In this document: positions 1 through 43,637 of the stretch, in pieces
Position numbering within the stretch: position 1 is the first letter of the stretch
Layout of the letters: each line of letters begins with the position of its first letter
From: Pelotomaculum sp.
GTDB lineage: Bacteria; Bacillota; Desulfotomaculia; Desulfotomaculales; Pelotomaculaceae
Direction of reading: 5' to 3'
DNA: 43,637 bases
Assembly: GCA_018435055.1 (NCBI GenBank)
Contig: JAHDOA010000019.1
Span: forward strand, 1-43,637
Notes under the pieces: generated by a model
Databases searched by the model: none
Seen by the model: the letters and a program-made list of their open reading frames with translations, nothing else
What the model was told of the DNA's origin: nothing
Program-made: the position numbers and the translations under genes

Positions 1-114
1 CCTTCTCGTTTATATCCAGACAGGTACAATCATTAATCTCGTTGTTGTACTGATAAAGTGGCGTATGGCAGCTTTTGAATCCGCTTTCGCTTTCTCTCTG
101 GATTTTCTTGGCAT
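1..114 (-). pseudogene. Broken 5' end of a second RAYT transposase gene (runs off window)
   Basis: On the minus strand a GGAGG site lies 9 nt before an ATG at 114, and the reading starts MPRKSREK. That resembles the start of the intact RAYT at 18264-19025 (MPRQARDK). One frame continues for about 35 codons to a stop. The neighbouring frame supplies SESGF, matching SASGI of the intact gene after MPRQARDK, so a one-base frameshift near codon 7 is the simplest reading. Past that point the similarity to RAYT stops, so this may be only a short 5' remnant joined to unrelated sequence. It is preceded by the same repeat head as other RAYT units (124-182). The gene leaves the window on the left, so its extent is unknown. 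Confidence 0.4.
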
Positions 115-123
115 TAAAAAACA

Positions 124-182
124 CCTCCAATCACAAATTACCTCGGATTGGAAGTGTTGTCAACAACCCCGTCCCCTTGACA
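124..182 (-). repeat. REP-like repeat head, copy A
   Basis: These 59 bp are identical to 40047-40105. The segment holds a small CCAATC/GATTGG hairpin and the palindrome core at about 155-187, where TGTCAA pairs with TTGACA around a C-rich loop (ACAACCCCGTCCCC). It sits directly upstream of the RAYT-like start at 114, as the matching block does upstream of the intact RAYT. Confidence 0.85.
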
Positions 183-199
183 CCCTGTTCACAAATTAA

Positions 200-382
200 T
201 CATTGGAGCCAGGCAAAGTAAACCGACATGATTACAGTATAGGCAACAAGTATGTAAAACCATTTACCTCCAAATTTATACGTGCGCACAGGCGCCAGAT
301 TAAAGACCAGAAGCAGCATCATAACAGCGTAGATGAAGAGGGAAAATACCTGATACGAAAAAAATCTTTCAAATATGAACAT
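200..382 (-). CDS. Small membrane protein (60 aa), unknown function
   Basis: This is a 60-residue protein with two hydrophobic stretches (about residues 10-28 and 40-57) separated by a short basic linker, which suggests a two-helix membrane protein. Its ATG at 382 overlaps the 3' end of the preceding binding-protein gene by 14 bp. It would be the last cistron of the minus-strand array and translationally coupled to it. The end lies 13 bp from the repeat at 124-187. I recognise no family. It could be a tiny accessory subunit for the binding proteins, or a truncated end of a larger membrane protein cut by the repeat insertion. The overlap and the hydrophobic composition are the only support. 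Confidence 0.45.
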   Translation of the reverse strand: MFIFERFFSYQVFSLFIYAVMMLLLVFNLAPVRTYKFGGKWFYILVAYTVIMSVYFAWLQ

Positions 383-1112
383 AAAGGAGAGGATAATGAC
401 ATTTTTCTTTGATCAGGACAGCAGGATCGTTCAATTCTTCAACTGCCGCCTTGAACAGGTCAATGAACTGCTGGTAACGGGGTTCTGACTTGAAACTCTT
501 ATTAACTACCAGCACGTAAGTAACGTGGCCTCCGGCCGCAGTGGATGCCGGTATTTTCTCGCCGTCCATTGTAAATCCCCTTAAAGCGTCCACAACCACA
601 GCGTCAACAGCTTTTTTCTCATAGGCGTAGGGAATGGCTGCCGGCAGCATGGGCGCAGAGATGACACCGGGACCGAAAACAGCGGTCGCTAACTGCTCCT
701 GGTGAGAGCGGTTTTGAGATACCCCGATTTGTTGAGGTTCAGTCCCCGGCCTGGCCACCACGATATCTGAATTAATCAGGACAGGGGTTACGATTTCAAA
801 ACGGCTGTCTTTTTCCAACAGGCTCACGGCCGCGTCCGGGCACATTACGGCAATTTCATACTGGTTGGTACTCAGTGCCCACTGGGAGGTGCTGGCGCAG
901 CAGTCCTTGACCTGGTACAGTTCAAAATCACCCAGTACCTCCGCTTCCTGGTAGCCTTTCTCGTTAACCAGGTAGTGAACGATCATCCCCCCCGTGTCGA
1001 CAGGGGCGCCGATTCTCACCTTGCCGTTGTTACCTTCTTTTTGCGGGGAGGCTGTACAGGCGGCCAACAGCAGCAGGGCAGCAACCACCGTAACAGCAAA
1101 TACCTTACTCAT
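369..1112 (-). CDS. Solute-binding lipoprotein (NMT1/ABC substrate-binding-like)
   Basis: This 247-residue protein starts with a basic-hydrophobic signal and a lipobox ending LLAAC, so the mature lipoprotein would begin at Cys 19 or so. The body resembles periplasmic-binding-protein class II folds: GKVRIGAPVDTGGM near the start, an effector-domain stretch GVISAPMLPAAIPYAYEKK, and a C-terminal helix pair. It is shorter than usual for the NMT1 family (about 300-330), and a CC pair and a further Cys (KDCCAST, AVMCPDA) are present. The gene begins 8 bp after the upstream binding-protein gene, and a weak GGAAGG site lies inside that gene's end. The two are probably co-transcribed paralogous binding subunits. 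The ligand is not readable from sequence, and no cognate permease or ATPase occurs in the window. Confidence 0.7.
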   Translation of the reverse strand: MSKVFAVTVVAALLLLAACTASPQKEGNNGKVRIGAPVDTGGMIVHYLVNEKGYQEAEVLGDFELYQVKDCCASTSQWALSTNQYEIAVMCPDAAVSLLEKDSRFEIVTPVLINSDIVVARPGTEPQQIGVSQNRSHQEQLATAVFGPGVISAPMLPAAIPYAYEKKAVDAVVVDALRGFTMDGEKIPASTAAGGHVTYVLVVNKSFKSEPRYQQFIDLFKAAVEELNDPAVLIKEKCHYPLLYVHI

Positions 1113-1120
1113 AAACGCTG

Positions 1121-2254
1121 CTAAGCCGTCTTGCCTTCCAGTTCAAAAGCTTTTTTCTTCCACTCCTCGTAAGGCATACCCACCGGGAAAACCGGGTCGA
1201 CTTTTTCCTTGATAAAAGTGTCAAAATTATCGGCCCCACTGTCTCTAAGGTACTGGGGCTGGATAAATTCATCTAGTTTTGGAGCGGCATCAAGGGTTCC
1301 GGCAGCCAGCTCCATATCGATCTGCCGCTGCCAATTATTCAAATCTATTTCCCAGGTAAGTGTCCTGCCTTCTGCTACTGTCTTCTTCCAGATAGTCATT
1401 AAGGCTACTTCCTCAGGGACCTGGTAGTTTTTTGCAAAAATTTCAGCGGAGCGGACAGGCTTGGTATAAATATGTTCCATTGCCCTGCTATGTGCTAAAA
1501 CCATCAGCCTGGCCAATTCCGGGTGTTCTGAGGCAAACTGTTTGCTCAGGTGGAAAGCGCAGCATTCGCCCCACTCACCGGATGGCAGCTTGCCATCAAC
1601 GGCTAAGACATGACCGGTTTTTTCATATTCGGCCATCGAAGCCCAGGGATCACAGGTTGAATAAGCAGTTAACCTTCCGGCTTTTAAAGCGAAGTACTCG
1701 TCCATATCGGACATATTTAACACCTCATAATGCTTACCTTCGACTGGTAATCCCAGCTCTTTGGCCATGTTTATCCAAGAGATGCTCGTTTTTTCCGGAT
1801 TGGTGCCGATTGCTAATTGCTTGCCTATTAGCTGCTGGGGATCTGTAATGTCATTGGATGCAACGAGATAATATGAGCCTCCGACATGGTTATTGGCTGC
1901 CACGATTATAGGCGAACCCTTTATGTAAGCCCGCATTGAACCGCTGTTTCCGACATACCCTGCGTCCATCTGGCCTGCTGCCATAGCCTCGGGCACCTTA
2001 CCGTTGCCGGTTACATTGACCTTGAGGCCCAATTCATCAAATATCCCCGTGTCCTTGGCGATACAGGCCGCAGTCATATGGTCGCAGTTATAATAGCCGA
2101 GGTTTACCACGTAATCCTTGTCTTTTTCAGGTATAGCGGTGTTTGCAGCTTTATTTTGATTTGATGTTTTGGACCCGCCGCCGCAGCCGGCCAGTAAAAC
2201 CAGCAAGACGACTAACGCTGTCAGCAGCGGTAATATTTTCTTAAATTTTTTCAT
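1121..2254 (-). CDS. ABC transporter substrate-binding lipoprotein (NMT1/SsuA-like)
   Basis: A 377-residue precursor with signal peptide MKKFKKILPLLTALVV and lipobox LLAGC, exported and lipid-anchored. The mature part has the SsuA/NrtA/THI5-type layout: LGYYNCDHMTAACIAKDTGIF, then GKVPEAMAAGQMDAGYVG, SGSMRAYIKGSPI, and a second-lobe stretch with WGECCAF. The start at 2254 is chosen because AAGGGGGAAA lies 6-8 nt upstream; an upstream ATG at 2281 has no such site. The gene begins 44 bp after the 3' end of tRNA-Sec and precedes a second binding-protein gene by 8 bp. Substrates of this family include nitrate, sulfonates and pyrimidine precursors. Which applies here cannot be told, because the permease and ATPase are absent. 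Confidence 0.82.
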   Translation of the reverse strand: MKKFKKILPLLTALVVLLVLLAGCGGGSKTSNQNKAANTAIPEKDKDYVVNLGYYNCDHMTAACIAKDTGIFDELGLKVNVTGNGKVPEAMAAGQMDAGYVGNSGSMRAYIKGSPIIVAANNHVGGSYYLVASNDITDPQQLIGKQLAIGTNPEKTSISWINMAKELGLPVEGKHYEVLNMSDMDEYFALKAGRLTAYSTCDPWASMAEYEKTGHVLAVDGKLPSGEWGECCAFHLSKQFASEHPELARLMVLAHSRAMEHIYTKPVRSAEIFAKNYQVPEEVALMTIWKKTVAEGRTLTWEIDLNNWQRQIDMELAAGTLDAAPKLDEFIQPQYLRDSGADNFDTFIKEKVDPVFPVGMPYEEWKKKAFELEGKTA

Positions 2255-2297
2255 GATTGTTTCCCCCTTATGCCCAATCACTAAAGTAAAAGATTTT

Positions 2298-2392
2298 TGG
2301 TGGGGAGAAGTCGGATTCGAACGCGACTCCCTCCTGCGTGACAGGCGGACAACGGGTTTGAAGCCCGCGGGGGACCATCCCCATTTCTCCCC
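2298..2392 (-). tRNA. selC: tRNA-Sec (anticodon UCA)
   Basis: The minus strand folds into a 95-nt selenocysteine tRNA. The 8-bp acceptor stem pairs GGGGAGAA with TTCTCCCC, followed by discriminator A and an encoded CCA. The D-arm is GGGGA/TCCCC, and the anticodon loop CTTCAAA (UCA anticodon) closes on a CGGG/CCCG stem. A long variable arm is built on CCTG-TCAC-CAGG, and the T-arm is GTCG...TTCGAAT...CGAC. The 8-bp acceptor, long extra arm and UCA anticodon are diagnostic. It lies 17 bp after the stop of the lipoprotein gene and 43 bp before the binding-protein start on the same strand, so it may be processed from a polycistronic transcript. selA, selB and selD are not in the window. Confidence 0.95.
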
Positions 2393-2409
2393 CTGTTTAA
2401 ATTTCTAGT

Positions 2410-2904
2410 TTAACAGCAGTCTTTCATCCCCTCCCCAAATAAATCTTCCAGTTCAACTCCTTCCACACGGTATATCACGTAGCCGATATTGGCGCCTTTC
2501 ATGCCCTGGACAATAAATTCCAGCGGCGGTTTATCATCGATATCCCTGAAAGTAATTACCTGGTTGGAAACCGGCGCCGGCACATCATTGGTGCACTGGT
2601 ATTTACCTTTTTTATCCAATATCACCAGCATCTTATTCTTTTCCCGACTCTCCCTGTAAATCACCACCAAATCTTCAGTATTGTCCCCGTCCAGGTCGGC
2701 GGTCGCGCATTTTATTACCTCTTTGCCAGGGTTAGCCGAGATAAAAAAACCGAGACAGGGGGATGGTTCTCCTGCTGCGCTTTCTCTGCTTATATCACTT
2801 TGCTCTCCTTTGTCAATTGACACCTTGCCGCAGCCGCACGCGGCAATACAAACAAGCAGACACATCAGCAAGCTGCAGGTCAAGGTCGGCAGCCGCTTAA
2901 ACAT
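2410..2904 (-). CDS. Cys-rich lipoprotein with FG-GAP/VCBS-like repeat
   Basis: A 164-residue protein with a signal peptide and lipobox near LVCIAAC, then a GCG start of the mature chain. A calcium-loop-like motif, CATADLDGDNTEDLVVIY, recalls FG-GAP/VCBS beta-propeller repeats; a second weaker unit is FRDIDDKPPLEFIV. The chain ends in DCC at the carboxyl terminus, an unusual exposed cysteine pair. Its ATG overlaps the permease stop (TGATG), so translation is coupled to the permease and the two products probably work together outside the membrane. I know no named function. Metal or thiol binding by the terminal CC is a guess from composition. Confidence 0.7.
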   Translation of the reverse strand: MFKRLPTLTCSLLMCLLVCIAACGCGKVSIDKGEQSDISRESAAGEPSPCLGFFISANPGKEVIKCATADLDGDNTEDLVVIYRESREKNKMLVILDKKGKYQCTNDVPAPVSNQVITFRDIDDKPPLEFIVQGMKGANIGYVIYRVEGVELEDLFGEGMKDCC

Positions 2905-3992
2905 CAGGCGGCCCTCACCTTGGCCAGCGCCCGTTTAAATCCGGGCCACAGAGCGTAAACACCGAGCAGCAGAACAACTGCTGTGCATAGATAGCGCAGG
3001 GGCTCCGGCGCGGCAAAGATAAGGTTGTTGGCCATACCGACTGTCTGGCGGGATTTGCTCAGATCGAAAAAAGGTGTAAACCCGGGAAGTAAAAATAAGT
3101 TGGTCAGGTAACCCACTATGAAAGAGGTGCTGAGCAGTACTGAGGAATAAATCAGAACTGTCCTGCGCCCAATCATCTTGTACATGCTGATCAGTTCGGG
3201 CAGGTTGGTGGCCGCCCCTGTCATCAAAAAGGTAATGGCCAGCCCCGGCGCCGCCCCGCTGGCTATCAGCGCGGCGATAAACGGGATATGGCCCACCGCG
3301 CAGACGTACATGATCGCGCCAAGCACGGCGATGCCGGCGACGGAGATCAAACCCGGGTTGCCCAGGTACTCCTGGATAAAGGCCGGGGGCGCCAGGACAA
3401 TAATCAGCCCGGCCAGCAGCATGCCCACGCACACGTATTTGCTCACAGATACCCCCATATCGAGGAAGCCCCACCGCAGCCCTGTCTGCAGTTTCTGAAC
3501 AAGGCCGGCCTGCTCCCCTGGTTCCAACTCTCTCATTTCCACGGGTCCCTCCATGCCGGGAGCATGGATCTCCGGTCCGGCGAGCTTGTTGCCGATCATA
3601 CCGATCAGCATTGGCACAACAAACCCGGCCACCAGGTAGATCGTGGCGATTTGCGGCCCCAGAAAACCGTAGGCCAGCAGGACAGCAGCGGGATTAATGA
3701 TCGGGGTGGCCGTCATAAAGGCCAGGGTCGGCCCCAGGTAGGCGCCGGAATAATAAAGGCCAAGGCCTAGCGGGATGACACCGCAGCTGCAGATCGGCAG
3801 GAGCATGCCGGAAGCAGTGGCTTTGATCAGCGCTGAGACACTCCGGTTTCCCAGCATGCGCTGCAGCCTGTCCGGGCTTATTAAATTGTGCATCAGCCCG
3901 GCCAGGACGAAGCTTATAATAAGCCATACCGAGGCGCCGTTGAGGATGTCCAGGGCGGTCAGGATGACTTTCTGCGTCAACTCCAGGACCAA
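2904..3992 (-). CDS. UPF0718 / SO_0444-type permease
   Basis: A 362-residue polytopic membrane protein with about eight to ten helices in two halves. The first half has the family signature PICSCGVIPLGLGLYYSG followed by FMTATPIINPAA. The second half has CAVGHIPFIAALIASG and FLMTGAATNLPELISMY. This family (PF03773, DUF318) includes ArsP and the SO_0444 copper/zinc exporters, and the CSCG motif is its hallmark. The start is a TTG at 3992, 7-11 nt after AAGGGG; an ATG in the right place is lacking. It follows the small CxxC redox protein by 7 bp and overlaps the lipoprotein start. Pairing of this permease with a TM0996/MTH895-type redoxin is common. The exported species (metalloid, metal or thiol adduct) is not determinable. 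Confidence 0.85.
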   Translation of the reverse strand: MVLELTQKVILTALDILNGASVWLIISFVLAGLMHNLISPDRLQRMLGNRSVSALIKATASGMLLPICSCGVIPLGLGLYYSGAYLGPTLAFMTATPIINPAAVLLAYGFLGPQIATIYLVAGFVVPMLIGMIGNKLAGPEIHAPGMEGPVEMRELEPGEQAGLVQKLQTGLRWGFLDMGVSVSKYVCVGMLLAGLIIVLAPPAFIQEYLGNPGLISVAGIAVLGAIMYVCAVGHIPFIAALIASGAAPGLAITFLMTGAATNLPELISMYKMIGRRTVLIYSSVLLSTSFIVGYLTNLFLLPGFTPFFDLSKSRQTVGMANNLIFAAPEPLRYLCTAVVLLLGVYALWPGFKRALAKVRAA

Positions 3993-3999
3993 AATGTAA

Positions 4000-4254
4000 T
4001 CATCCCCTTAGCGCTTCTTCTATCGCTTTTTCAATTATTGCTTTGGACAGGCTGTCGATTTTCTTCCTGCCGTCAATGATCATGGTCCCCTTGGTCACCA
4101 TGCCGTACTTCTTCAGGTAGTCGAAATCCTTGCCCGCGTAATATATCTTGACTTCCACACCGTCACCGTATTTGGCGGCAGCGTTTTTAATGGTCTGGAC
4201 ATGCTCGTCACAGCAGGGGCAGGTGTTTATAAACTCCACTTTAATCTTTGGCAC
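4000..4254 (-). CDS. Glutaredoxin/thioredoxin-like small redox protein
   Basis: An 84-residue protein with the beta-alpha-beta start KIKVEFINTCPCCDEHV, where CPCC would be the redox or metal-binding CxxC and the following CC adds a third thiol. A second half, GMVTKGTMIIDGRKK, has the TKG segment in place of the usual cis-proline loop of thioredoxins. This matches the thioredoxin_3 (TM0996/MTH895) family. It is cytosolic with no signal. The preceding gene's stop codon is embedded in AAGGAGGGG, an ideal ribosome-binding site for this gene, 14 bp away. It lies immediately before the CSCG permease and probably delivers or reduces the permeated species. It may equally be a thiol chaperone for the molybdo-enzyme. 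Confidence 0.8.
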   Translation of the reverse strand: MPKIKVEFINTCPCCDEHVQTIKNAAAKYGDGVEVKIYYAGKDFDYLKKYGMVTKGTMIIDGRKKIDSLSKAIIEKAIEEALRG

Positions 4255-4268
4255 TGTAATCCCCCTCC

Positions 4269-6395
4269 TTAAGCTTTTTCAATCTGGCATAAAAGCGCTT
4301 TGAACACCGGAAACCCTGAAACAGGGTCCCTGTTATAAAAGTCCGCCAGATCGTTAACGTTGGCCTGGCGCCAGGCCTCGACCTGGGTCGGGTTCCCGCC
4401 GCCCATGTTAACCTCTGTCTGGCCCGGTAAAACTTTTTCAGTCACATCGGCGTAAAAGAAAACCCGTCCTCTCCTGGTGCTTACCGCTACCCTGTCCCCA
4501 GTGCTGATACCCCGCTCTGCCGCGTCAACGGGGTTGAGCAAGGCCAGCGGTTTTTCCTGCAGTTTCACCAGTCCGGGCACGTTCAGGTGCTGGGAGCGGA
4601 AGGTTGACTGGATCCGCGCGCCGGTGTTCAATACCAGAGGGAATGCCCTGTAGAGCTCATGGTTCTGCAGGGGACCTTCCGCCGGTTCAGTGTAGACAGG
4701 CAGCGCGTCGTAGCCGTGCTTGGACATCAGGCTGGAGGTGATCTCCATTTTACCTGAAGGGGTAGGGAAACCCGGCTTATTATCTTCCCTCAATAACCCC
4801 AGTTCGTATTTTTTGTAACGGCGCTCCGGAGCGGGGAGCTTAATACCGTCCGGGCTATTTTGCACAGCTTCAAGCAGATCAGGCTTACCGGCGAAAGCCT
4901 TTTCAATAACCTCTTCTTCGTTTTGCGGGTAGAGGTGACCGCAGCCCAGCCTGTTTGCCAGTTCAGCCATAATCATGATACAGTTTTTTGACTGACCCAA
5001 CGGTTCTATCACACGCCTCCTGAGGCGTACATAGTCAGGGTAGCGCTGGTAGGAATTGATTTCATAATAAGTGGCCGACGGCAGCACCACGTCCGCAAAC
5101 TGCGCGTCCCGGGTCATCACAAGGTCTATTACCATCATAAAATCCAGTTTGCGGTAGGCTTCTGCAAAGATTTCAGGCTGCGGGTAGGAGGTCAGGGTGG
5201 AAGAACCGTTAATCAGCAAACCCTTTACCGGGTAAGGTTTTCCTTCCAGAGCTGCCCTGGGAAATTCCATGAAGTGGGCGCACCTGGTCAGTTCATAAAA
5301 CAGCGGGTATTTTTCCGCGCCTATCGGCAGTATCCCGTCCGGCTCCTCGAATCCCTCCCGCCGCACGGGTTGGGCTGATGGGGTGTTGATATATAAGCCG
5401 CCCGGCACGTCCAGGTTGCCTGTCAGCCCCCACAGGATATAGAGCGCCCTGATACTCTGCACACCGCTGTTGGTATACTCCAGGCCGGTGTACGTGCGCA
5501 GGCTGACTTTCTCTGTGTTTGCTATTTCTCTGGCCAGCGCCGTTACGGTTTCCGCCGGCACCCGGGTGATGCTCTCCACTTTTTCCGGGGTGAACTCCTG
5601 TACGTATTCCCTGAGCTCCGCAAAGCCCAGCGTCCAGTTCTCCACAAACTTACGGTCGTACAGCTTTTCATTGATCACCACGTTGAGCAGGCCTAAAATC
5701 AACGCGCCGTCAGTGCCCGAACGCACTCCCACCCACTGGTCGGCCCGTCCGGCTATATCACTGCGCATCTGGTCCACGGCTATAACCCTGGCCTTGTTTC
5801 GCTGCGCCCGGGTAATCCTTTTAAAGAATACCGGCGGGGAATCGGTGACCGGGTTAGTACCCCATACAACGATAAGATTGCTGTTTTCCAGGTCCGGGGC
5901 CAGACAGGCTCCGGGCAGGCCGAAGTTGGCCATGGGCGCCAGGATGCCGAAGGAAACAAAGCACAAGGATCCCGTGCTGGCGATGTTGGGCGAACCGAAC
6001 GGCAGCAACAGCTTATTCGCTACAGAATCACGGGCGTTGCAGAATTCCACCATAGACTGTTCAAAAGCGCCCCGCCCGGAGTGGCTCAGCAGGGCCTGGG
6101 GGCCGTCTTTTTCCTTAATCTCATTCATTTTTTGCGCCGCCAAATCCAGCGCTTCATCCCAGGAAGCTTCACGGAACTTCCCTTCACCGCGCTCTCCCGT
6201 GCGGATCAGCGGCGTTTTCAGGCGGTGCGGCGAGTATACTATCTCAGGGGCGTACCTGCCCCTGACACACAAATTCGCGTAAGGCGCGCCTTTGAGCGGC
6301 TCAGCTTTTACCAGCCTGCCGTCTTCCAGCGTAACTTCCACCGCACAGCCACCGGGGCATATACCACAGATGGAAGGTTTTTTTTCAACAACCAA
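4269..6395 (-). CDS. Molybdopterin oxidoreductase (DMSO-reductase family, cytoplasmic)
   Basis: A 708-residue catalytic subunit. Near the N-terminus lies a [4Fe-4S] site (CGICPGGC ... NLCVRG). The molybdopterin domain follows (YSPHRLKTPL, EASWDEALDLAA), then a probable Mo ligand Cys in STGSLCFVSF, the WGTNPVTDSP and RSGTDGALILGLLNVV motifs, and a C-terminal molydopterin-binding domain with MEITSS and LLNPVDAAERGI. There is no Tat signal, so it acts in the cytoplasm, and no small Fe-S subunit is adjacent. I chose the TTG at 6395 because GAGGG lies 8 nt upstream; the TTG at 6410 lacks a site. The polysulfide/thiosulfate and acetylene-hydratase-like branches are the closest I recognise. The substrate is unknown. 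It heads the redoxin-permease-lipoprotein array and diverges from the double-cubane reductase. Confidence 0.88.
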   Translation of the reverse strand: MVVEKKPSICGICPGGCAVEVTLEDGRLVKAEPLKGAPYANLCVRGRYAPEIVYSPHRLKTPLIRTGERGEGKFREASWDEALDLAAQKMNEIKEKDGPQALLSHSGRGAFEQSMVEFCNARDSVANKLLLPFGSPNIASTGSLCFVSFGILAPMANFGLPGACLAPDLENSNLIVVWGTNPVTDSPPVFFKRITRAQRNKARVIAVDQMRSDIAGRADQWVGVRSGTDGALILGLLNVVINEKLYDRKFVENWTLGFAELREYVQEFTPEKVESITRVPAETVTALAREIANTEKVSLRTYTGLEYTNSGVQSIRALYILWGLTGNLDVPGGLYINTPSAQPVRREGFEEPDGILPIGAEKYPLFYELTRCAHFMEFPRAALEGKPYPVKGLLINGSSTLTSYPQPEIFAEAYRKLDFMMVIDLVMTRDAQFADVVLPSATYYEINSYQRYPDYVRLRRRVIEPLGQSKNCIMIMAELANRLGCGHLYPQNEEEVIEKAFAGKPDLLEAVQNSPDGIKLPAPERRYKKYELGLLREDNKPGFPTPSGKMEITSSLMSKHGYDALPVYTEPAEGPLQNHELYRAFPLVLNTGARIQSTFRSQHLNVPGLVKLQEKPLALLNPVDAAERGISTGDRVAVSTRRGRVFFYADVTEKVLPGQTEVNMGGGNPTQVEAWRQANVNDLADFYNRDPVSGFPVFKALLCQIEKA

Positions 6396-6664
6396 TCCAA
6401 CATCCCTCAAATCTTAGTATATATGTCATTAATTCACTGTTACCACGAAATAATTAATTGCTTTCTCCTTTTATCTAAAAGATCCCTTTATATCTATCAT
6501 TTGAATTTTTTATTGACATAAAATGAGTCATAAAAACAATAAATTATTGAAATAAAGGATTATTAATCATAAACATAAAAGTCTTATACATCAGATGAAA
6601 AGCTCAAGTATGATAATCCGTTATACTAGCTAATTTTGAATTCATGTACAGAGGGAGTGTTGTT
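6396..6664. promoter_or_regulatory. Divergent AT-rich promoter region
   Basis: This 270-bp region separates the molybdo-oxidoreductase (minus) from the double-cubane reductase (plus). On the plus strand a perfect TTGACA occurs at 6513-6518 without a good -10 at 17 bp, and TATACT occurs near 6623. On the minus strand TATACT lies about 20 bp upstream of the oxidoreductase start. No clear operator palindrome was found. The divergent layout suggests shared control of the two enzymes. Confidence 0.4.
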
Positions 6665-7945
6665 ATGGCTAACGATTACCGCAGAATGTGGGAGTCTCTC
6701 GGCGTGGATCTGGAGGCGCACGACCAACTCCTGAGTATACTGCCGCCCACCTTTGGGACAGTTTACATGAGCCAGGAGAACAGGCCGGAGGGAATGGAAT
6801 ACTTTAATTTTGTGTTCAGCGAGGTGCACGGGCTACGCATTCAGGAACTGCAGGAACACAAGGCTAAAGGCGGGAAGGTCATCGGCGCTTTTTGCGTCTT
6901 TGTCCCCGAGGAAATTATCCGCGCCGCCGGCGGGATCTGCGTCGGATTGTGCTCAGGCGCTGAGATCGGCGCGGCCAAGGCGGAACAAGTGCTGCCCAGA
7001 AACATCTGCCCGCTGATCAAGTCCTTTATGGGCTTCAAGCTGGGCAAGGTTTGCCCTTACTTCGAGTCCTGCGACATGGTAGTGGGGGAAACCACCTGCG
7101 ACGGCAAGAAGAAGGCTTTTGAGATCCTGAACGACTACGTGCCGGTGCACGTGCTGGAAACCCCCCAGATGAAGCGGGATAAGGACAAGGAACTGTGGCG
7201 CAGCGAGGTGCGGGACTTCCTGGCAGAGGTGGAAAATTTCACGGGGAACAAAGTCACCGCTGAATCGCTGCGGCAGGCGATTAAAGACATCAACGGCAAG
7301 CGCAGGGCTCTGCTGCGCCTGTCCGAACTGCGTAAAAACAACCCCTCGCCCATCAGCGGCAAAGACTGCCTGCTGATCGAGCAGATCTCCATGTACGACG
7401 ACGTGCCGCGTTTTACCGTCCAGCTGAACGCGCTCTGCGACGAGCTTGAGGTAAGGGTGAAAGAAGGAAATGGCGTTGGGAAACAAGGCGCGGCGCGGCT
7501 TATCGTCAGCGGGACGCCAATGGCCCTGCCGAACTGGAAGGCGCCTCACGTCATTGAGACCAGCGGCGCCGTGATCGTGGCCGAGGAAATGTGCACCGGC
7601 CTGCGTTACTTTGAAAACCTGGCGCCGGAAAACGGTGAAACAGTGAACGACATGGTTGGTGATATCGCCGCCCGCTACCTGGACATCAACTGCGCCTGCT
7701 TCACGCCCAACAAACCCCGTATGGATAAACTGGTGCAGCTGGCAGAGGAATATAAAGCAGACGGGATTATCCACTGCTCCCTCGCCTTCTGCGACCCCTA
7801 CCTGGTGGAGGCCAACCGGGTGGAAAAGGCTCTGCAGGAACATAATATACCCCTTCTGAAGCTGGAGACCGATTACGGGCAGGAGGATTCGGGCCAGATC
7901 AAGACCAGGGTGGAAGCCTTCCTGGAAATGATTGGAAAGAAATAA
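6665..7945 (+). CDS. Double-cubane-cluster anaerobic reductase (HgdB/BcrC-like)
   Basis: A 426-residue member of the 2-hydroxyacyl-CoA dehydratase D/benzoyl-CoA reductase BcrC superfamily, of the branch called double-cubane cluster protein. It matches that branch in its opening (MWESLGVDLEAHDQLL, SQENRPEGMEYF), in GAFCVFVPEEIIRAAGG, GLCSGAE, RNICPLIKS, and in the cysteine-rich GKVCPYFESCDMVVGE-TTCDGKKK segment. Known members bind an [8Fe-9S] cluster and, with an ATP-driven activase, reduce small substrates such as acetylene and azide; the natural substrate is unknown. The start at 6665 has GAGGGAG 8 nt upstream, against a weakly supported ATG at 6644. The usual activase (ASKHA ATPase) is not adjacent. 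The gene ends before a strong terminator at 7986, so it is monocistronic. Confidence 0.9.
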   Translation: MANDYRRMWESLGVDLEAHDQLLSILPPTFGTVYMSQENRPEGMEYFNFVFSEVHGLRIQELQEHKAKGGKVIGAFCVFVPEEIIRAAGGICVGLCSGAEIGAAKAEQVLPRNICPLIKSFMGFKLGKVCPYFESCDMVVGETTCDGKKKAFEILNDYVPVHVLETPQMKRDKDKELWRSEVRDFLAEVENFTGNKVTAESLRQAIKDINGKRRALLRLSELRKNNPSPISGKDCLLIEQISMYDDVPRFTVQLNALCDELEVRVKEGNGVGKQGAARLIVSGTPMALPNWKAPHVIETSGAVIVAEEMCTGLRYFENLAPENGETVNDMVGDIAARYLDINCACFTPNKPRMDKLVQLAEEYKADGIIHCSLAFCDPYLVEANRVEKALQEHNIPLLKLETDYGQEDSGQIKTRVEAFLEMIGKK

Positions 7946-7985
7946 CCCGGTATTAAGAAACGGGGACAGATTAAATAACCGATCC

Positions 7986-8024
7986 AAAACACCTTCATTT
8001 ATGGCTGAAATGAAGGTGTTTTTG
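7986..8024 (+). terminator. Rho-independent terminator after the double-cubane reductase
   Basis: ACACCTTCATTT pairs perfectly with AAATGAAGGTGT around a loop of 7 nt, followed by TTTTT. It stands 41 bp after the reductase stop. Confidence 0.93.
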
Positions 8025-8358
8025 AGAGGTAGGAGATAGATGCATAAAGAATGTTAATATCTTGCCCTTGGGCTCGTTAATATAACTTTTTGTGATTTAG
8101 TTGTTAGCATTATAACTTCTGGGTATTTTGCTTAATAATCCTTTTTTCGGGTATTTCTATAGCGGGCCGGGTAATTGCACTGTCCTATGTTTATCTTAGT
8201 TAATTATCGTTATGTATTGTCATTATATTAACAAAGTGACGTTTAGTCAAGCCATGTTATGTAATTTAATATACTTATCCCTATGAAAATATTAACAGGA
8301 CACCCTGGTTATTTAAGCTATCAGTGTTTTATGAAGTATTGCTCTATCCAGAGACGCA
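8025..8358. other. Gene-free AT-rich spacer
   Basis: Some 330 bp of AT-rich sequence lie between the reductase terminator and the promoter at 8359. I see no coding frame with a ribosome-binding site, no tRNA and no repeat copy. Confidence 0.6.
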
Positions 8359-8387
8359 TTGACTTTCGGTGTGGAATAAACTAGAAT
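8359..8387 (+). promoter_or_regulatory. Sigma-A-type promoter
   Basis: TTGACT (8359-8364), a 17-bp spacer and TAGAAT (8382-8387) form a near-consensus vegetative promoter. The expected start of transcription is about 8394, immediately upstream of the structured RNA region. Confidence 0.75.
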
Positions 8388-8393
8388 AATATA

Positions 8394-8607
8394 AGTAACA
8401 TAAAACAGGGGACTGAGTTTGTGTCTGAGGTTGTTATTAATTAACCAAACCTAATATGGTAGTCTGCATGGGACCGGCTCATTGCTGCGGGGCTTCTATT
8501 GTTCTGCCATGCGGACTGGTTAATTGAGAACACCGGCATAGTCTGCCCGTCTTCCCTGCAAGGGGTAACTGTACCGTGCTCAAAAGCACGGTTTTCTATT
8601 GTTTTTT
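8394..8607 (+). ncRNA. Candidate structured RNA (6S-like) upstream of the MutS2-type gene
   Basis: The transcript from the promoter above would be about 210 nt and end at a U-tract. It can fold as one long rod. A closing helix forms from CAGGGGA (8405-8411) with TTCCCTG (near 8552-8558). A middle helix is TTAATTAACC with GGTTAATTGA. An upper helix of 11 bp pairs AGTCTGCATGG (8461) with CCATGCGGACT (8507), with unpaired stretches between them. A rod with a closing stem and internal bulges, its own promoter and its own terminator fits 6S RNA. A leader or riboswitch for the downstream gene is the alternative. Primary-sequence 6S motifs could not be checked, so the family call is tentative. Confidence 0.5.
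8574..8607 (+). terminator. Terminator of the candidate RNA / attenuator before the MutS2-type gene
   Basis: CCGTGCT pairs with AGCACGG around a CAAA tetraloop, followed by TTTTCTATTGTTTTTT. It lies 63 bp upstream of the MutS2-like start. Confidence 0.85.
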
Positions 8608-8669
8608 AGGCTGTGACGAACGGGATGTGTTCGCCGCAGCTTATTTTATTCTTAAGGAGGCATTTGCTT

Positions 8670-10637
8670 ATGATGAACGAATACACGATGAAGATATTGG
8701 AATACGACAAACTGAAGGAAAACATAAAACAGTACGCCATTTCCGAGCCGGCCAAAGCCATGCTCGACATACTTCAGCCCTCTGTTGATTTACCCGAAAT
8801 CAAGCGGTGGATGCTTGAAACCACTGAAGCCAGGCGTATTACCGACATAAACGCCAACATCCCGCTGACTGCGATGGAGAAAATCAGCGAGGTAATGGGC
8901 AAGGCGGGGAAAGGGTATACCCTGACCGCAGATGAACTGACAGCGGTTAAAGACCTTTTGGAAAGCGTCAGGAAGTTAAAAAAGTTTATGGGCCCGATGC
9001 AGACGGTCTCACCAATAGTGGCTTCCTATGCCCTGTCCATGTCTGAACTGCCCCACCTGCATGACGAAATCGACAGGTGCGTGGTTAATGGATTAATCAA
9101 TGACAGGGCAACGCCGGAGCTAAGCAGGGTCAGAAAAAAGATTGCCGTCACCGATGAAAGAATAAAGCAAAAGCTGGGCAGTATTTTATCTTCGCCTTCT
9201 TATGCTAATGTTATCCAGGAAGCCGTGGTCACCGTGCGTAACGGGCGGTACGCGATCCCTGTCAAGAGAGAATACAAGAAAAGCTTCGCGGGAAACGTGC
9301 TCGACCTGTCGTCCAGCGGCTCGACACTGTTTATTGAGCCGGCGACCATCGCCAGGCTGCAGGAGGATCTCAATGTATTAAAAATGGAAGAAGAAAAAGA
9401 AGTCTTCCGGATACTATCCTTCCTGACGGAAATGGTGGAAGCGGACATAAGGGAAATATCGATCGACGTGGAAGCTTTCATCCAGTATGATTTTATTTTT
9501 GCCAAGGCGAAATACAGCAGGTCCCTTGATTGTTCTCCCGCAGCTCTGAACGAGCAAAATAAAATAATAATTAAAGGCGGCAGGCATCCTCTCATCGGCA
9601 ATAACGCCGTGCCGCTGGATTTTGCGATTGGAGACGGCTACAGGGCCCTTATCATTACCGGGCCGAATACCGGCGGTAAAACTGTGGCTTTGAAAACTAT
9701 GGGGCTGCTAACACTGATGGCTCAGTCCGGCCTGCACGTGCCTGCCGGCGAAGGAAGCGAGCTGGCCGTTTTCACCGGCATCCTGGCGGATATCGGCGAC
9801 GGCCAGAGCATCGAGCAGTCCCTGAGCACCTTCTCCTCCCATCTTAAAAACATATCAACTATCATTGAATTTTCCGGCCCCCGCTCCCTGGTGCTGATGG
9901 ACGAACTGGGAACGGGCACCGACCCGGGTGAAGGGATGGGGTTCGCCATAGCGGTGCTGGAAGAGGTATTTGAAAGGGGCGCTACCATCGTTGCGACAAC
10001 TCATATCAGTGAAATAAAAGAGTTTGCGGACAAGAACGAAGGGTTCAAAAACGGCCGCATGGAATTCGATATAGATTCCCTGAAACCCCTGTACAAACTG
10101 ACGATAGGCCGGCCGGGAGAAAGCAACGCCTTCCTGATCGCCCTGAGGCTCGGGGTGCGCAGGCAAATCATAGAGCGTGCCCATGAGATAACTTACGGGG
10201 AAAAGAAAGATTACGCCAGTGAAGGGATGCTCCGGCCCAAATCAATGGTTGACGAGGATACAACGACAGCAGATATGTCGCCGCCGGTGAAAGAAGCAGC
10301 CGCAGCCAGACCTGGCGCTATTGTGAAAGAAAAGGCCCGAAAAACTACTGCGAGCAGCTTCATTAAAGGAGACTGCGTATACATCAGCAGCATGGACCGG
10401 ACGGGGATCGTCTACGAGCCTGAAAACAGCAGGGGCGAAGTGGTGGTAATGGTAATGAAAAAGAAATATAAAATCAACCACAAGCGGCTCTCCCTCCACG
10501 TGGCGGCCAAAGACCTTTACCCCGAGGACTACGACCTGGACATCGTCTTTGAAAGCAAGGAAAACAGGAAAAAGCGCAAGCTTATGAGCAAGCGGCACGT
10601 GGAGGGGCTGGTAATTGAGACGAAGGAGGACTTATAA
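8670..10637 (+). CDS. MutS2-type ATPase lacking the Smr nuclease domain
   Basis: A 655-residue protein. The N-terminal half carries the MutS core/clamp helices (VRNGRYAIPVKREYK, LDLSSSGSTLFIEP), and the ATPase half has Walker A GPNTGGKT, the DGQSIEQSLSTFSSH segment, Walker B LVLMDELGTGTDPGEG and the ATTHISEIK switch. A KOW-like segment follows (SFIKGDCVYISSMDRTGIV). MutS2 is normally about 780 residues and ends in an Smr domain. Here the chain stops where Smr would begin, ending GLVIETKEDL, and no Smr frame follows, so a role as ribosome-splitting or recombination-suppressing ATPase without the nuclease is possible. The start at 8670 has AAGGAGG 9 nt upstream; a second ATG follows directly. 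It is the only gene of its transcript, followed by a terminator at 10649. Confidence 0.87.
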   Translation: MMNEYTMKILEYDKLKENIKQYAISEPAKAMLDILQPSVDLPEIKRWMLETTEARRITDINANIPLTAMEKISEVMGKAGKGYTLTADELTAVKDLLESVRKLKKFMGPMQTVSPIVASYALSMSELPHLHDEIDRCVVNGLINDRATPELSRVRKKIAVTDERIKQKLGSILSSPSYANVIQEAVVTVRNGRYAIPVKREYKKSFAGNVLDLSSSGSTLFIEPATIARLQEDLNVLKMEEEKEVFRILSFLTEMVEADIREISIDVEAFIQYDFIFAKAKYSRSLDCSPAALNEQNKIIIKGGRHPLIGNNAVPLDFAIGDGYRALIITGPNTGGKTVALKTMGLLTLMAQSGLHVPAGEGSELAVFTGILADIGDGQSIEQSLSTFSSHLKNISTIIEFSGPRSLVLMDELGTGTDPGEGMGFAIAVLEEVFERGATIVATTHISEIKEFADKNEGFKNGRMEFDIDSLKPLYKLTIGRPGESNAFLIALRLGVRRQIIERAHEITYGEKKDYASEGMLRPKSMVDEDTTTADMSPPVKEAAAARPGAIVKEKARKTTASSFIKGDCVYISSMDRTGIVYEPENSRGEVVVMVMKKKYKINHKRLSLHVAAKDLYPEDYDLDIVFESKENRKKRKLMSKRHVEGLVIETKEDL

Positions 10638-10648
10638 AAGACCGTGTC

Positions 10649-10686
10649 AAACGTGTCAAGGGGACGGTTCTTTTGACACGTTTTTC
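10649..10686 (+). terminator. Terminator hairpin that is also a divergent REP-like copy
   Basis: AACGTGTCAA pairs with TTGACACGTT around GGGGACGGTTCT, followed by TTTTTC. The stem TGTCAA/TTGACA and the GGGGACGG loop are those of the dispersed repeats in this window, so the repeat appears to serve as the terminator of the MutS2-like gene. Confidence 0.75.
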
Positions 10687-10986
10687 GCTTTTTCTGCCGG
10701 ACAGAGTAATAGGTGCAAATCCACAGATAAATGGGGTCACACCTTTATTTCATGCTTGGATATATGTCCCCAAAATAAAACATGCACATAAAAGAAACGC
10801 GGGGTATGCATTGATAAACCCCGCTTAATCAATTAGTATAAAATATCATGGAATTGCTAAAGAAATCTCCTATAATAGTTTTATAACCGGACTTTCAGAC
10901 CGGGAATGACCTGGTGAACTCAGGTTTTTACAAAACCTGCCGAAAGGAATCAAAGGTCTTACAATTTCCAAGAGGAGATACTTTAA
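10687..10986 (+). promoter_or_regulatory. Leader of the glycosyltransferase gene with alternative hairpins
   Basis: A GCGGGGT/ACCCCGC hairpin lies at 10799-10824, and a TATAAT box lies at 10871-10876 with no good -35. Downstream two mutually exclusive hairpins share CAGGT (10921-10925): ACCTG(10909)/CAGGT and the 8-bp CAGGTTTT/AAAACCTG pair (10921-10939). No known riboswitch core was recognised. Confidence 0.35.
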
Positions 10987-12234
10987 ATGCGGATTCTACA
11001 TGTGATCGCACAAAAACCGGGACATACCGGAAGCGGGATCTTCCTTATGAATCTGATCCGGGTAGCCGCTCAAAGGGGTCATGATCAATGCCTTGTAGCG
11101 GGCATATCCGCCGGAGACGGGAAATGCGGTCAAAATATGCCGGCGGACCTTCATTTTATACCGGTCCTTTTTGAAACAAAAGAACTGCCCTTCCCGGTGC
11201 CGGGGATGAGCGATGAGATGCCCTATCCCAGTACCCGCTACCGGCAGATGACTGATGAGATGCTCCGCCTCTGGGAAAAAGCGTTCATCAGAGCATTGAA
11301 AAGCGCAGCCACCTTTCAGCCTGACCTGATTATTGTCCACCACCTGTGGCTTTTAGCTTCCCTGGTCAGGAAGCTTTTCCCCCTTTCCCCGGTAATCGGC
11401 GTATGTCACGGTACCGAATTAAGGCAGTTAGCCAGCGCTGGCCAATTCAGCGCCGAGGTGGTAACGGGATGCCGGCGGATCGACCGGATTGCGGCACTTT
11501 CACCTTTCCAGAAGAAACAGATAGTAAATATCTATGGGATCGATGAGGAACGGATTATCGTTACCGGCTCCGGCTTTAACAGGAATATTTTTTACCCCCC
11601 TGAAAGCAGGGAGACAGGCGGCAAAATAAAAGCGCTATATGCGGGAAAGCTTAGCGCTGCCAAAGGTGTTCCTTCCCTGATCAGGGCTTTTTCCCAGCTG
11701 CCTTTGGCACGGGATGACATCCAACTGACTCTGGCAGGATCAGGACACGGTTGTGATTATGATGAGATTATGGCTTTAGCAGGCGCCTGTCCTTTTGAAA
11801 TATTATTAACCGGCAACCTGCCGCAGGCAGAGCTGGGACAGCTGATGCGGGAGTGCCATCTCTTTATCATCCCTTCCTTTTATGAGGGGCTCTCACTGGT
11901 CACGATGGAAGCCCTGGCATCGGGGCTTTGGGTGGTAGCCAGCAAGGTGCCGGGGATACGTGAATGGATCGGCCCCGGGCTGGAAGAATCAGGTATAATT
12001 GAATATGTGTCTTTGCCCAGGCTCCGCTCTGCAGGTTTACCGGATGAAGCGGAGTTGCCCGCCTACGAAAAGAGGCTGGCTCATAGTATCTTCAGGCAGT
12101 TGAAAAGGATAAAGGCATCCTCCGGAGTCCAGTCGGCGGGATGGGAAGAAATGGCACGAAATTACTCCTGGGAGGCTGTTTTTTCAACAATAGAAAATAT
12201 CTATAATGACCTCCCGGCATATAAAAGTTATTGA
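10987..12234 (+). CDS. Glycosyltransferase family 4 (GT-B fold)
   Basis: A 415-residue cytosolic glycosyltransferase. The N-terminal Rossmann half begins MRILHVIAQKPGHTGSGIF, the glycine-rich acceptor-side loop of GT4 enzymes. LIIVHHLWLLASLVRK, VIGVCHGTELRQL and AALSPFQKKQIVNIYGI then lead to the hinge TGSGFNRNIFYPP. The C-terminal nucleotide-sugar half has KALYAGKLSAAKGVPSLIRAF and the E-x7-E motif region PSFYEGLSLVTMEALASGL. It probably moves a hexose from NDP- or GDP-sugar to a surface glycan or glycolipid. AGAGGAG lies 9 nt before the ATG. The PHP gene follows 61 bp later on the same strand. Acceptor and sugar cannot be deduced. Confidence 0.88.
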   Translation: MRILHVIAQKPGHTGSGIFLMNLIRVAAQRGHDQCLVAGISAGDGKCGQNMPADLHFIPVLFETKELPFPVPGMSDEMPYPSTRYRQMTDEMLRLWEKAFIRALKSAATFQPDLIIVHHLWLLASLVRKLFPLSPVIGVCHGTELRQLASAGQFSAEVVTGCRRIDRIAALSPFQKKQIVNIYGIDEERIIVTGSGFNRNIFYPPESRETGGKIKALYAGKLSAAKGVPSLIRAFSQLPLARDDIQLTLAGSGHGCDYDEIMALAGACPFEILLTGNLPQAELGQLMRECHLFIIPSFYEGLSLVTMEALASGLWVVASKVPGIREWIGPGLEESGIIEYVSLPRLRSAGLPDEAELPAYEKRLAHSIFRQLKRIKASSGVQSAGWEEMARNYSWEAVFSTIENIYNDLPAYKSY

Positions 12235-12295
12235 TTTCCCCTTTCTAAATAAAGCATTTATAATGGGTATAAGATCTTTTATTATGGAGTGCTAA

Positions 12296-12967
12296 ATGCT
12301 AATCGATACCCATCTGCATGAAAAGAAATTTTCCGGGGACAGCTTTATTTCCCTGGAGATGATCGTTAAAAAGGCTGGCGAATTAGGACTGGACGGAATT
12401 TGCATTACAGACCACGAAAGCGACGCCATCCGGGCAGAGGCTGCGGCACTCAGCCAAAAAACCGGGTTCTTGATCATTACCGGCGCTGAGGTGCTGACAC
12501 TGGAAGGCGATATGACAGTTTTTGGTCTGGATCGCCTGCCTGAAAAGACTGTTCACGCCAGGGAACTGGTCTGGATGACTGAAGCCGCAGGCGGAGTAGC
12601 AATCTGCTCCCATCCTTACAGGCAAAATAACCGCGGCATGGGAGATTTCATCCGGGACCTGCCTCTGGTCCGGGGTATTGAGGCATTCAACGGCAGCACT
12701 CCGCAGCACCATAATTTGAAGGCATATGAACTTTCCCTCGAATTGAATGTGGCCGCCCTGGGTGGGAGCGATGCCCATGTGATTGACCAGGTGGGAAAAT
12801 TCGCTACCTGGATGCCGGACTGGGTGCGGGATGAGTCAAGTTTCATCCAAGCTGTAAAAAAAGGCTTAGCTTTACCTGCCGCCTATAAAGACGGTTCTTA
12901 TGAAGTTTACCGAAACAACCTTTACTACAATGAAACATCTTCTATAACTTATTCTTTATCAATATAA
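12296..12967 (+). CDS. PHP-domain metal-dependent phosphoesterase
   Basis: A 223-residue protein of the PHP family. Metal-binding motifs are visible in order: IDTHLHEKKFSGDS (HxH), GLDGICITDHES (D-H), TGAEVLTLEGD (E), ICSHPYRQ (H), and GGSDAHVI (D-x-H) near the end. Such proteins cleave phosphate esters such as nucleoside 3',5'-bisphosphates or histidinol phosphate, but this short stand-alone type has no assigned substrate. GGAG lies 7 nt before the ATG. It follows the glycosyltransferase and converges on the ABC exporter gene 13098-14123. No obvious terminator is found in the 130 bp between, only a weak CACCT/AGGTG repeat. Confidence 0.88.
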   Translation: MLIDTHLHEKKFSGDSFISLEMIVKKAGELGLDGICITDHESDAIRAEAAALSQKTGFLIITGAEVLTLEGDMTVFGLDRLPEKTVHARELVWMTEAAGGVAICSHPYRQNNRGMGDFIRDLPLVRGIEAFNGSTPQHHNLKAYELSLELNVAALGGSDAHVIDQVGKFATWMPDWVRDESSFIQAVKKGLALPAAYKDGSYEVYRNNLYYNETSSITYSLSI

Positions 12968-13097
12968 TCCCCCAGATCAATATTATCCCCCTCATTAAAC
13001 GTCGGCCTGGCACACGGGCCATCTATCTTTTTACAACACCTGTCATCGTGTCAAAGGTGCCATAATAAATAAAACAGCCTGTTTTTGCTTTTCCCAC

Positions 13098-14123
13098 CTA
13101 AAATTTATTATTTTCTATCCTGCAAGAGTTCATCTCATAAACAGCGAGGCCCTTTTCATAAATATGACGGATCATTTCCTCAATCTCTGTGTCTTTGATG
13201 GTCAGATCTTTAATTTCGTATTTCTCCGAAATCCGGTTGATTAACTGGGAGGCTGTCGTCAGCTCCCGGTTAAACCGCAGCCACTTGCGGTTTCCTTCTT
13301 CTTTAACTAGTTGCGCCCCAGCTACGGAAAAGCTATCGGTTTCTCCTTCCAGATCTACAATCAGGACACGTTCTTTGCCGAACAGATCTTTTATCAGGAC
13401 CAATTCCCCGTCATACATAACCTGGCCGTTATCAATCAAGATCATCCGCCGGCAGAGTTTTTCGATATCGGACATATCGTGAGTGGTCAAAATGACAGTG
13501 ACGCCCCGCTCCCGGTTGATTTCAGTAATGAACTGTCGCATTCGCTCCTTGGCCAAAACATCCAGACCAATGGTAGGCTCGTCCAAAAAGAGGATCAACG
13601 GGTCGTGCAGGAGGGAGGCGGCAATGTCCGCCCTCATCCGCTGGCCCAGGGATAGCTGGCGCACAGGGGTGTTCAGAAACTCGTCCAGCCCGAGAATATC
13701 CGCGAAGGTGGCCATATTCTGTTTATAGCGATGGTCAGGAATTTGAAACACCTGCTTTAACAGCTCAAAGGACTCAATTGTTGGCAGATCCCACCACAGC
13801 TGGGTCCGCTGACCGAAGACCACGCCGATCTGCCTGGCGTTTTTCTGCCGTTCTTTGTAGGGGATGAGGTTGTTTACCCTGATCTCGCCCGAGGTGGGGA
13901 CCAGAATGCCGGTCAGCATCTTGATAGTGGTGGATTTACCCGCCCCGTTGGGGCCTACGTAGCCCACCATTTCCCCCTGGTTCACGGCAAAGGAGACGTC
14001 CCGCACAGCTGTTTTGGTTAGGTATTCCCGGCGCAAAAGGCTGCGCAGCGCGCCCCACAGCCCTGCCTGCCGTTTGGCGACTTGAAATTCTTTATAAAGG
14101 TGGTTAACTTCAATTAAACTCAT
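13098..14123 (-). CDS. ABC exporter ATPase (COG4586 type)
   Basis: A 341-residue ATP-binding subunit. Walker A is GYVGPNGAGKSTTIK, the Q-loop region GVVFGQRTQLWWDLPT, the signature RQLSLGQRMRADIAASL, Walker B LILFLDEPTIGLD, and the switch LTTHDMSD. The long insert after the N-terminal strand (KRQAGLWGALRSLLRREY) and the WWDLP stretch mark COG4586, whose genes go with two ABC-2 permeases as here. I chose the ATG at 14123 (GGAGG 6 nt upstream). The longer frame to 14237 overlaps the permease gene and has no site. It is the last gene of a three-gene exporter operon, 14 bp after its permease. Substrate unknown, possibly a lipid, peptide or drug. Confidence 0.9.
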   Translation of the reverse strand: MSLIEVNHLYKEFQVAKRQAGLWGALRSLLRREYLTKTAVRDVSFAVNQGEMVGYVGPNGAGKSTTIKMLTGILVPTSGEIRVNNLIPYKERQKNARQIGVVFGQRTQLWWDLPTIESFELLKQVFQIPDHRYKQNMATFADILGLDEFLNTPVRQLSLGQRMRADIAASLLHDPLILFLDEPTIGLDVLAKERMRQFITEINRERGVTVILTTHDMSDIEKLCRRMILIDNGQVMYDGELVLIKDLFGKERVLIVDLEGETDSFSVAGAQLVKEEGNRKWLRFNRELTTASQLINRISEKYEIKDLTIKDTEIEEMIRHIYEKGLAVYEMNSCRIENNKF

Positions 14124-14137
14124 AACTGCCTCCGTTT

Positions 14138-14944
14138 TTATGAGCCGGCGCTTTTGTAGCGGTCCAAACCCAGCATCCAGAAGCGAAAACACAGCGCAAA
14201 AAAAATGGCGCCAACCAAAGGGCTTAAAGCGCCCCAAAAGGGAGCAAAGACCCGGCCGGTTTTCCCCAATAAAATTAAAGCCGGCAGGTAATTGACAAAG
14301 GCAAAGGGCAGGATAAAGACAACCAGCAGCTGGACCAATCTGGGATATATGGAAAGCGGGTAGTTCATCAGACTTTTAAGAGGCCACATAATCACCCAGT
14401 ATAACCTTTCCGAACGGGTGGTCCAGAAAGCCACGGAGGATATGGCCACCAACAGCCCCCCCTGGATAAGGGCGCCGCCAATTACCGCCCCGAGAAAAAC
14501 CAGCCATTGCCAGGTCCAGTGCAAGTGAAGATTACTATAGGCCAGACCCACGGCAGCGATACTGAACAGAAACTGGCCAAAGGCGCCCACGTCAAATTTC
14601 ATGGCCATAAAATGAAAAAAAGGGTGGATAGGCCGTACTAAAAACCGGTCAAAGGTACCGTTGACGATATATTGATCCAGGCTGCGAAAATGAAAGAAAA
14701 AAATCATGCATACGCCCCAGGACAAGACCGCCAGGGCAAACAAAAAGATTAACTCCCAGAAGATCCAGCCGTCCAGCGCACCGAAGGAATATAGCAGCAC
14801 CCACATGGTGACGGCAGTACCGGCATAGGTCATGGCCCAGCCCAGAATGTTCATCACAAAGGCGTAGCGGTACTGGAGCTGGGCGCGGATACTGGCGCCC
14901 ACCATGTATGAATACAGGCCGATTCCCCGCATTATAGAAACCAC
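14138..14944 (-). CDS. ABC-2 type permease (COG3694-like)
   Basis: A 268-residue membrane protein with about six helices. It has the family's charged loop FRSLDQYIVNGTFDRFLVRPIHPFFH, which follows the second hydrophobic pair and is a signature of this ABC-2 group. The GTG at 14944 lies 5 bp after the preceding permease stop, whose last codons (CAG GGA GGC TAG) contain its GGAGG site; an ATG at 14932 is an alternative with poorer spacing. It works with the permease 14952-15740 and the ATPase 13098-14123 as a heterodimeric exporter. Confidence 0.85.
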   Translation of the reverse strand: MVSIMRGIGLYSYMVGASIRAQLQYRYAFVMNILGWAMTYAGTAVTMWVLLYSFGALDGWIFWELIFLFALAVLSWGVCMIFFFHFRSLDQYIVNGTFDRFLVRPIHPFFHFMAMKFDVGAFGQFLFSIAAVGLAYSNLHLHWTWQWLVFLGAVIGGALIQGGLLVAISSVAFWTTRSERLYWVIMWPLKSLMNYPLSIYPRLVQLLVVFILPFAFVNYLPALILLGKTGRVFAPFWGALSPLVGAIFFALCFRFWMLGLDRYKSAGS

Positions 14945-14951
14945 TAAAATG

Positions 14952-15740
14952 CTAGCCTCCCTGAATGACGATTTTCATAGACGCCCTGTGCCACACCAGG
15001 CGTAATATTACAAAGCAGAGCAAAAGCCAAATAGCCTGGCCGAGAAGAGCGTTGAAAATATCCGGCCCCTTTAATTGACCCACAAAAATGGAGTTGGGCA
15101 CAAAAAATATCGCCTGAAAGGGCAAATAATGAGCCACTTGCTCCAACCAGCCGGGGAAAAACCAGAGTGGAACCAGGGAACCGGAGAACAGGGAAATAGA
15201 AAAGTAAAAAACATCCTCTACGCCTCCGGTTTCAATCAGCCAGAAGGTAAACAGCCCAAAGGTCATTTCAATACAAAAGCGGATTAAAAAACCCAGGACA
15301 GCTGAGACTATAAATAGGCCCATCTGGGCCAATGTCAGGGATACCGATGGTTTTAAAACCAGAAAAAGCACAGTGTACAGGGGCAGGACGGCGGTGATGA
15401 AATAAAAGAAGATGCTGCCCAAATCGGAAAATAGCATACGGGTGGTATAATCATATGGCCTGAGCATTTCCATGGCAATATCGCCGGTACGCACCCGTTC
15501 CTGAATTTCCCACAGCTGTGCGCCTGCGCCATGGATCCCCTGCAAAGCCTGGCTAATCATAATGTAGCCCAGCATCGCCTGAAAGGATACACCGCCCACC
15601 GTTTCTTTCCCGTAGTACAATGCGTACCAGATAAACCCCCACATGAAGAGGAACATGATGTTGCCGGCGATCCTTGTCCAGACGTCAAAACGGTAGGCCG
15701 CCGATCGCTGAAAGGACTTGCGGGAAAACTCCCAATACAT
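14952..15740 (-). CDS. ABC-2 type permease (COG4587-like), first gene of exporter operon
   Basis: A 262-residue, six-helix membrane protein. The conserved loop IQERVRTGDIAMEMLRPYDY parallels the VNGTFDRFLVRPIHP loop of its partner, which marks the two as paralogous half-permeases. It is followed by FPGWLEQVAHYLPFQAIFFVPNSIFVG. The ATG at 15740 has no recognisable ribosome-binding site: the sequence just upstream is CCTGACATCCCTTAAA, the edge of the repeat element 15749-16020. The native leader may have been replaced by that insertion. The next Met is too far in to be a sensible start. Confidence 0.85.
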   Translation of the reverse strand: MYWEFSRKSFQRSAAYRFDVWTRIAGNIMFLFMWGFIWYALYYGKETVGGVSFQAMLGYIMISQALQGIHGAGAQLWEIQERVRTGDIAMEMLRPYDYTTRMLFSDLGSIFFYFITAVLPLYTVLFLVLKPSVSLTLAQMGLFIVSAVLGFLIRFCIEMTFGLFTFWLIETGGVEDVFYFSISLFSGSLVPLWFFPGWLEQVAHYLPFQAIFFVPNSIFVGQLKGPDIFNALLGQAIWLLLCFVILRLVWHRASMKIVIQGG

Positions 15741-15748
15741 TTTAAGGG

Positions 15749-16020
15749 ATGTCAGGGGTGTTGTCAGGGGTGTTGTCAGGGGGACGGGGTTGTTGACACT
15801 TTTTACACTCTCCTTTTAAGTCTTAAAATAATACCCCAAATGCCCCTGTTATACACCCATAGCCGGCCCAATAGTGTCAGGGGGAAAGTGTCAGGGGATG
15901 AGCCGGAGGAATTGTCAGGGGATGTGTCAGGAATAAGTGTTGGGATGTGGGGTTTTCCCTCCCAATTCAAAGTTTCCCGGGAAGGGAAATGTTGTCAACA
16001 ACCCCGTCCCCCTGACACCC
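15749..16020. mobile_element. MITE-like element bounded by inverted REP copies
   Basis: About 270 bp with an inverted pair of the palindrome (15775-15799 and 15991-16020) but no gene inside. The left copy continues GACACTTTTTACAC and CCTTTTAA, matching the left edge of the RAYT unit (GACACTTTTTAAAC, CCTTTTACA). The right copy is preceded by GGAAATG as in the RAYT unit. Extra short GTGTCAGGGG runs occur at 15750-15780 and 15870-15940. It looks like a non-autonomous derivative mobilised by the RAYT at 18264. It abuts the stop codon of the dehydrogenase gene on its right. Confidence 0.7.
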
Positions 16021-17193
16021 CTATTTGTAGGATTTTTCATAGATGGCAACGCAGTCCTCCACGCTTAAAAGCACCCTGTCGCATTTAAACAAACGATCCA
16101 TGGTTTCCTTCGCATTTATAGCAAGGATCTCAAATTCCTCCGGCTTTATACCGTAGTCTGACATTTTCATGCCGGCAACGCCGCAGTCCTTTTGCAGCTT
16201 GACCAGCATCGTGGTGAAGTCCTCCGGTTTGTTTGCATCTTCCTTGCCCATCGCTTTTGCCATTTGGATAAAGCGGTCGTCACACACATGTTTCCCGATT
16301 AAGAATGTGAAATATGCTTCGCTTAGCATAATCAGCCCTGCGCCGTGCGGCAGCTCCTGATGGTACGCGCTCATGGCATGTTCCAGGGAATGATGACTGG
16401 TGGTAGAGCCGACTACCATCACAATGCCGGAGAGGTAACTACCAAACGCCATTTTTTCCCGGACGTCCAATTCGGCGCCATTATGTACTGCTTTGGGCAA
16501 GTTGCGGCTGATATGCTCGATGGCGGTAATAGCTATCATGTCGCTCATAAGGTTTGCACGATTTGAAATATAGCCTTCAGCGCTGTGAAAGAATGCGTCA
16601 AAGCCTTGATAGGCCGTGAATTCCGGCGGCACGCTAATCATTAGTTCAGGATCGATGATCGCGATTTTCGGGAACAACTCTTCAATGAAGCCGAAACCGA
16701 TTTTTTCGTGCGTTTCCATATTGGTAATAACACCCACGGCATCCGTTTCGCTTCCTGTGCCCGCAGTCGTTGTAATCGCAATTATGGGCAGGGGTTTGTT
16801 TTTAATCGGCATGCCTTTACCGGTTTTGCCGAGGGCGTAATCCCATAGATCGCCTTTGTTAGTTGCCGAAACAGCAATCGCCTTAGACGCGTCAATTACG
16901 CTCCCGCCGCCGAGGGCAACAATAAAATCACAGCCGTTTTCGCGGGCAAAAGCGCCGCCTTCTTCGACTGTCGTTTTCAGCGGGTTCGGCTGAATCCTGT
17001 CGAACACGACTGTTTCAACCCCCGCCTTGCGCAGTTGTTCCTCCGTGCGGGCAAGGTAGCCGCCAGCTTTGGCCGACTTGCCGCCAGAGATGACGATCAT
17101 TGCCTTTTTGCCGGGCATGGCCTGCCTGTGTAGTCGATTCAGCATTCCTGCGCCGAAAAGCGCCCTTGTCGGCACATAATAATTAAAACCCAT
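16021..17193 (-). CDS. Iron-containing alcohol dehydrogenase
   Basis: A 390-residue group III (Fe-dependent) alcohol dehydrogenase. The NAD(P)-binding half has FGAGMLNRLH, VALGGGSVIDASKAIA and the TTAGTGSETDAVGVI loop. The metal-binding half has GFDAFFHSAEGYIS and STTSHHSLEHAMSAYHQELPHG, with Asp and His residues in the iron-ligand positions (D193-like, H197, H262, H276 in other members). The family interconverts alcohols and aldehydes or ketones with NAD(P)H. The substrate is not determinable. GAAGGGAG lies before the ATG at 17193. The gene follows menA by 57 bp, same strand. Its TAG stop is directly followed by the MITE-like element, without any native spacer. Confidence 0.92.
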   Translation of the reverse strand: MGFNYYVPTRALFGAGMLNRLHRQAMPGKKAMIVISGGKSAKAGGYLARTEEQLRKAGVETVVFDRIQPNPLKTTVEEGGAFARENGCDFIVALGGGSVIDASKAIAVSATNKGDLWDYALGKTGKGMPIKNKPLPIIAITTTAGTGSETDAVGVITNMETHEKIGFGFIEELFPKIAIIDPELMISVPPEFTAYQGFDAFFHSAEGYISNRANLMSDMIAITAIEHISRNLPKAVHNGAELDVREKMAFGSYLSGIVMVVGSTTSHHSLEHAMSAYHQELPHGAGLIMLSEAYFTFLIGKHVCDDRFIQMAKAMGKEDANKPEDFTTMLVKLQKDCGVAGMKMSDYGIKPEEFEILAINAKETMDRLFKCDRVLLSVEDCVAIYEKSYK

Positions 17194-17250
17194 TTTATTT
17201 CGCTCCCTTCGCGATTATTGTTTCCAGGTTTCAGGGGTTGTCGCAAGCAC

Positions 17251-18189
17251 TCAGCTAAAGAGGATCCCCACAACCAAAAAAAGGCCGAAAAGGGTATTCG
17301 TTTGAGCCACACTTTTCATCGCAGGCATCATTTCCACCGGCAGTGTTTTACCGCGAAAGCCTTTTATTCCCTCTACAGCCTTGGGAATGCTGGCAAAGAC
17401 AATAAGTAGCCAGGGCGCCACTATCATCGCTAAAACTAAACATACAATCCACGCATAAGAAAAAATAAACATTCCGGAGAGAAATTTTACCGCCCTGTCC
17501 TTGCCTAGAATAATGGCTAAGGTCTGGCGTCCATTTTTTTTATCCCCATCCAGATCCCTGATATTATTTGACATTAAAATAGCGCCAATTAACACAGCAG
17601 AGGGTACCGATAAAAGAATAGTTGTATAATCAATCGTGCCGGTTTGGATAAAAAACGATAACAAAACAATAATAGAACCCATAAAAAAACCTGCCGTTAT
17701 TTCACCAAAAGGCGTATAAGCGATGGGACGGGGTCCGCCGGAATACAAATAACCCGCCAACATGCATACAGCCCCAACCAGCGCAACGAGCCAACTGCTC
17801 TTGTAGCATATAAAAATACCCAATAAAAGAGCTATAACTAAAAGAATAATAGCTGAATAAAAAACCGTCTTTTCCCCGAAACCGTCTCTAACAATTACGC
17901 CGCCAATGCCCACCGATTCCCTGGTATCCAGACCGCGTTTATAATCATAATACTCGTTAAAAACATTGGTAGCTCCCTGAATGAGCACACATGCAACCAG
18001 CATGGCTATAAAAACGGGCAGATCTATATGTCCAACTGCTGAAAACGCCAGGGACGTACCGATCAAAACCGGAACAAAAGAAGCCGTAAGAGTATGTGGG
18101 CGCATCAGGCGCCACCAGAACTGCGAGTTATTGATACCCTTTAAAGGAGCTTTTGGCAACCGTTTGTCTTTCCTTACTGTCTCTAGCAT
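17251..18189 (-). CDS. menA: UbiA-family prenyltransferase, probable MenA
   Basis: A 312-residue integral membrane prenyltransferase with about eight or nine helices. The two Asp-rich motifs are NVFNEYYDYKRGLD and NNIRDLDGDKKNGRQTLA, with the MenA-type LMRPHTLTASFVPVLIG start. MenA joins a polyprenyl chain to 1,4-dihydroxy-2-naphthoate in menaquinone synthesis. I chose ATG 18189, which has AGAGGTGG upstream; the longer frame to 18258 translates the repeat sequence and is not real. No other men genes are in the window. It lies just downstream of the RAYT unit, whose left repeat ends about 30 bp before this start, and precedes the dehydrogenase gene. Confidence 0.85.
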   Translation of the reverse strand: MLETVRKDKRLPKAPLKGINNSQFWWRLMRPHTLTASFVPVLIGTSLAFSAVGHIDLPVFIAMLVACVLIQGATNVFNEYYDYKRGLDTRESVGIGGVIVRDGFGEKTVFYSAIILLVIALLLGIFICYKSSWLVALVGAVCMLAGYLYSGGPRPIAYTPFGEITAGFFMGSIIVLLSFFIQTGTIDYTTILLSVPSAVLIGAILMSNNIRDLDGDKKNGRQTLAIILGKDRAVKFLSGMFIFSYAWIVCLVLAMIVAPWLLIVFASIPKAVEGIKGFRGKTLPVEMMPAMKSVAQTNTLFGLFLVVGILFS

Positions 18190-18218
18190 AAGCTCACCAC
18201 CTCTTGAAATTCCGGGGG

Positions 18219-19101
18219 GGGTGTCAGGGGGACGGGGTTGTTGACACTTTTTAAACAACCCTTTTACACCTTCAAAACAACACCCCTATTTACACCGGTA
18301 AGTCTTTCGATCTGTCTGATTGATAAGCGGTACCCTTCCTTAAGTTCTTTGAGATATTTATTCCTGGTTACCTTATCTAGCCTTTGTAGTTCTAAAGGAT
18401 TTTCAACCTGGCATACTTCCTTGATTATTTGCCCTGCTTCCTTATCCGTCAAACCTTGCCTATCTTGCATTTCCAAACATTGATCATCGTTTGCAGCCTT
18501 GCAAAACTGAATGATTTTTTCTACCGCCTTTCCTTTTGATGCGCCGAATAGTCCCAAAGCAAAACCAACGTCGACGAGCTGCGGCTTATTTATATACTCA
18601 CCCATGCTGCTCCATTGATAGTGTTCGATAGAGGTGGCAATTCCGGCTTTTAGCGGATTTTGATGGATGTACCTGAGGACGGTCAAGAAATAGCTATCAT
18701 TTTCCACCACTTCGCTTTTGAATCTATCTTGAAATAAATTCCCTATCCTTTCGTATTTCGCGTTGTACCAATAAACAAAACTACCACATATCCGGCGCAT
18801 AATCTGTTCCAGCGGTTCATTGCCGACCTTCAATAATAAATGCACATGGTTGTCCATTAAGCAGTAGGCATAAATCTCATATCCGCTTTTTTCCCTATAA
18901 TTTTGCAGGGTCAGAAGAAATCTCGAATAATCTTCATCGTCGTGAAAAATGTCCTGTCTGTTTATGCCCCTCATCATTATATGATAAATACCGCTGGCGC
19001 TTTTATCTCTAGCTTGTCTCGGCAAATGCCCACACCTCCCAATCCAATATTACCTTGAATTGGAAATGTTGTCAACAACCCCGTCCCCCTGACACCCCTG
19101 A
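18219..19101. mobile_element. RAYT unit: transposase gene between inverted REP copies
   Basis: The element spans an inverted pair of palindromes. The left core at 18221-18247 reads GTGTCAGGGGGACGGGGTTG, and the right core at 19067-19097 is the reverse complement arrangement. A single REP-associated tyrosine transposase lies between, on the minus strand. Between the start codon and the right repeat sits a CCAATT...GGATTGG hairpin also found in the copies at 124 and 40047. The unit lies between the ABC-F gene and menA. Confidence 0.75.
18264..19025 (-). CDS. REP-associated tyrosine transposase (RAYT, Y1_Tnp/HUH)
   Basis: A 253-residue HUH-type tyrosine transposase related to IS200/IS605 TnpA. 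The N-terminus MPRQARDKSASGIYHIMMRG is typical of RAYTs. The HUH metal site is in YCLMDNHVHLLLKV, and a probable catalytic Tyr lies in VLRYIHQNPLKAGI or the nearby FVYWYNAKYERI stretch. A C-terminal helix-turn-helix-like end, GYRLSIRQIERLTGVNRGVV, may bind the palindromes. The start is TTG at 19025 with GGGAGGTG 6 nt upstream. RAYTs are domesticated relatives of IS200 TnpA that recognise REP hairpins. Here the repeats flank the gene on both sides and recur at several other sites. Length and motifs look intact. Confidence 0.9.
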   Translation of the reverse strand: MPRQARDKSASGIYHIMMRGINRQDIFHDDEDYSRFLLTLQNYREKSGYEIYAYCLMDNHVHLLLKVGNEPLEQIMRRICGSFVYWYNAKYERIGNLFQDRFKSEVVENDSYFLTVLRYIHQNPLKAGIATSIEHYQWSSMGEYINKPQLVDVGFALGLFGASKGKAVEKIIQFCKAANDDQCLEMQDRQGLTDKEAGQIIKEVCQVENPLELQRLDKVTRNKYLKELKEGYRLSIRQIERLTGVNRGVVLKV

Positions 19102-19108
19102 CACCCCA

Positions 19109-21019
19109 TCAACTTTCAACAAGCGCAAGCCACTTTTCCATGTGCTCGTGCAGCTGGCTGCGGGCTTCCTCAAGTTTGCTTTGCCGCTCCTGGCAGGCTA
19201 CGTAATCCTGGTAAACCTCAGGTAGAAAAAGCTCCTCCTCGAGGCGGGAAATTATTCCCTCGAGATCAGCGATAGCCTGCTCCAGCTCTTCCACCCGGCG
19301 GCGCCGCATGCGTTTTTGCCGCTCTTCTTCCTTCTTCTGCAGGTAGTTTCTCTTTTCCGTACTTTCCGCCCGTGCCGGTTCGGCGCCGGCAGGCCTGCCC
19401 GCCTGCTGCTCCCGTTCCGCTTTTTTCGAAAAATAGTAATCGTAGTTGCCAAGGTAGCTGGAGATATCGCCGTTCGAGAGTTCCAGCACCCTGGTCGCTA
19501 TTTTATTAATGAAATACCGGTCGTGCGAGACAAACAAGATGGTACCCGGATAGCCGTCCAGGGCCTCCTCCAGCACCTCCTTGCCGGGCAGGTCCAGGTG
19601 GTTGGTGGGTTCGTCCAGGAGCAAAAAGTTTGCCTTCCGCAACATTAACGCTGCCAGGGCCAACCGGGATTTTTCGCCGCCGCTCAGATCAGCCACGTGT
19701 TTTTTTACCTCGTCTCCCGAAAATAAAAACCTGCCCAGCACTGTCCGTATATCCACCTCGTCCAGGTGGGGGTAACGGTCCCAGAGTTCGTGCAGGACCT
19801 GTTTGTCTCCGCTCAGGCCTTGCTGTTCTTGATCATAATAACCAAGCTGGACATGGCTGCCCAGCCTGATTCGCCCAGCCAGCGGCGGAAGGCGGCCGGC
19901 GATGGTCTTCAGGAGGGTGGATTTGCCGATACCGTTCGGGCCCACCAAAGCTACCCGCTCACCCCTGTTAATCTGTAAATCCAAACCGCTGGCCAGGGGC
20001 AGACCCGCGTACCCGATATCCAGCACGGCTATCTGCAACACCTCCATGCCGCTGGGACGCGCAGGGTTAAAGGAAAGTGCCACACGCCGCTCCCTGGCGG
20101 GGCGCTCCAGGCGCTCCATTTTTTCCAGCGCTTTGAGCCGGCTTTGCGCCCGCCTGGTGGTGTCCTTGGCGGCGATATTGCGCCGTACAAATTCCTCCTG
20201 GCGGGCGATTTCGGCTTGCTGGCGGTTGTATTCTTTCTGCTGCTGTGTGAGCAGGGCAGTTTTTTGTTGTACATACGAGCTATAGTTGCCGGTATAACGG
20301 GTAAGGCCGGCGGGGGTTAATTCATATATAATCTTGATCAGCGCGTCCAGGAAATAACGATCGTGCGATACCACCAGCACAGCGCCGCGATATGAGTTCA
20401 GGTACTGCTCCAGCCAGGCCAGGTTGTCCATGTCCAGGTAGTTGGTCGGTTCGTCCAGGATTAACAGATCCGGTTCGCCGAGCAGGCAGCGGGCCAGGGC
20501 CAGGCGGGTCTTCTGGCCTCCGCTTAAGGTGTTCACCGGTGTTGTGAGGTCTGACTCGGCAAATTTCAGGCCGCTCAGCACCATGCGGATGCTGGTCTCA
20601 TACTCGAAGCCTCCCCGGCTTTTAAACAATGCGTAAAGGTTGTCGTAGTCCTCCAGTAGTTGCCTGCTTGCCCCCTCGTCCGCTGAGGTTTCGGACATCT
20701 GCCGCTCCATTGCCCGCAGCTTTTTTTCCATATCAATAAGCGGTGTAAACACTGTAAGCATCTCGTCCCAGATGCCGCGTCCCGATTCCAGGCCGCCGTC
20801 CTGGGCCAGATAGGACAGCGACAGCCCTCTGGCTCTGGTAACCTCTCCCGCGTCGGGCGCCAGATCGCCGGTCAATATTTTCAAAAGGGTGGATTTGCCC
20901 GCCCCGTTGACGCCGACAATACCAGCCTTCTCTCCCTCTTGAACGGTGAGGCTGAGCCCGGTGAAAACCCGGTGAGAGCCGAAAGATTTTGCTATTTGCG
21001 CCGCCTGCAGCAGAATCAA
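19109..21019 (-). CDS. ABC-F family ATPase (Uup/YdiF/EttA-like)
   Basis: A 636-residue soluble tandem ABC ATPase with no membrane segment. Domain 1 has GVNGAGKST, LSGGQKTRLALARCLL and LLILDEPTNYLD. Domain 2 has GPNGIGKST, LSGGEKSRLALAALML and LLLDEPTNHLD. Between them lies the helical linker with NYSSYVQQKTALL and RRAQSRLKALEKMERL. A charged coiled-coil C-terminus of about 90 residues (residues 545-636, EKRNYLQKKEEERQKR) matches YdiF/Uup types. These proteins act on stalled ribosomes. The TTG start at 21019 has GGGGAG 7 nt upstream. No antibiotic-resistance specialisation can be argued. The gene ends 11 bp from the RAYT unit. Confidence 0.9.
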   Translation of the reverse strand: MILLQAAQIAKSFGSHRVFTGLSLTVQEGEKAGIVGVNGAGKSTLLKILTGDLAPDAGEVTRARGLSLSYLAQDGGLESGRGIWDEMLTVFTPLIDMEKKLRAMERQMSETSADEGASRQLLEDYDNLYALFKSRGGFEYETSIRMVLSGLKFAESDLTTPVNTLSGGQKTRLALARCLLGEPDLLILDEPTNYLDMDNLAWLEQYLNSYRGAVLVVSHDRYFLDALIKIIYELTPAGLTRYTGNYSSYVQQKTALLTQQQKEYNRQQAEIARQEEFVRRNIAAKDTTRRAQSRLKALEKMERLERPARERRVALSFNPARPSGMEVLQIAVLDIGYAGLPLASGLDLQINRGERVALVGPNGIGKSTLLKTIAGRLPPLAGRIRLGSHVQLGYYDQEQQGLSGDKQVLHELWDRYPHLDEVDIRTVLGRFLFSGDEVKKHVADLSGGEKSRLALAALMLRKANFLLLDEPTNHLDLPGKEVLEEALDGYPGTILFVSHDRYFINKIATRVLELSNGDISSYLGNYDYYFSKKAEREQQAGRPAGAEPARAESTEKRNYLQKKEEERQKRMRRRRVEELEQAIADLEGIISRLEEELFLPEVYQDYVACQERQSKLEEARSQLHEHMEKWLALVES

Positions 21020-21093
21020 GGCTGTTCTCCCCTTTCAACTATCCAGTTTACAATAGTTGACCGGGTTGGACAAGCGCCAAGCGGTTGACCGGG

Positions 21094-21122
21094 GTGTCAA
21101 CAACCCCGTCCCCCTGACACCC
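21094..21122 (+). repeat. REP-like palindrome copy
   Basis: GTGTCA pairs with TGACAC around ACAACCCCGTCCCCC. It lies in the spacer between the ABC-F start and the second molybdo-enzyme gene, followed by a partial second CCCTGGCACC. Confidence 0.85.
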
Positions 21123-21287
21123 CCTGGCACCCTTTAGTTTTATCAATAGGATTAATTAGTTATAAATATAAATCGAGACATCAATATATCTGGTTTGTCT
21201 ATATAATTTAATTATAATACCAATTAGTGAAAAAACTAAAATTTGTGCAATTGATATCGCAACCACCTTGCGGGGAGGATAAAAATA
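21123..21287 (+). promoter_or_regulatory. AT-rich promoter region of the molybdo-enzyme operon
   Basis: AT-rich sequence follows the repeat, with TATAAT-like boxes in TCTATATAATTTAATTATAA (about 21197-21216) but no clear -35. GGGGAGG lies 9 nt before the ATG at 21288. The region is not enough to place a start of transcription. Confidence 0.3.
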
Positions 21288-23531
21288 ATGACAAAACAAT
21301 TTGGGCAGGCAGTTGAAAACTGCGCTTTTACCCTGGAAGAAGCTAAAGCCTTCGCTCAGGAGGCTGGCGAACAAGTGACGCCCACATTTTGCGCCATGTG
21401 CGGGCCAAACCCCACATGCGGTATTTATGCCTTTGTCAAGGATGGCCGTTTTACCAGAGTGGCGGGCATGCTCGAATCCCCCCTCAACAAAGGAGGGGTA
21501 TGCCCCAAGGGCCATGCGGCGCCTCAATGGGTTTATTCTCCTGATCGCCTGAAAAAACCCTTGTTGCGCAAAGGCGCTAAAGGAGAAGGATTATTTCAGG
21601 AAATCACCTGGGATGAAGCTATTTCCATCATCGCGGACAAACTCCAGCAACAAAAGGCGCTATATGGTCCTGAATCACTGGCTATTCTATCCCCCGCCCA
21701 TCGTTCGTACAGCAATTATATCCGGCGTTTCCTTGTTGCCCATGGCAGCCCTAATTACGGACACAGCGGTATTTGCTATGTGCAACGGGAATTTGCTTTT
21801 ACCTACACTATCGGCTGCCAGCCCAGGTGCGATTATAAAAACGCCGACCTGATTATATTGTGGGGACGGCAGCCGATCTATTCCGGTCCGGCTATGGGGG
21901 CAGCAAGGAGCCTGGTTGCAGCCAAACGGCGCGGAGCAAAAATTATTGCCATTAAACCGTCAGTGGAGCCCGATGTCGGAATGGCTGATATCTGGGCGCC
22001 CTTGCGACCTGGAACCGACGCCGCGCTGGCCCTTTCCATGCTGAACGTCATTGTTGATGAAAACGTGATTGACGAAAAGTTTGTCGAAACCTGGTGCTAT
22101 GGTTATGAACAGCTGCGGGAACATGTGCGGAAATACCCGCCGGAATGGGGGGAACGGATTTCCGGCGTGCCGGCCGCACAAATCCGGGAAATCGCCCGGC
22201 TGTATGCCACCACCAAAGCGGCGACCATCGATCTGGGCAATGGTGTCGAGCATGCCCCTTCATCCAACGACGCCATCCGTGCAGTGGCAATCCTGATGGC
22301 TATCACCGGACATTTGGACCGGCCTGGCGGAAACCTGCTTGTTGGCGTCAGGAGCGGCATGCCCAGCCCCAAAACTGTCAACCTGGCGGGGCGTTACACA
22401 CAAGAAATGGTGGATAAGCTGGTCGCCCCGGAATTCCCCAGGGTTTTCCAACCCTTTTGGGGAGGCACATCTTCCGCCTACTACAGGATTTTCGACAGCG
22501 TGCTGACTGAAAAACCATATCCAATCCGGACAATTATTGCGCCCGGGACCCAGCCCACAGTAAGTAACCGTGGCAGCAAACGGGTTGTTGAGGCGCTTAA
22601 AAAAGTGGACTTTTATGTGGTGCTGGACGTAACCCGCACCGCCGATATGAACTACGCAGATGTCGTATTACCTGTCAGTACACCTTATGAAACTGACCAT
22701 CCCTTCGAGTTCCGGGGCAATTGGCTTATGGCCCGGAACAAAGTCATTGAGCCGCTGGGCGATTACAAGTCAATGTATGAATTCTTCCTGGATCTGGGGG
22801 TACGGATGGGGTATGGGGAAGATTTTTGGCATGGTAGTATCACAGACTGCCAGAACTACCAGTTAACCCCTTTCGATTTGACGATTGAAAAATTGCGTGA
22901 ATATCCTTTTGGCCTGATTTTTAAAGCAAAGAGAAACGCCCCGTCCTATGAAAACTATTCCCGGGTTTTCCAGCGCCGCAGCACCGCGCTGAGCCGTGAA
23001 CCCTATCTGCCGCAAGGAAAGGTGGCCATTTACAACACTACTTTCGAACGTGAAGGGTTTAATCCCCTGCCCGAATGGCGGGAACCGCCGGAAAGCATCA
23101 CCGGCGCCCCGGAACTGACCGGGAAGTACCCTTTGATCCTGTCCGATTATCATACCTCCAAGGCATACTCAGCGGCCTGGCAGCGGAATGTGCCCTACCT
23201 GCGCGAGATACAGCCGTTTCCAACGCTGCATATCCACCCGGCAACCGCGGCTGCCCGGGGCATCAAAAATCATGACTGGATCATCGTGGAATCTTCCCAT
23301 GGCTGGATGAAAGTAAAGGCTGAATTGTACCCCGGGATACGCCCCGATACGGTAATGATCCTGCATGGCTGGTGGCAGGGCTGCCGGGAGCTCGGTTTTG
23401 GCGATTTGCCGATACTGGACGGCGGAGCCAATGTTAATATTATGTATAGCGTCGATCCTGATAAGGCGTTCGATCCATTAATAACCGCCATGAGCAGCCA
23501 GACACTGGTGGAGGTGCGTAAATATGAGTGA
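21288..23531 (+). CDS. Molybdopterin oxidoreductase catalytic subunit (acetylene-hydratase/transhydroxylase-like)
   Basis: A 747-residue cytosolic DMSO-reductase-family subunit without a Tat signal. The N-terminal [4Fe-4S] site is CAMCGPNPTC with KGGVCPKGH. YSPDRLKKPLLRKG and EITWDEAISIIADKL follow. The probable Mo ligand is Cys in YGHSGICYVQREF. LRPGTDAALALSMLNVI and GNGVEHAPSSND lie in the middle, and the C-terminal domain (YPLILSDYHTSKAYSAAW, ARGIKNHDWIIVESSHG) binds the pterins. The length, cytosolic location and several stretches recall acetylene hydratase and pyrogallol-phloroglucinol transhydroxylase large subunits, as I remember them. The substrate is not established. Its stop overlaps the ferredoxin-like gene (ATG inside the end), so the two form one enzyme. 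Confidence 0.87.
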   Translation: MTKQFGQAVENCAFTLEEAKAFAQEAGEQVTPTFCAMCGPNPTCGIYAFVKDGRFTRVAGMLESPLNKGGVCPKGHAAPQWVYSPDRLKKPLLRKGAKGEGLFQEITWDEAISIIADKLQQQKALYGPESLAILSPAHRSYSNYIRRFLVAHGSPNYGHSGICYVQREFAFTYTIGCQPRCDYKNADLIILWGRQPIYSGPAMGAARSLVAAKRRGAKIIAIKPSVEPDVGMADIWAPLRPGTDAALALSMLNVIVDENVIDEKFVETWCYGYEQLREHVRKYPPEWGERISGVPAAQIREIARLYATTKAATIDLGNGVEHAPSSNDAIRAVAILMAITGHLDRPGGNLLVGVRSGMPSPKTVNLAGRYTQEMVDKLVAPEFPRVFQPFWGGTSSAYYRIFDSVLTEKPYPIRTIIAPGTQPTVSNRGSKRVVEALKKVDFYVVLDVTRTADMNYADVVLPVSTPYETDHPFEFRGNWLMARNKVIEPLGDYKSMYEFFLDLGVRMGYGEDFWHGSITDCQNYQLTPFDLTIEKLREYPFGLIFKAKRNAPSYENYSRVFQRRSTALSREPYLPQGKVAIYNTTFEREGFNPLPEWREPPESITGAPELTGKYPLILSDYHTSKAYSAAWQRNVPYLREIQPFPTLHIHPATAAARGIKNHDWIIVESSHGWMKVKAELYPGIRPDTVMILHGWWQGCRELGFGDLPILDGGANVNIMYSVDPDKAFDPLITAMSSQTLVEVRKYE

Positions 23532-24051
23532 TGAGCAATGGGGATTTATTTTCAATAAAGACAGCTGCATTCAATGCCATGGATGCGAGGTTGCTTGCAA
23601 AACCTGGCGCGCTGTTGCCCTGGGAGTAAATTGGCGGCGGGTAATCAACCTCTGGAGCGGCGAGTACCCCCATATCACCTGCTCGTCAGCTTCGATTGCC
23701 TGTATGCATTGTGAAGAACCCGCCTGCGTGGACGTGTGCCCAACGGGGGCCGTCAACAAACGCGGCGCCGGCGGGATTGTGCTGGTTGACGCCAGAAAAT
23801 GCATCGGCTGCCAGGCTTGCCTGGATGCCTGTCCCTTTAAGGCGCCCCAATTTGGGCTGGACGGTGTCATGCAAAAATGTGACATGTGCCTTTCGGGAAA
23901 AGCGGATGCGCCGAATTTCTCACAAAAAGCGCCGCCCTGTGTCAATACATGCCCCACCGGGGCACTGGCGCTGCGAAAAATGACGGTGGCGCAAAAAAAG
24001 GAAGCCGAGCAAACTATGATTGACTTGCTAAATATCAGCAAGAAACGCTAA
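23524..24051 (+). CDS. Four-cluster ferredoxin subunit (DmsB/PsrB-like)
   Basis: A 175-residue electron-transfer subunit with four [4Fe-4S] clusters. The cysteine groups run CIQCHGCEVAC; CMHCEEPACVDVCPTGA; CIGCQACLDACP; then CDMC with CVNTCPTG. This is the DmsB/PsrB/transhydroxylase small-subunit arrangement. The ATG at 23524 overlaps the catalytic gene by 8 bp, a common sign of translational coupling. No membrane anchor subunit follows, so electrons would be passed inside the cytoplasm or between clusters. The gene ends in TAA at 24051, followed by a hairpin at 24079-24116. Confidence 0.9.
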   Translation: MSDEQWGFIFNKDSCIQCHGCEVACKTWRAVALGVNWRRVINLWSGEYPHITCSSASIACMHCEEPACVDVCPTGAVNKRGAGGIVLVDARKCIGCQACLDACPFKAPQFGLDGVMQKCDMCLSGKADAPNFSQKAPPCVNTCPTGALALRKMTVAQKKEAEQTMIDLLNISKKR

Positions 24052-24078
24052 CAGATATAGAATCGCCCTTATATAAAA

Positions 24079-24116
24079 ATAAGGCATCTGCCCCAGCAAG
24101 CTTATTATTGCCTTAT
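24079..24116 (+). repeat. Hairpin after the ferredoxin gene
   Basis: ATAAGGCA pairs with TGCCTTAT around a 22-nt loop, 28 bp after the stop. It may be a weak terminator; no good U-tract follows. The rest of the spacer up to 24286 shows nothing else. Confidence 0.4.
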
Positions 24117-24286
24117 ATAATATGTTCCAGGCGCCCCGAAACGCCACTCCTTCCTTAATATAAAGACCTGTATAGCTCTCCCCTGGTCTGCTCCAGACAA
24201 GCCTGAGCATAGGGAAGATAACAGGAATATTCAGGCTAGCAGTAAAATGATTCAACTGACATATCCTGCAATCGCGCATCTCCAGG

Positions 24287-24313
24287 GTGTCAACAACCCC
24301 GTCCCCCTGACAC
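24287..24313 (-). repeat. REP-like palindrome overlapping the histidine kinase 3' end
   Basis: The palindrome (TGTCA/TGACA around the ACCCCGTCCCC loop) lies across the end of the kinase gene. Its last codons and TGA stop come from the repeat, giving the tail [10 protein letters not shown]. Confidence 0.85.
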
Positions 24314-25519
24314 CCCTGACACCTTAAACCTCACAAAAAACGTGGTGCCGCCCGGGCCGGTCTCGAAGTCTATCCTGGCTTCGTGCCGTTTGGCGATGCT
24401 GTAACAGACGGCCAGGCCCAGCCCGGTGCCCGTGTCCTTGGTGGTGAAAAACGGCGTCCCGATATTCTCAGCTATTTCGGGGGGAATGCCTCCGCCCTGG
24501 TCCTCCACCGCCAGGATGACTTCTTCGCTTTCGAGGTAGGTCCTTATTTTAAGGGTTCCATTGGACGGCATGGCATCCATGCCGTTGCGCGCCAGGTTGT
24601 GAATCAGCTGGCGGATCTCCTTTTCATCCAGTTTCAGTTTGGGCACGTCCTGCAGGTCCAGTTCCACAAATTTGTCCGCAACCAGGCCGTCCGCCTGCAG
24701 TAGCGGGAAAATGTTTTTAATCAGGGTATTCAAGTCGCTCTCCTTTAATTCCACGGCTTTATTCCGGGCCAGGGAGAGAAATTCGCTGATGATGGAATTT
24801 GCCCGGTCGAGCTCTTCGATCATTAAATCCAGGTACCCCTTGTATTTGGACAGGTCGCTTTTTTCACCAAAAAACTGCAGGAAACCGCGCACTACAGTCA
24901 TCGGGTTTCTAATCTCGTGAGCAATACCTGCGGCCATCTCGCCGACGAGGTGCAACCGGTCGAGGCGGGCCATTTCCTTTTTATACAGCTTGCTTTCTGT
25001 GACATCTGTGAAAATGGTTCTGAAGCAAAGGGCGCCGCCATCAGGGCATCTGTCCGGCACACTTAAGAGCTGCACCTGGACCGGCCTGCCGTTTTTGGAC
25101 GCCAGGCTCAGTTCTGTCGACACTTTTTGATTAGACTGACTGCAAAGGCGCAAATGTTCCAGTAACAGCCTGATGTCGTCTTTAACCACAAAAGCGCTCA
25201 GCGGCATGTCAATTAGTTTAAACGGTTCTATGCCCAACATTGCAGATCCCGCCAGGTTAATATCCTTTATGCGCCCTTGCTTGTCCAGAGTGGCATAACC
25301 TACCGGGGCACAGTCGTAAAGGACAGCGTAACGGTTGCGGGATTCTTCCAACTCTACCAGGGTTTCCCGGAGCGCCTGGCACTCCGCTTCCAGACACAGG
25401 CGCCTTGTTTCCCATTCTTCTTTCAGGCTGCAAATTCTATCCTTATAAGAACCCTTGAACCGCAGGCGCCTGCCCTGCTTAAGCGGCCCGGGATCTGCCT
25501 TTTTCACATCACTTGCCAC
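24290..25519 (-). CDS. PAS-domain sensor histidine kinase
   Basis: A 409-residue soluble kinase. An N-terminal coiled coil (residues 20-60, [19 protein letters not shown]) leads to a PAS domain ([20 protein letters not shown] ... TIFTDVTES). HisKA follows, with H in [20 protein letters not shown], and HATPase_c with [10 protein letters not shown] (N box), [13 protein letters not shown] and [16 protein letters not shown]. It has no membrane segment, so it senses an internal signal. The start is GTG 25519, 8 nt after AGAGG; GTG 25528 is an alternative. It is the downstream partner of the CheB-CheR-PAS gene, 59 bp away. No response regulator lies in the window. The C-terminal ten residues are repeat-encoded. 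Confidence 0.9.
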
Positions 25520-25578
25520 CAATATCACCTCTTCTATCAGCCAGTTTCCGGTGCTCCGGCAGCCTCTTCAGGATATCT

Positions 25579-28500
25579 TCAAAACTGCGTCCTGATATCA
25601 ATCGTCATCAGGATCATTTTCGTCTGGTTGCCCGGGATGAACAGGCGGCTGGCGTTGACCAGCATCTTCTTGCGACCGGTTTGCGGAAATTCATATATAA
25701 CCTCAAAATCTTCAAATTTAATGTTGCCGGCCAGGATCCCTTCTAAAAGGCTGCGCAATTTAGGGATGTCCCACTGTCCGTTCCCCAGTTCAAAGATATT
25801 GCGGCCCAAGGTTTGCCCGGATGTGACCGCAAAAGTCGAAAAGAAAGATTTATTTGCCGATTTTACCCGCAAATCAGCGTCCAGAACGAGGAGAGGTTCC
25901 CGCACGGTTTCTACAATAGCTTCCGCATATTCAAGCGCTTCTTCGATCAAAGCGAGCTTTTTAGCAGGACCGATATCGATATAGGTAATAATCACGCCGT
26001 CTATTTTATTTTCCACGGTCCTAAACGGGCGGATTTGTACAGAATACCAGTTGCCGTGCCTGTCCTGGCCTTCCAGCTCCTTGCTGACGAGGGTATCTGT
26101 TACTTCCAGGATCGCCTGCTCCAAACAAGCGTTGTTCAAGCCTGTATTGATATCTGTAATAGGCCGTCCGATGTCAGTAGAAATAAGTTTGAACACTTTT
26201 TCGGCAGGGGGATTGAAACGCCGGATCCTCAGGTCATAGCCCAGCATGATCACCGGGATATTGATGCAGCGAAAGAAGTTAAACAAATCGCTGCTGATTT
26301 CGTCTAATTCAAGGTTTCGTTTTTGCATTTCATCGTTTAACGCCATTAGTTCTTCGTTGGTAGACTGCAGCTCTTCCTTTGCAGTTTCCAGTTCTTCATT
26401 CATGCTTTGCAATTCTTCGTTGCTGGATTGTATTTCTTCGTAAGCTGCCCGCAGTTCCTCATTGGCAGATTCATATTGATCAGTTACTGAACGCAGGTAT
26501 TCTTTGTTGGCGTTAAGCTCGTGCCTCAATTTATTCAGCTGTTTGTCTTCGCCTTCTCCTGTCTCCTGTTCCGCTCCCGCCTCGGCGCCGCCGCTGTCCT
26601 TTCCCTCAGACCCGGCCTCGGGGAAAGATTTTTCAAACAAGATCAGGTAGTATTTTTCTTTGTCATAAGGCGCCCCGATAGGGATCACATCAACTTTTAC
26701 ACGTACGACGAAGCCGTTATGAAAAACCCGCAGGCCTTCCTTTCTGACCGGGCTGTTCTCCTGCTTCGCCTTATTAACAGCGCAGCGCAGTCCCATCGCC
26801 AACCCTCCCCGGGCCATCTTTAGCAACTCGATGGTCGGGGTTCCCGTCGGATGTTCGAGATAATCACCGGTGCGGCCCCGGAAATGGATGATTTCAAGAT
26901 CACTGTTGATAATCACGCCTGCCGGAGTATATTTGCTCAGGACGATGCGGTTGGCTTCTTCCAGAACACTAAACCTTTGGTCGGCGGCCGGGCTGGTTTG
27001 CTCAGACCTTCCATTGATTTCAAGCGCGGCAACCGCAAACTCGCCGGCGGCAAGTCTGGTTATTAAAGGTGTGAGAACAGCTTTCTTTGTATATATCTTG
27101 TGTTTTTTGTCCACCAGGTGGAAAAGGTTGGAAAATACGCCGACTGATTCTGAAATCCCCAGTAAAAGAAAACCCCCTTCTCTTAAAGCATAATGCAAAA
27201 CTGGGAAAAGTTTCTTATGCAACGCCGGACCGAAATAAATGATCGCGTTCCTGCAACTGATCAGGTCCAGCCGGGAAAATGGGGGATCCTTGACCATGTC
27301 CTGCCTGGCGAAAATACACATGTCGCGGATCGTCTTGCTGATCTGGTAACCGTTTTCCACCCTGGTAAAGAAGCGGCGCAGACGCCCCGGCGCCACATCG
27401 GCCGCAATGTTGGGCGGGTATATGCCTGTCCGCGCTTTATCGATCAGGGTATCGTTAACATCCGTGGCAAAAATCTTTATAGGCGGGCGAAAGGCGGCCT
27501 GCCCAAAAAACTCGGCGCATACTATTGCTATGGAATACGCTTCTTCGCCGCTTGAGCATCCTGGCACCCAGATCCTGACAGTTTCCTCGCTTGCCCTGTT
27601 TTCCATTATAGCGGGGAAAACCCTTTTTTTTAAGGTCTCAAAAACCTTGGGATCTCTGAAAAAGCTGGTGACATTAATGAGCAGGTCATGATATAACTCT
27701 TTTACTTCCGGCGGGTTTTCCCGCAGATAATCCACATAGTCACCCAGTTGTTCCAGTTTGTGCAGGAACATCCTGCGTAAAATCCGCCGCTTTACAGTCA
27801 GTTCCCTGTAATCGGACAAATCTGTGCCGGTAGCTTTTCGTACCATAATGAATATTTGGTTTAGTTCATCCGCAGAAAACAGTCTGGCCTTTTCCGCCTC
27901 TTCGCTGTTGATAAAACCGCCACACGCGATTTTCGCCAGCTTGCTGGCTATGTCTTCCGGTGACAGCACAAATTCCACAGCGCCGGTAGCGATAGCATTC
28001 AGCGGCATCCCTTCAAACTTTGCAGTCTGCGGTTTTTGGGCGAAGGTAACGCCTCCCGCACTTTTGATCTCTTTTAGGCCGCAGGAACCGTCCGCGGTTG
28101 TTCCCGACAAAATTACCCCGGTTGCCTTATGGCCCTGGTCCCTGGCCAGTGATGTCAGGAAATAATCTACCGGTAAATATTGATTCAATATATCTTCCCT
28201 GGCTACCAGGTTTAAGACCCCTTGTGAAATAGAGGCCGCCTGGCTGGGTGGAATAACATAAATATGATCCGGGTGAACAGCTGTTTTGTTTTCCGCCTCT
28301 ATAACAGGCATAGAGGTAACCCCGGAAAAAATATCGGCTAAGGAACTTTTGCGTGTGGGATCCAGGTGCTGGACTAGTACAAAAGCCATACCGGTATTGC
28401 CGGGTAATTTCTCCAGCAGCCGGGTGAAAGCTTCCAACCCCCCGGCGGACACTCCGACGCCGACAATGGCGACCGGCTCTTTGTCCGTCTGTTTATCGCT

Positions 28501-28608
28501 GTTTAATAATACATCAACATCATCCTCACCTGCGCGGTCCACAGCCAAATCTTCTTGTTTGTCTTTCCGCCTAATCTGGCGTTTTTGACCGGGCTTTTTC
28601 TCGGCCAT
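25579..28608 (-). CDS. CheB-CheR-PAS fusion signalling protein
   Basis: A 1009-residue protein. A CheB methylesterase domain (about 45-230) has the catalytic Ser in GVSAGGLEAF, the His in LVQHLDPTRKS and the Asp in GTTADGSCGLKEI. A CheR domain (about 245-525) has TDLSDYRELTVKRRILRRM, the SAM motif VWVPGCSSGEEAYSIA and ISCRNAIIYF. A long coiled coil, IQSSNEELQSMNEELETAKE (about 660-745), is followed by two PAS domains (about 750-870 and 880-1005) ending RLFIPGNQTKMILMTIDI. It has no kinase domain, so the histidine kinase downstream is its likely partner. GGGGTG precedes ATG 28608 by 6 nt; the ATG at 28629 lacks a site. Substrate methyl-accepting proteins are not in the window. Confidence 0.9.
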   Translation of the reverse strand: MAEKKPGQKRQIRRKDKQEDLAVDRAGEDDVDVLLNSDKQTDKEPVAIVGVGVSAGGLEAFTRLLEKLPGNTGMAFVLVQHLDPTRKSSLADIFSGVTSMPVIEAENKTAVHPDHIYVIPPSQAASISQGVLNLVAREDILNQYLPVDYFLTSLARDQGHKATGVILSGTTADGSCGLKEIKSAGGVTFAQKPQTAKFEGMPLNAIATGAVEFVLSPEDIASKLAKIACGGFINSEEAEKARLFSADELNQIFIMVRKATGTDLSDYRELTVKRRILRRMFLHKLEQLGDYVDYLRENPPEVKELYHDLLINVTSFFRDPKVFETLKKRVFPAIMENRASEETVRIWVPGCSSGEEAYSIAIVCAEFFGQAAFRPPIKIFATDVNDTLIDKARTGIYPPNIAADVAPGRLRRFFTRVENGYQISKTIRDMCIFARQDMVKDPPFSRLDLISCRNAIIYFGPALHKKLFPVLHYALREGGFLLLGISESVGVFSNLFHLVDKKHKIYTKKAVLTPLITRLAAGEFAVAALEINGRSEQTSPAADQRFSVLEEANRIVLSKYTPAGVIINSDLEIIHFRGRTGDYLEHPTGTPTIELLKMARGGLAMGLRCAVNKAKQENSPVRKEGLRVFHNGFVVRVKVDVIPIGAPYDKEKYYLILFEKSFPEAGSEGKDSGGAEAGAEQETGEGEDKQLNKLRHELNANKEYLRSVTDQYESANEELRAAYEEIQSSNEELQSMNEELETAKEELQSTNEELMALNDEMQKRNLELDEISSDLFNFFRCINIPVIMLGYDLRIRRFNPPAEKVFKLISTDIGRPITDINTGLNNACLEQAILEVTDTLVSKELEGQDRHGNWYSVQIRPFRTVENKIDGVIITYIDIGPAKKLALIEEALEYAEAIVETVREPLLVLDADLRVKSANKSFFSTFAVTSGQTLGRNIFELGNGQWDIPKLRSLLEGILAGNIKFEDFEVIYEFPQTGRKKMLVNASRLFIPGNQTKMILMTIDIRTQF

Positions 28609-28918
28609 CACATTCACCCCAATAGTCATTTATATGCCTTTCTAACGTTTAATCCCTTTATGTACAAATTTCAACATGGTTCAATGATATCCTTGAAATA
28701 GCAAGAATTTAATTTGCGACTAATTTCGCTACCTTTTTGCAAAATAGGCCTTCTGCAAGATTGTAGTAAAATTATGCCCGGTGGACCATACGAAAGCTTT
28801 CCGGAGAAAATTGTCCCATAAAGGTGTCAACAACCCCGTCCCCCTGACACCCCTTGAAGGATGGCGCATTCAGTGGTATATTATTCATAATATATTCAAT
28901 AATTGGATTTGGAAAGTT
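28609..28918. promoter_or_regulatory. Divergent spacer with REP-like copy at 28824-28850
   Basis: The 310-bp spacer lies between the CheB-CheR gene (minus) and the PAS-AraC gene (plus). It is AT-rich, with a REP-like palindrome whose stem is extended (AAGGTGTCA / TGACACCCCTT). A frame running from 28781 through this repeat is not counted as gene. No clear operator was seen. Confidence 0.5.
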
Positions 28919-29731
28919 ATGGGAGACACTAAAAATGCACGTGATGCAAAACAGGAAAGACTTGATATGCTCCAGGCCTCCTTCCAGGCCGTCCTGGGAC
29001 AGGAGAAGCTGTTTGCCAAGATCATCGAGTTTTTTCCGTATCCCATCGAGGTATATACGCGGGACGGGACTGCGGTCATGGTCAACCGCGCCATGCTTGC
29101 TGAATTTAGCCTCCCGGGCAAGGATATGGTTATCGGCAAGTACAATATATTCAAAGACCCGGATATTAGTAAATTGGGGCTTGCGGACCTGGTGAAGGAT
29201 GTATTCAGGGGCAAGACCATTACGGTGACGGATATCAAGGCGCCTCTCCGATCCATCAGGGAGCGTTATAAACTACATGATTTAGATGTCGATTGTATGT
29301 ATCAGGACGCAACGGGTTTCCCGATCAGAGACGAGCGCGGCGAGGTTTCCCATGTGGCGATCCTGCTCATTACCAGGAGGGTATGCAAGGGGAAGGTCAG
29401 TATTGTTAACGCTATAGAATACTTCGAAAAAAATTGGGACAAACAGTATAACTTGGATGCGGCGGCGGAAGCGGCCGGCCTCAGCCCATATCATTTTTCC
29501 CGTGTGTTTAAAAGCAACGTAGGCATAACCCCCTACAACTATTACCGGAAACTGAAGGTTGAACACCTCCTGGAAAAACTGCGGCAAACTAATATGACAG
29601 TTAAAGAAGTGTTCAGCGCCTGCGGATTGGAATACAGCGGACATTCTTTTCGCGTTTTTAAAAAGTACGTGGGAGTCACTCCATTAAAATACCGCGAAAT
29701 GACCATCAAGCGCAAACAAGGCTTCCGTTAA
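28919..29731 (+). CDS. PAS-domain AraC-type transcription regulator, paralogue 1
   Basis: A 270-residue regulator. The N-terminal half is a PAS-like sensor with EFFPYPIEVYTRDGTAVMVN and GKYNIFKDPDISKLG, ending at about residue 155. The C-terminal half (about 165-265) carries the two AraC helix-turn-helix units: LDAAAEAAGLSPYHFSRVFK and MTVKEVFSACGLEYSGHSFR with KKYVGVTPLKYREM. I chose the ATG at 28919, preceded by GGAAAG; a longer frame from 28781 reads through the repeat and is rejected. It converges with paralogue 2 across a shared terminator. PAS ligand and targets unknown. The nearby giant surface protein is a candidate target. Confidence 0.87.
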   Translation: MGDTKNARDAKQERLDMLQASFQAVLGQEKLFAKIIEFFPYPIEVYTRDGTAVMVNRAMLAEFSLPGKDMVIGKYNIFKDPDISKLGLADLVKDVFRGKTITVTDIKAPLRSIRERYKLHDLDVDCMYQDATGFPIRDERGEVSHVAILLITRRVCKGKVSIVNAIEYFEKNWDKQYNLDAAAEAAGLSPYHFSRVFKSNVGITPYNYYRKLKVEHLLEKLRQTNMTVKEVFSACGLEYSGHSFRVFKKYVGVTPLKYREMTIKRKQGFR

Positions 29732-29750
29732 AATACCGGAAGCCTTGTTT
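29714..29750. terminator. Bidirectional terminator between convergent PAS-AraC genes
   Basis: AAACAAGGCTTCCG pairs perfectly with CGGAAGCCTTGTTT (14 bp, 9-nt loop). It starts inside the final codons of paralogue 1 and ends 6 bp before the end of paralogue 2, so it can stop transcripts from both. Confidence 0.85.
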
Positions 29751-29756
29751 ATCCAA

Positions 29757-30539
29757 TCAGCGCTGCTCATATTGTGCTGCTTTACGATATTGGGAAGGGG
29801 TTAGCCCGGTTTTCTTTTTGAACACCCTGGCAAAATTTCCGTGATAATCAACACCGCAAGCGGCGAAGGCCTGGGAAATGGTCAGATCCGGGTTTTGTAA
29901 CCGCTCCTTTATTCTGCTTATTTTGGTGTTAATGTAGTAATCATGAGGAGTAATACCGACCTGCTTCTTAAAAAGTCTTGAGAAATGATGCCTGCTCAGA
30001 TTTGCCGCCTCCGCCACCCTGCCGGCGTCATATTTCTCCCGCCAATGCTCTTCGATGTATTCCCTGCCCCTCTGGATTTCCTCCCGGCCCCGGTATATTT
30101 TCTTTATAAAAAAAACGGCGGCGAAACAGCTTACCGTGTGATCAGGCTTTATGAGGGGAAAACACGTGATGTCCACTTGCAAGGTCTGTATGTCCCTGTC
30201 TTCCACGTTAAAACATTTGATCATGTCCTGATAGGGAAAAACAAGATCAGTCAGGTATACAGTCTCCCCCATTAGCACCCGCCTGACCTCGTCCGTAATG
30301 CCAAGCTCTTTTACGAGGGGATCCTGGAATACATTGTATTTACCCACATGCGCCTCCACGCTCCTGATGCCGATCATTTCCAGTGTGGCCCTGTTGATCC
30401 TGACCGCTGTTCCATCAACAGAAAATACCTGCACGGGGTATGGGAAAAACTCCACCATTTTTTCAAACAGCTCTTCATTTTCAAATATCTCCTGAAACGG
30501 CAGGGTATCCATTAGCGGGTCAGTGTTGCGGTCTGTCAC
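29757..30539 (-). CDS. PAS-domain AraC-type transcription regulator, paralogue 2
   Basis: A 260-residue paralogue of 28919-29731 with the same layout. PAS-like half: EFFPYPVQVFSVDGTAVRIN, then VGKYNVFQDPLVKELGI and GETVYLTDLVFPYQDM. AraC half: AGRVAEAANLSRHHFSRLFK and LTISQAFAACGVDYHGNFAR with KKKTGLTPSQYRKA. The start is GTG 30539 with GGGAGG about 11 nt upstream. It is convergent with paralogue 1 and divergent from the PAS-only paralogue 3. The pair may cross-regulate through similar operators, but no such sites were found by eye. Signal unknown. Confidence 0.87.
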   Translation of the reverse strand: MTDRNTDPLMDTLPFQEIFENEELFEKMVEFFPYPVQVFSVDGTAVRINRATLEMIGIRSVEAHVGKYNVFQDPLVKELGITDEVRRVLMGETVYLTDLVFPYQDMIKCFNVEDRDIQTLQVDITCFPLIKPDHTVSCFAAVFFIKKIYRGREEIQRGREYIEEHWREKYDAGRVAEAANLSRHHFSRLFKKQVGITPHDYYINTKISRIKERLQNPDLTISQAFAACGVDYHGNFARVFKKKTGLTPSQYRKAAQYEQR

Positions 30540-30857
30540 CTTTCAGCGCCTCCCGTCGTTTTCTTAGTGGTCTTGCGTCACCTTATGGCTACTATACCAT
30601 AGGCGCAACAGGTTTATCTTTAGTTATTCCCGGCGACCGTGAGCGTATAAAATTTTCTATAAAGATTATACCATTGTTTGCATATTTAGCCCTGGTTTCT
30701 CTGCAAACACCCCGCGCCATGCATCACGCCGACGGACTGCAAACAGCAATATTCTTATATTTTATAGCTTCAGATCACATATACGAAAAACACAATTTCC
30801 ATTATTTTTATTATGGAAGTATTAGCCGTATGGCCATGGTCAAGGAAGGGATGTGTA
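30540..30857. promoter_or_regulatory. Divergent spacer between PAS paralogues 2 and 3
   Basis: A 318-bp AT-rich spacer containing weak promoter-like boxes but no clear one. It would hold the promoters of both divergent PAS genes. No gene or repeat copy was seen. Confidence 0.35.
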
Positions 30858-31361
30858 ATGGAGCCAGGCGATGTCAAAAGACAGCTGCTGCTGCAAGAAT
30901 TGATTAAAACGCAGAAATACATTGAGAAAGAGTTGGATATGCAGGACCAGAAGATAAAAGAATTTCAGCGCTTAAGCGCCTATGGAGATTTAATTGTACA
31001 GATTATAGAATATTTTCCTTATCCCATTGCCGTTTTTTTGACCGACGGCCTGCTGAAGATAGTGAACCGTATGCTGCTCACTGCAGCTAATCTAAGCGGC
31101 AGCAAAGACATCGTGGGGAAATACAACATTTTCAGTAATCCCGCCTGTATGGAGACCGGGATCCCAAAGGCGATAAAACGGGCGTTAACAGGAGAAACCG
31201 TTTACTTGTTTGATCTCAAATTCCCCCTCAAGAGCTTGACCGGTCAAACGACCGGAGGGGACATTCAGGGCCTTTATGACGCTGTTATTTTCCCGATAAC
31301 AGACCATAATGGAAAAACAAGTCATGCGGTAGCCGTGCTGATCAATCAACAAAAGACGTGA
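30858..31361 (+). CDS. PAS-only paralogue of the neighbouring regulators (no DNA-binding domain)
   Basis: A 167-residue protein. A short helical start (QELIKTQKYIEKELDMQDQK, likely coiled coil) leads to the same PAS-like domain: EYFPYPIAVFLTDGLLKIVN, GKYNIFSNPACMETGI and GETVYLFDLKFPLKSL. It ends NGKTSHAVAVLINQQKT with no helix-turn-helix. The regulators 1 and 2 share exactly these blocks, so this is a sensor domain without output. It could bind the same ligand or heterodimerise with them as an inhibitor (inference). AAGGAAGGG precedes ATG 30858 by 7 nt; the longer frame from 30813 is unlikely. The giant surface protein follows 151 bp later on the same strand. Confidence 0.75.
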   Translation: MEPGDVKRQLLLQELIKTQKYIEKELDMQDQKIKEFQRLSAYGDLIVQIIEYFPYPIAVFLTDGLLKIVNRMLLTAANLSGSKDIVGKYNIFSNPACMETGIPKAIKRALTGETVYLFDLKFPLKSLTGQTTGGDIQGLYDAVIFPITDHNGKTSHAVAVLINQQKT

Positions 31362-31512
31362 CCAGGGGGGGTGAAAAAGTCCGGTCGTGTCTACAGGCTG
31401 GTTGATTTTTTGTTATTGCAGCAGTAGGCCAGGGAAGGAGGTTTTAAGCATAATTATTGTACATTAATCATACCGGTGCGAGGGGTGAGTGTAAAAAAAA
31501 GGAGGCATAATA

Positions 31513-34500
31513 GTGCGGAAACGATTTATCGCAGGGATCATGGCCTGGTGCCTGGGGCTGCTGTTATGTTTCTCAGCTGCAGCTGCCACTAGTATAACAG
31601 ATACCAGCGGGCACTGGGCGGAATTGCATATTGAAAAATGGGTAAACGATGGATTAATTGCCGGTTATCCAGATGGGCAGTTTAAACCTGACCACCCCAT
31701 CACCAGGGCCGAACTGGTCGCCCTGGTTAACCGGGCTTTCGAAATCCCGGACCAAACCCCGGCCAGCAGTTTCTCCGACGTTAAACCATCGGACTGGTTC
31801 TATGGCGAGGTAATGTCCGGCTATGCCGCCGGCTACATCGCCGGCTATCCAGATGGCGCATTCAGACCAGACATACCTATTACCCGGCAGGAAGCCGCCT
31901 CTCTGGTCAGCAAACTTCTGGGCCTGGAACCGGGAGAAACAAGTGTCCTGGATTCTTTCACTGATCAAAACCTTGTTGAGGGGTGGGCCAAATCCAGTGT
32001 TAGTGGAGTTATTGCCCATGGAATAATGAGCGGCTTCCCCGACAAGACCTTTGGTCCCCAAAAAAACATCACCAGGGCGGAGACGGTTGTCACCCTGGAT
32101 AAAGCGCTGGCCTTCGCTCCAGAGAGAATATCCGGCATCCAGGGTATCGTGAAGCGGGATAACCAGCCGGTGGAGGGAGCAACCGTCAGGCTCTTCGTCA
32201 AAGGTTCCCATGAACCGCTGAAGGATACGCTCACCAGCCAGGACGGTTCTTTTAGCTTTACAGCCCCGGACGGACAGTATGAAATTACCGCAGTAAAAGA
32301 CAAAGATGTTGGCTATGCCGGTCCGGTAACAGTCACCAACGGCGCCGCCGCCGGGACCCAGGAGGTACTGTTGACTGCCAGCGTCCTGGTAACCGGTAAG
32401 CTGGTGGATAAAAGCGGACAGGCTTTGGCAGATACCCCGTTTTATTTCACCACCAACCCCACCTTCGGCGGCAGGACCAACAGTAACGGTGAATTCTCCC
32501 TGAATCTGCCGATGCGGGGGCATGACGGACAGCCCCTGTCCTATACGGGCTTCTTCTTCCACAACGGCATCCAACAGAACTTTGTCACCGGCCAACAGTT
32601 TACTGGTGACACCAATCTGGGCCAGGTGGACACTGGTATCTCCGGCCAGACCACTACTAGCGGCGGTGATGGTGGAAACACAACGTCTGACACTACCCCG
32701 CCATCGTGGGCTGCCACTTATCCCAAAACAGCTAATGTGACCCAGAGCGGTTTAGACCTGCTCTTTAATGCCAATGAAGGCGGGACCGCTTATTACGTTG
32801 TGCTGGCCGACAACGCCCCTGCGCCCAGCGCGGCAGAGGTAAAAAGCGGCACAGGCAGCGGCGGATCCGCAGTAATCCAGGTTGGTCAGCAGGTATTACA
32901 GGCCAACACCGAAACAAGTATAGCCATCGCCGGGCTAACCGCCGGCACTGCCTACGATATCTATGTGGTCGCGGAAGATTCCGCCGGAAACCTCCAGGCC
33001 AGCCCGGTGAAGCTGGATGTAACAACTGCTTCCGCGCCTGGCGACACCACGGCGCCGGGATGGTTACAGGGTTATCCCAAAACAGCTAATGTAACCCAGA
33101 GCGGTTTAGACCTGCTCTTTAAAGCAAATGAAGGCGGGACCGCTTATTACGCAGTGCTGGCAGATGGTGCGGCAGCGCCTGGTTCAGCAGACGTGAAAAG
33201 CGGGACCGGCGCCATCAAACACGGCCAGTTACCCCTGCAGGCTAACACCGAAGCAAGTGTCAGCATCAGCGGTTTGGCCGCCGGCACTTCCTACGATATT
33301 TATGTGGTAGCAGAGGATGCTGCGCAAAACCTGCAGACTGACCCGGTGAAGCTGGTAGTAACAACCCTGGCTGTACCGGACACCACTGCGCCTTCGTGGG
33401 TAGGGGACTACCCCAAAACTGACAATGTAACCCATAATGGATTAAAGCTTCTCTTTAAAGCAAATGAAGATGGCACAGCCTATTACGTGGTGCTGGCAAA
33501 AGATGCGGCAGCACCAACGGCAGAAGAGGTAAAAGACGGAACTGGTAATAGCGGTGCGGCGGCCATCAAGAATGGCGATGCAGCGCTGCAGGCAAACACC
33601 GAAGCAAGTGTGAACGTCAGCGGCTTGGCGGCCGAGAGTTCTTACGACATTTACGTGGTAGCAGAGGATGCTGCGCAAAACCTGCAGACCGACCCGGTGA
33701 AGCTGGTAGTAACCACCCTGGCTGCACCTGCGCTTTCCCTGCAGTACGCCGCTGTCGATGGCGCCAATTTAAGCCTTACTTTCAGCAAAAGGCTGAACCC
33801 AGCCTCGCTGCCCCAGGTAGGCGACTTTGGCATTAATGTGAACGGCAGCGGGCCGGCGGCACCCTTAAGCGCAACGATAGCAGGCAATAGGGTTACCCTT
33901 GCTCTGGCCCAGGCGGTTATAGCCGGGGACACGGTCACAGTAAGCTATACCCCGGGGACGAGCCCCTTAAAGGATGAAGACGGAAACAGCGCCAGCGCCT
34001 TTGCCGGCTTTTCGGTCGACAACCATACCGGCATCCTGGCAGCCCCGGCTAACGATCCTACTGTTGCTACCCCTATGCTCGATTCCACAGCCTTCCTCTA
34101 TTCCGGTGATAATGCCGTTCAAGCCGGCGTCGATGCCGGCAAGATAGAGGAAAAACGGGTTGCGGTACTGCGCGGCCGGGTTCTGACACGGGACAATGAG
34201 CCCCTGCAAGGCGTAAATATCACCGTGCTTGATCACCCGGAATTCGGCAGCACCCTGAGTCGCAAGGATGGCTGCTATGACATGGTAGTAAACGGCGGCG
34301 GCGTCCTGACTGTCCGGTACGAAAAAGAGGGTTACCTCGTTGCCCAGCGCCAGGTAGATGTGCCCTGGCAGGACTTTATTCACCTGCCTGATGTGATTCT
34401 CGTCCCTTATGACATAAAGGTTACGCCTGTTACCCTGGGTGACAACAGCCCCATGCAGGTAGTGCGCGGCAGCACGGTTAGCGATAAAGACGGCACGCGC

Positions 34501-37500
34501 ACGGCCACGCTCATACTCCCGGCCGATGTCAGTGCTTATACTGTATTGCCCGATGGCTCCCAAAAGTTCTTTGATAGCCTTAATGTGCGGGCCACGGAGT
34601 ATACGGTCGGTGAGAACGGCCCCCAGGCCATGCCGGCCGAACTGCCTCCCAGCGTCGGTTACACCTATTGTGTCGATTACAGCGCCGATGAGGCCGAACA
34701 CGTCATATTCAGTCAACCGATTATGCACTATGTGGAAAACTTTATTGGTGCACCCGTGGGCGGCATTGTCCCCATGGGCTATTACGACTACGATGAGGCT
34801 GCCTGGGTACCCTCCGAAAACGGCCGGGTAATTAAGATTCTTAGCATTACTGATGGTTTGGCTGACCTCGACTTGGACGGCAGCGGATCTGCTGCCGATG
34901 CTGCGGCCCTGGCTGCCTTAAACATAACTGCAGACGAGCGGCAGAAACTGGCAGCCTTGTATCCGGAACCGCCAGTGGAGCTGTGGCGGGTGCCCATTAC
35001 GCACTTCACTCCCTGGGACTGCAACTGGCCCTATGGCCCGCCGCTTGATGCTGATCGCCCCAACCTGCCGCCGCCAAGGAGCAATAATGAAAAAGACCCC
35101 TGCACCGGCAGCGGCTCGATTATCGAATTCCAGACGCAGGTGCTGGGCGAGAGCGCCAAGGTATATGGTACGCCCTTTTCCCTGAACTACCGCAGCAGCC
35201 GGGTAGAGGGCAATAAAAATATCCGTTCGCTGAGAATCCCGATCAGCACGGCGGAGGATTTGCATCCACAGTTGAAAAGGATCGAGCTGGAGGTCAGCGT
35301 TGCCGGCCAGTTGTTCACCAAGACCTTCGCTCCGGAGAAAAACCAGGAATACATTTTTACCTGGGACGGCAAGGACGCTTACGGCCGCAGTATTCAAGGC
35401 ACTGTGCCGTACGAGGTGCGCATCGGTTATGTCTATCCCGCCATTTATCTTAACCCGGCCCCATTAGATGCAAGTTTCAGCCAGTACGGGGAGAGGTCTC
35501 CCGAAGGGTGGTCCTCGAACATGGATAGAGTCGAGGGCACCGTCTGGGTGACCTGGAAAGGTTTCTTTTCGTACTGGGATGCCACCAAGGCCGGACTTGG
35601 TGGTTGGTCTTTGAGTATCCACCATGCCTACGATCCAGAAAGCCAGGTACTTTATTATGGAGACGGGAGCGAGAGGAGCATCACACCGTATGGCGGCTTT
35701 ATTATGTCCACTGTAGCCGGTACCGGCACAAATGCGTATAGCGCCTACATCGGTGACGGCGGTCCGGCCACAGAGGCGGAACTAACCCAACCCGGGGAGA
35801 TTGCCGTTGGTCCGGACGGCAGCGTTTATTTTGTCGACTGGGAGCGCATTCGCCGGGTCAGCCCGGACGGCATAATTACCACTGTAGCCGGTACCAGCGG
35901 AGATGAGTATACCCCCTACATCGGTGACGGCGGTCCGGCCACAGCGGCCGTGCTCAATGATCCCCTTGGCATGGATATCGGCCCGGATGGCGCTCTTTAC
36001 ATTGCCGATCAACGTAGCCACCGTATTCGGCGGGTTGGCCTGGACGGCATAATTACCACTGTGGCCGGCAGTTGGCAGCACAGCGGCGGCGAAGGCGGGC
36101 CGGCCACAGAGGCCGGGATTTATCGACCGGTGGACGTTGCTGTCAGTCCGGACGGCAGCATTTATATCGCCGATATGAGCGAGCGCGTCTACCGGGTGGG
36201 GCCGGATGGTCTGATCAATGTAATCGTAGGGAAGACATGGGGTAAGCGCGGCTACAGCGGTGACGGCGGTCCGGCCACAGAGGCTCTGCTCGATTATCCG
36301 TATTCGATTGACCTCGGCCCGGACGGCAGCCTTTACATTGCCGACTCAGGCAACTACCGCGTCCGCCGGGTAGACACCAGCGGCATCATCACCACCGTAG
36401 CTGGTACCGGTGGAGAAGGCTTTAGCGGCGACGGCGGTCCGGCCATTGCCGCCCAGGTTGCTCCCATCTGCGTAGAGGCAGGTTCCGACGGCAGCCTTTA
36501 CATAGCTGATGCCAGCATGCGCATTCGCCGGGTCGGCTCGGACGGCATAATTACCACCATTGCCGGTAATGGCACGTATGGCTTCCGCGGTGACGGCGGT
36601 CTGGCCAAGCAGGCGGAGGTCGCACCCATTGGTATGGCTGTAGCTCCGGATGGCAACTTTTATATCTCCAGCTTTTACCATTATGAGGGCGACTTTAACC
36701 GCATCCGCCGGGCCGGTTCATTGCTGCCCGGTTTCCAATTCGGCGAATTTATTATCCCTGCGGAGGATGGCAGCAAGCTGTTTGTTTTCGATAGCTTCGG
36801 CCGTCACCTGCGGACAATCAATGCCTTGACCGGCAGCGCCATCTATACCTTTACCTATGATCTGCAGGGGCGATTGACTGAAGTGAGGGATGCTTTTAAT
36901 AACGTTACCCGCATCGAACGGGATGGGCAGGAGCAACTCAAGGCTATTGTCGCCCCCGGCGGACAGACAACCTGGCTGGAGGTCGACGCCAATGGTTTGC
37001 TGGCCAAAATTATCTGCCCGCTCTTCAAAGAAACCAGTCTGGAATACTCCAACGAAGGCCTGCTGACCAGCTTGAGCGACCACAAGGAAAACGTGCATCG
37101 TTTTACCTATGATGAATCTGGGCGGCTGGTCAGAGACGAGAACCCTGCCGGTGGGTATACCGAGCTGACGCGCACCGAGCAGCTTGACGGCTATATTGTC
37201 CGGGTCGAAACCGCCGAGGGACGCGTTTCCACTTACGAGGTGGAGTACCTCAGTACAGGTGTGCGCCGGGTGAACACCGATGCCAGCGGCGCCCAAACGA
37301 CAATCCTTATCAATAATGCTGATGGCACCCGCCAGGTTACTTACCCCGACGGTACGACGGCAACTATGGAGATGGGGCCTGACCCGCGCCAGGCAATGGG
37401 CATGCAGGTGCCGGTCACCAGTCTATTCACGAGCACTACGCCGGCAGGGCTGAAGTCCACAGTTACCCAGGAACGCCTGGTGGAGATGCTTGACAGCAAT

Positions 37501-39789
37501 GACGTGCTGAGTGTAACCAAGCTAACCGATCGAGTTAACGACAACGGCAACCTCTACAGCACTGTATATGAGATCAACAGGGATAACCAGACTATAGCTG
37601 TGACCAGTAAAACACCCGAAGGCAGGCAGATTATTAACAAATTAGACTGGTACGGCCGCCTGATTGAAGAAAAAACCGCCGACCTGGAACCGATCAGTTA
37701 CAGCTATGATGGGAAAGGGCGTTTGACCGGAGTATCCCGGGGCAACCAGCAGCAAGCCTATACCTGGGATGATATGAACCGGATTATTGCCCTGGAAGAT
37801 GCGGCGGGAGACAAGTTTCATTACGAGTACAACGGCGCCGACCTGCTGACCAAACTTACCATGCCTGGTGGTCAGTCCTACGCATTTGGCTATGACGCCA
37901 ATGGCAATGTCACTGCGATCACCATGCCCAGCGGCGCTACGCACCAATTAGATTACACGGCGGTAGACTTGCCTCTCAGTTATACCCCGCCGGCCAACGC
38001 CAGCTATCAGAAAATCTACAACCGCGACCGGGCGGTAACCCAGTCCACTCTGCCCGGCGGGCGTAGCGTGGACTACCAGTATGATAGCCAGGGACGGATC
38101 ACCGGCATGCAATACGGCTCCACAACATCCTCTTTTGGCTACGCTGATAATACCGACCGGGTAAGCAGCATTCAGCGCGATCCGGGTGACATCAGCTACG
38201 GTTTTTCATACGACGGATCATTGCTCACAGCTATGAGCGTCACGGGGGCAGTGTATGGTGATTACAGCTACGAATATGCTAATGATTTCAAGCTTATCGC
38301 ATCCGTTCTGGGAGCGGACACCATGTCACTGACCTACGATAAGGATGGGCTGGTGACAGGATATGGAGACTTTACTATAACCCGTGGTCATTCCTTTGGC
38401 CTGCCCACCGAAATTAGTGACGGGGTAATGTCCATCACCTACAATTATGACAACTTTGGCAGGATGACCGACCGCACGCATAAGGTAAACAACCAGCAAG
38501 TTTACCACCTGGGGCTGGACTACGGCAATACCGGGCTGATCATTCAAAAAGATGAATCAGTGGCCGGAGCAGATTATGAATTACACTATGAATACGACGA
38601 TAACAAACAGTTAACAGGAGTTACAGGGGATAGAACCGAAACCTACACTTATGATGTTAACGGCAACCGGTTGACCGGCGGCTCCGAATACGATGTCCAG
38701 GATCGCTTAACCAAACTGGGAGATATTACTTACGAGTTTAACGCGGACGGTTTCCTCACCAGGAGAGGCAGTGATTCATTCGAGTACACCGCCCAGGGTG
38801 AACTGGTTAAAGCTACACTGGAAAATAGCCCGGAAGTCACCTACTCCTATGACGGTGTAGGCCGGCGGGTGGCCCGCTCAGTGGTGTCAAGCGTCTATGG
38901 GGCGCCGGTTACTGAGCATTACCTCTATGGTAATCCCGGCAACCCCTTTGAGGTAACAGCCGTGCGGAACAGTGACGGATCTTTAAGCCAATATTATTAC
39001 GACCAGGTCAATTGCCTCTTTGCTATTAAGAAGGGTTCTAACTGGTACTATGTAGCCACCGACCAGCAGGGAACCCCGCAGGTAGTGAGCGACGCAAATG
39101 GTCAGATTGTAAAGGTTATGGAGTACGATAGTTTCGGCAAACTAATATCTGACAGCAATCCGGACTTACGACTGCCCATCGGCTATGCCGGCGGGATAGC
39201 CGATCCGGAAACCGGGCTGGTTCACTTCGGGATGCGTGACTACGACCCGGCAGCCGGGCGCTGGACCGCCCGTGACCCCATCCTCTTTAATGGCCGGCAG
39301 GGTAATCTATATGTTTACGTAAGCAATAACCCGGTCAACCTGCGTGACCCCTCCGGCCTGTTCTGCATAGGTGGTTCATATTATGCCGGTGTCGGTATTG
39401 GCGGTCAGTTATGTATTACCGGCGAAGGCGTATCTCTTTGCGGAGAGGTCGGATTTGGTGTAGGGGGAGGAGTAGAAATATCTCCCTTTGGAGGTTTGGC
39501 CGAAACCGGAACCAAGATATATGGCCAGGCGGAGGCTACCTATATGGGTGTAGGACCCAGCGTCGGCTTAAGCCTTGATAACTGTGGCAGCTTGAAGTTC
39601 GAAGGCGCTTTGAAAGCCGGGCCATTTTCTCAATCTGCTTCCTATGATTTCTTGGAAGGGAAATGGGCCCTCGGAGATTTATCAGTTGGCGGGGAAAAAG
39701 CTAATATGAATAACAGCTGGCTGGAATCCTTCAAGCCCAAGATAAGCGCCAGCGCCAAGGTAGCCGGACAGGGATGTGTACGTTTCTAG
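31513..39789 (+). CDS. Giant SLH-anchored teneurin-like NHL/YD-RHS surface protein
   Basis: A 2758-residue secreted protein. Signal peptide RKRFIAGIMAWCLGLLLCFS ends AAA. Three SLH domains (about 30-200, HWAELHIEKWVNDG, ITRAELVAL, ITRQEAASL, ITRAETVVT) anchor it to the cell-wall polymer. Then two carboxypeptidase-regulatory-like folds (205-340), three tandem Ig/FN3-like repeats (390-740; repeats 2 and 3 share AEDAAQNLQTDPVKLVVTT), and a SwmB-like domain. A TTR-like domain follows (880-966, LRGRVLTRDNEPLQGVNITV), then an FN-plug-like domain (1200-1310) with FTWDGKDAYGRSIQGTVPYE. Six NHL repeats (1400-1740, GDGGPATEAEL, GIITTVAG) and YD repeats (1756-2613) end in the RHS core RDYDPAAGRW and DPSGL, with a 142-residue Gly-rich tip. 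The GTG at 31513 has GGAGG 7 nt upstream. Confidence 0.88.
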   Translation: MRKRFIAGIMAWCLGLLLCFSAAAATSITDTSGHWAELHIEKWVNDGLIAGYPDGQFKPDHPITRAELVALVNRAFEIPDQTPASSFSDVKPSDWFYGEVMSGYAAGYIAGYPDGAFRPDIPITRQEAASLVSKLLGLEPGETSVLDSFTDQNLVEGWAKSSVSGVIAHGIMSGFPDKTFGPQKNITRAETVVTLDKALAFAPERISGIQGIVKRDNQPVEGATVRLFVKGSHEPLKDTLTSQDGSFSFTAPDGQYEITAVKDKDVGYAGPVTVTNGAAAGTQEVLLTASVLVTGKLVDKSGQALADTPFYFTTNPTFGGRTNSNGEFSLNLPMRGHDGQPLSYTGFFFHNGIQQNFVTGQQFTGDTNLGQVDTGISGQTTTSGGDGGNTTSDTTPPSWAATYPKTANVTQSGLDLLFNANEGGTAYYVVLADNAPAPSAAEVKSGTGSGGSAVIQVGQQVLQANTETSIAIAGLTAGTAYDIYVVAEDSAGNLQASPVKLDVTTASAPGDTTAPGWLQGYPKTANVTQSGLDLLFKANEGGTAYYAVLADGAAAPGSADVKSGTGAIKHGQLPLQANTEASVSISGLAAGTSYDIYVVAEDAAQNLQTDPVKLVVTTLAVPDTTAPSWVGDYPKTDNVTHNGLKLLFKANEDGTAYYVVLAKDAAAPTAEEVKDGTGNSGAAAIKNGDAALQANTEASVNVSGLAAESSYDIYVVAEDAAQNLQTDPVKLVVTTLAAPALSLQYAAVDGANLSLTFSKRLNPASLPQVGDFGINVNGSGPAAPLSATIAGNRVTLALAQAVIAGDTVTVSYTPGTSPLKDEDGNSASAFAGFSVDNHTGILAAPANDPTVATPMLDSTAFLYSGDNAVQAGVDAGKIEEKRVAVLRGRVLTRDNEPLQGVNITVLDHPEFGSTLSRKDGCYDMVVNGGGVLTVRYEKEGYLVAQRQVDVPWQDFIHLPDVILVPYDIKVTPVTLGDNSPMQVVRGSTVSDKDGTRTATLILPADVSAYTVLPDGSQKFFDSLNVRATEYTVGENGPQAMPAELPPSVGYTYCVDYSADEAEHVIFSQPIMHYVENFIGAPVGGIVPMGYYDYDEAAWVPSENGRVIKILSITDGLADLDLDGSGSAADAAALAALNITADERQKLAALYPEPPVELWRVPITHFTPWDCNWPYGPPLDADRPNLPPPRSNNEKDPCTGSGSIIEFQTQVLGESAKVYGTPFSLNYRSSRVEGNKNIRSLRIPISTAEDLHPQLKRIELEVSVAGQLFTKTFAPEKNQEYIFTWDGKDAYGRSIQGTVPYEVRIGYVYPAIYLNPAPLDASFSQYGERSPEGWSSNMDRVEGTVWVTWKGFFSYWDATKAGLGGWSLSIHHAYDPESQVLYYGDGSERSITPYGGFIMSTVAGTGTNAYSAYIGDGGPATEAELTQPGEIAVGPDGSVYFVDWERIRRVSPDGIITTVAGTSGDEYTPYIGDGGPATAAVLNDPLGMDIGPDGALYIADQRSHRIRRVGLDGIITTVAGSWQHSGGEGGPATEAGIYRPVDVAVSPDGSIYIADMSERVYRVGPDGLINVIVGKTWGKRGYSGDGGPATEALLDYPYSIDLGPDGSLYIADSGNYRVRRVDTSGIITTVAGTGGEGFSGDGGPAIAAQVAPICVEAGSDGSLYIADASMRIRRVGSDGIITTIAGNGTYGFRGDGGLAKQAEVAPIGMAVAPDGNFYISSFYHYEGDFNRIRRAGSLLPGFQFGEFIIPAEDGSKLFVFDSFGRHLRTINALTGSAIYTFTYDLQGRLTEVRDAFNNVTRIERDGQEQLKAIVAPGGQTTWLEVDANGLLAKIICPLFKETSLEYSNEGLLTSLSDHKENVHRFTYDESGRLVRDENPAGGYTELTRTEQLDGYIVRVETAEGRVSTYEVEYLSTGVRRVNTDASGAQTTILINNADGTRQVTYPDGTTATMEMGPDPRQAMGMQVPVTSLFTSTTPAGLKSTVTQERLVEMLDSNDVLSVTKLTDRVNDNGNLYSTVYEINRDNQTIAVTSKTPEGRQIINKLDWYGRLIEEKTADLEPISYSYDGKGRLTGVSRGNQQQAYTWDDMNRIIALEDAAGDKFHYEYNGADLLTKLTMPGGQSYAFGYDANGNVTAITMPSGATHQLDYTAVDLPLSYTPPANASYQKIYNRDRAVTQSTLPGGRSVDYQYDSQGRITGMQYGSTTSSFGYADNTDRVSSIQRDPGDISYGFSYDGSLLTAMSVTGAVYGDYSYEYANDFKLIASVLGADTMSLTYDKDGLVTGYGDFTITRGHSFGLPTEISDGVMSITYNYDNFGRMTDRTHKVNNQQVYHLGLDYGNTGLIIQKDESVAGADYELHYEYDDNKQLTGVTGDRTETYTYDVNGNRLTGGSEYDVQDRLTKLGDITYEFNADGFLTRRGSDSFEYTAQGELVKATLENSPEVTYSYDGVGRRVARSVVSSVYGAPVTEHYLYGNPGNPFEVTAVRNSDGSLSQYYYDQVNCLFAIKKGSNWYYVATDQQGTPQVVSDANGQIVKVMEYDSFGKLISDSNPDLRLPIGYAGGIADPETGLVHFGMRDYDPAAGRWTARDPILFNGRQGNLYVYVSNNPVNLRDPSGLFCIGGSYYAGVGIGGQLCITGEGVSLCGEVGFGVGGGVEISPFGGLAETGTKIYGQAEATYMGVGPSVGLSLDNCGSLKFEGALKAGPFSQSASYDFLEGKWALGDLSVGGEKANMNNSWLESFKPKISASAKVAGQGCVRF

Positions 39790-39810
39790 AACTATTCAAA
39801 AACTATGTAA

Positions 39811-39842
39811 ACAGGTCCTCTTTGTAGAGGACCTGTTTTTTG
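39811..39842 (+). terminator. Terminator after the giant surface protein
   Basis: ACAGGTCCTCT pairs perfectly with AGAGGACCTGT around a TTGT loop, followed by six T. It stands 22 bp after the stop. Confidence 0.93.
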
Positions 39843-39852
39843 CTATGGACGT

Positions 39853-40046
39853 CTATCGGCGGATCGGGCTGCGCGATGTGGCATCCAGCAGCTTCTCCTT
39901 CAATTCACTGTTTTTAGGTTCAAGCGATATTTTTTTATTCCGGCTTAACGAACCAAGATTACAATCAAAGCACAGGATGTTATGACAGTATATCACGCCG
40001 CCACACTCCGGGCAGCGCCACTTTTCCTCTTCCTTTTTCAAGAATC
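39853..40046 (-). pseudogene. 3' fragment of a zinc-ribbon (DUF3795-like) gene cut at a repeat
   Basis: The frame reads GFLKKEEEKWRCPECGGVIY, then CHNILCFDCNLGSL with C-x2-C pairs, as in the C-terminal zinc ribbon of DUF3795-type proteins. The upstream part is replaced by the repeat head at 40047-40105, whose GATTGGAGG runs straight into the fragment. About 60 codons remain. The initiating TTG lies in the repeat and is probably meaningless. Confidence 0.5.
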
Positions 40047-40105
40047 CCTCCAATCACAAATTACCTCGGATTGGAAGTGTTGTCAACAACCCCGTCCCCT
40101 TGACA
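40047..40105 (-). repeat. REP-like repeat head, copy B
   Basis: These 59 bp are identical to 124-182. The palindrome core extends to about 40108. Copy A leads into a RAYT-like start; here the same GATTGGAGG end joins a zinc-ribbon fragment. Confidence 0.9.
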
Positions 40106-40136
40106 TCCTATGGACTGCAAATATGCCGTACTACTA

Positions 40137-40532
40137 TTACATCTTGTGTTCTATTTCCGTAACACATTCGGTTTTGATTTTCCCTACCAGGAATTGCAGG
40201 GCATCGATAACATGCGGCCTGATATCGCCGCCTATCAGTACATACATTATGTCATCGCCAAGTTCAAGCCGGCCTTCATTAAGCCATACTCTGACATGGA
40301 AGATGCCGTCCATTTTATAGGTCTCAGCAATGGCCGCCTCAACTTTTTCTGCATCATAAGCAAATTCCAATCCTTTTACCAGCGAACCATCATTAATCCC
40401 CTGGCGGACCTTGGCCTTGGGCGTTTGGCGCACAACGCCGTTATGGACTAAAAACATTCCTTCCTGTAACGCCGCTGGATCTGCTTTTGCTTCTTTGAGC
40501 CATTGATCGATGGATGGTGATACTTTTTTCAT
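40137..40532 (-). CDS. MoaE-like molybdopterin synthase large-subunit family protein
   Basis: A 131-residue protein resembling MoaE, the subunit that carries dithiolene formation in molybdopterin synthesis. It has the region MFLVHNGVVRQTP followed by GLEFAYDAEKVEAAIAETYK, and a C-terminal RVWLNEGRLELGDDIMYVLIGGDI with DALQFLVGKIKTE. The order (V-x-x-G-V-V-R, then A-Y, then a hydrophobic GD/G block) matches this group of clostridial MoaE-like proteins. It is not clear that the catalytic Lys residues of true MoaE are kept. AAGGAG lies 7-9 nt before ATG 40532. A second Mo enzyme and the first one in this window would use the cofactor. MoaD is not adjacent. Confidence 0.65.
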   Translation of the reverse strand: MKKVSPSIDQWLKEAKADPAALQEGMFLVHNGVVRQTPKAKVRQGINDGSLVKGLEFAYDAEKVEAAIAETYKMDGIFHVRVWLNEGRLELGDDIMYVLIGGDIRPHVIDALQFLVGKIKTECVTEIEHKM

Positions 40533-40551
40533 TTTCCTTACTCCTTGTATG

Positions 40552-40586
40552 ATATGACCAACGGTACAATTTCCAGTTGGTCATAT
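40552..40586. repeat. 11-bp hairpin upstream of the MoaE-like gene
   Basis: ATATGACCAAC pairs with GTTGGTCATAT around a 13-nt loop. It lies about 20 bp upstream of the MoaE-like start. It may be an operator or an mRNA leader hairpin, and on the plus strand it is followed by TTATTTTTAA, which is terminator-like. Confidence 0.55.
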
Positions 40587-40689
40587 TTATTTTTAATAAA
40601 ACATTGATCTTTGGATTATCCCTTGGGACAATCACGGTAGAACCGATGGCGGGGCAGTTTTTACACTCCTGCACTTTAAAGTTCTTTTT

Positions 40690-40866
40690 GAGACTGCTCC
40701 CCGGGCCTGGTGGCAACCGCTTACTCGCGGGTTGCACGCCAAAAGAGGTCCTCCCTTCAGCAAGGAGCTTCGCACCAATCTCTTTGGGTGAGTGCTCATC
40801 AGCAAGGTTGCTGTTACACCAGGTTCCCAGGGATACCCCAAAGTTTTGGTTTCTTAAGCCTTAATC
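40690..40866 (+). ncRNA. Candidate IS110 left-end bridge RNA region
   Basis: About 180 bp with no convincing reading frame lie directly upstream of the IS110 transposase. A stem-loop GCAACCGC/GCGGGTTGC occurs at 40713-40735, and a further hairpin (GGTTCC/GGGATACC) near 40826. In IS110-type elements the bridge RNA is encoded in this position. The assignment rests on position and hairpins only. Confidence 0.45.
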
Positions 40867-40883
40867 GGAAGGAGGTGTATAAC

Positions 40884-42113
40884 ATGGGCCGTACTCTTTT
40901 CATCGGTATTGACATAGGAGCCGAATCCAATGTTATTAGAATCCTTGATGACACCGGTGAAGACGTCTGTGGATTCTCGGTCTCCAACGACCTCCCTGGA
41001 ACAGAAAGACTTGTTGAGAAAGTGGTTGATGCAGCTAATTCCTTATCTGCCGATAAGGTCAAGATTGGCATGGAAGCCACCAACCTTTACTGGTGGCACC
41101 TGTCCCAGGCCCTTTATGATGATCCCCAATTAACGATCCTGGGAACAGAAATTGCTGTGATTAACCCCAAGATCATTGACGGGTTTAAGAGTATCTACAC
41201 GGATATGGCCAAAACAGATACCCTAGACGCCAGGGTTATTGCTGATTGCTTGCGGTTTGGACGAGTCCGTCCAACACCACCTCCTGACATGAGGTATGCA
41301 CCTTTGCAACGGCTAACCAGGTTTCGCTATCACATGGTGGGCAACCTAACCAGGGAGAAGAACAGGGCCTTGAACCTGATTTTCCTTAAGTTCTCCTCGT
41401 ACAATAAGGACTGTCCATTCTCGAACCTATTTGGTCAGGCTTCTTCAGCAGTGGTAGAAAACCTAACACCTGACCAGATCGCTGCGATGCCTGTGGAAGA
41501 ACTCGTAGATATGATGCTGCAACATGGAAACAAGCGGCTAAAGGATATTCCTGAAATGGCTAAGACCATTAAAAGGGCCGCCCGCAACTCCTACCGCTTA
41601 AACCCGAAAATGCAGGAGTCTGTGGATATTACACTAGCCATGTCTCTTGAAACCATACGGTTCTTTGAGAGTCAGCAAAAGAAAATTGACCAGGCTATCG
41701 CTAAAGAGATAAAAGCGATTCCACACACGTTGGAAACCATTCCAGGCATCGGGCCGGTTTACGCTGCCGGCATAGTAGCCGAAATCGGCGGCATATCAAG
41801 GTTTGACAATCACAACGCCCTTGCCAAATTCGCGGGCTTAACCTGGCGGAAGAACCAGTCTAGTAAGTTCAACGCTCAGGATATTCCCCTGACCAGATCC
41901 GGTAATTATTACTTGCGGTACTATCTTGTAGAAGCGGCCAACTCCGTCCGGGTGTGGGAGCCGGAGTATGGTGAGTTCTACCGCAGGAAGTTTACCGAGG
42001 CCAGGCACCATAACCATAAACGCGCTTTAGTCCTTACGGCCCGCAAACTCATTCGCATGGTCTTCACGCTGCTGAGTAAAGACCAAATCTATAAGCAAAG
42101 GAGGAGGAATTAA
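40884..42113 (+). CDS. IS110-family transposase (DEDD recombinase)
   Basis: A 409-residue IS110 transposase. The DEDD/RuvC-like N-terminus has GIDIGAESNVIRI, the Glu in KIGMEATNLYWWHL and the D-x2-D in AKTDTLDARVIADCLR. The C-terminal transposase_20 part has LETIPGIGPVYAAGIVAEIG, LAKFAGLTWRKNQSSKF and RSGNYYLRYYLVEAANSVR, which carries the conserved Ser. The ATG at 40884 has GGAAGGAGG 8 nt upstream; a longer frame from 40710 covers the putative RNA end. The protein looks intact. Boundaries of the element were not found because IS110 elements lack obvious terminal inverted repeats. Confidence 0.92.
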   Translation: MGRTLFIGIDIGAESNVIRILDDTGEDVCGFSVSNDLPGTERLVEKVVDAANSLSADKVKIGMEATNLYWWHLSQALYDDPQLTILGTEIAVINPKIIDGFKSIYTDMAKTDTLDARVIADCLRFGRVRPTPPPDMRYAPLQRLTRFRYHMVGNLTREKNRALNLIFLKFSSYNKDCPFSNLFGQASSAVVENLTPDQIAAMPVEELVDMMLQHGNKRLKDIPEMAKTIKRAARNSYRLNPKMQESVDITLAMSLETIRFFESQQKKIDQAIAKEIKAIPHTLETIPGIGPVYAAGIVAEIGGISRFDNHNALAKFAGLTWRKNQSSKFNAQDIPLTRSGNYYLRYYLVEAANSVRVWEPEYGEFYRRKFTEARHHNHKRALVLTARKLIRMVFTLLSKDQIYKQRRRN

Positions 42114-42247
42114 CATTTACTTGACAATTCTCGTTTCTTTACATAACTGGTGGTCTCTGACGATTACTGGCAGGGTTACTTATTGCTTTTTTTAAATCAC
42201 AGTATATAAAATTTCCAATTTAACATCTTGACATTTTACCGCGGGTC

Positions 42248-42409
42248 TCACTTATTCTTTTTTTTCGATTTAATATAATCTCTCGTATTTTTCATGCCGC
42301 CAAATTCAGAAAACATTTCAATTATTTTTTCTTTTTCAATCTTCTTGGAATTCATTCCTTCATATTTTGCTTCCTTTTTTAGCTTCTTATATACATATAA
42401 TACACCGCT
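42248..42409 (-). pseudogene. Short coding remnant, function unknown
   Basis: The minus strand has an open frame of about 53 codons, with Lys- and Glu-rich content (KLKKEAKYEGMNSKKIEKEK, then IIEMFSEFGGMKNTRDYI) and no start or ribosome-binding site. It resembles the tail of a charged protein. I do not recognise it. The AT-rich flanks from 42114 to 42247 and beyond show no other feature. Confidence 0.25.
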
Positions 42410-42451
42410 TCATGTTTCGGGTGAAAAAGAGTTTTTGTCCAATAATAGGGG

Positions 42452-42715
42452 GTCAATCCGGAAGCCTTCGCATTAGACCCCTTCAGCCAGTGCCTGTTTG
42501 TCTTCTGCAATCGCAAACGGGACAAGCTAAAGATTTTACAATGGCAACATAACGGATTTTGGCTTCGTTACCGTCGTCTGGAGCGAGGTAAATTTAAATG
42601 GCCGGCAGATCAGGGCGATGTAATCAGCATTAACTATCGGTAATTTCGGCTGCTGGACAGCTTGCAACTCAAACAACCGCAGGCCCATATAGCATACAAG
42701 CATATTGTCGGTTGA
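42452..42715 (+). pseudogene. IS66-family orf2 (TnpB) relic
   Basis: The plus strand translates to a recognisable IS66 Orf2 C-terminal segment: DPFSQCLFVFCNRKRDKLKI, then WQHNGFWLRYRRLERGKFKW, WPADQGDVISINYR, then an in-frame TAA and FRLLDSLQLKQPQAH. The frame is otherwise kept to a TGA at 42713-42715. The start is missing. It is a single fragment, with no other IS66 genes around. Confidence 0.75.
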
Positions 42716-42740
42716 TTATATAGTATGAAAGCAGTATAAT
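42712..42740 (+). promoter_or_regulatory. Promoter of the toxin-antitoxin pair
   Basis: TTGATT (42712-42717), a 17-bp spacer and TATAAT (42735-42740) precede the antitoxin by 33 bp. The -35 box overlaps the end of the IS66 relic. Confidence 0.75.
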
Positions 42741-42773
42741 ATGACTAGAATATTACTACAAGGAGATGATACC

Positions 42774-43064
42774 GTGCAGATTAAACCGTCCGCAAGCATC
42801 CGACAGAACTACAATGAAATAGCGGCTTTGTGCAAGTCCACCGGAGAACCTGTTTTTCTCACCAAGAACGGCGAGGGTGATCTCGTGGTTATGGATATAG
42901 AGGCTTTTACCCGTCGAGAAAAAATGCTGAAGCTAAGGGAAGAACTGCTGGCTGTTGAGGAAGATCGTATGGCCGGACGTATGGGAAGTACACCAGATGA
43001 ACTGGACAGATACCTGGAAAGCATTATAGATGGGGTGGAACATGGAAAAGAAGCCTCAATATAA
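42774..43064 (+). CDS. Phd/YefM-type antitoxin
   Basis: A 96-residue antitoxin of the Phd/YefM family. The N-terminal DNA-binding part has IKPSASIRQNYNEIAALCKS, PVFLTKNGEGDLVVMDIEAF follows, and a C-terminal helix-rich tail (GRMGSTPDELDRYLESIIDG) would wrap the toxin. The start is GTG 42774 with AAGGAGATG 5 nt upstream; an upstream ATG at 42741 has none. It overlaps the toxin gene by 23 bp, so the two are translated as a coupled unit. Autorepression of the promoter at 42712 is usual for the family. Confidence 0.85.
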   Translation: MQIKPSASIRQNYNEIAALCKSTGEPVFLTKNGEGDLVVMDIEAFTRREKMLKLREELLAVEEDRMAGRMGSTPDELDRYLESIIDGVEHGKEASI

Positions 43065-43359
43065 AGTTTTTGTTTCTGACCGTGCCCGTCAAATGTTGGC
43101 GGGTCATGTTCGGTTTCTGGCTCAGAAAAGCCCCGCTGCTGCCCGCAAAATAAAAAATGACCTGATGGATGCTATCCGTTCCCTATATCAAATGCCGGAG
43201 CGTTTTCCGTTTCTGGAAGCCGAGTTTATTCCGCCTAATAAGTATCACAAGATGTTCGTAGAAAAATGGTATTTGGTTTTGTATCAGATTAAGGATCAAT
43301 CAGTGTATGTTGACTTTATTGTGGATTGCAGGCAGGAATATAGATGGTTGATACAATGA
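43042..43359 (+). CDS. RelE/ParE-superfamily toxin
   Basis: A 105-residue toxin-like protein. The RelE/ParE fold is suggested by YKVFVSDRARQMLAGHVRFL, then AARKIKNDLMDAIRSLYQMP, PFLEAEFIPPNKYHKMFVEK and a final YLVLYQIKDQSVYVDFIVDC with the R-Q-E-Y tail. Known members cut mRNA on the ribosome (RelE) or poison gyrase (ParE); which applies is undecided. ATG 43042 lies inside the antitoxin gene with GGGGTGG upstream. The pair is intact and isolated among mobile remnants. Confidence 0.8.
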   Translation: MEKKPQYKVFVSDRARQMLAGHVRFLAQKSPAAARKIKNDLMDAIRSLYQMPERFPFLEAEFIPPNKYHKMFVEKWYLVLYQIKDQSVYVDFIVDCRQEYRWLIQ

Positions 43360-43585
43360 GATGCTGCAATGATGCGGACAAGCTTTATGATGCTCATTAA
43401 ATGCCTCTGATTTACTTGCGGCCATTCTCGCCAAGGGTATCGCCAGGAAGTGTAAATAATTTCGTGTAAATGGAATTCTTTATCAAGGTTTTGATTAAGC
43501 TATAGATGGCTCTTACCCGCCAGGAGGATAGGGCAATGCTGGAGAGCAACCCGAGCGCCTGACGGGGTTCTGCCGGGGATAAAGA

Positions 43586-43622
43586 GGGTGACTGTTAATA
43601 GTAGTCATCCCCTTATTCTTTT
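43586..43622 (+). terminator. Probable terminator near the window end
   Basis: GGGTGACT (43586-43593) pairs with AGTCATCC (43603-43610) with one G-T pair, followed by CCTTATTCTTTT. The spacer from 43360 to here shows no gene. Confidence 0.6.
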
Positions 43623-43637
43623 ATGGCTATCCCTGCC

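Follow-up and report, generated by a model that had tools for sequence, protein, structure and literature searches.

The locus considered here brings together two elements that are each already known, tRNAs of the ReC/ReU kind and the SAO operon. The latter (Sec-assisted organometallic) has been described with six selenoprotein genes (PMC13188914). Members of the selC*/tRNA-ReC group have a bulged T-stem as a family trait, the bulge being given as an adenosine (PMC7609411), and a Desulfotomaculum tRNA of the ReC kind puts Cys at Sec codons via SelB, according to a review (PMC11415595). It is also known that selC may be nested in selB or overlap it (Mukai 2021, PMC8124441). In the literature examined, which covers both halves by way of reviews, neither a ReC/ReU tRNA within an SAO operon nor its repeated placement ahead of yedE-yedF was found. 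The window, by which we mean the whole stretch of 43,637 nucleotides analysed (contig JAHDOA010000019.1 of Pelotomaculum sp., assembly GCA_018435055.1), contains the following features.

1-180, no strand assigned: repeat element marking the operon break; it recurs where contig C8 begins, ahead of a 5'-truncated saoP
369-1112, minus strand: saoB, Cys form of an ABC substrate-binding (seleno)protein (NF040727 with 283.4 bits, the match reaching position 234 of 262; 3' end lost)
1121-2281, minus strand: saoX, substrate-binding subunit of an ABC system, the next gene after the tRNA (NF040735, 515.6 bits, cut-off 300; likely ATG at 2254)
2298-2392, minus strand: tRNA with UCA anticodon, A73 and encoded CCA, assigned by sequence to the selC*/tRNA-ReC lineage, ReU-like
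2410-2904, minus strand: saoC, lipoprotein of the Cys-Cys-COOH kind, the gene just before the tRNA (NF040734, 176.1 bits, cut-off 80)
2904-3992, minus strand: saoE, efflux transporter (NF040736, 542.8 bits; ArsP_1)
4000-4254, minus strand: saoT, thioredoxin-like, Cys form (NF040730, 146.2 bits)
4269-6410, minus strand: molybdopterin oxidoreductase adjoining the operon, its position variable in relatives (Pfam PF00384/PF01568/PF04879; neighbour table)
6644-7945, plus strand: double-cubane-cluster reductase, divergent neighbour (NF040772, 492.3 bits)

The gene order saoT-saoE-saoC-[tRNA]-saoX-saoB is continued in relatives by saoP-saoA-saoD, and the clustered SaoB, SaoX, SaoC, SaoE and SaoT of the window score far above the curated NCBIfam cut-offs, by which an operon of unknown kind is ruled out. 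A preliminary description of this DNA had called the neighbours of the tRNA a lipoprotein and a binding protein; both genes are present, and the description is completed by their naming as SaoC and SaoX. It had also spoken of a transport and molybdo-enzyme locus, in which the molybdo-enzyme gene is an adjoining, variable part. The proposed link of the locus to selenocysteine is upheld by the SAO system of NCBIfam and by the permease gene saoP with its in-frame UGA. All 17 of the 17 saoP copies in the order, including that on contig C8 of the window genome, have one in-frame TGA at the same site (GLGWMSVI-U-AEFIATSAGFGY). The synonymous positions of codons +6, +7, +8, +10, +11 and +12 past this TGA, six of the seven codons from +6 to +12, are invariant; in the remainder of saoP the codon identity of synonymous pairs averages 0.54. 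The frozen codons match the hairpin GAGUGCCG-GYUU-CGGC-U-ACUC, spaced as expected for a bacterial SECIS, and we read them as a SECIS-like hairpin, which appears in the minimum-energy fold of some sequences and not of others. Selenoprotein genes with an in-frame UGA and a SECIS are represented in this clade by saoP only, as saoB, saoC, saoT and saoX have no internal UGA and carry Cys at their motifs. An in-frame stop in the saoX of G017 was considered as a Sec codon and ruled out, being a TAG in a decayed operon. The UGA and SECIS of saoP are also retained where the operon has no tRNA (G016, G020, G022, G023) and in other families. The window genome has one selB. On a side note, genomes with the tRNA in the SAO operon have one selB each, and those SAO genomes without it there that belong to genera g2 and g9 (G016, G020, G019, G023) have two or three, these being few independent cases.

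The reading that we hold, with somewhat more confidence than doubt, proposes a second UGA-reading tRNA, derived from ReC, that is made with the SAO operon and serves UGA codons including that of saoP. A Cys-inserting selC*/tRNA-ReC ancestor would have entered the operon between saoC and saoX in an ancestor of Pelotomaculaceae. The tRNA would then be transcribed with the operon and released by RNase P and 3' processing. For its charging we infer the Ser-to-Sec route as the most likely, or else a less efficient charging with another amino acid, after which SelB could deliver the tRNA to UGA codons with a downstream SECIS. One such target would be the UGA of saoP, farther down the same operon, and a preferential benefit to saoP may arise if production of the tRNA with the operon provides more UGA-decoding capacity while saoP mRNA is being made. 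This coupling would help but not be required, since the saoP UGA occurs without a nearby tRNA and the tRNA occurs without the operon; saoP could be served by the canonical tRNA-Sec alone. It also counts against this explanation that the window genome has a shortened saoB and a saoP without its 5' part.

The tRNA lies 17 bp from the saoC stop (2393-2409) and 43 bp from the saoX ATG (2255-2297), or only 16 bp from saoX if the GTG at 2281 of the longest open reading frame is used. A search of the minus strand between saoC, the tRNA and saoX found no terminator-like sites, and no promoter-like site was found directly upstream of the window tRNA. Upstream of the SAO-embedded copies, promoter scores differ from those of shuffles by no more than about one standard deviation, and a strong promoter of the tRNA's own was rejected, as no signal in these copies stands clearly above the shuffles. 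On the strength of the spacing, the missing terminators and these promoter scores that do not clearly exceed the shuffles, co-transcription of the tRNA with the SAO operon appears likely. The same-strand, operon-like array with gaps of 17 and 43 bp and no terminator, as first described, agrees with both the coordinates and the site search. The gene-order comparison suggested along with it finds the arrangement in eight Pelotomaculaceae genomes (G000, G004, G008, G010, G015, G017, G018, G024), of which G000 is the window genome, and thus kept in seven relatives. The saoC-saoX spacer is without the tRNA in G016, G020, G021, G022 and both operons of G023, and none of the SAO operons examined outside Pelotomaculaceae contains it; in G007 and G021 an intact tRNA sits outside the SAO operon. 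The preliminary description had named two contrary outcomes, a promoter before the tRNA with a terminator after it, or unrelated neighbours throughout; neither a clear promoter nor a clear terminator was seen, and the neighbours are related in the seven genomes. When SaoE, SaoC and SaoX are placed in a tree, the operons with the tRNA form one clade, with G016 and G020 outside it; G021, G022 and G023 lie inside it, and their absences look like losses. G015, also within the clade, has a tRNA with GCA and U73 at the same saoC-saoX site, and therefore, unless the tree is imperfect, the anticodon and position 73 underwent repeated change or reversion. Because of the losses in relatives and of the tRNA kept intact beside a decayed SAO operon in G017, the linkage of tRNA and operon is not obligatory.

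It is possible, though we think it doubtful, that the tRNA is a hitch-hiker which landed once in the operon gap and has its own promoter in the end of saoC, its location being without regulatory meaning. Such an origin would fit G010 and G022, members of the same genus whose near-identical spacers contain the tRNA and cleanly lack it, respectively, as well as the intact copies that accompany a decayed operon (G017) or lie elsewhere in the genome (G007, G021). It is also consistent with the weak -10-like hexamers of some spacers. However, the promoter scores of the embedded copies are those of shuffled sequence to within about one standard deviation, and chance does not predict that in other families the same tRNA class should repeatedly be placed immediately ahead of selenium genes. 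Among 78 ReC/ReU loci of the order, counts over which are phylogenetically non-independent, the putative selenium transporter gene yedE (TIGR04112, 476 bits) lies directly downstream on the same strand in 22, from six families, mostly followed by yedF and separated from the tRNA by 23-74 nt (240 in one case). Other loci of this set include one with a divergent yedE, eight in SAO operons and four near a double-cubane reductase gene; homologues of the reductase beside the window operon occur near several ReC tRNAs. Of 24 control loci of canonical tRNA-Sec, all from Pelotomaculaceae, none has any tested gene within 1.5 kb. Since a one- or two-copy gene stands beside the tRNA in six families, chance adjacency is not credible. 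Beyond the order, G388 has yedE-tRNA-yedF, and in G010, G015 and G018 yedE lies 8-18 kb from the operon with the tRNA. A more extended form of our proposal, which we offer tentatively and with less confidence than the proposal itself, is that the SAO operon has its own dedicated UGA-decoding tRNA, which would have entered as a Cys-inserting ReC and become Sec-type, so that recoding capacity tracks the mRNA, and that the tRNA-yedE-yedF arrays elsewhere follow the same principle for selenium uptake.

Several further observations concern the wider set of loci. Outside the order, a gene like the double-cubane reductase beside the window operon follows a ReC-type tRNA within about 25 nt at L225 (G231) and L234 (G159). 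At L018, L019, L113, L094 and L098 a conserved gene, encoding a protein of about 70 residues (EELNKIKLKMKALGFSQQQIESIIEKTL), comes after the ReC tRNA. Two ReC-type tRNAs by yedE, L117 (G075:C1:2999043) and L127 (G072:C58:9171), have ACA instead of GCA, and G075 has three ReC copies. One strand of G103:C240 carries two matches with 1.3 kb between them, a ReC tRNA and another tRNA-Sec-like sequence of lower score (19146-19242, 20520-20615).

The identification of the tRNA as tRNA-Sec stands in part. It matches RF01852 (Rfam, named tRNA-Sec) over 2302-2392 of the minus strand at 47.8 bits, barely above the gathering cut-off of 47, the encoded ACCA taking its end to 2298; model R1 scores it at 99.3 bits. 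However, a canonical tRNA-Sec is found elsewhere in the genome (contig C49, 34080-34173), with an RF01852 score of 71.9 bits, 24 above that of the window tRNA, and with the G73 discriminator of SerRS identity where the window tRNA has A73; nearly all Pelotomaculaceae genomes carry such a canonical copy. Judged by its sequence, the window tRNA is not selC proper; it is an additional, divergent member of the selC*/ReC/ReU lineage. Its tRNA-Sec-like body has the 8-bp acceptor stem and the one extra T-stem base of selC*/tRNA-ReC, together with a long variable arm; of the features expected for CysRS, U73 with GCA (or UCA), it has UCA but A73. A search finds close relatives across the order Desulfotomaculales. 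UCA with A73 occurs in nine genomes of Pelotomaculaceae (one of them G73), a family that includes Pelotomaculum propionicicum, and the rest of the order, plus G015 of Pelotomaculaceae, has GCA with U73-CCA, save that two copies read ACA in the anticodon. The window tRNA appears to match tRNA-ReU, reportedly the derived Pelotomaculum form of ReC with UCA (Vargas-Rodriguez et al. 2018), in ReC descent, UCA anticodon, lost Cys identity and Pelotomaculum lineage. As a separate observation, the encoded 3' end of the UCA forms L011, L012, L015, L016 and L017 is often TCA or CTA rather than CCA, and therefore CCA must be added there post-transcriptionally.

A role as a bypass for low selenium, in the manner of tRNA-ReC, with Cys or some other amino acid that suits A73 being placed at UGA codons, is rather unlikely. 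Descent from the GCA/U73 family would be in keeping with such a role, as would the Cys-inserting Desulfotomaculum tRNA of the same kind and the GCA/U73 tRNA of G015 at the same operon site. However, both main Cys identity elements are altered in Pelotomaculaceae (UCA anticodon; A73 or G73), and the Pelotomaculum form reportedly inserts Sec.

That the tRNA is a relic in a broken operon seems improbable. Its variable arm has one mismatch, its T-stem is bulged, its score barely passes the Rfam cut-off and the operon is broken in the window genome, all of which could be expected of a relic. However, none of the 8 acceptor pairs is broken in any of the nine UCA copies (nine genomes), pairs 2:93 (G-C, A-U, G-U) and 50:62 (C-G, G-U) show compensatory changes across the nine UCA sequences, CCA is encoded in the window tRNA, and a bulged T-stem is characteristic of the tRNA family. 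From the intact acceptor pairs and compensated changes, this tRNA type is evidently under structural selection; with relatives across the order and the same gene order in seven other genomes, these features argue that the tRNA is not a chance match. An ARAGORN run on the window did not call a tRNA at 2298-2392, probably because of the bulged T-stem base. As to the operon itself, saoB loses its last residues at a break near residue 235, followed by about 200 bp of other sequence and then the repeat at the contig edge; contig C8 (L064, G000:C8) has the same kind of element and then saoP without about 97 5' codons. Since both breaks adjoin repeat elements, the operon after saoB is either interrupted or rearranged, or mis-assembled at the repeat. 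In these regions (window 1-368; C8 1-150) the repeat adjoining both breaks is of the REP type, and the transposase remnant beside the C8 break resembles the window open reading frame at 18264-19025. In Pelotomaculum propionicicum MGP, by comparison, saoX, saoB and saoP of the operon are all intact. Finally, despite its Rfam name, the idea that the organism has this tRNA as its sole, ordinary selC is ruled out for practical purposes by the canonical copy on C49 and its counterparts in nearly all genomes of the family.

If the proposed co-expression holds, it would give ReC/ReU tRNAs a role and a regulatory context, provide a naturally occurring example, open to testing, of an mRNA expressed together with its recoding tRNA, and tie the choice between Cys and Sec at UGA to selenium transport. 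Compared with selC* tRNA-Cys/tRNA-ReC (Mukai et al. 2017; Vargas-Rodriguez et al. 2018, RNA Biol), the window tRNA shares the tRNA-Sec-like body, the 8-bp acceptor and the bulged T-stem, and host genomes in both cases also have a canonical tRNA-Sec; the bulge, an adenosine in the published account (PMC7609411), is mostly C in Desulfotomaculales. Where the other families of the order have GCA/U73 forms, the window tRNA shows UCA with A73, and it lies inside an SAO operon. It resembles tRNA-ReU, to which it is likened by description rather than by sequence, in ReC derivation, UCA and Pelotomaculum lineage, but differs from tRNA-ReU as described in its placement in an SAO operon, which the literature examined does not mention. 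The operon is like the SAO operon (Haft and Gwadz 2023; review PMC13188914) in having saoT, E, C, X, B, P, A and D above the NCBIfam cut-offs and a UGA in saoP, and unlike other SAO operons in the UGA-reading tRNA between saoC and saoX in the Pelotomaculaceae clade. As with selC in or over selB (PMC8124441), a tRNA-Sec-type gene would form part of a transcript of Sec-system protein genes; here, however, it is intergenic and stands in a user (transport) operon rather than in a gene of the Sec machinery.
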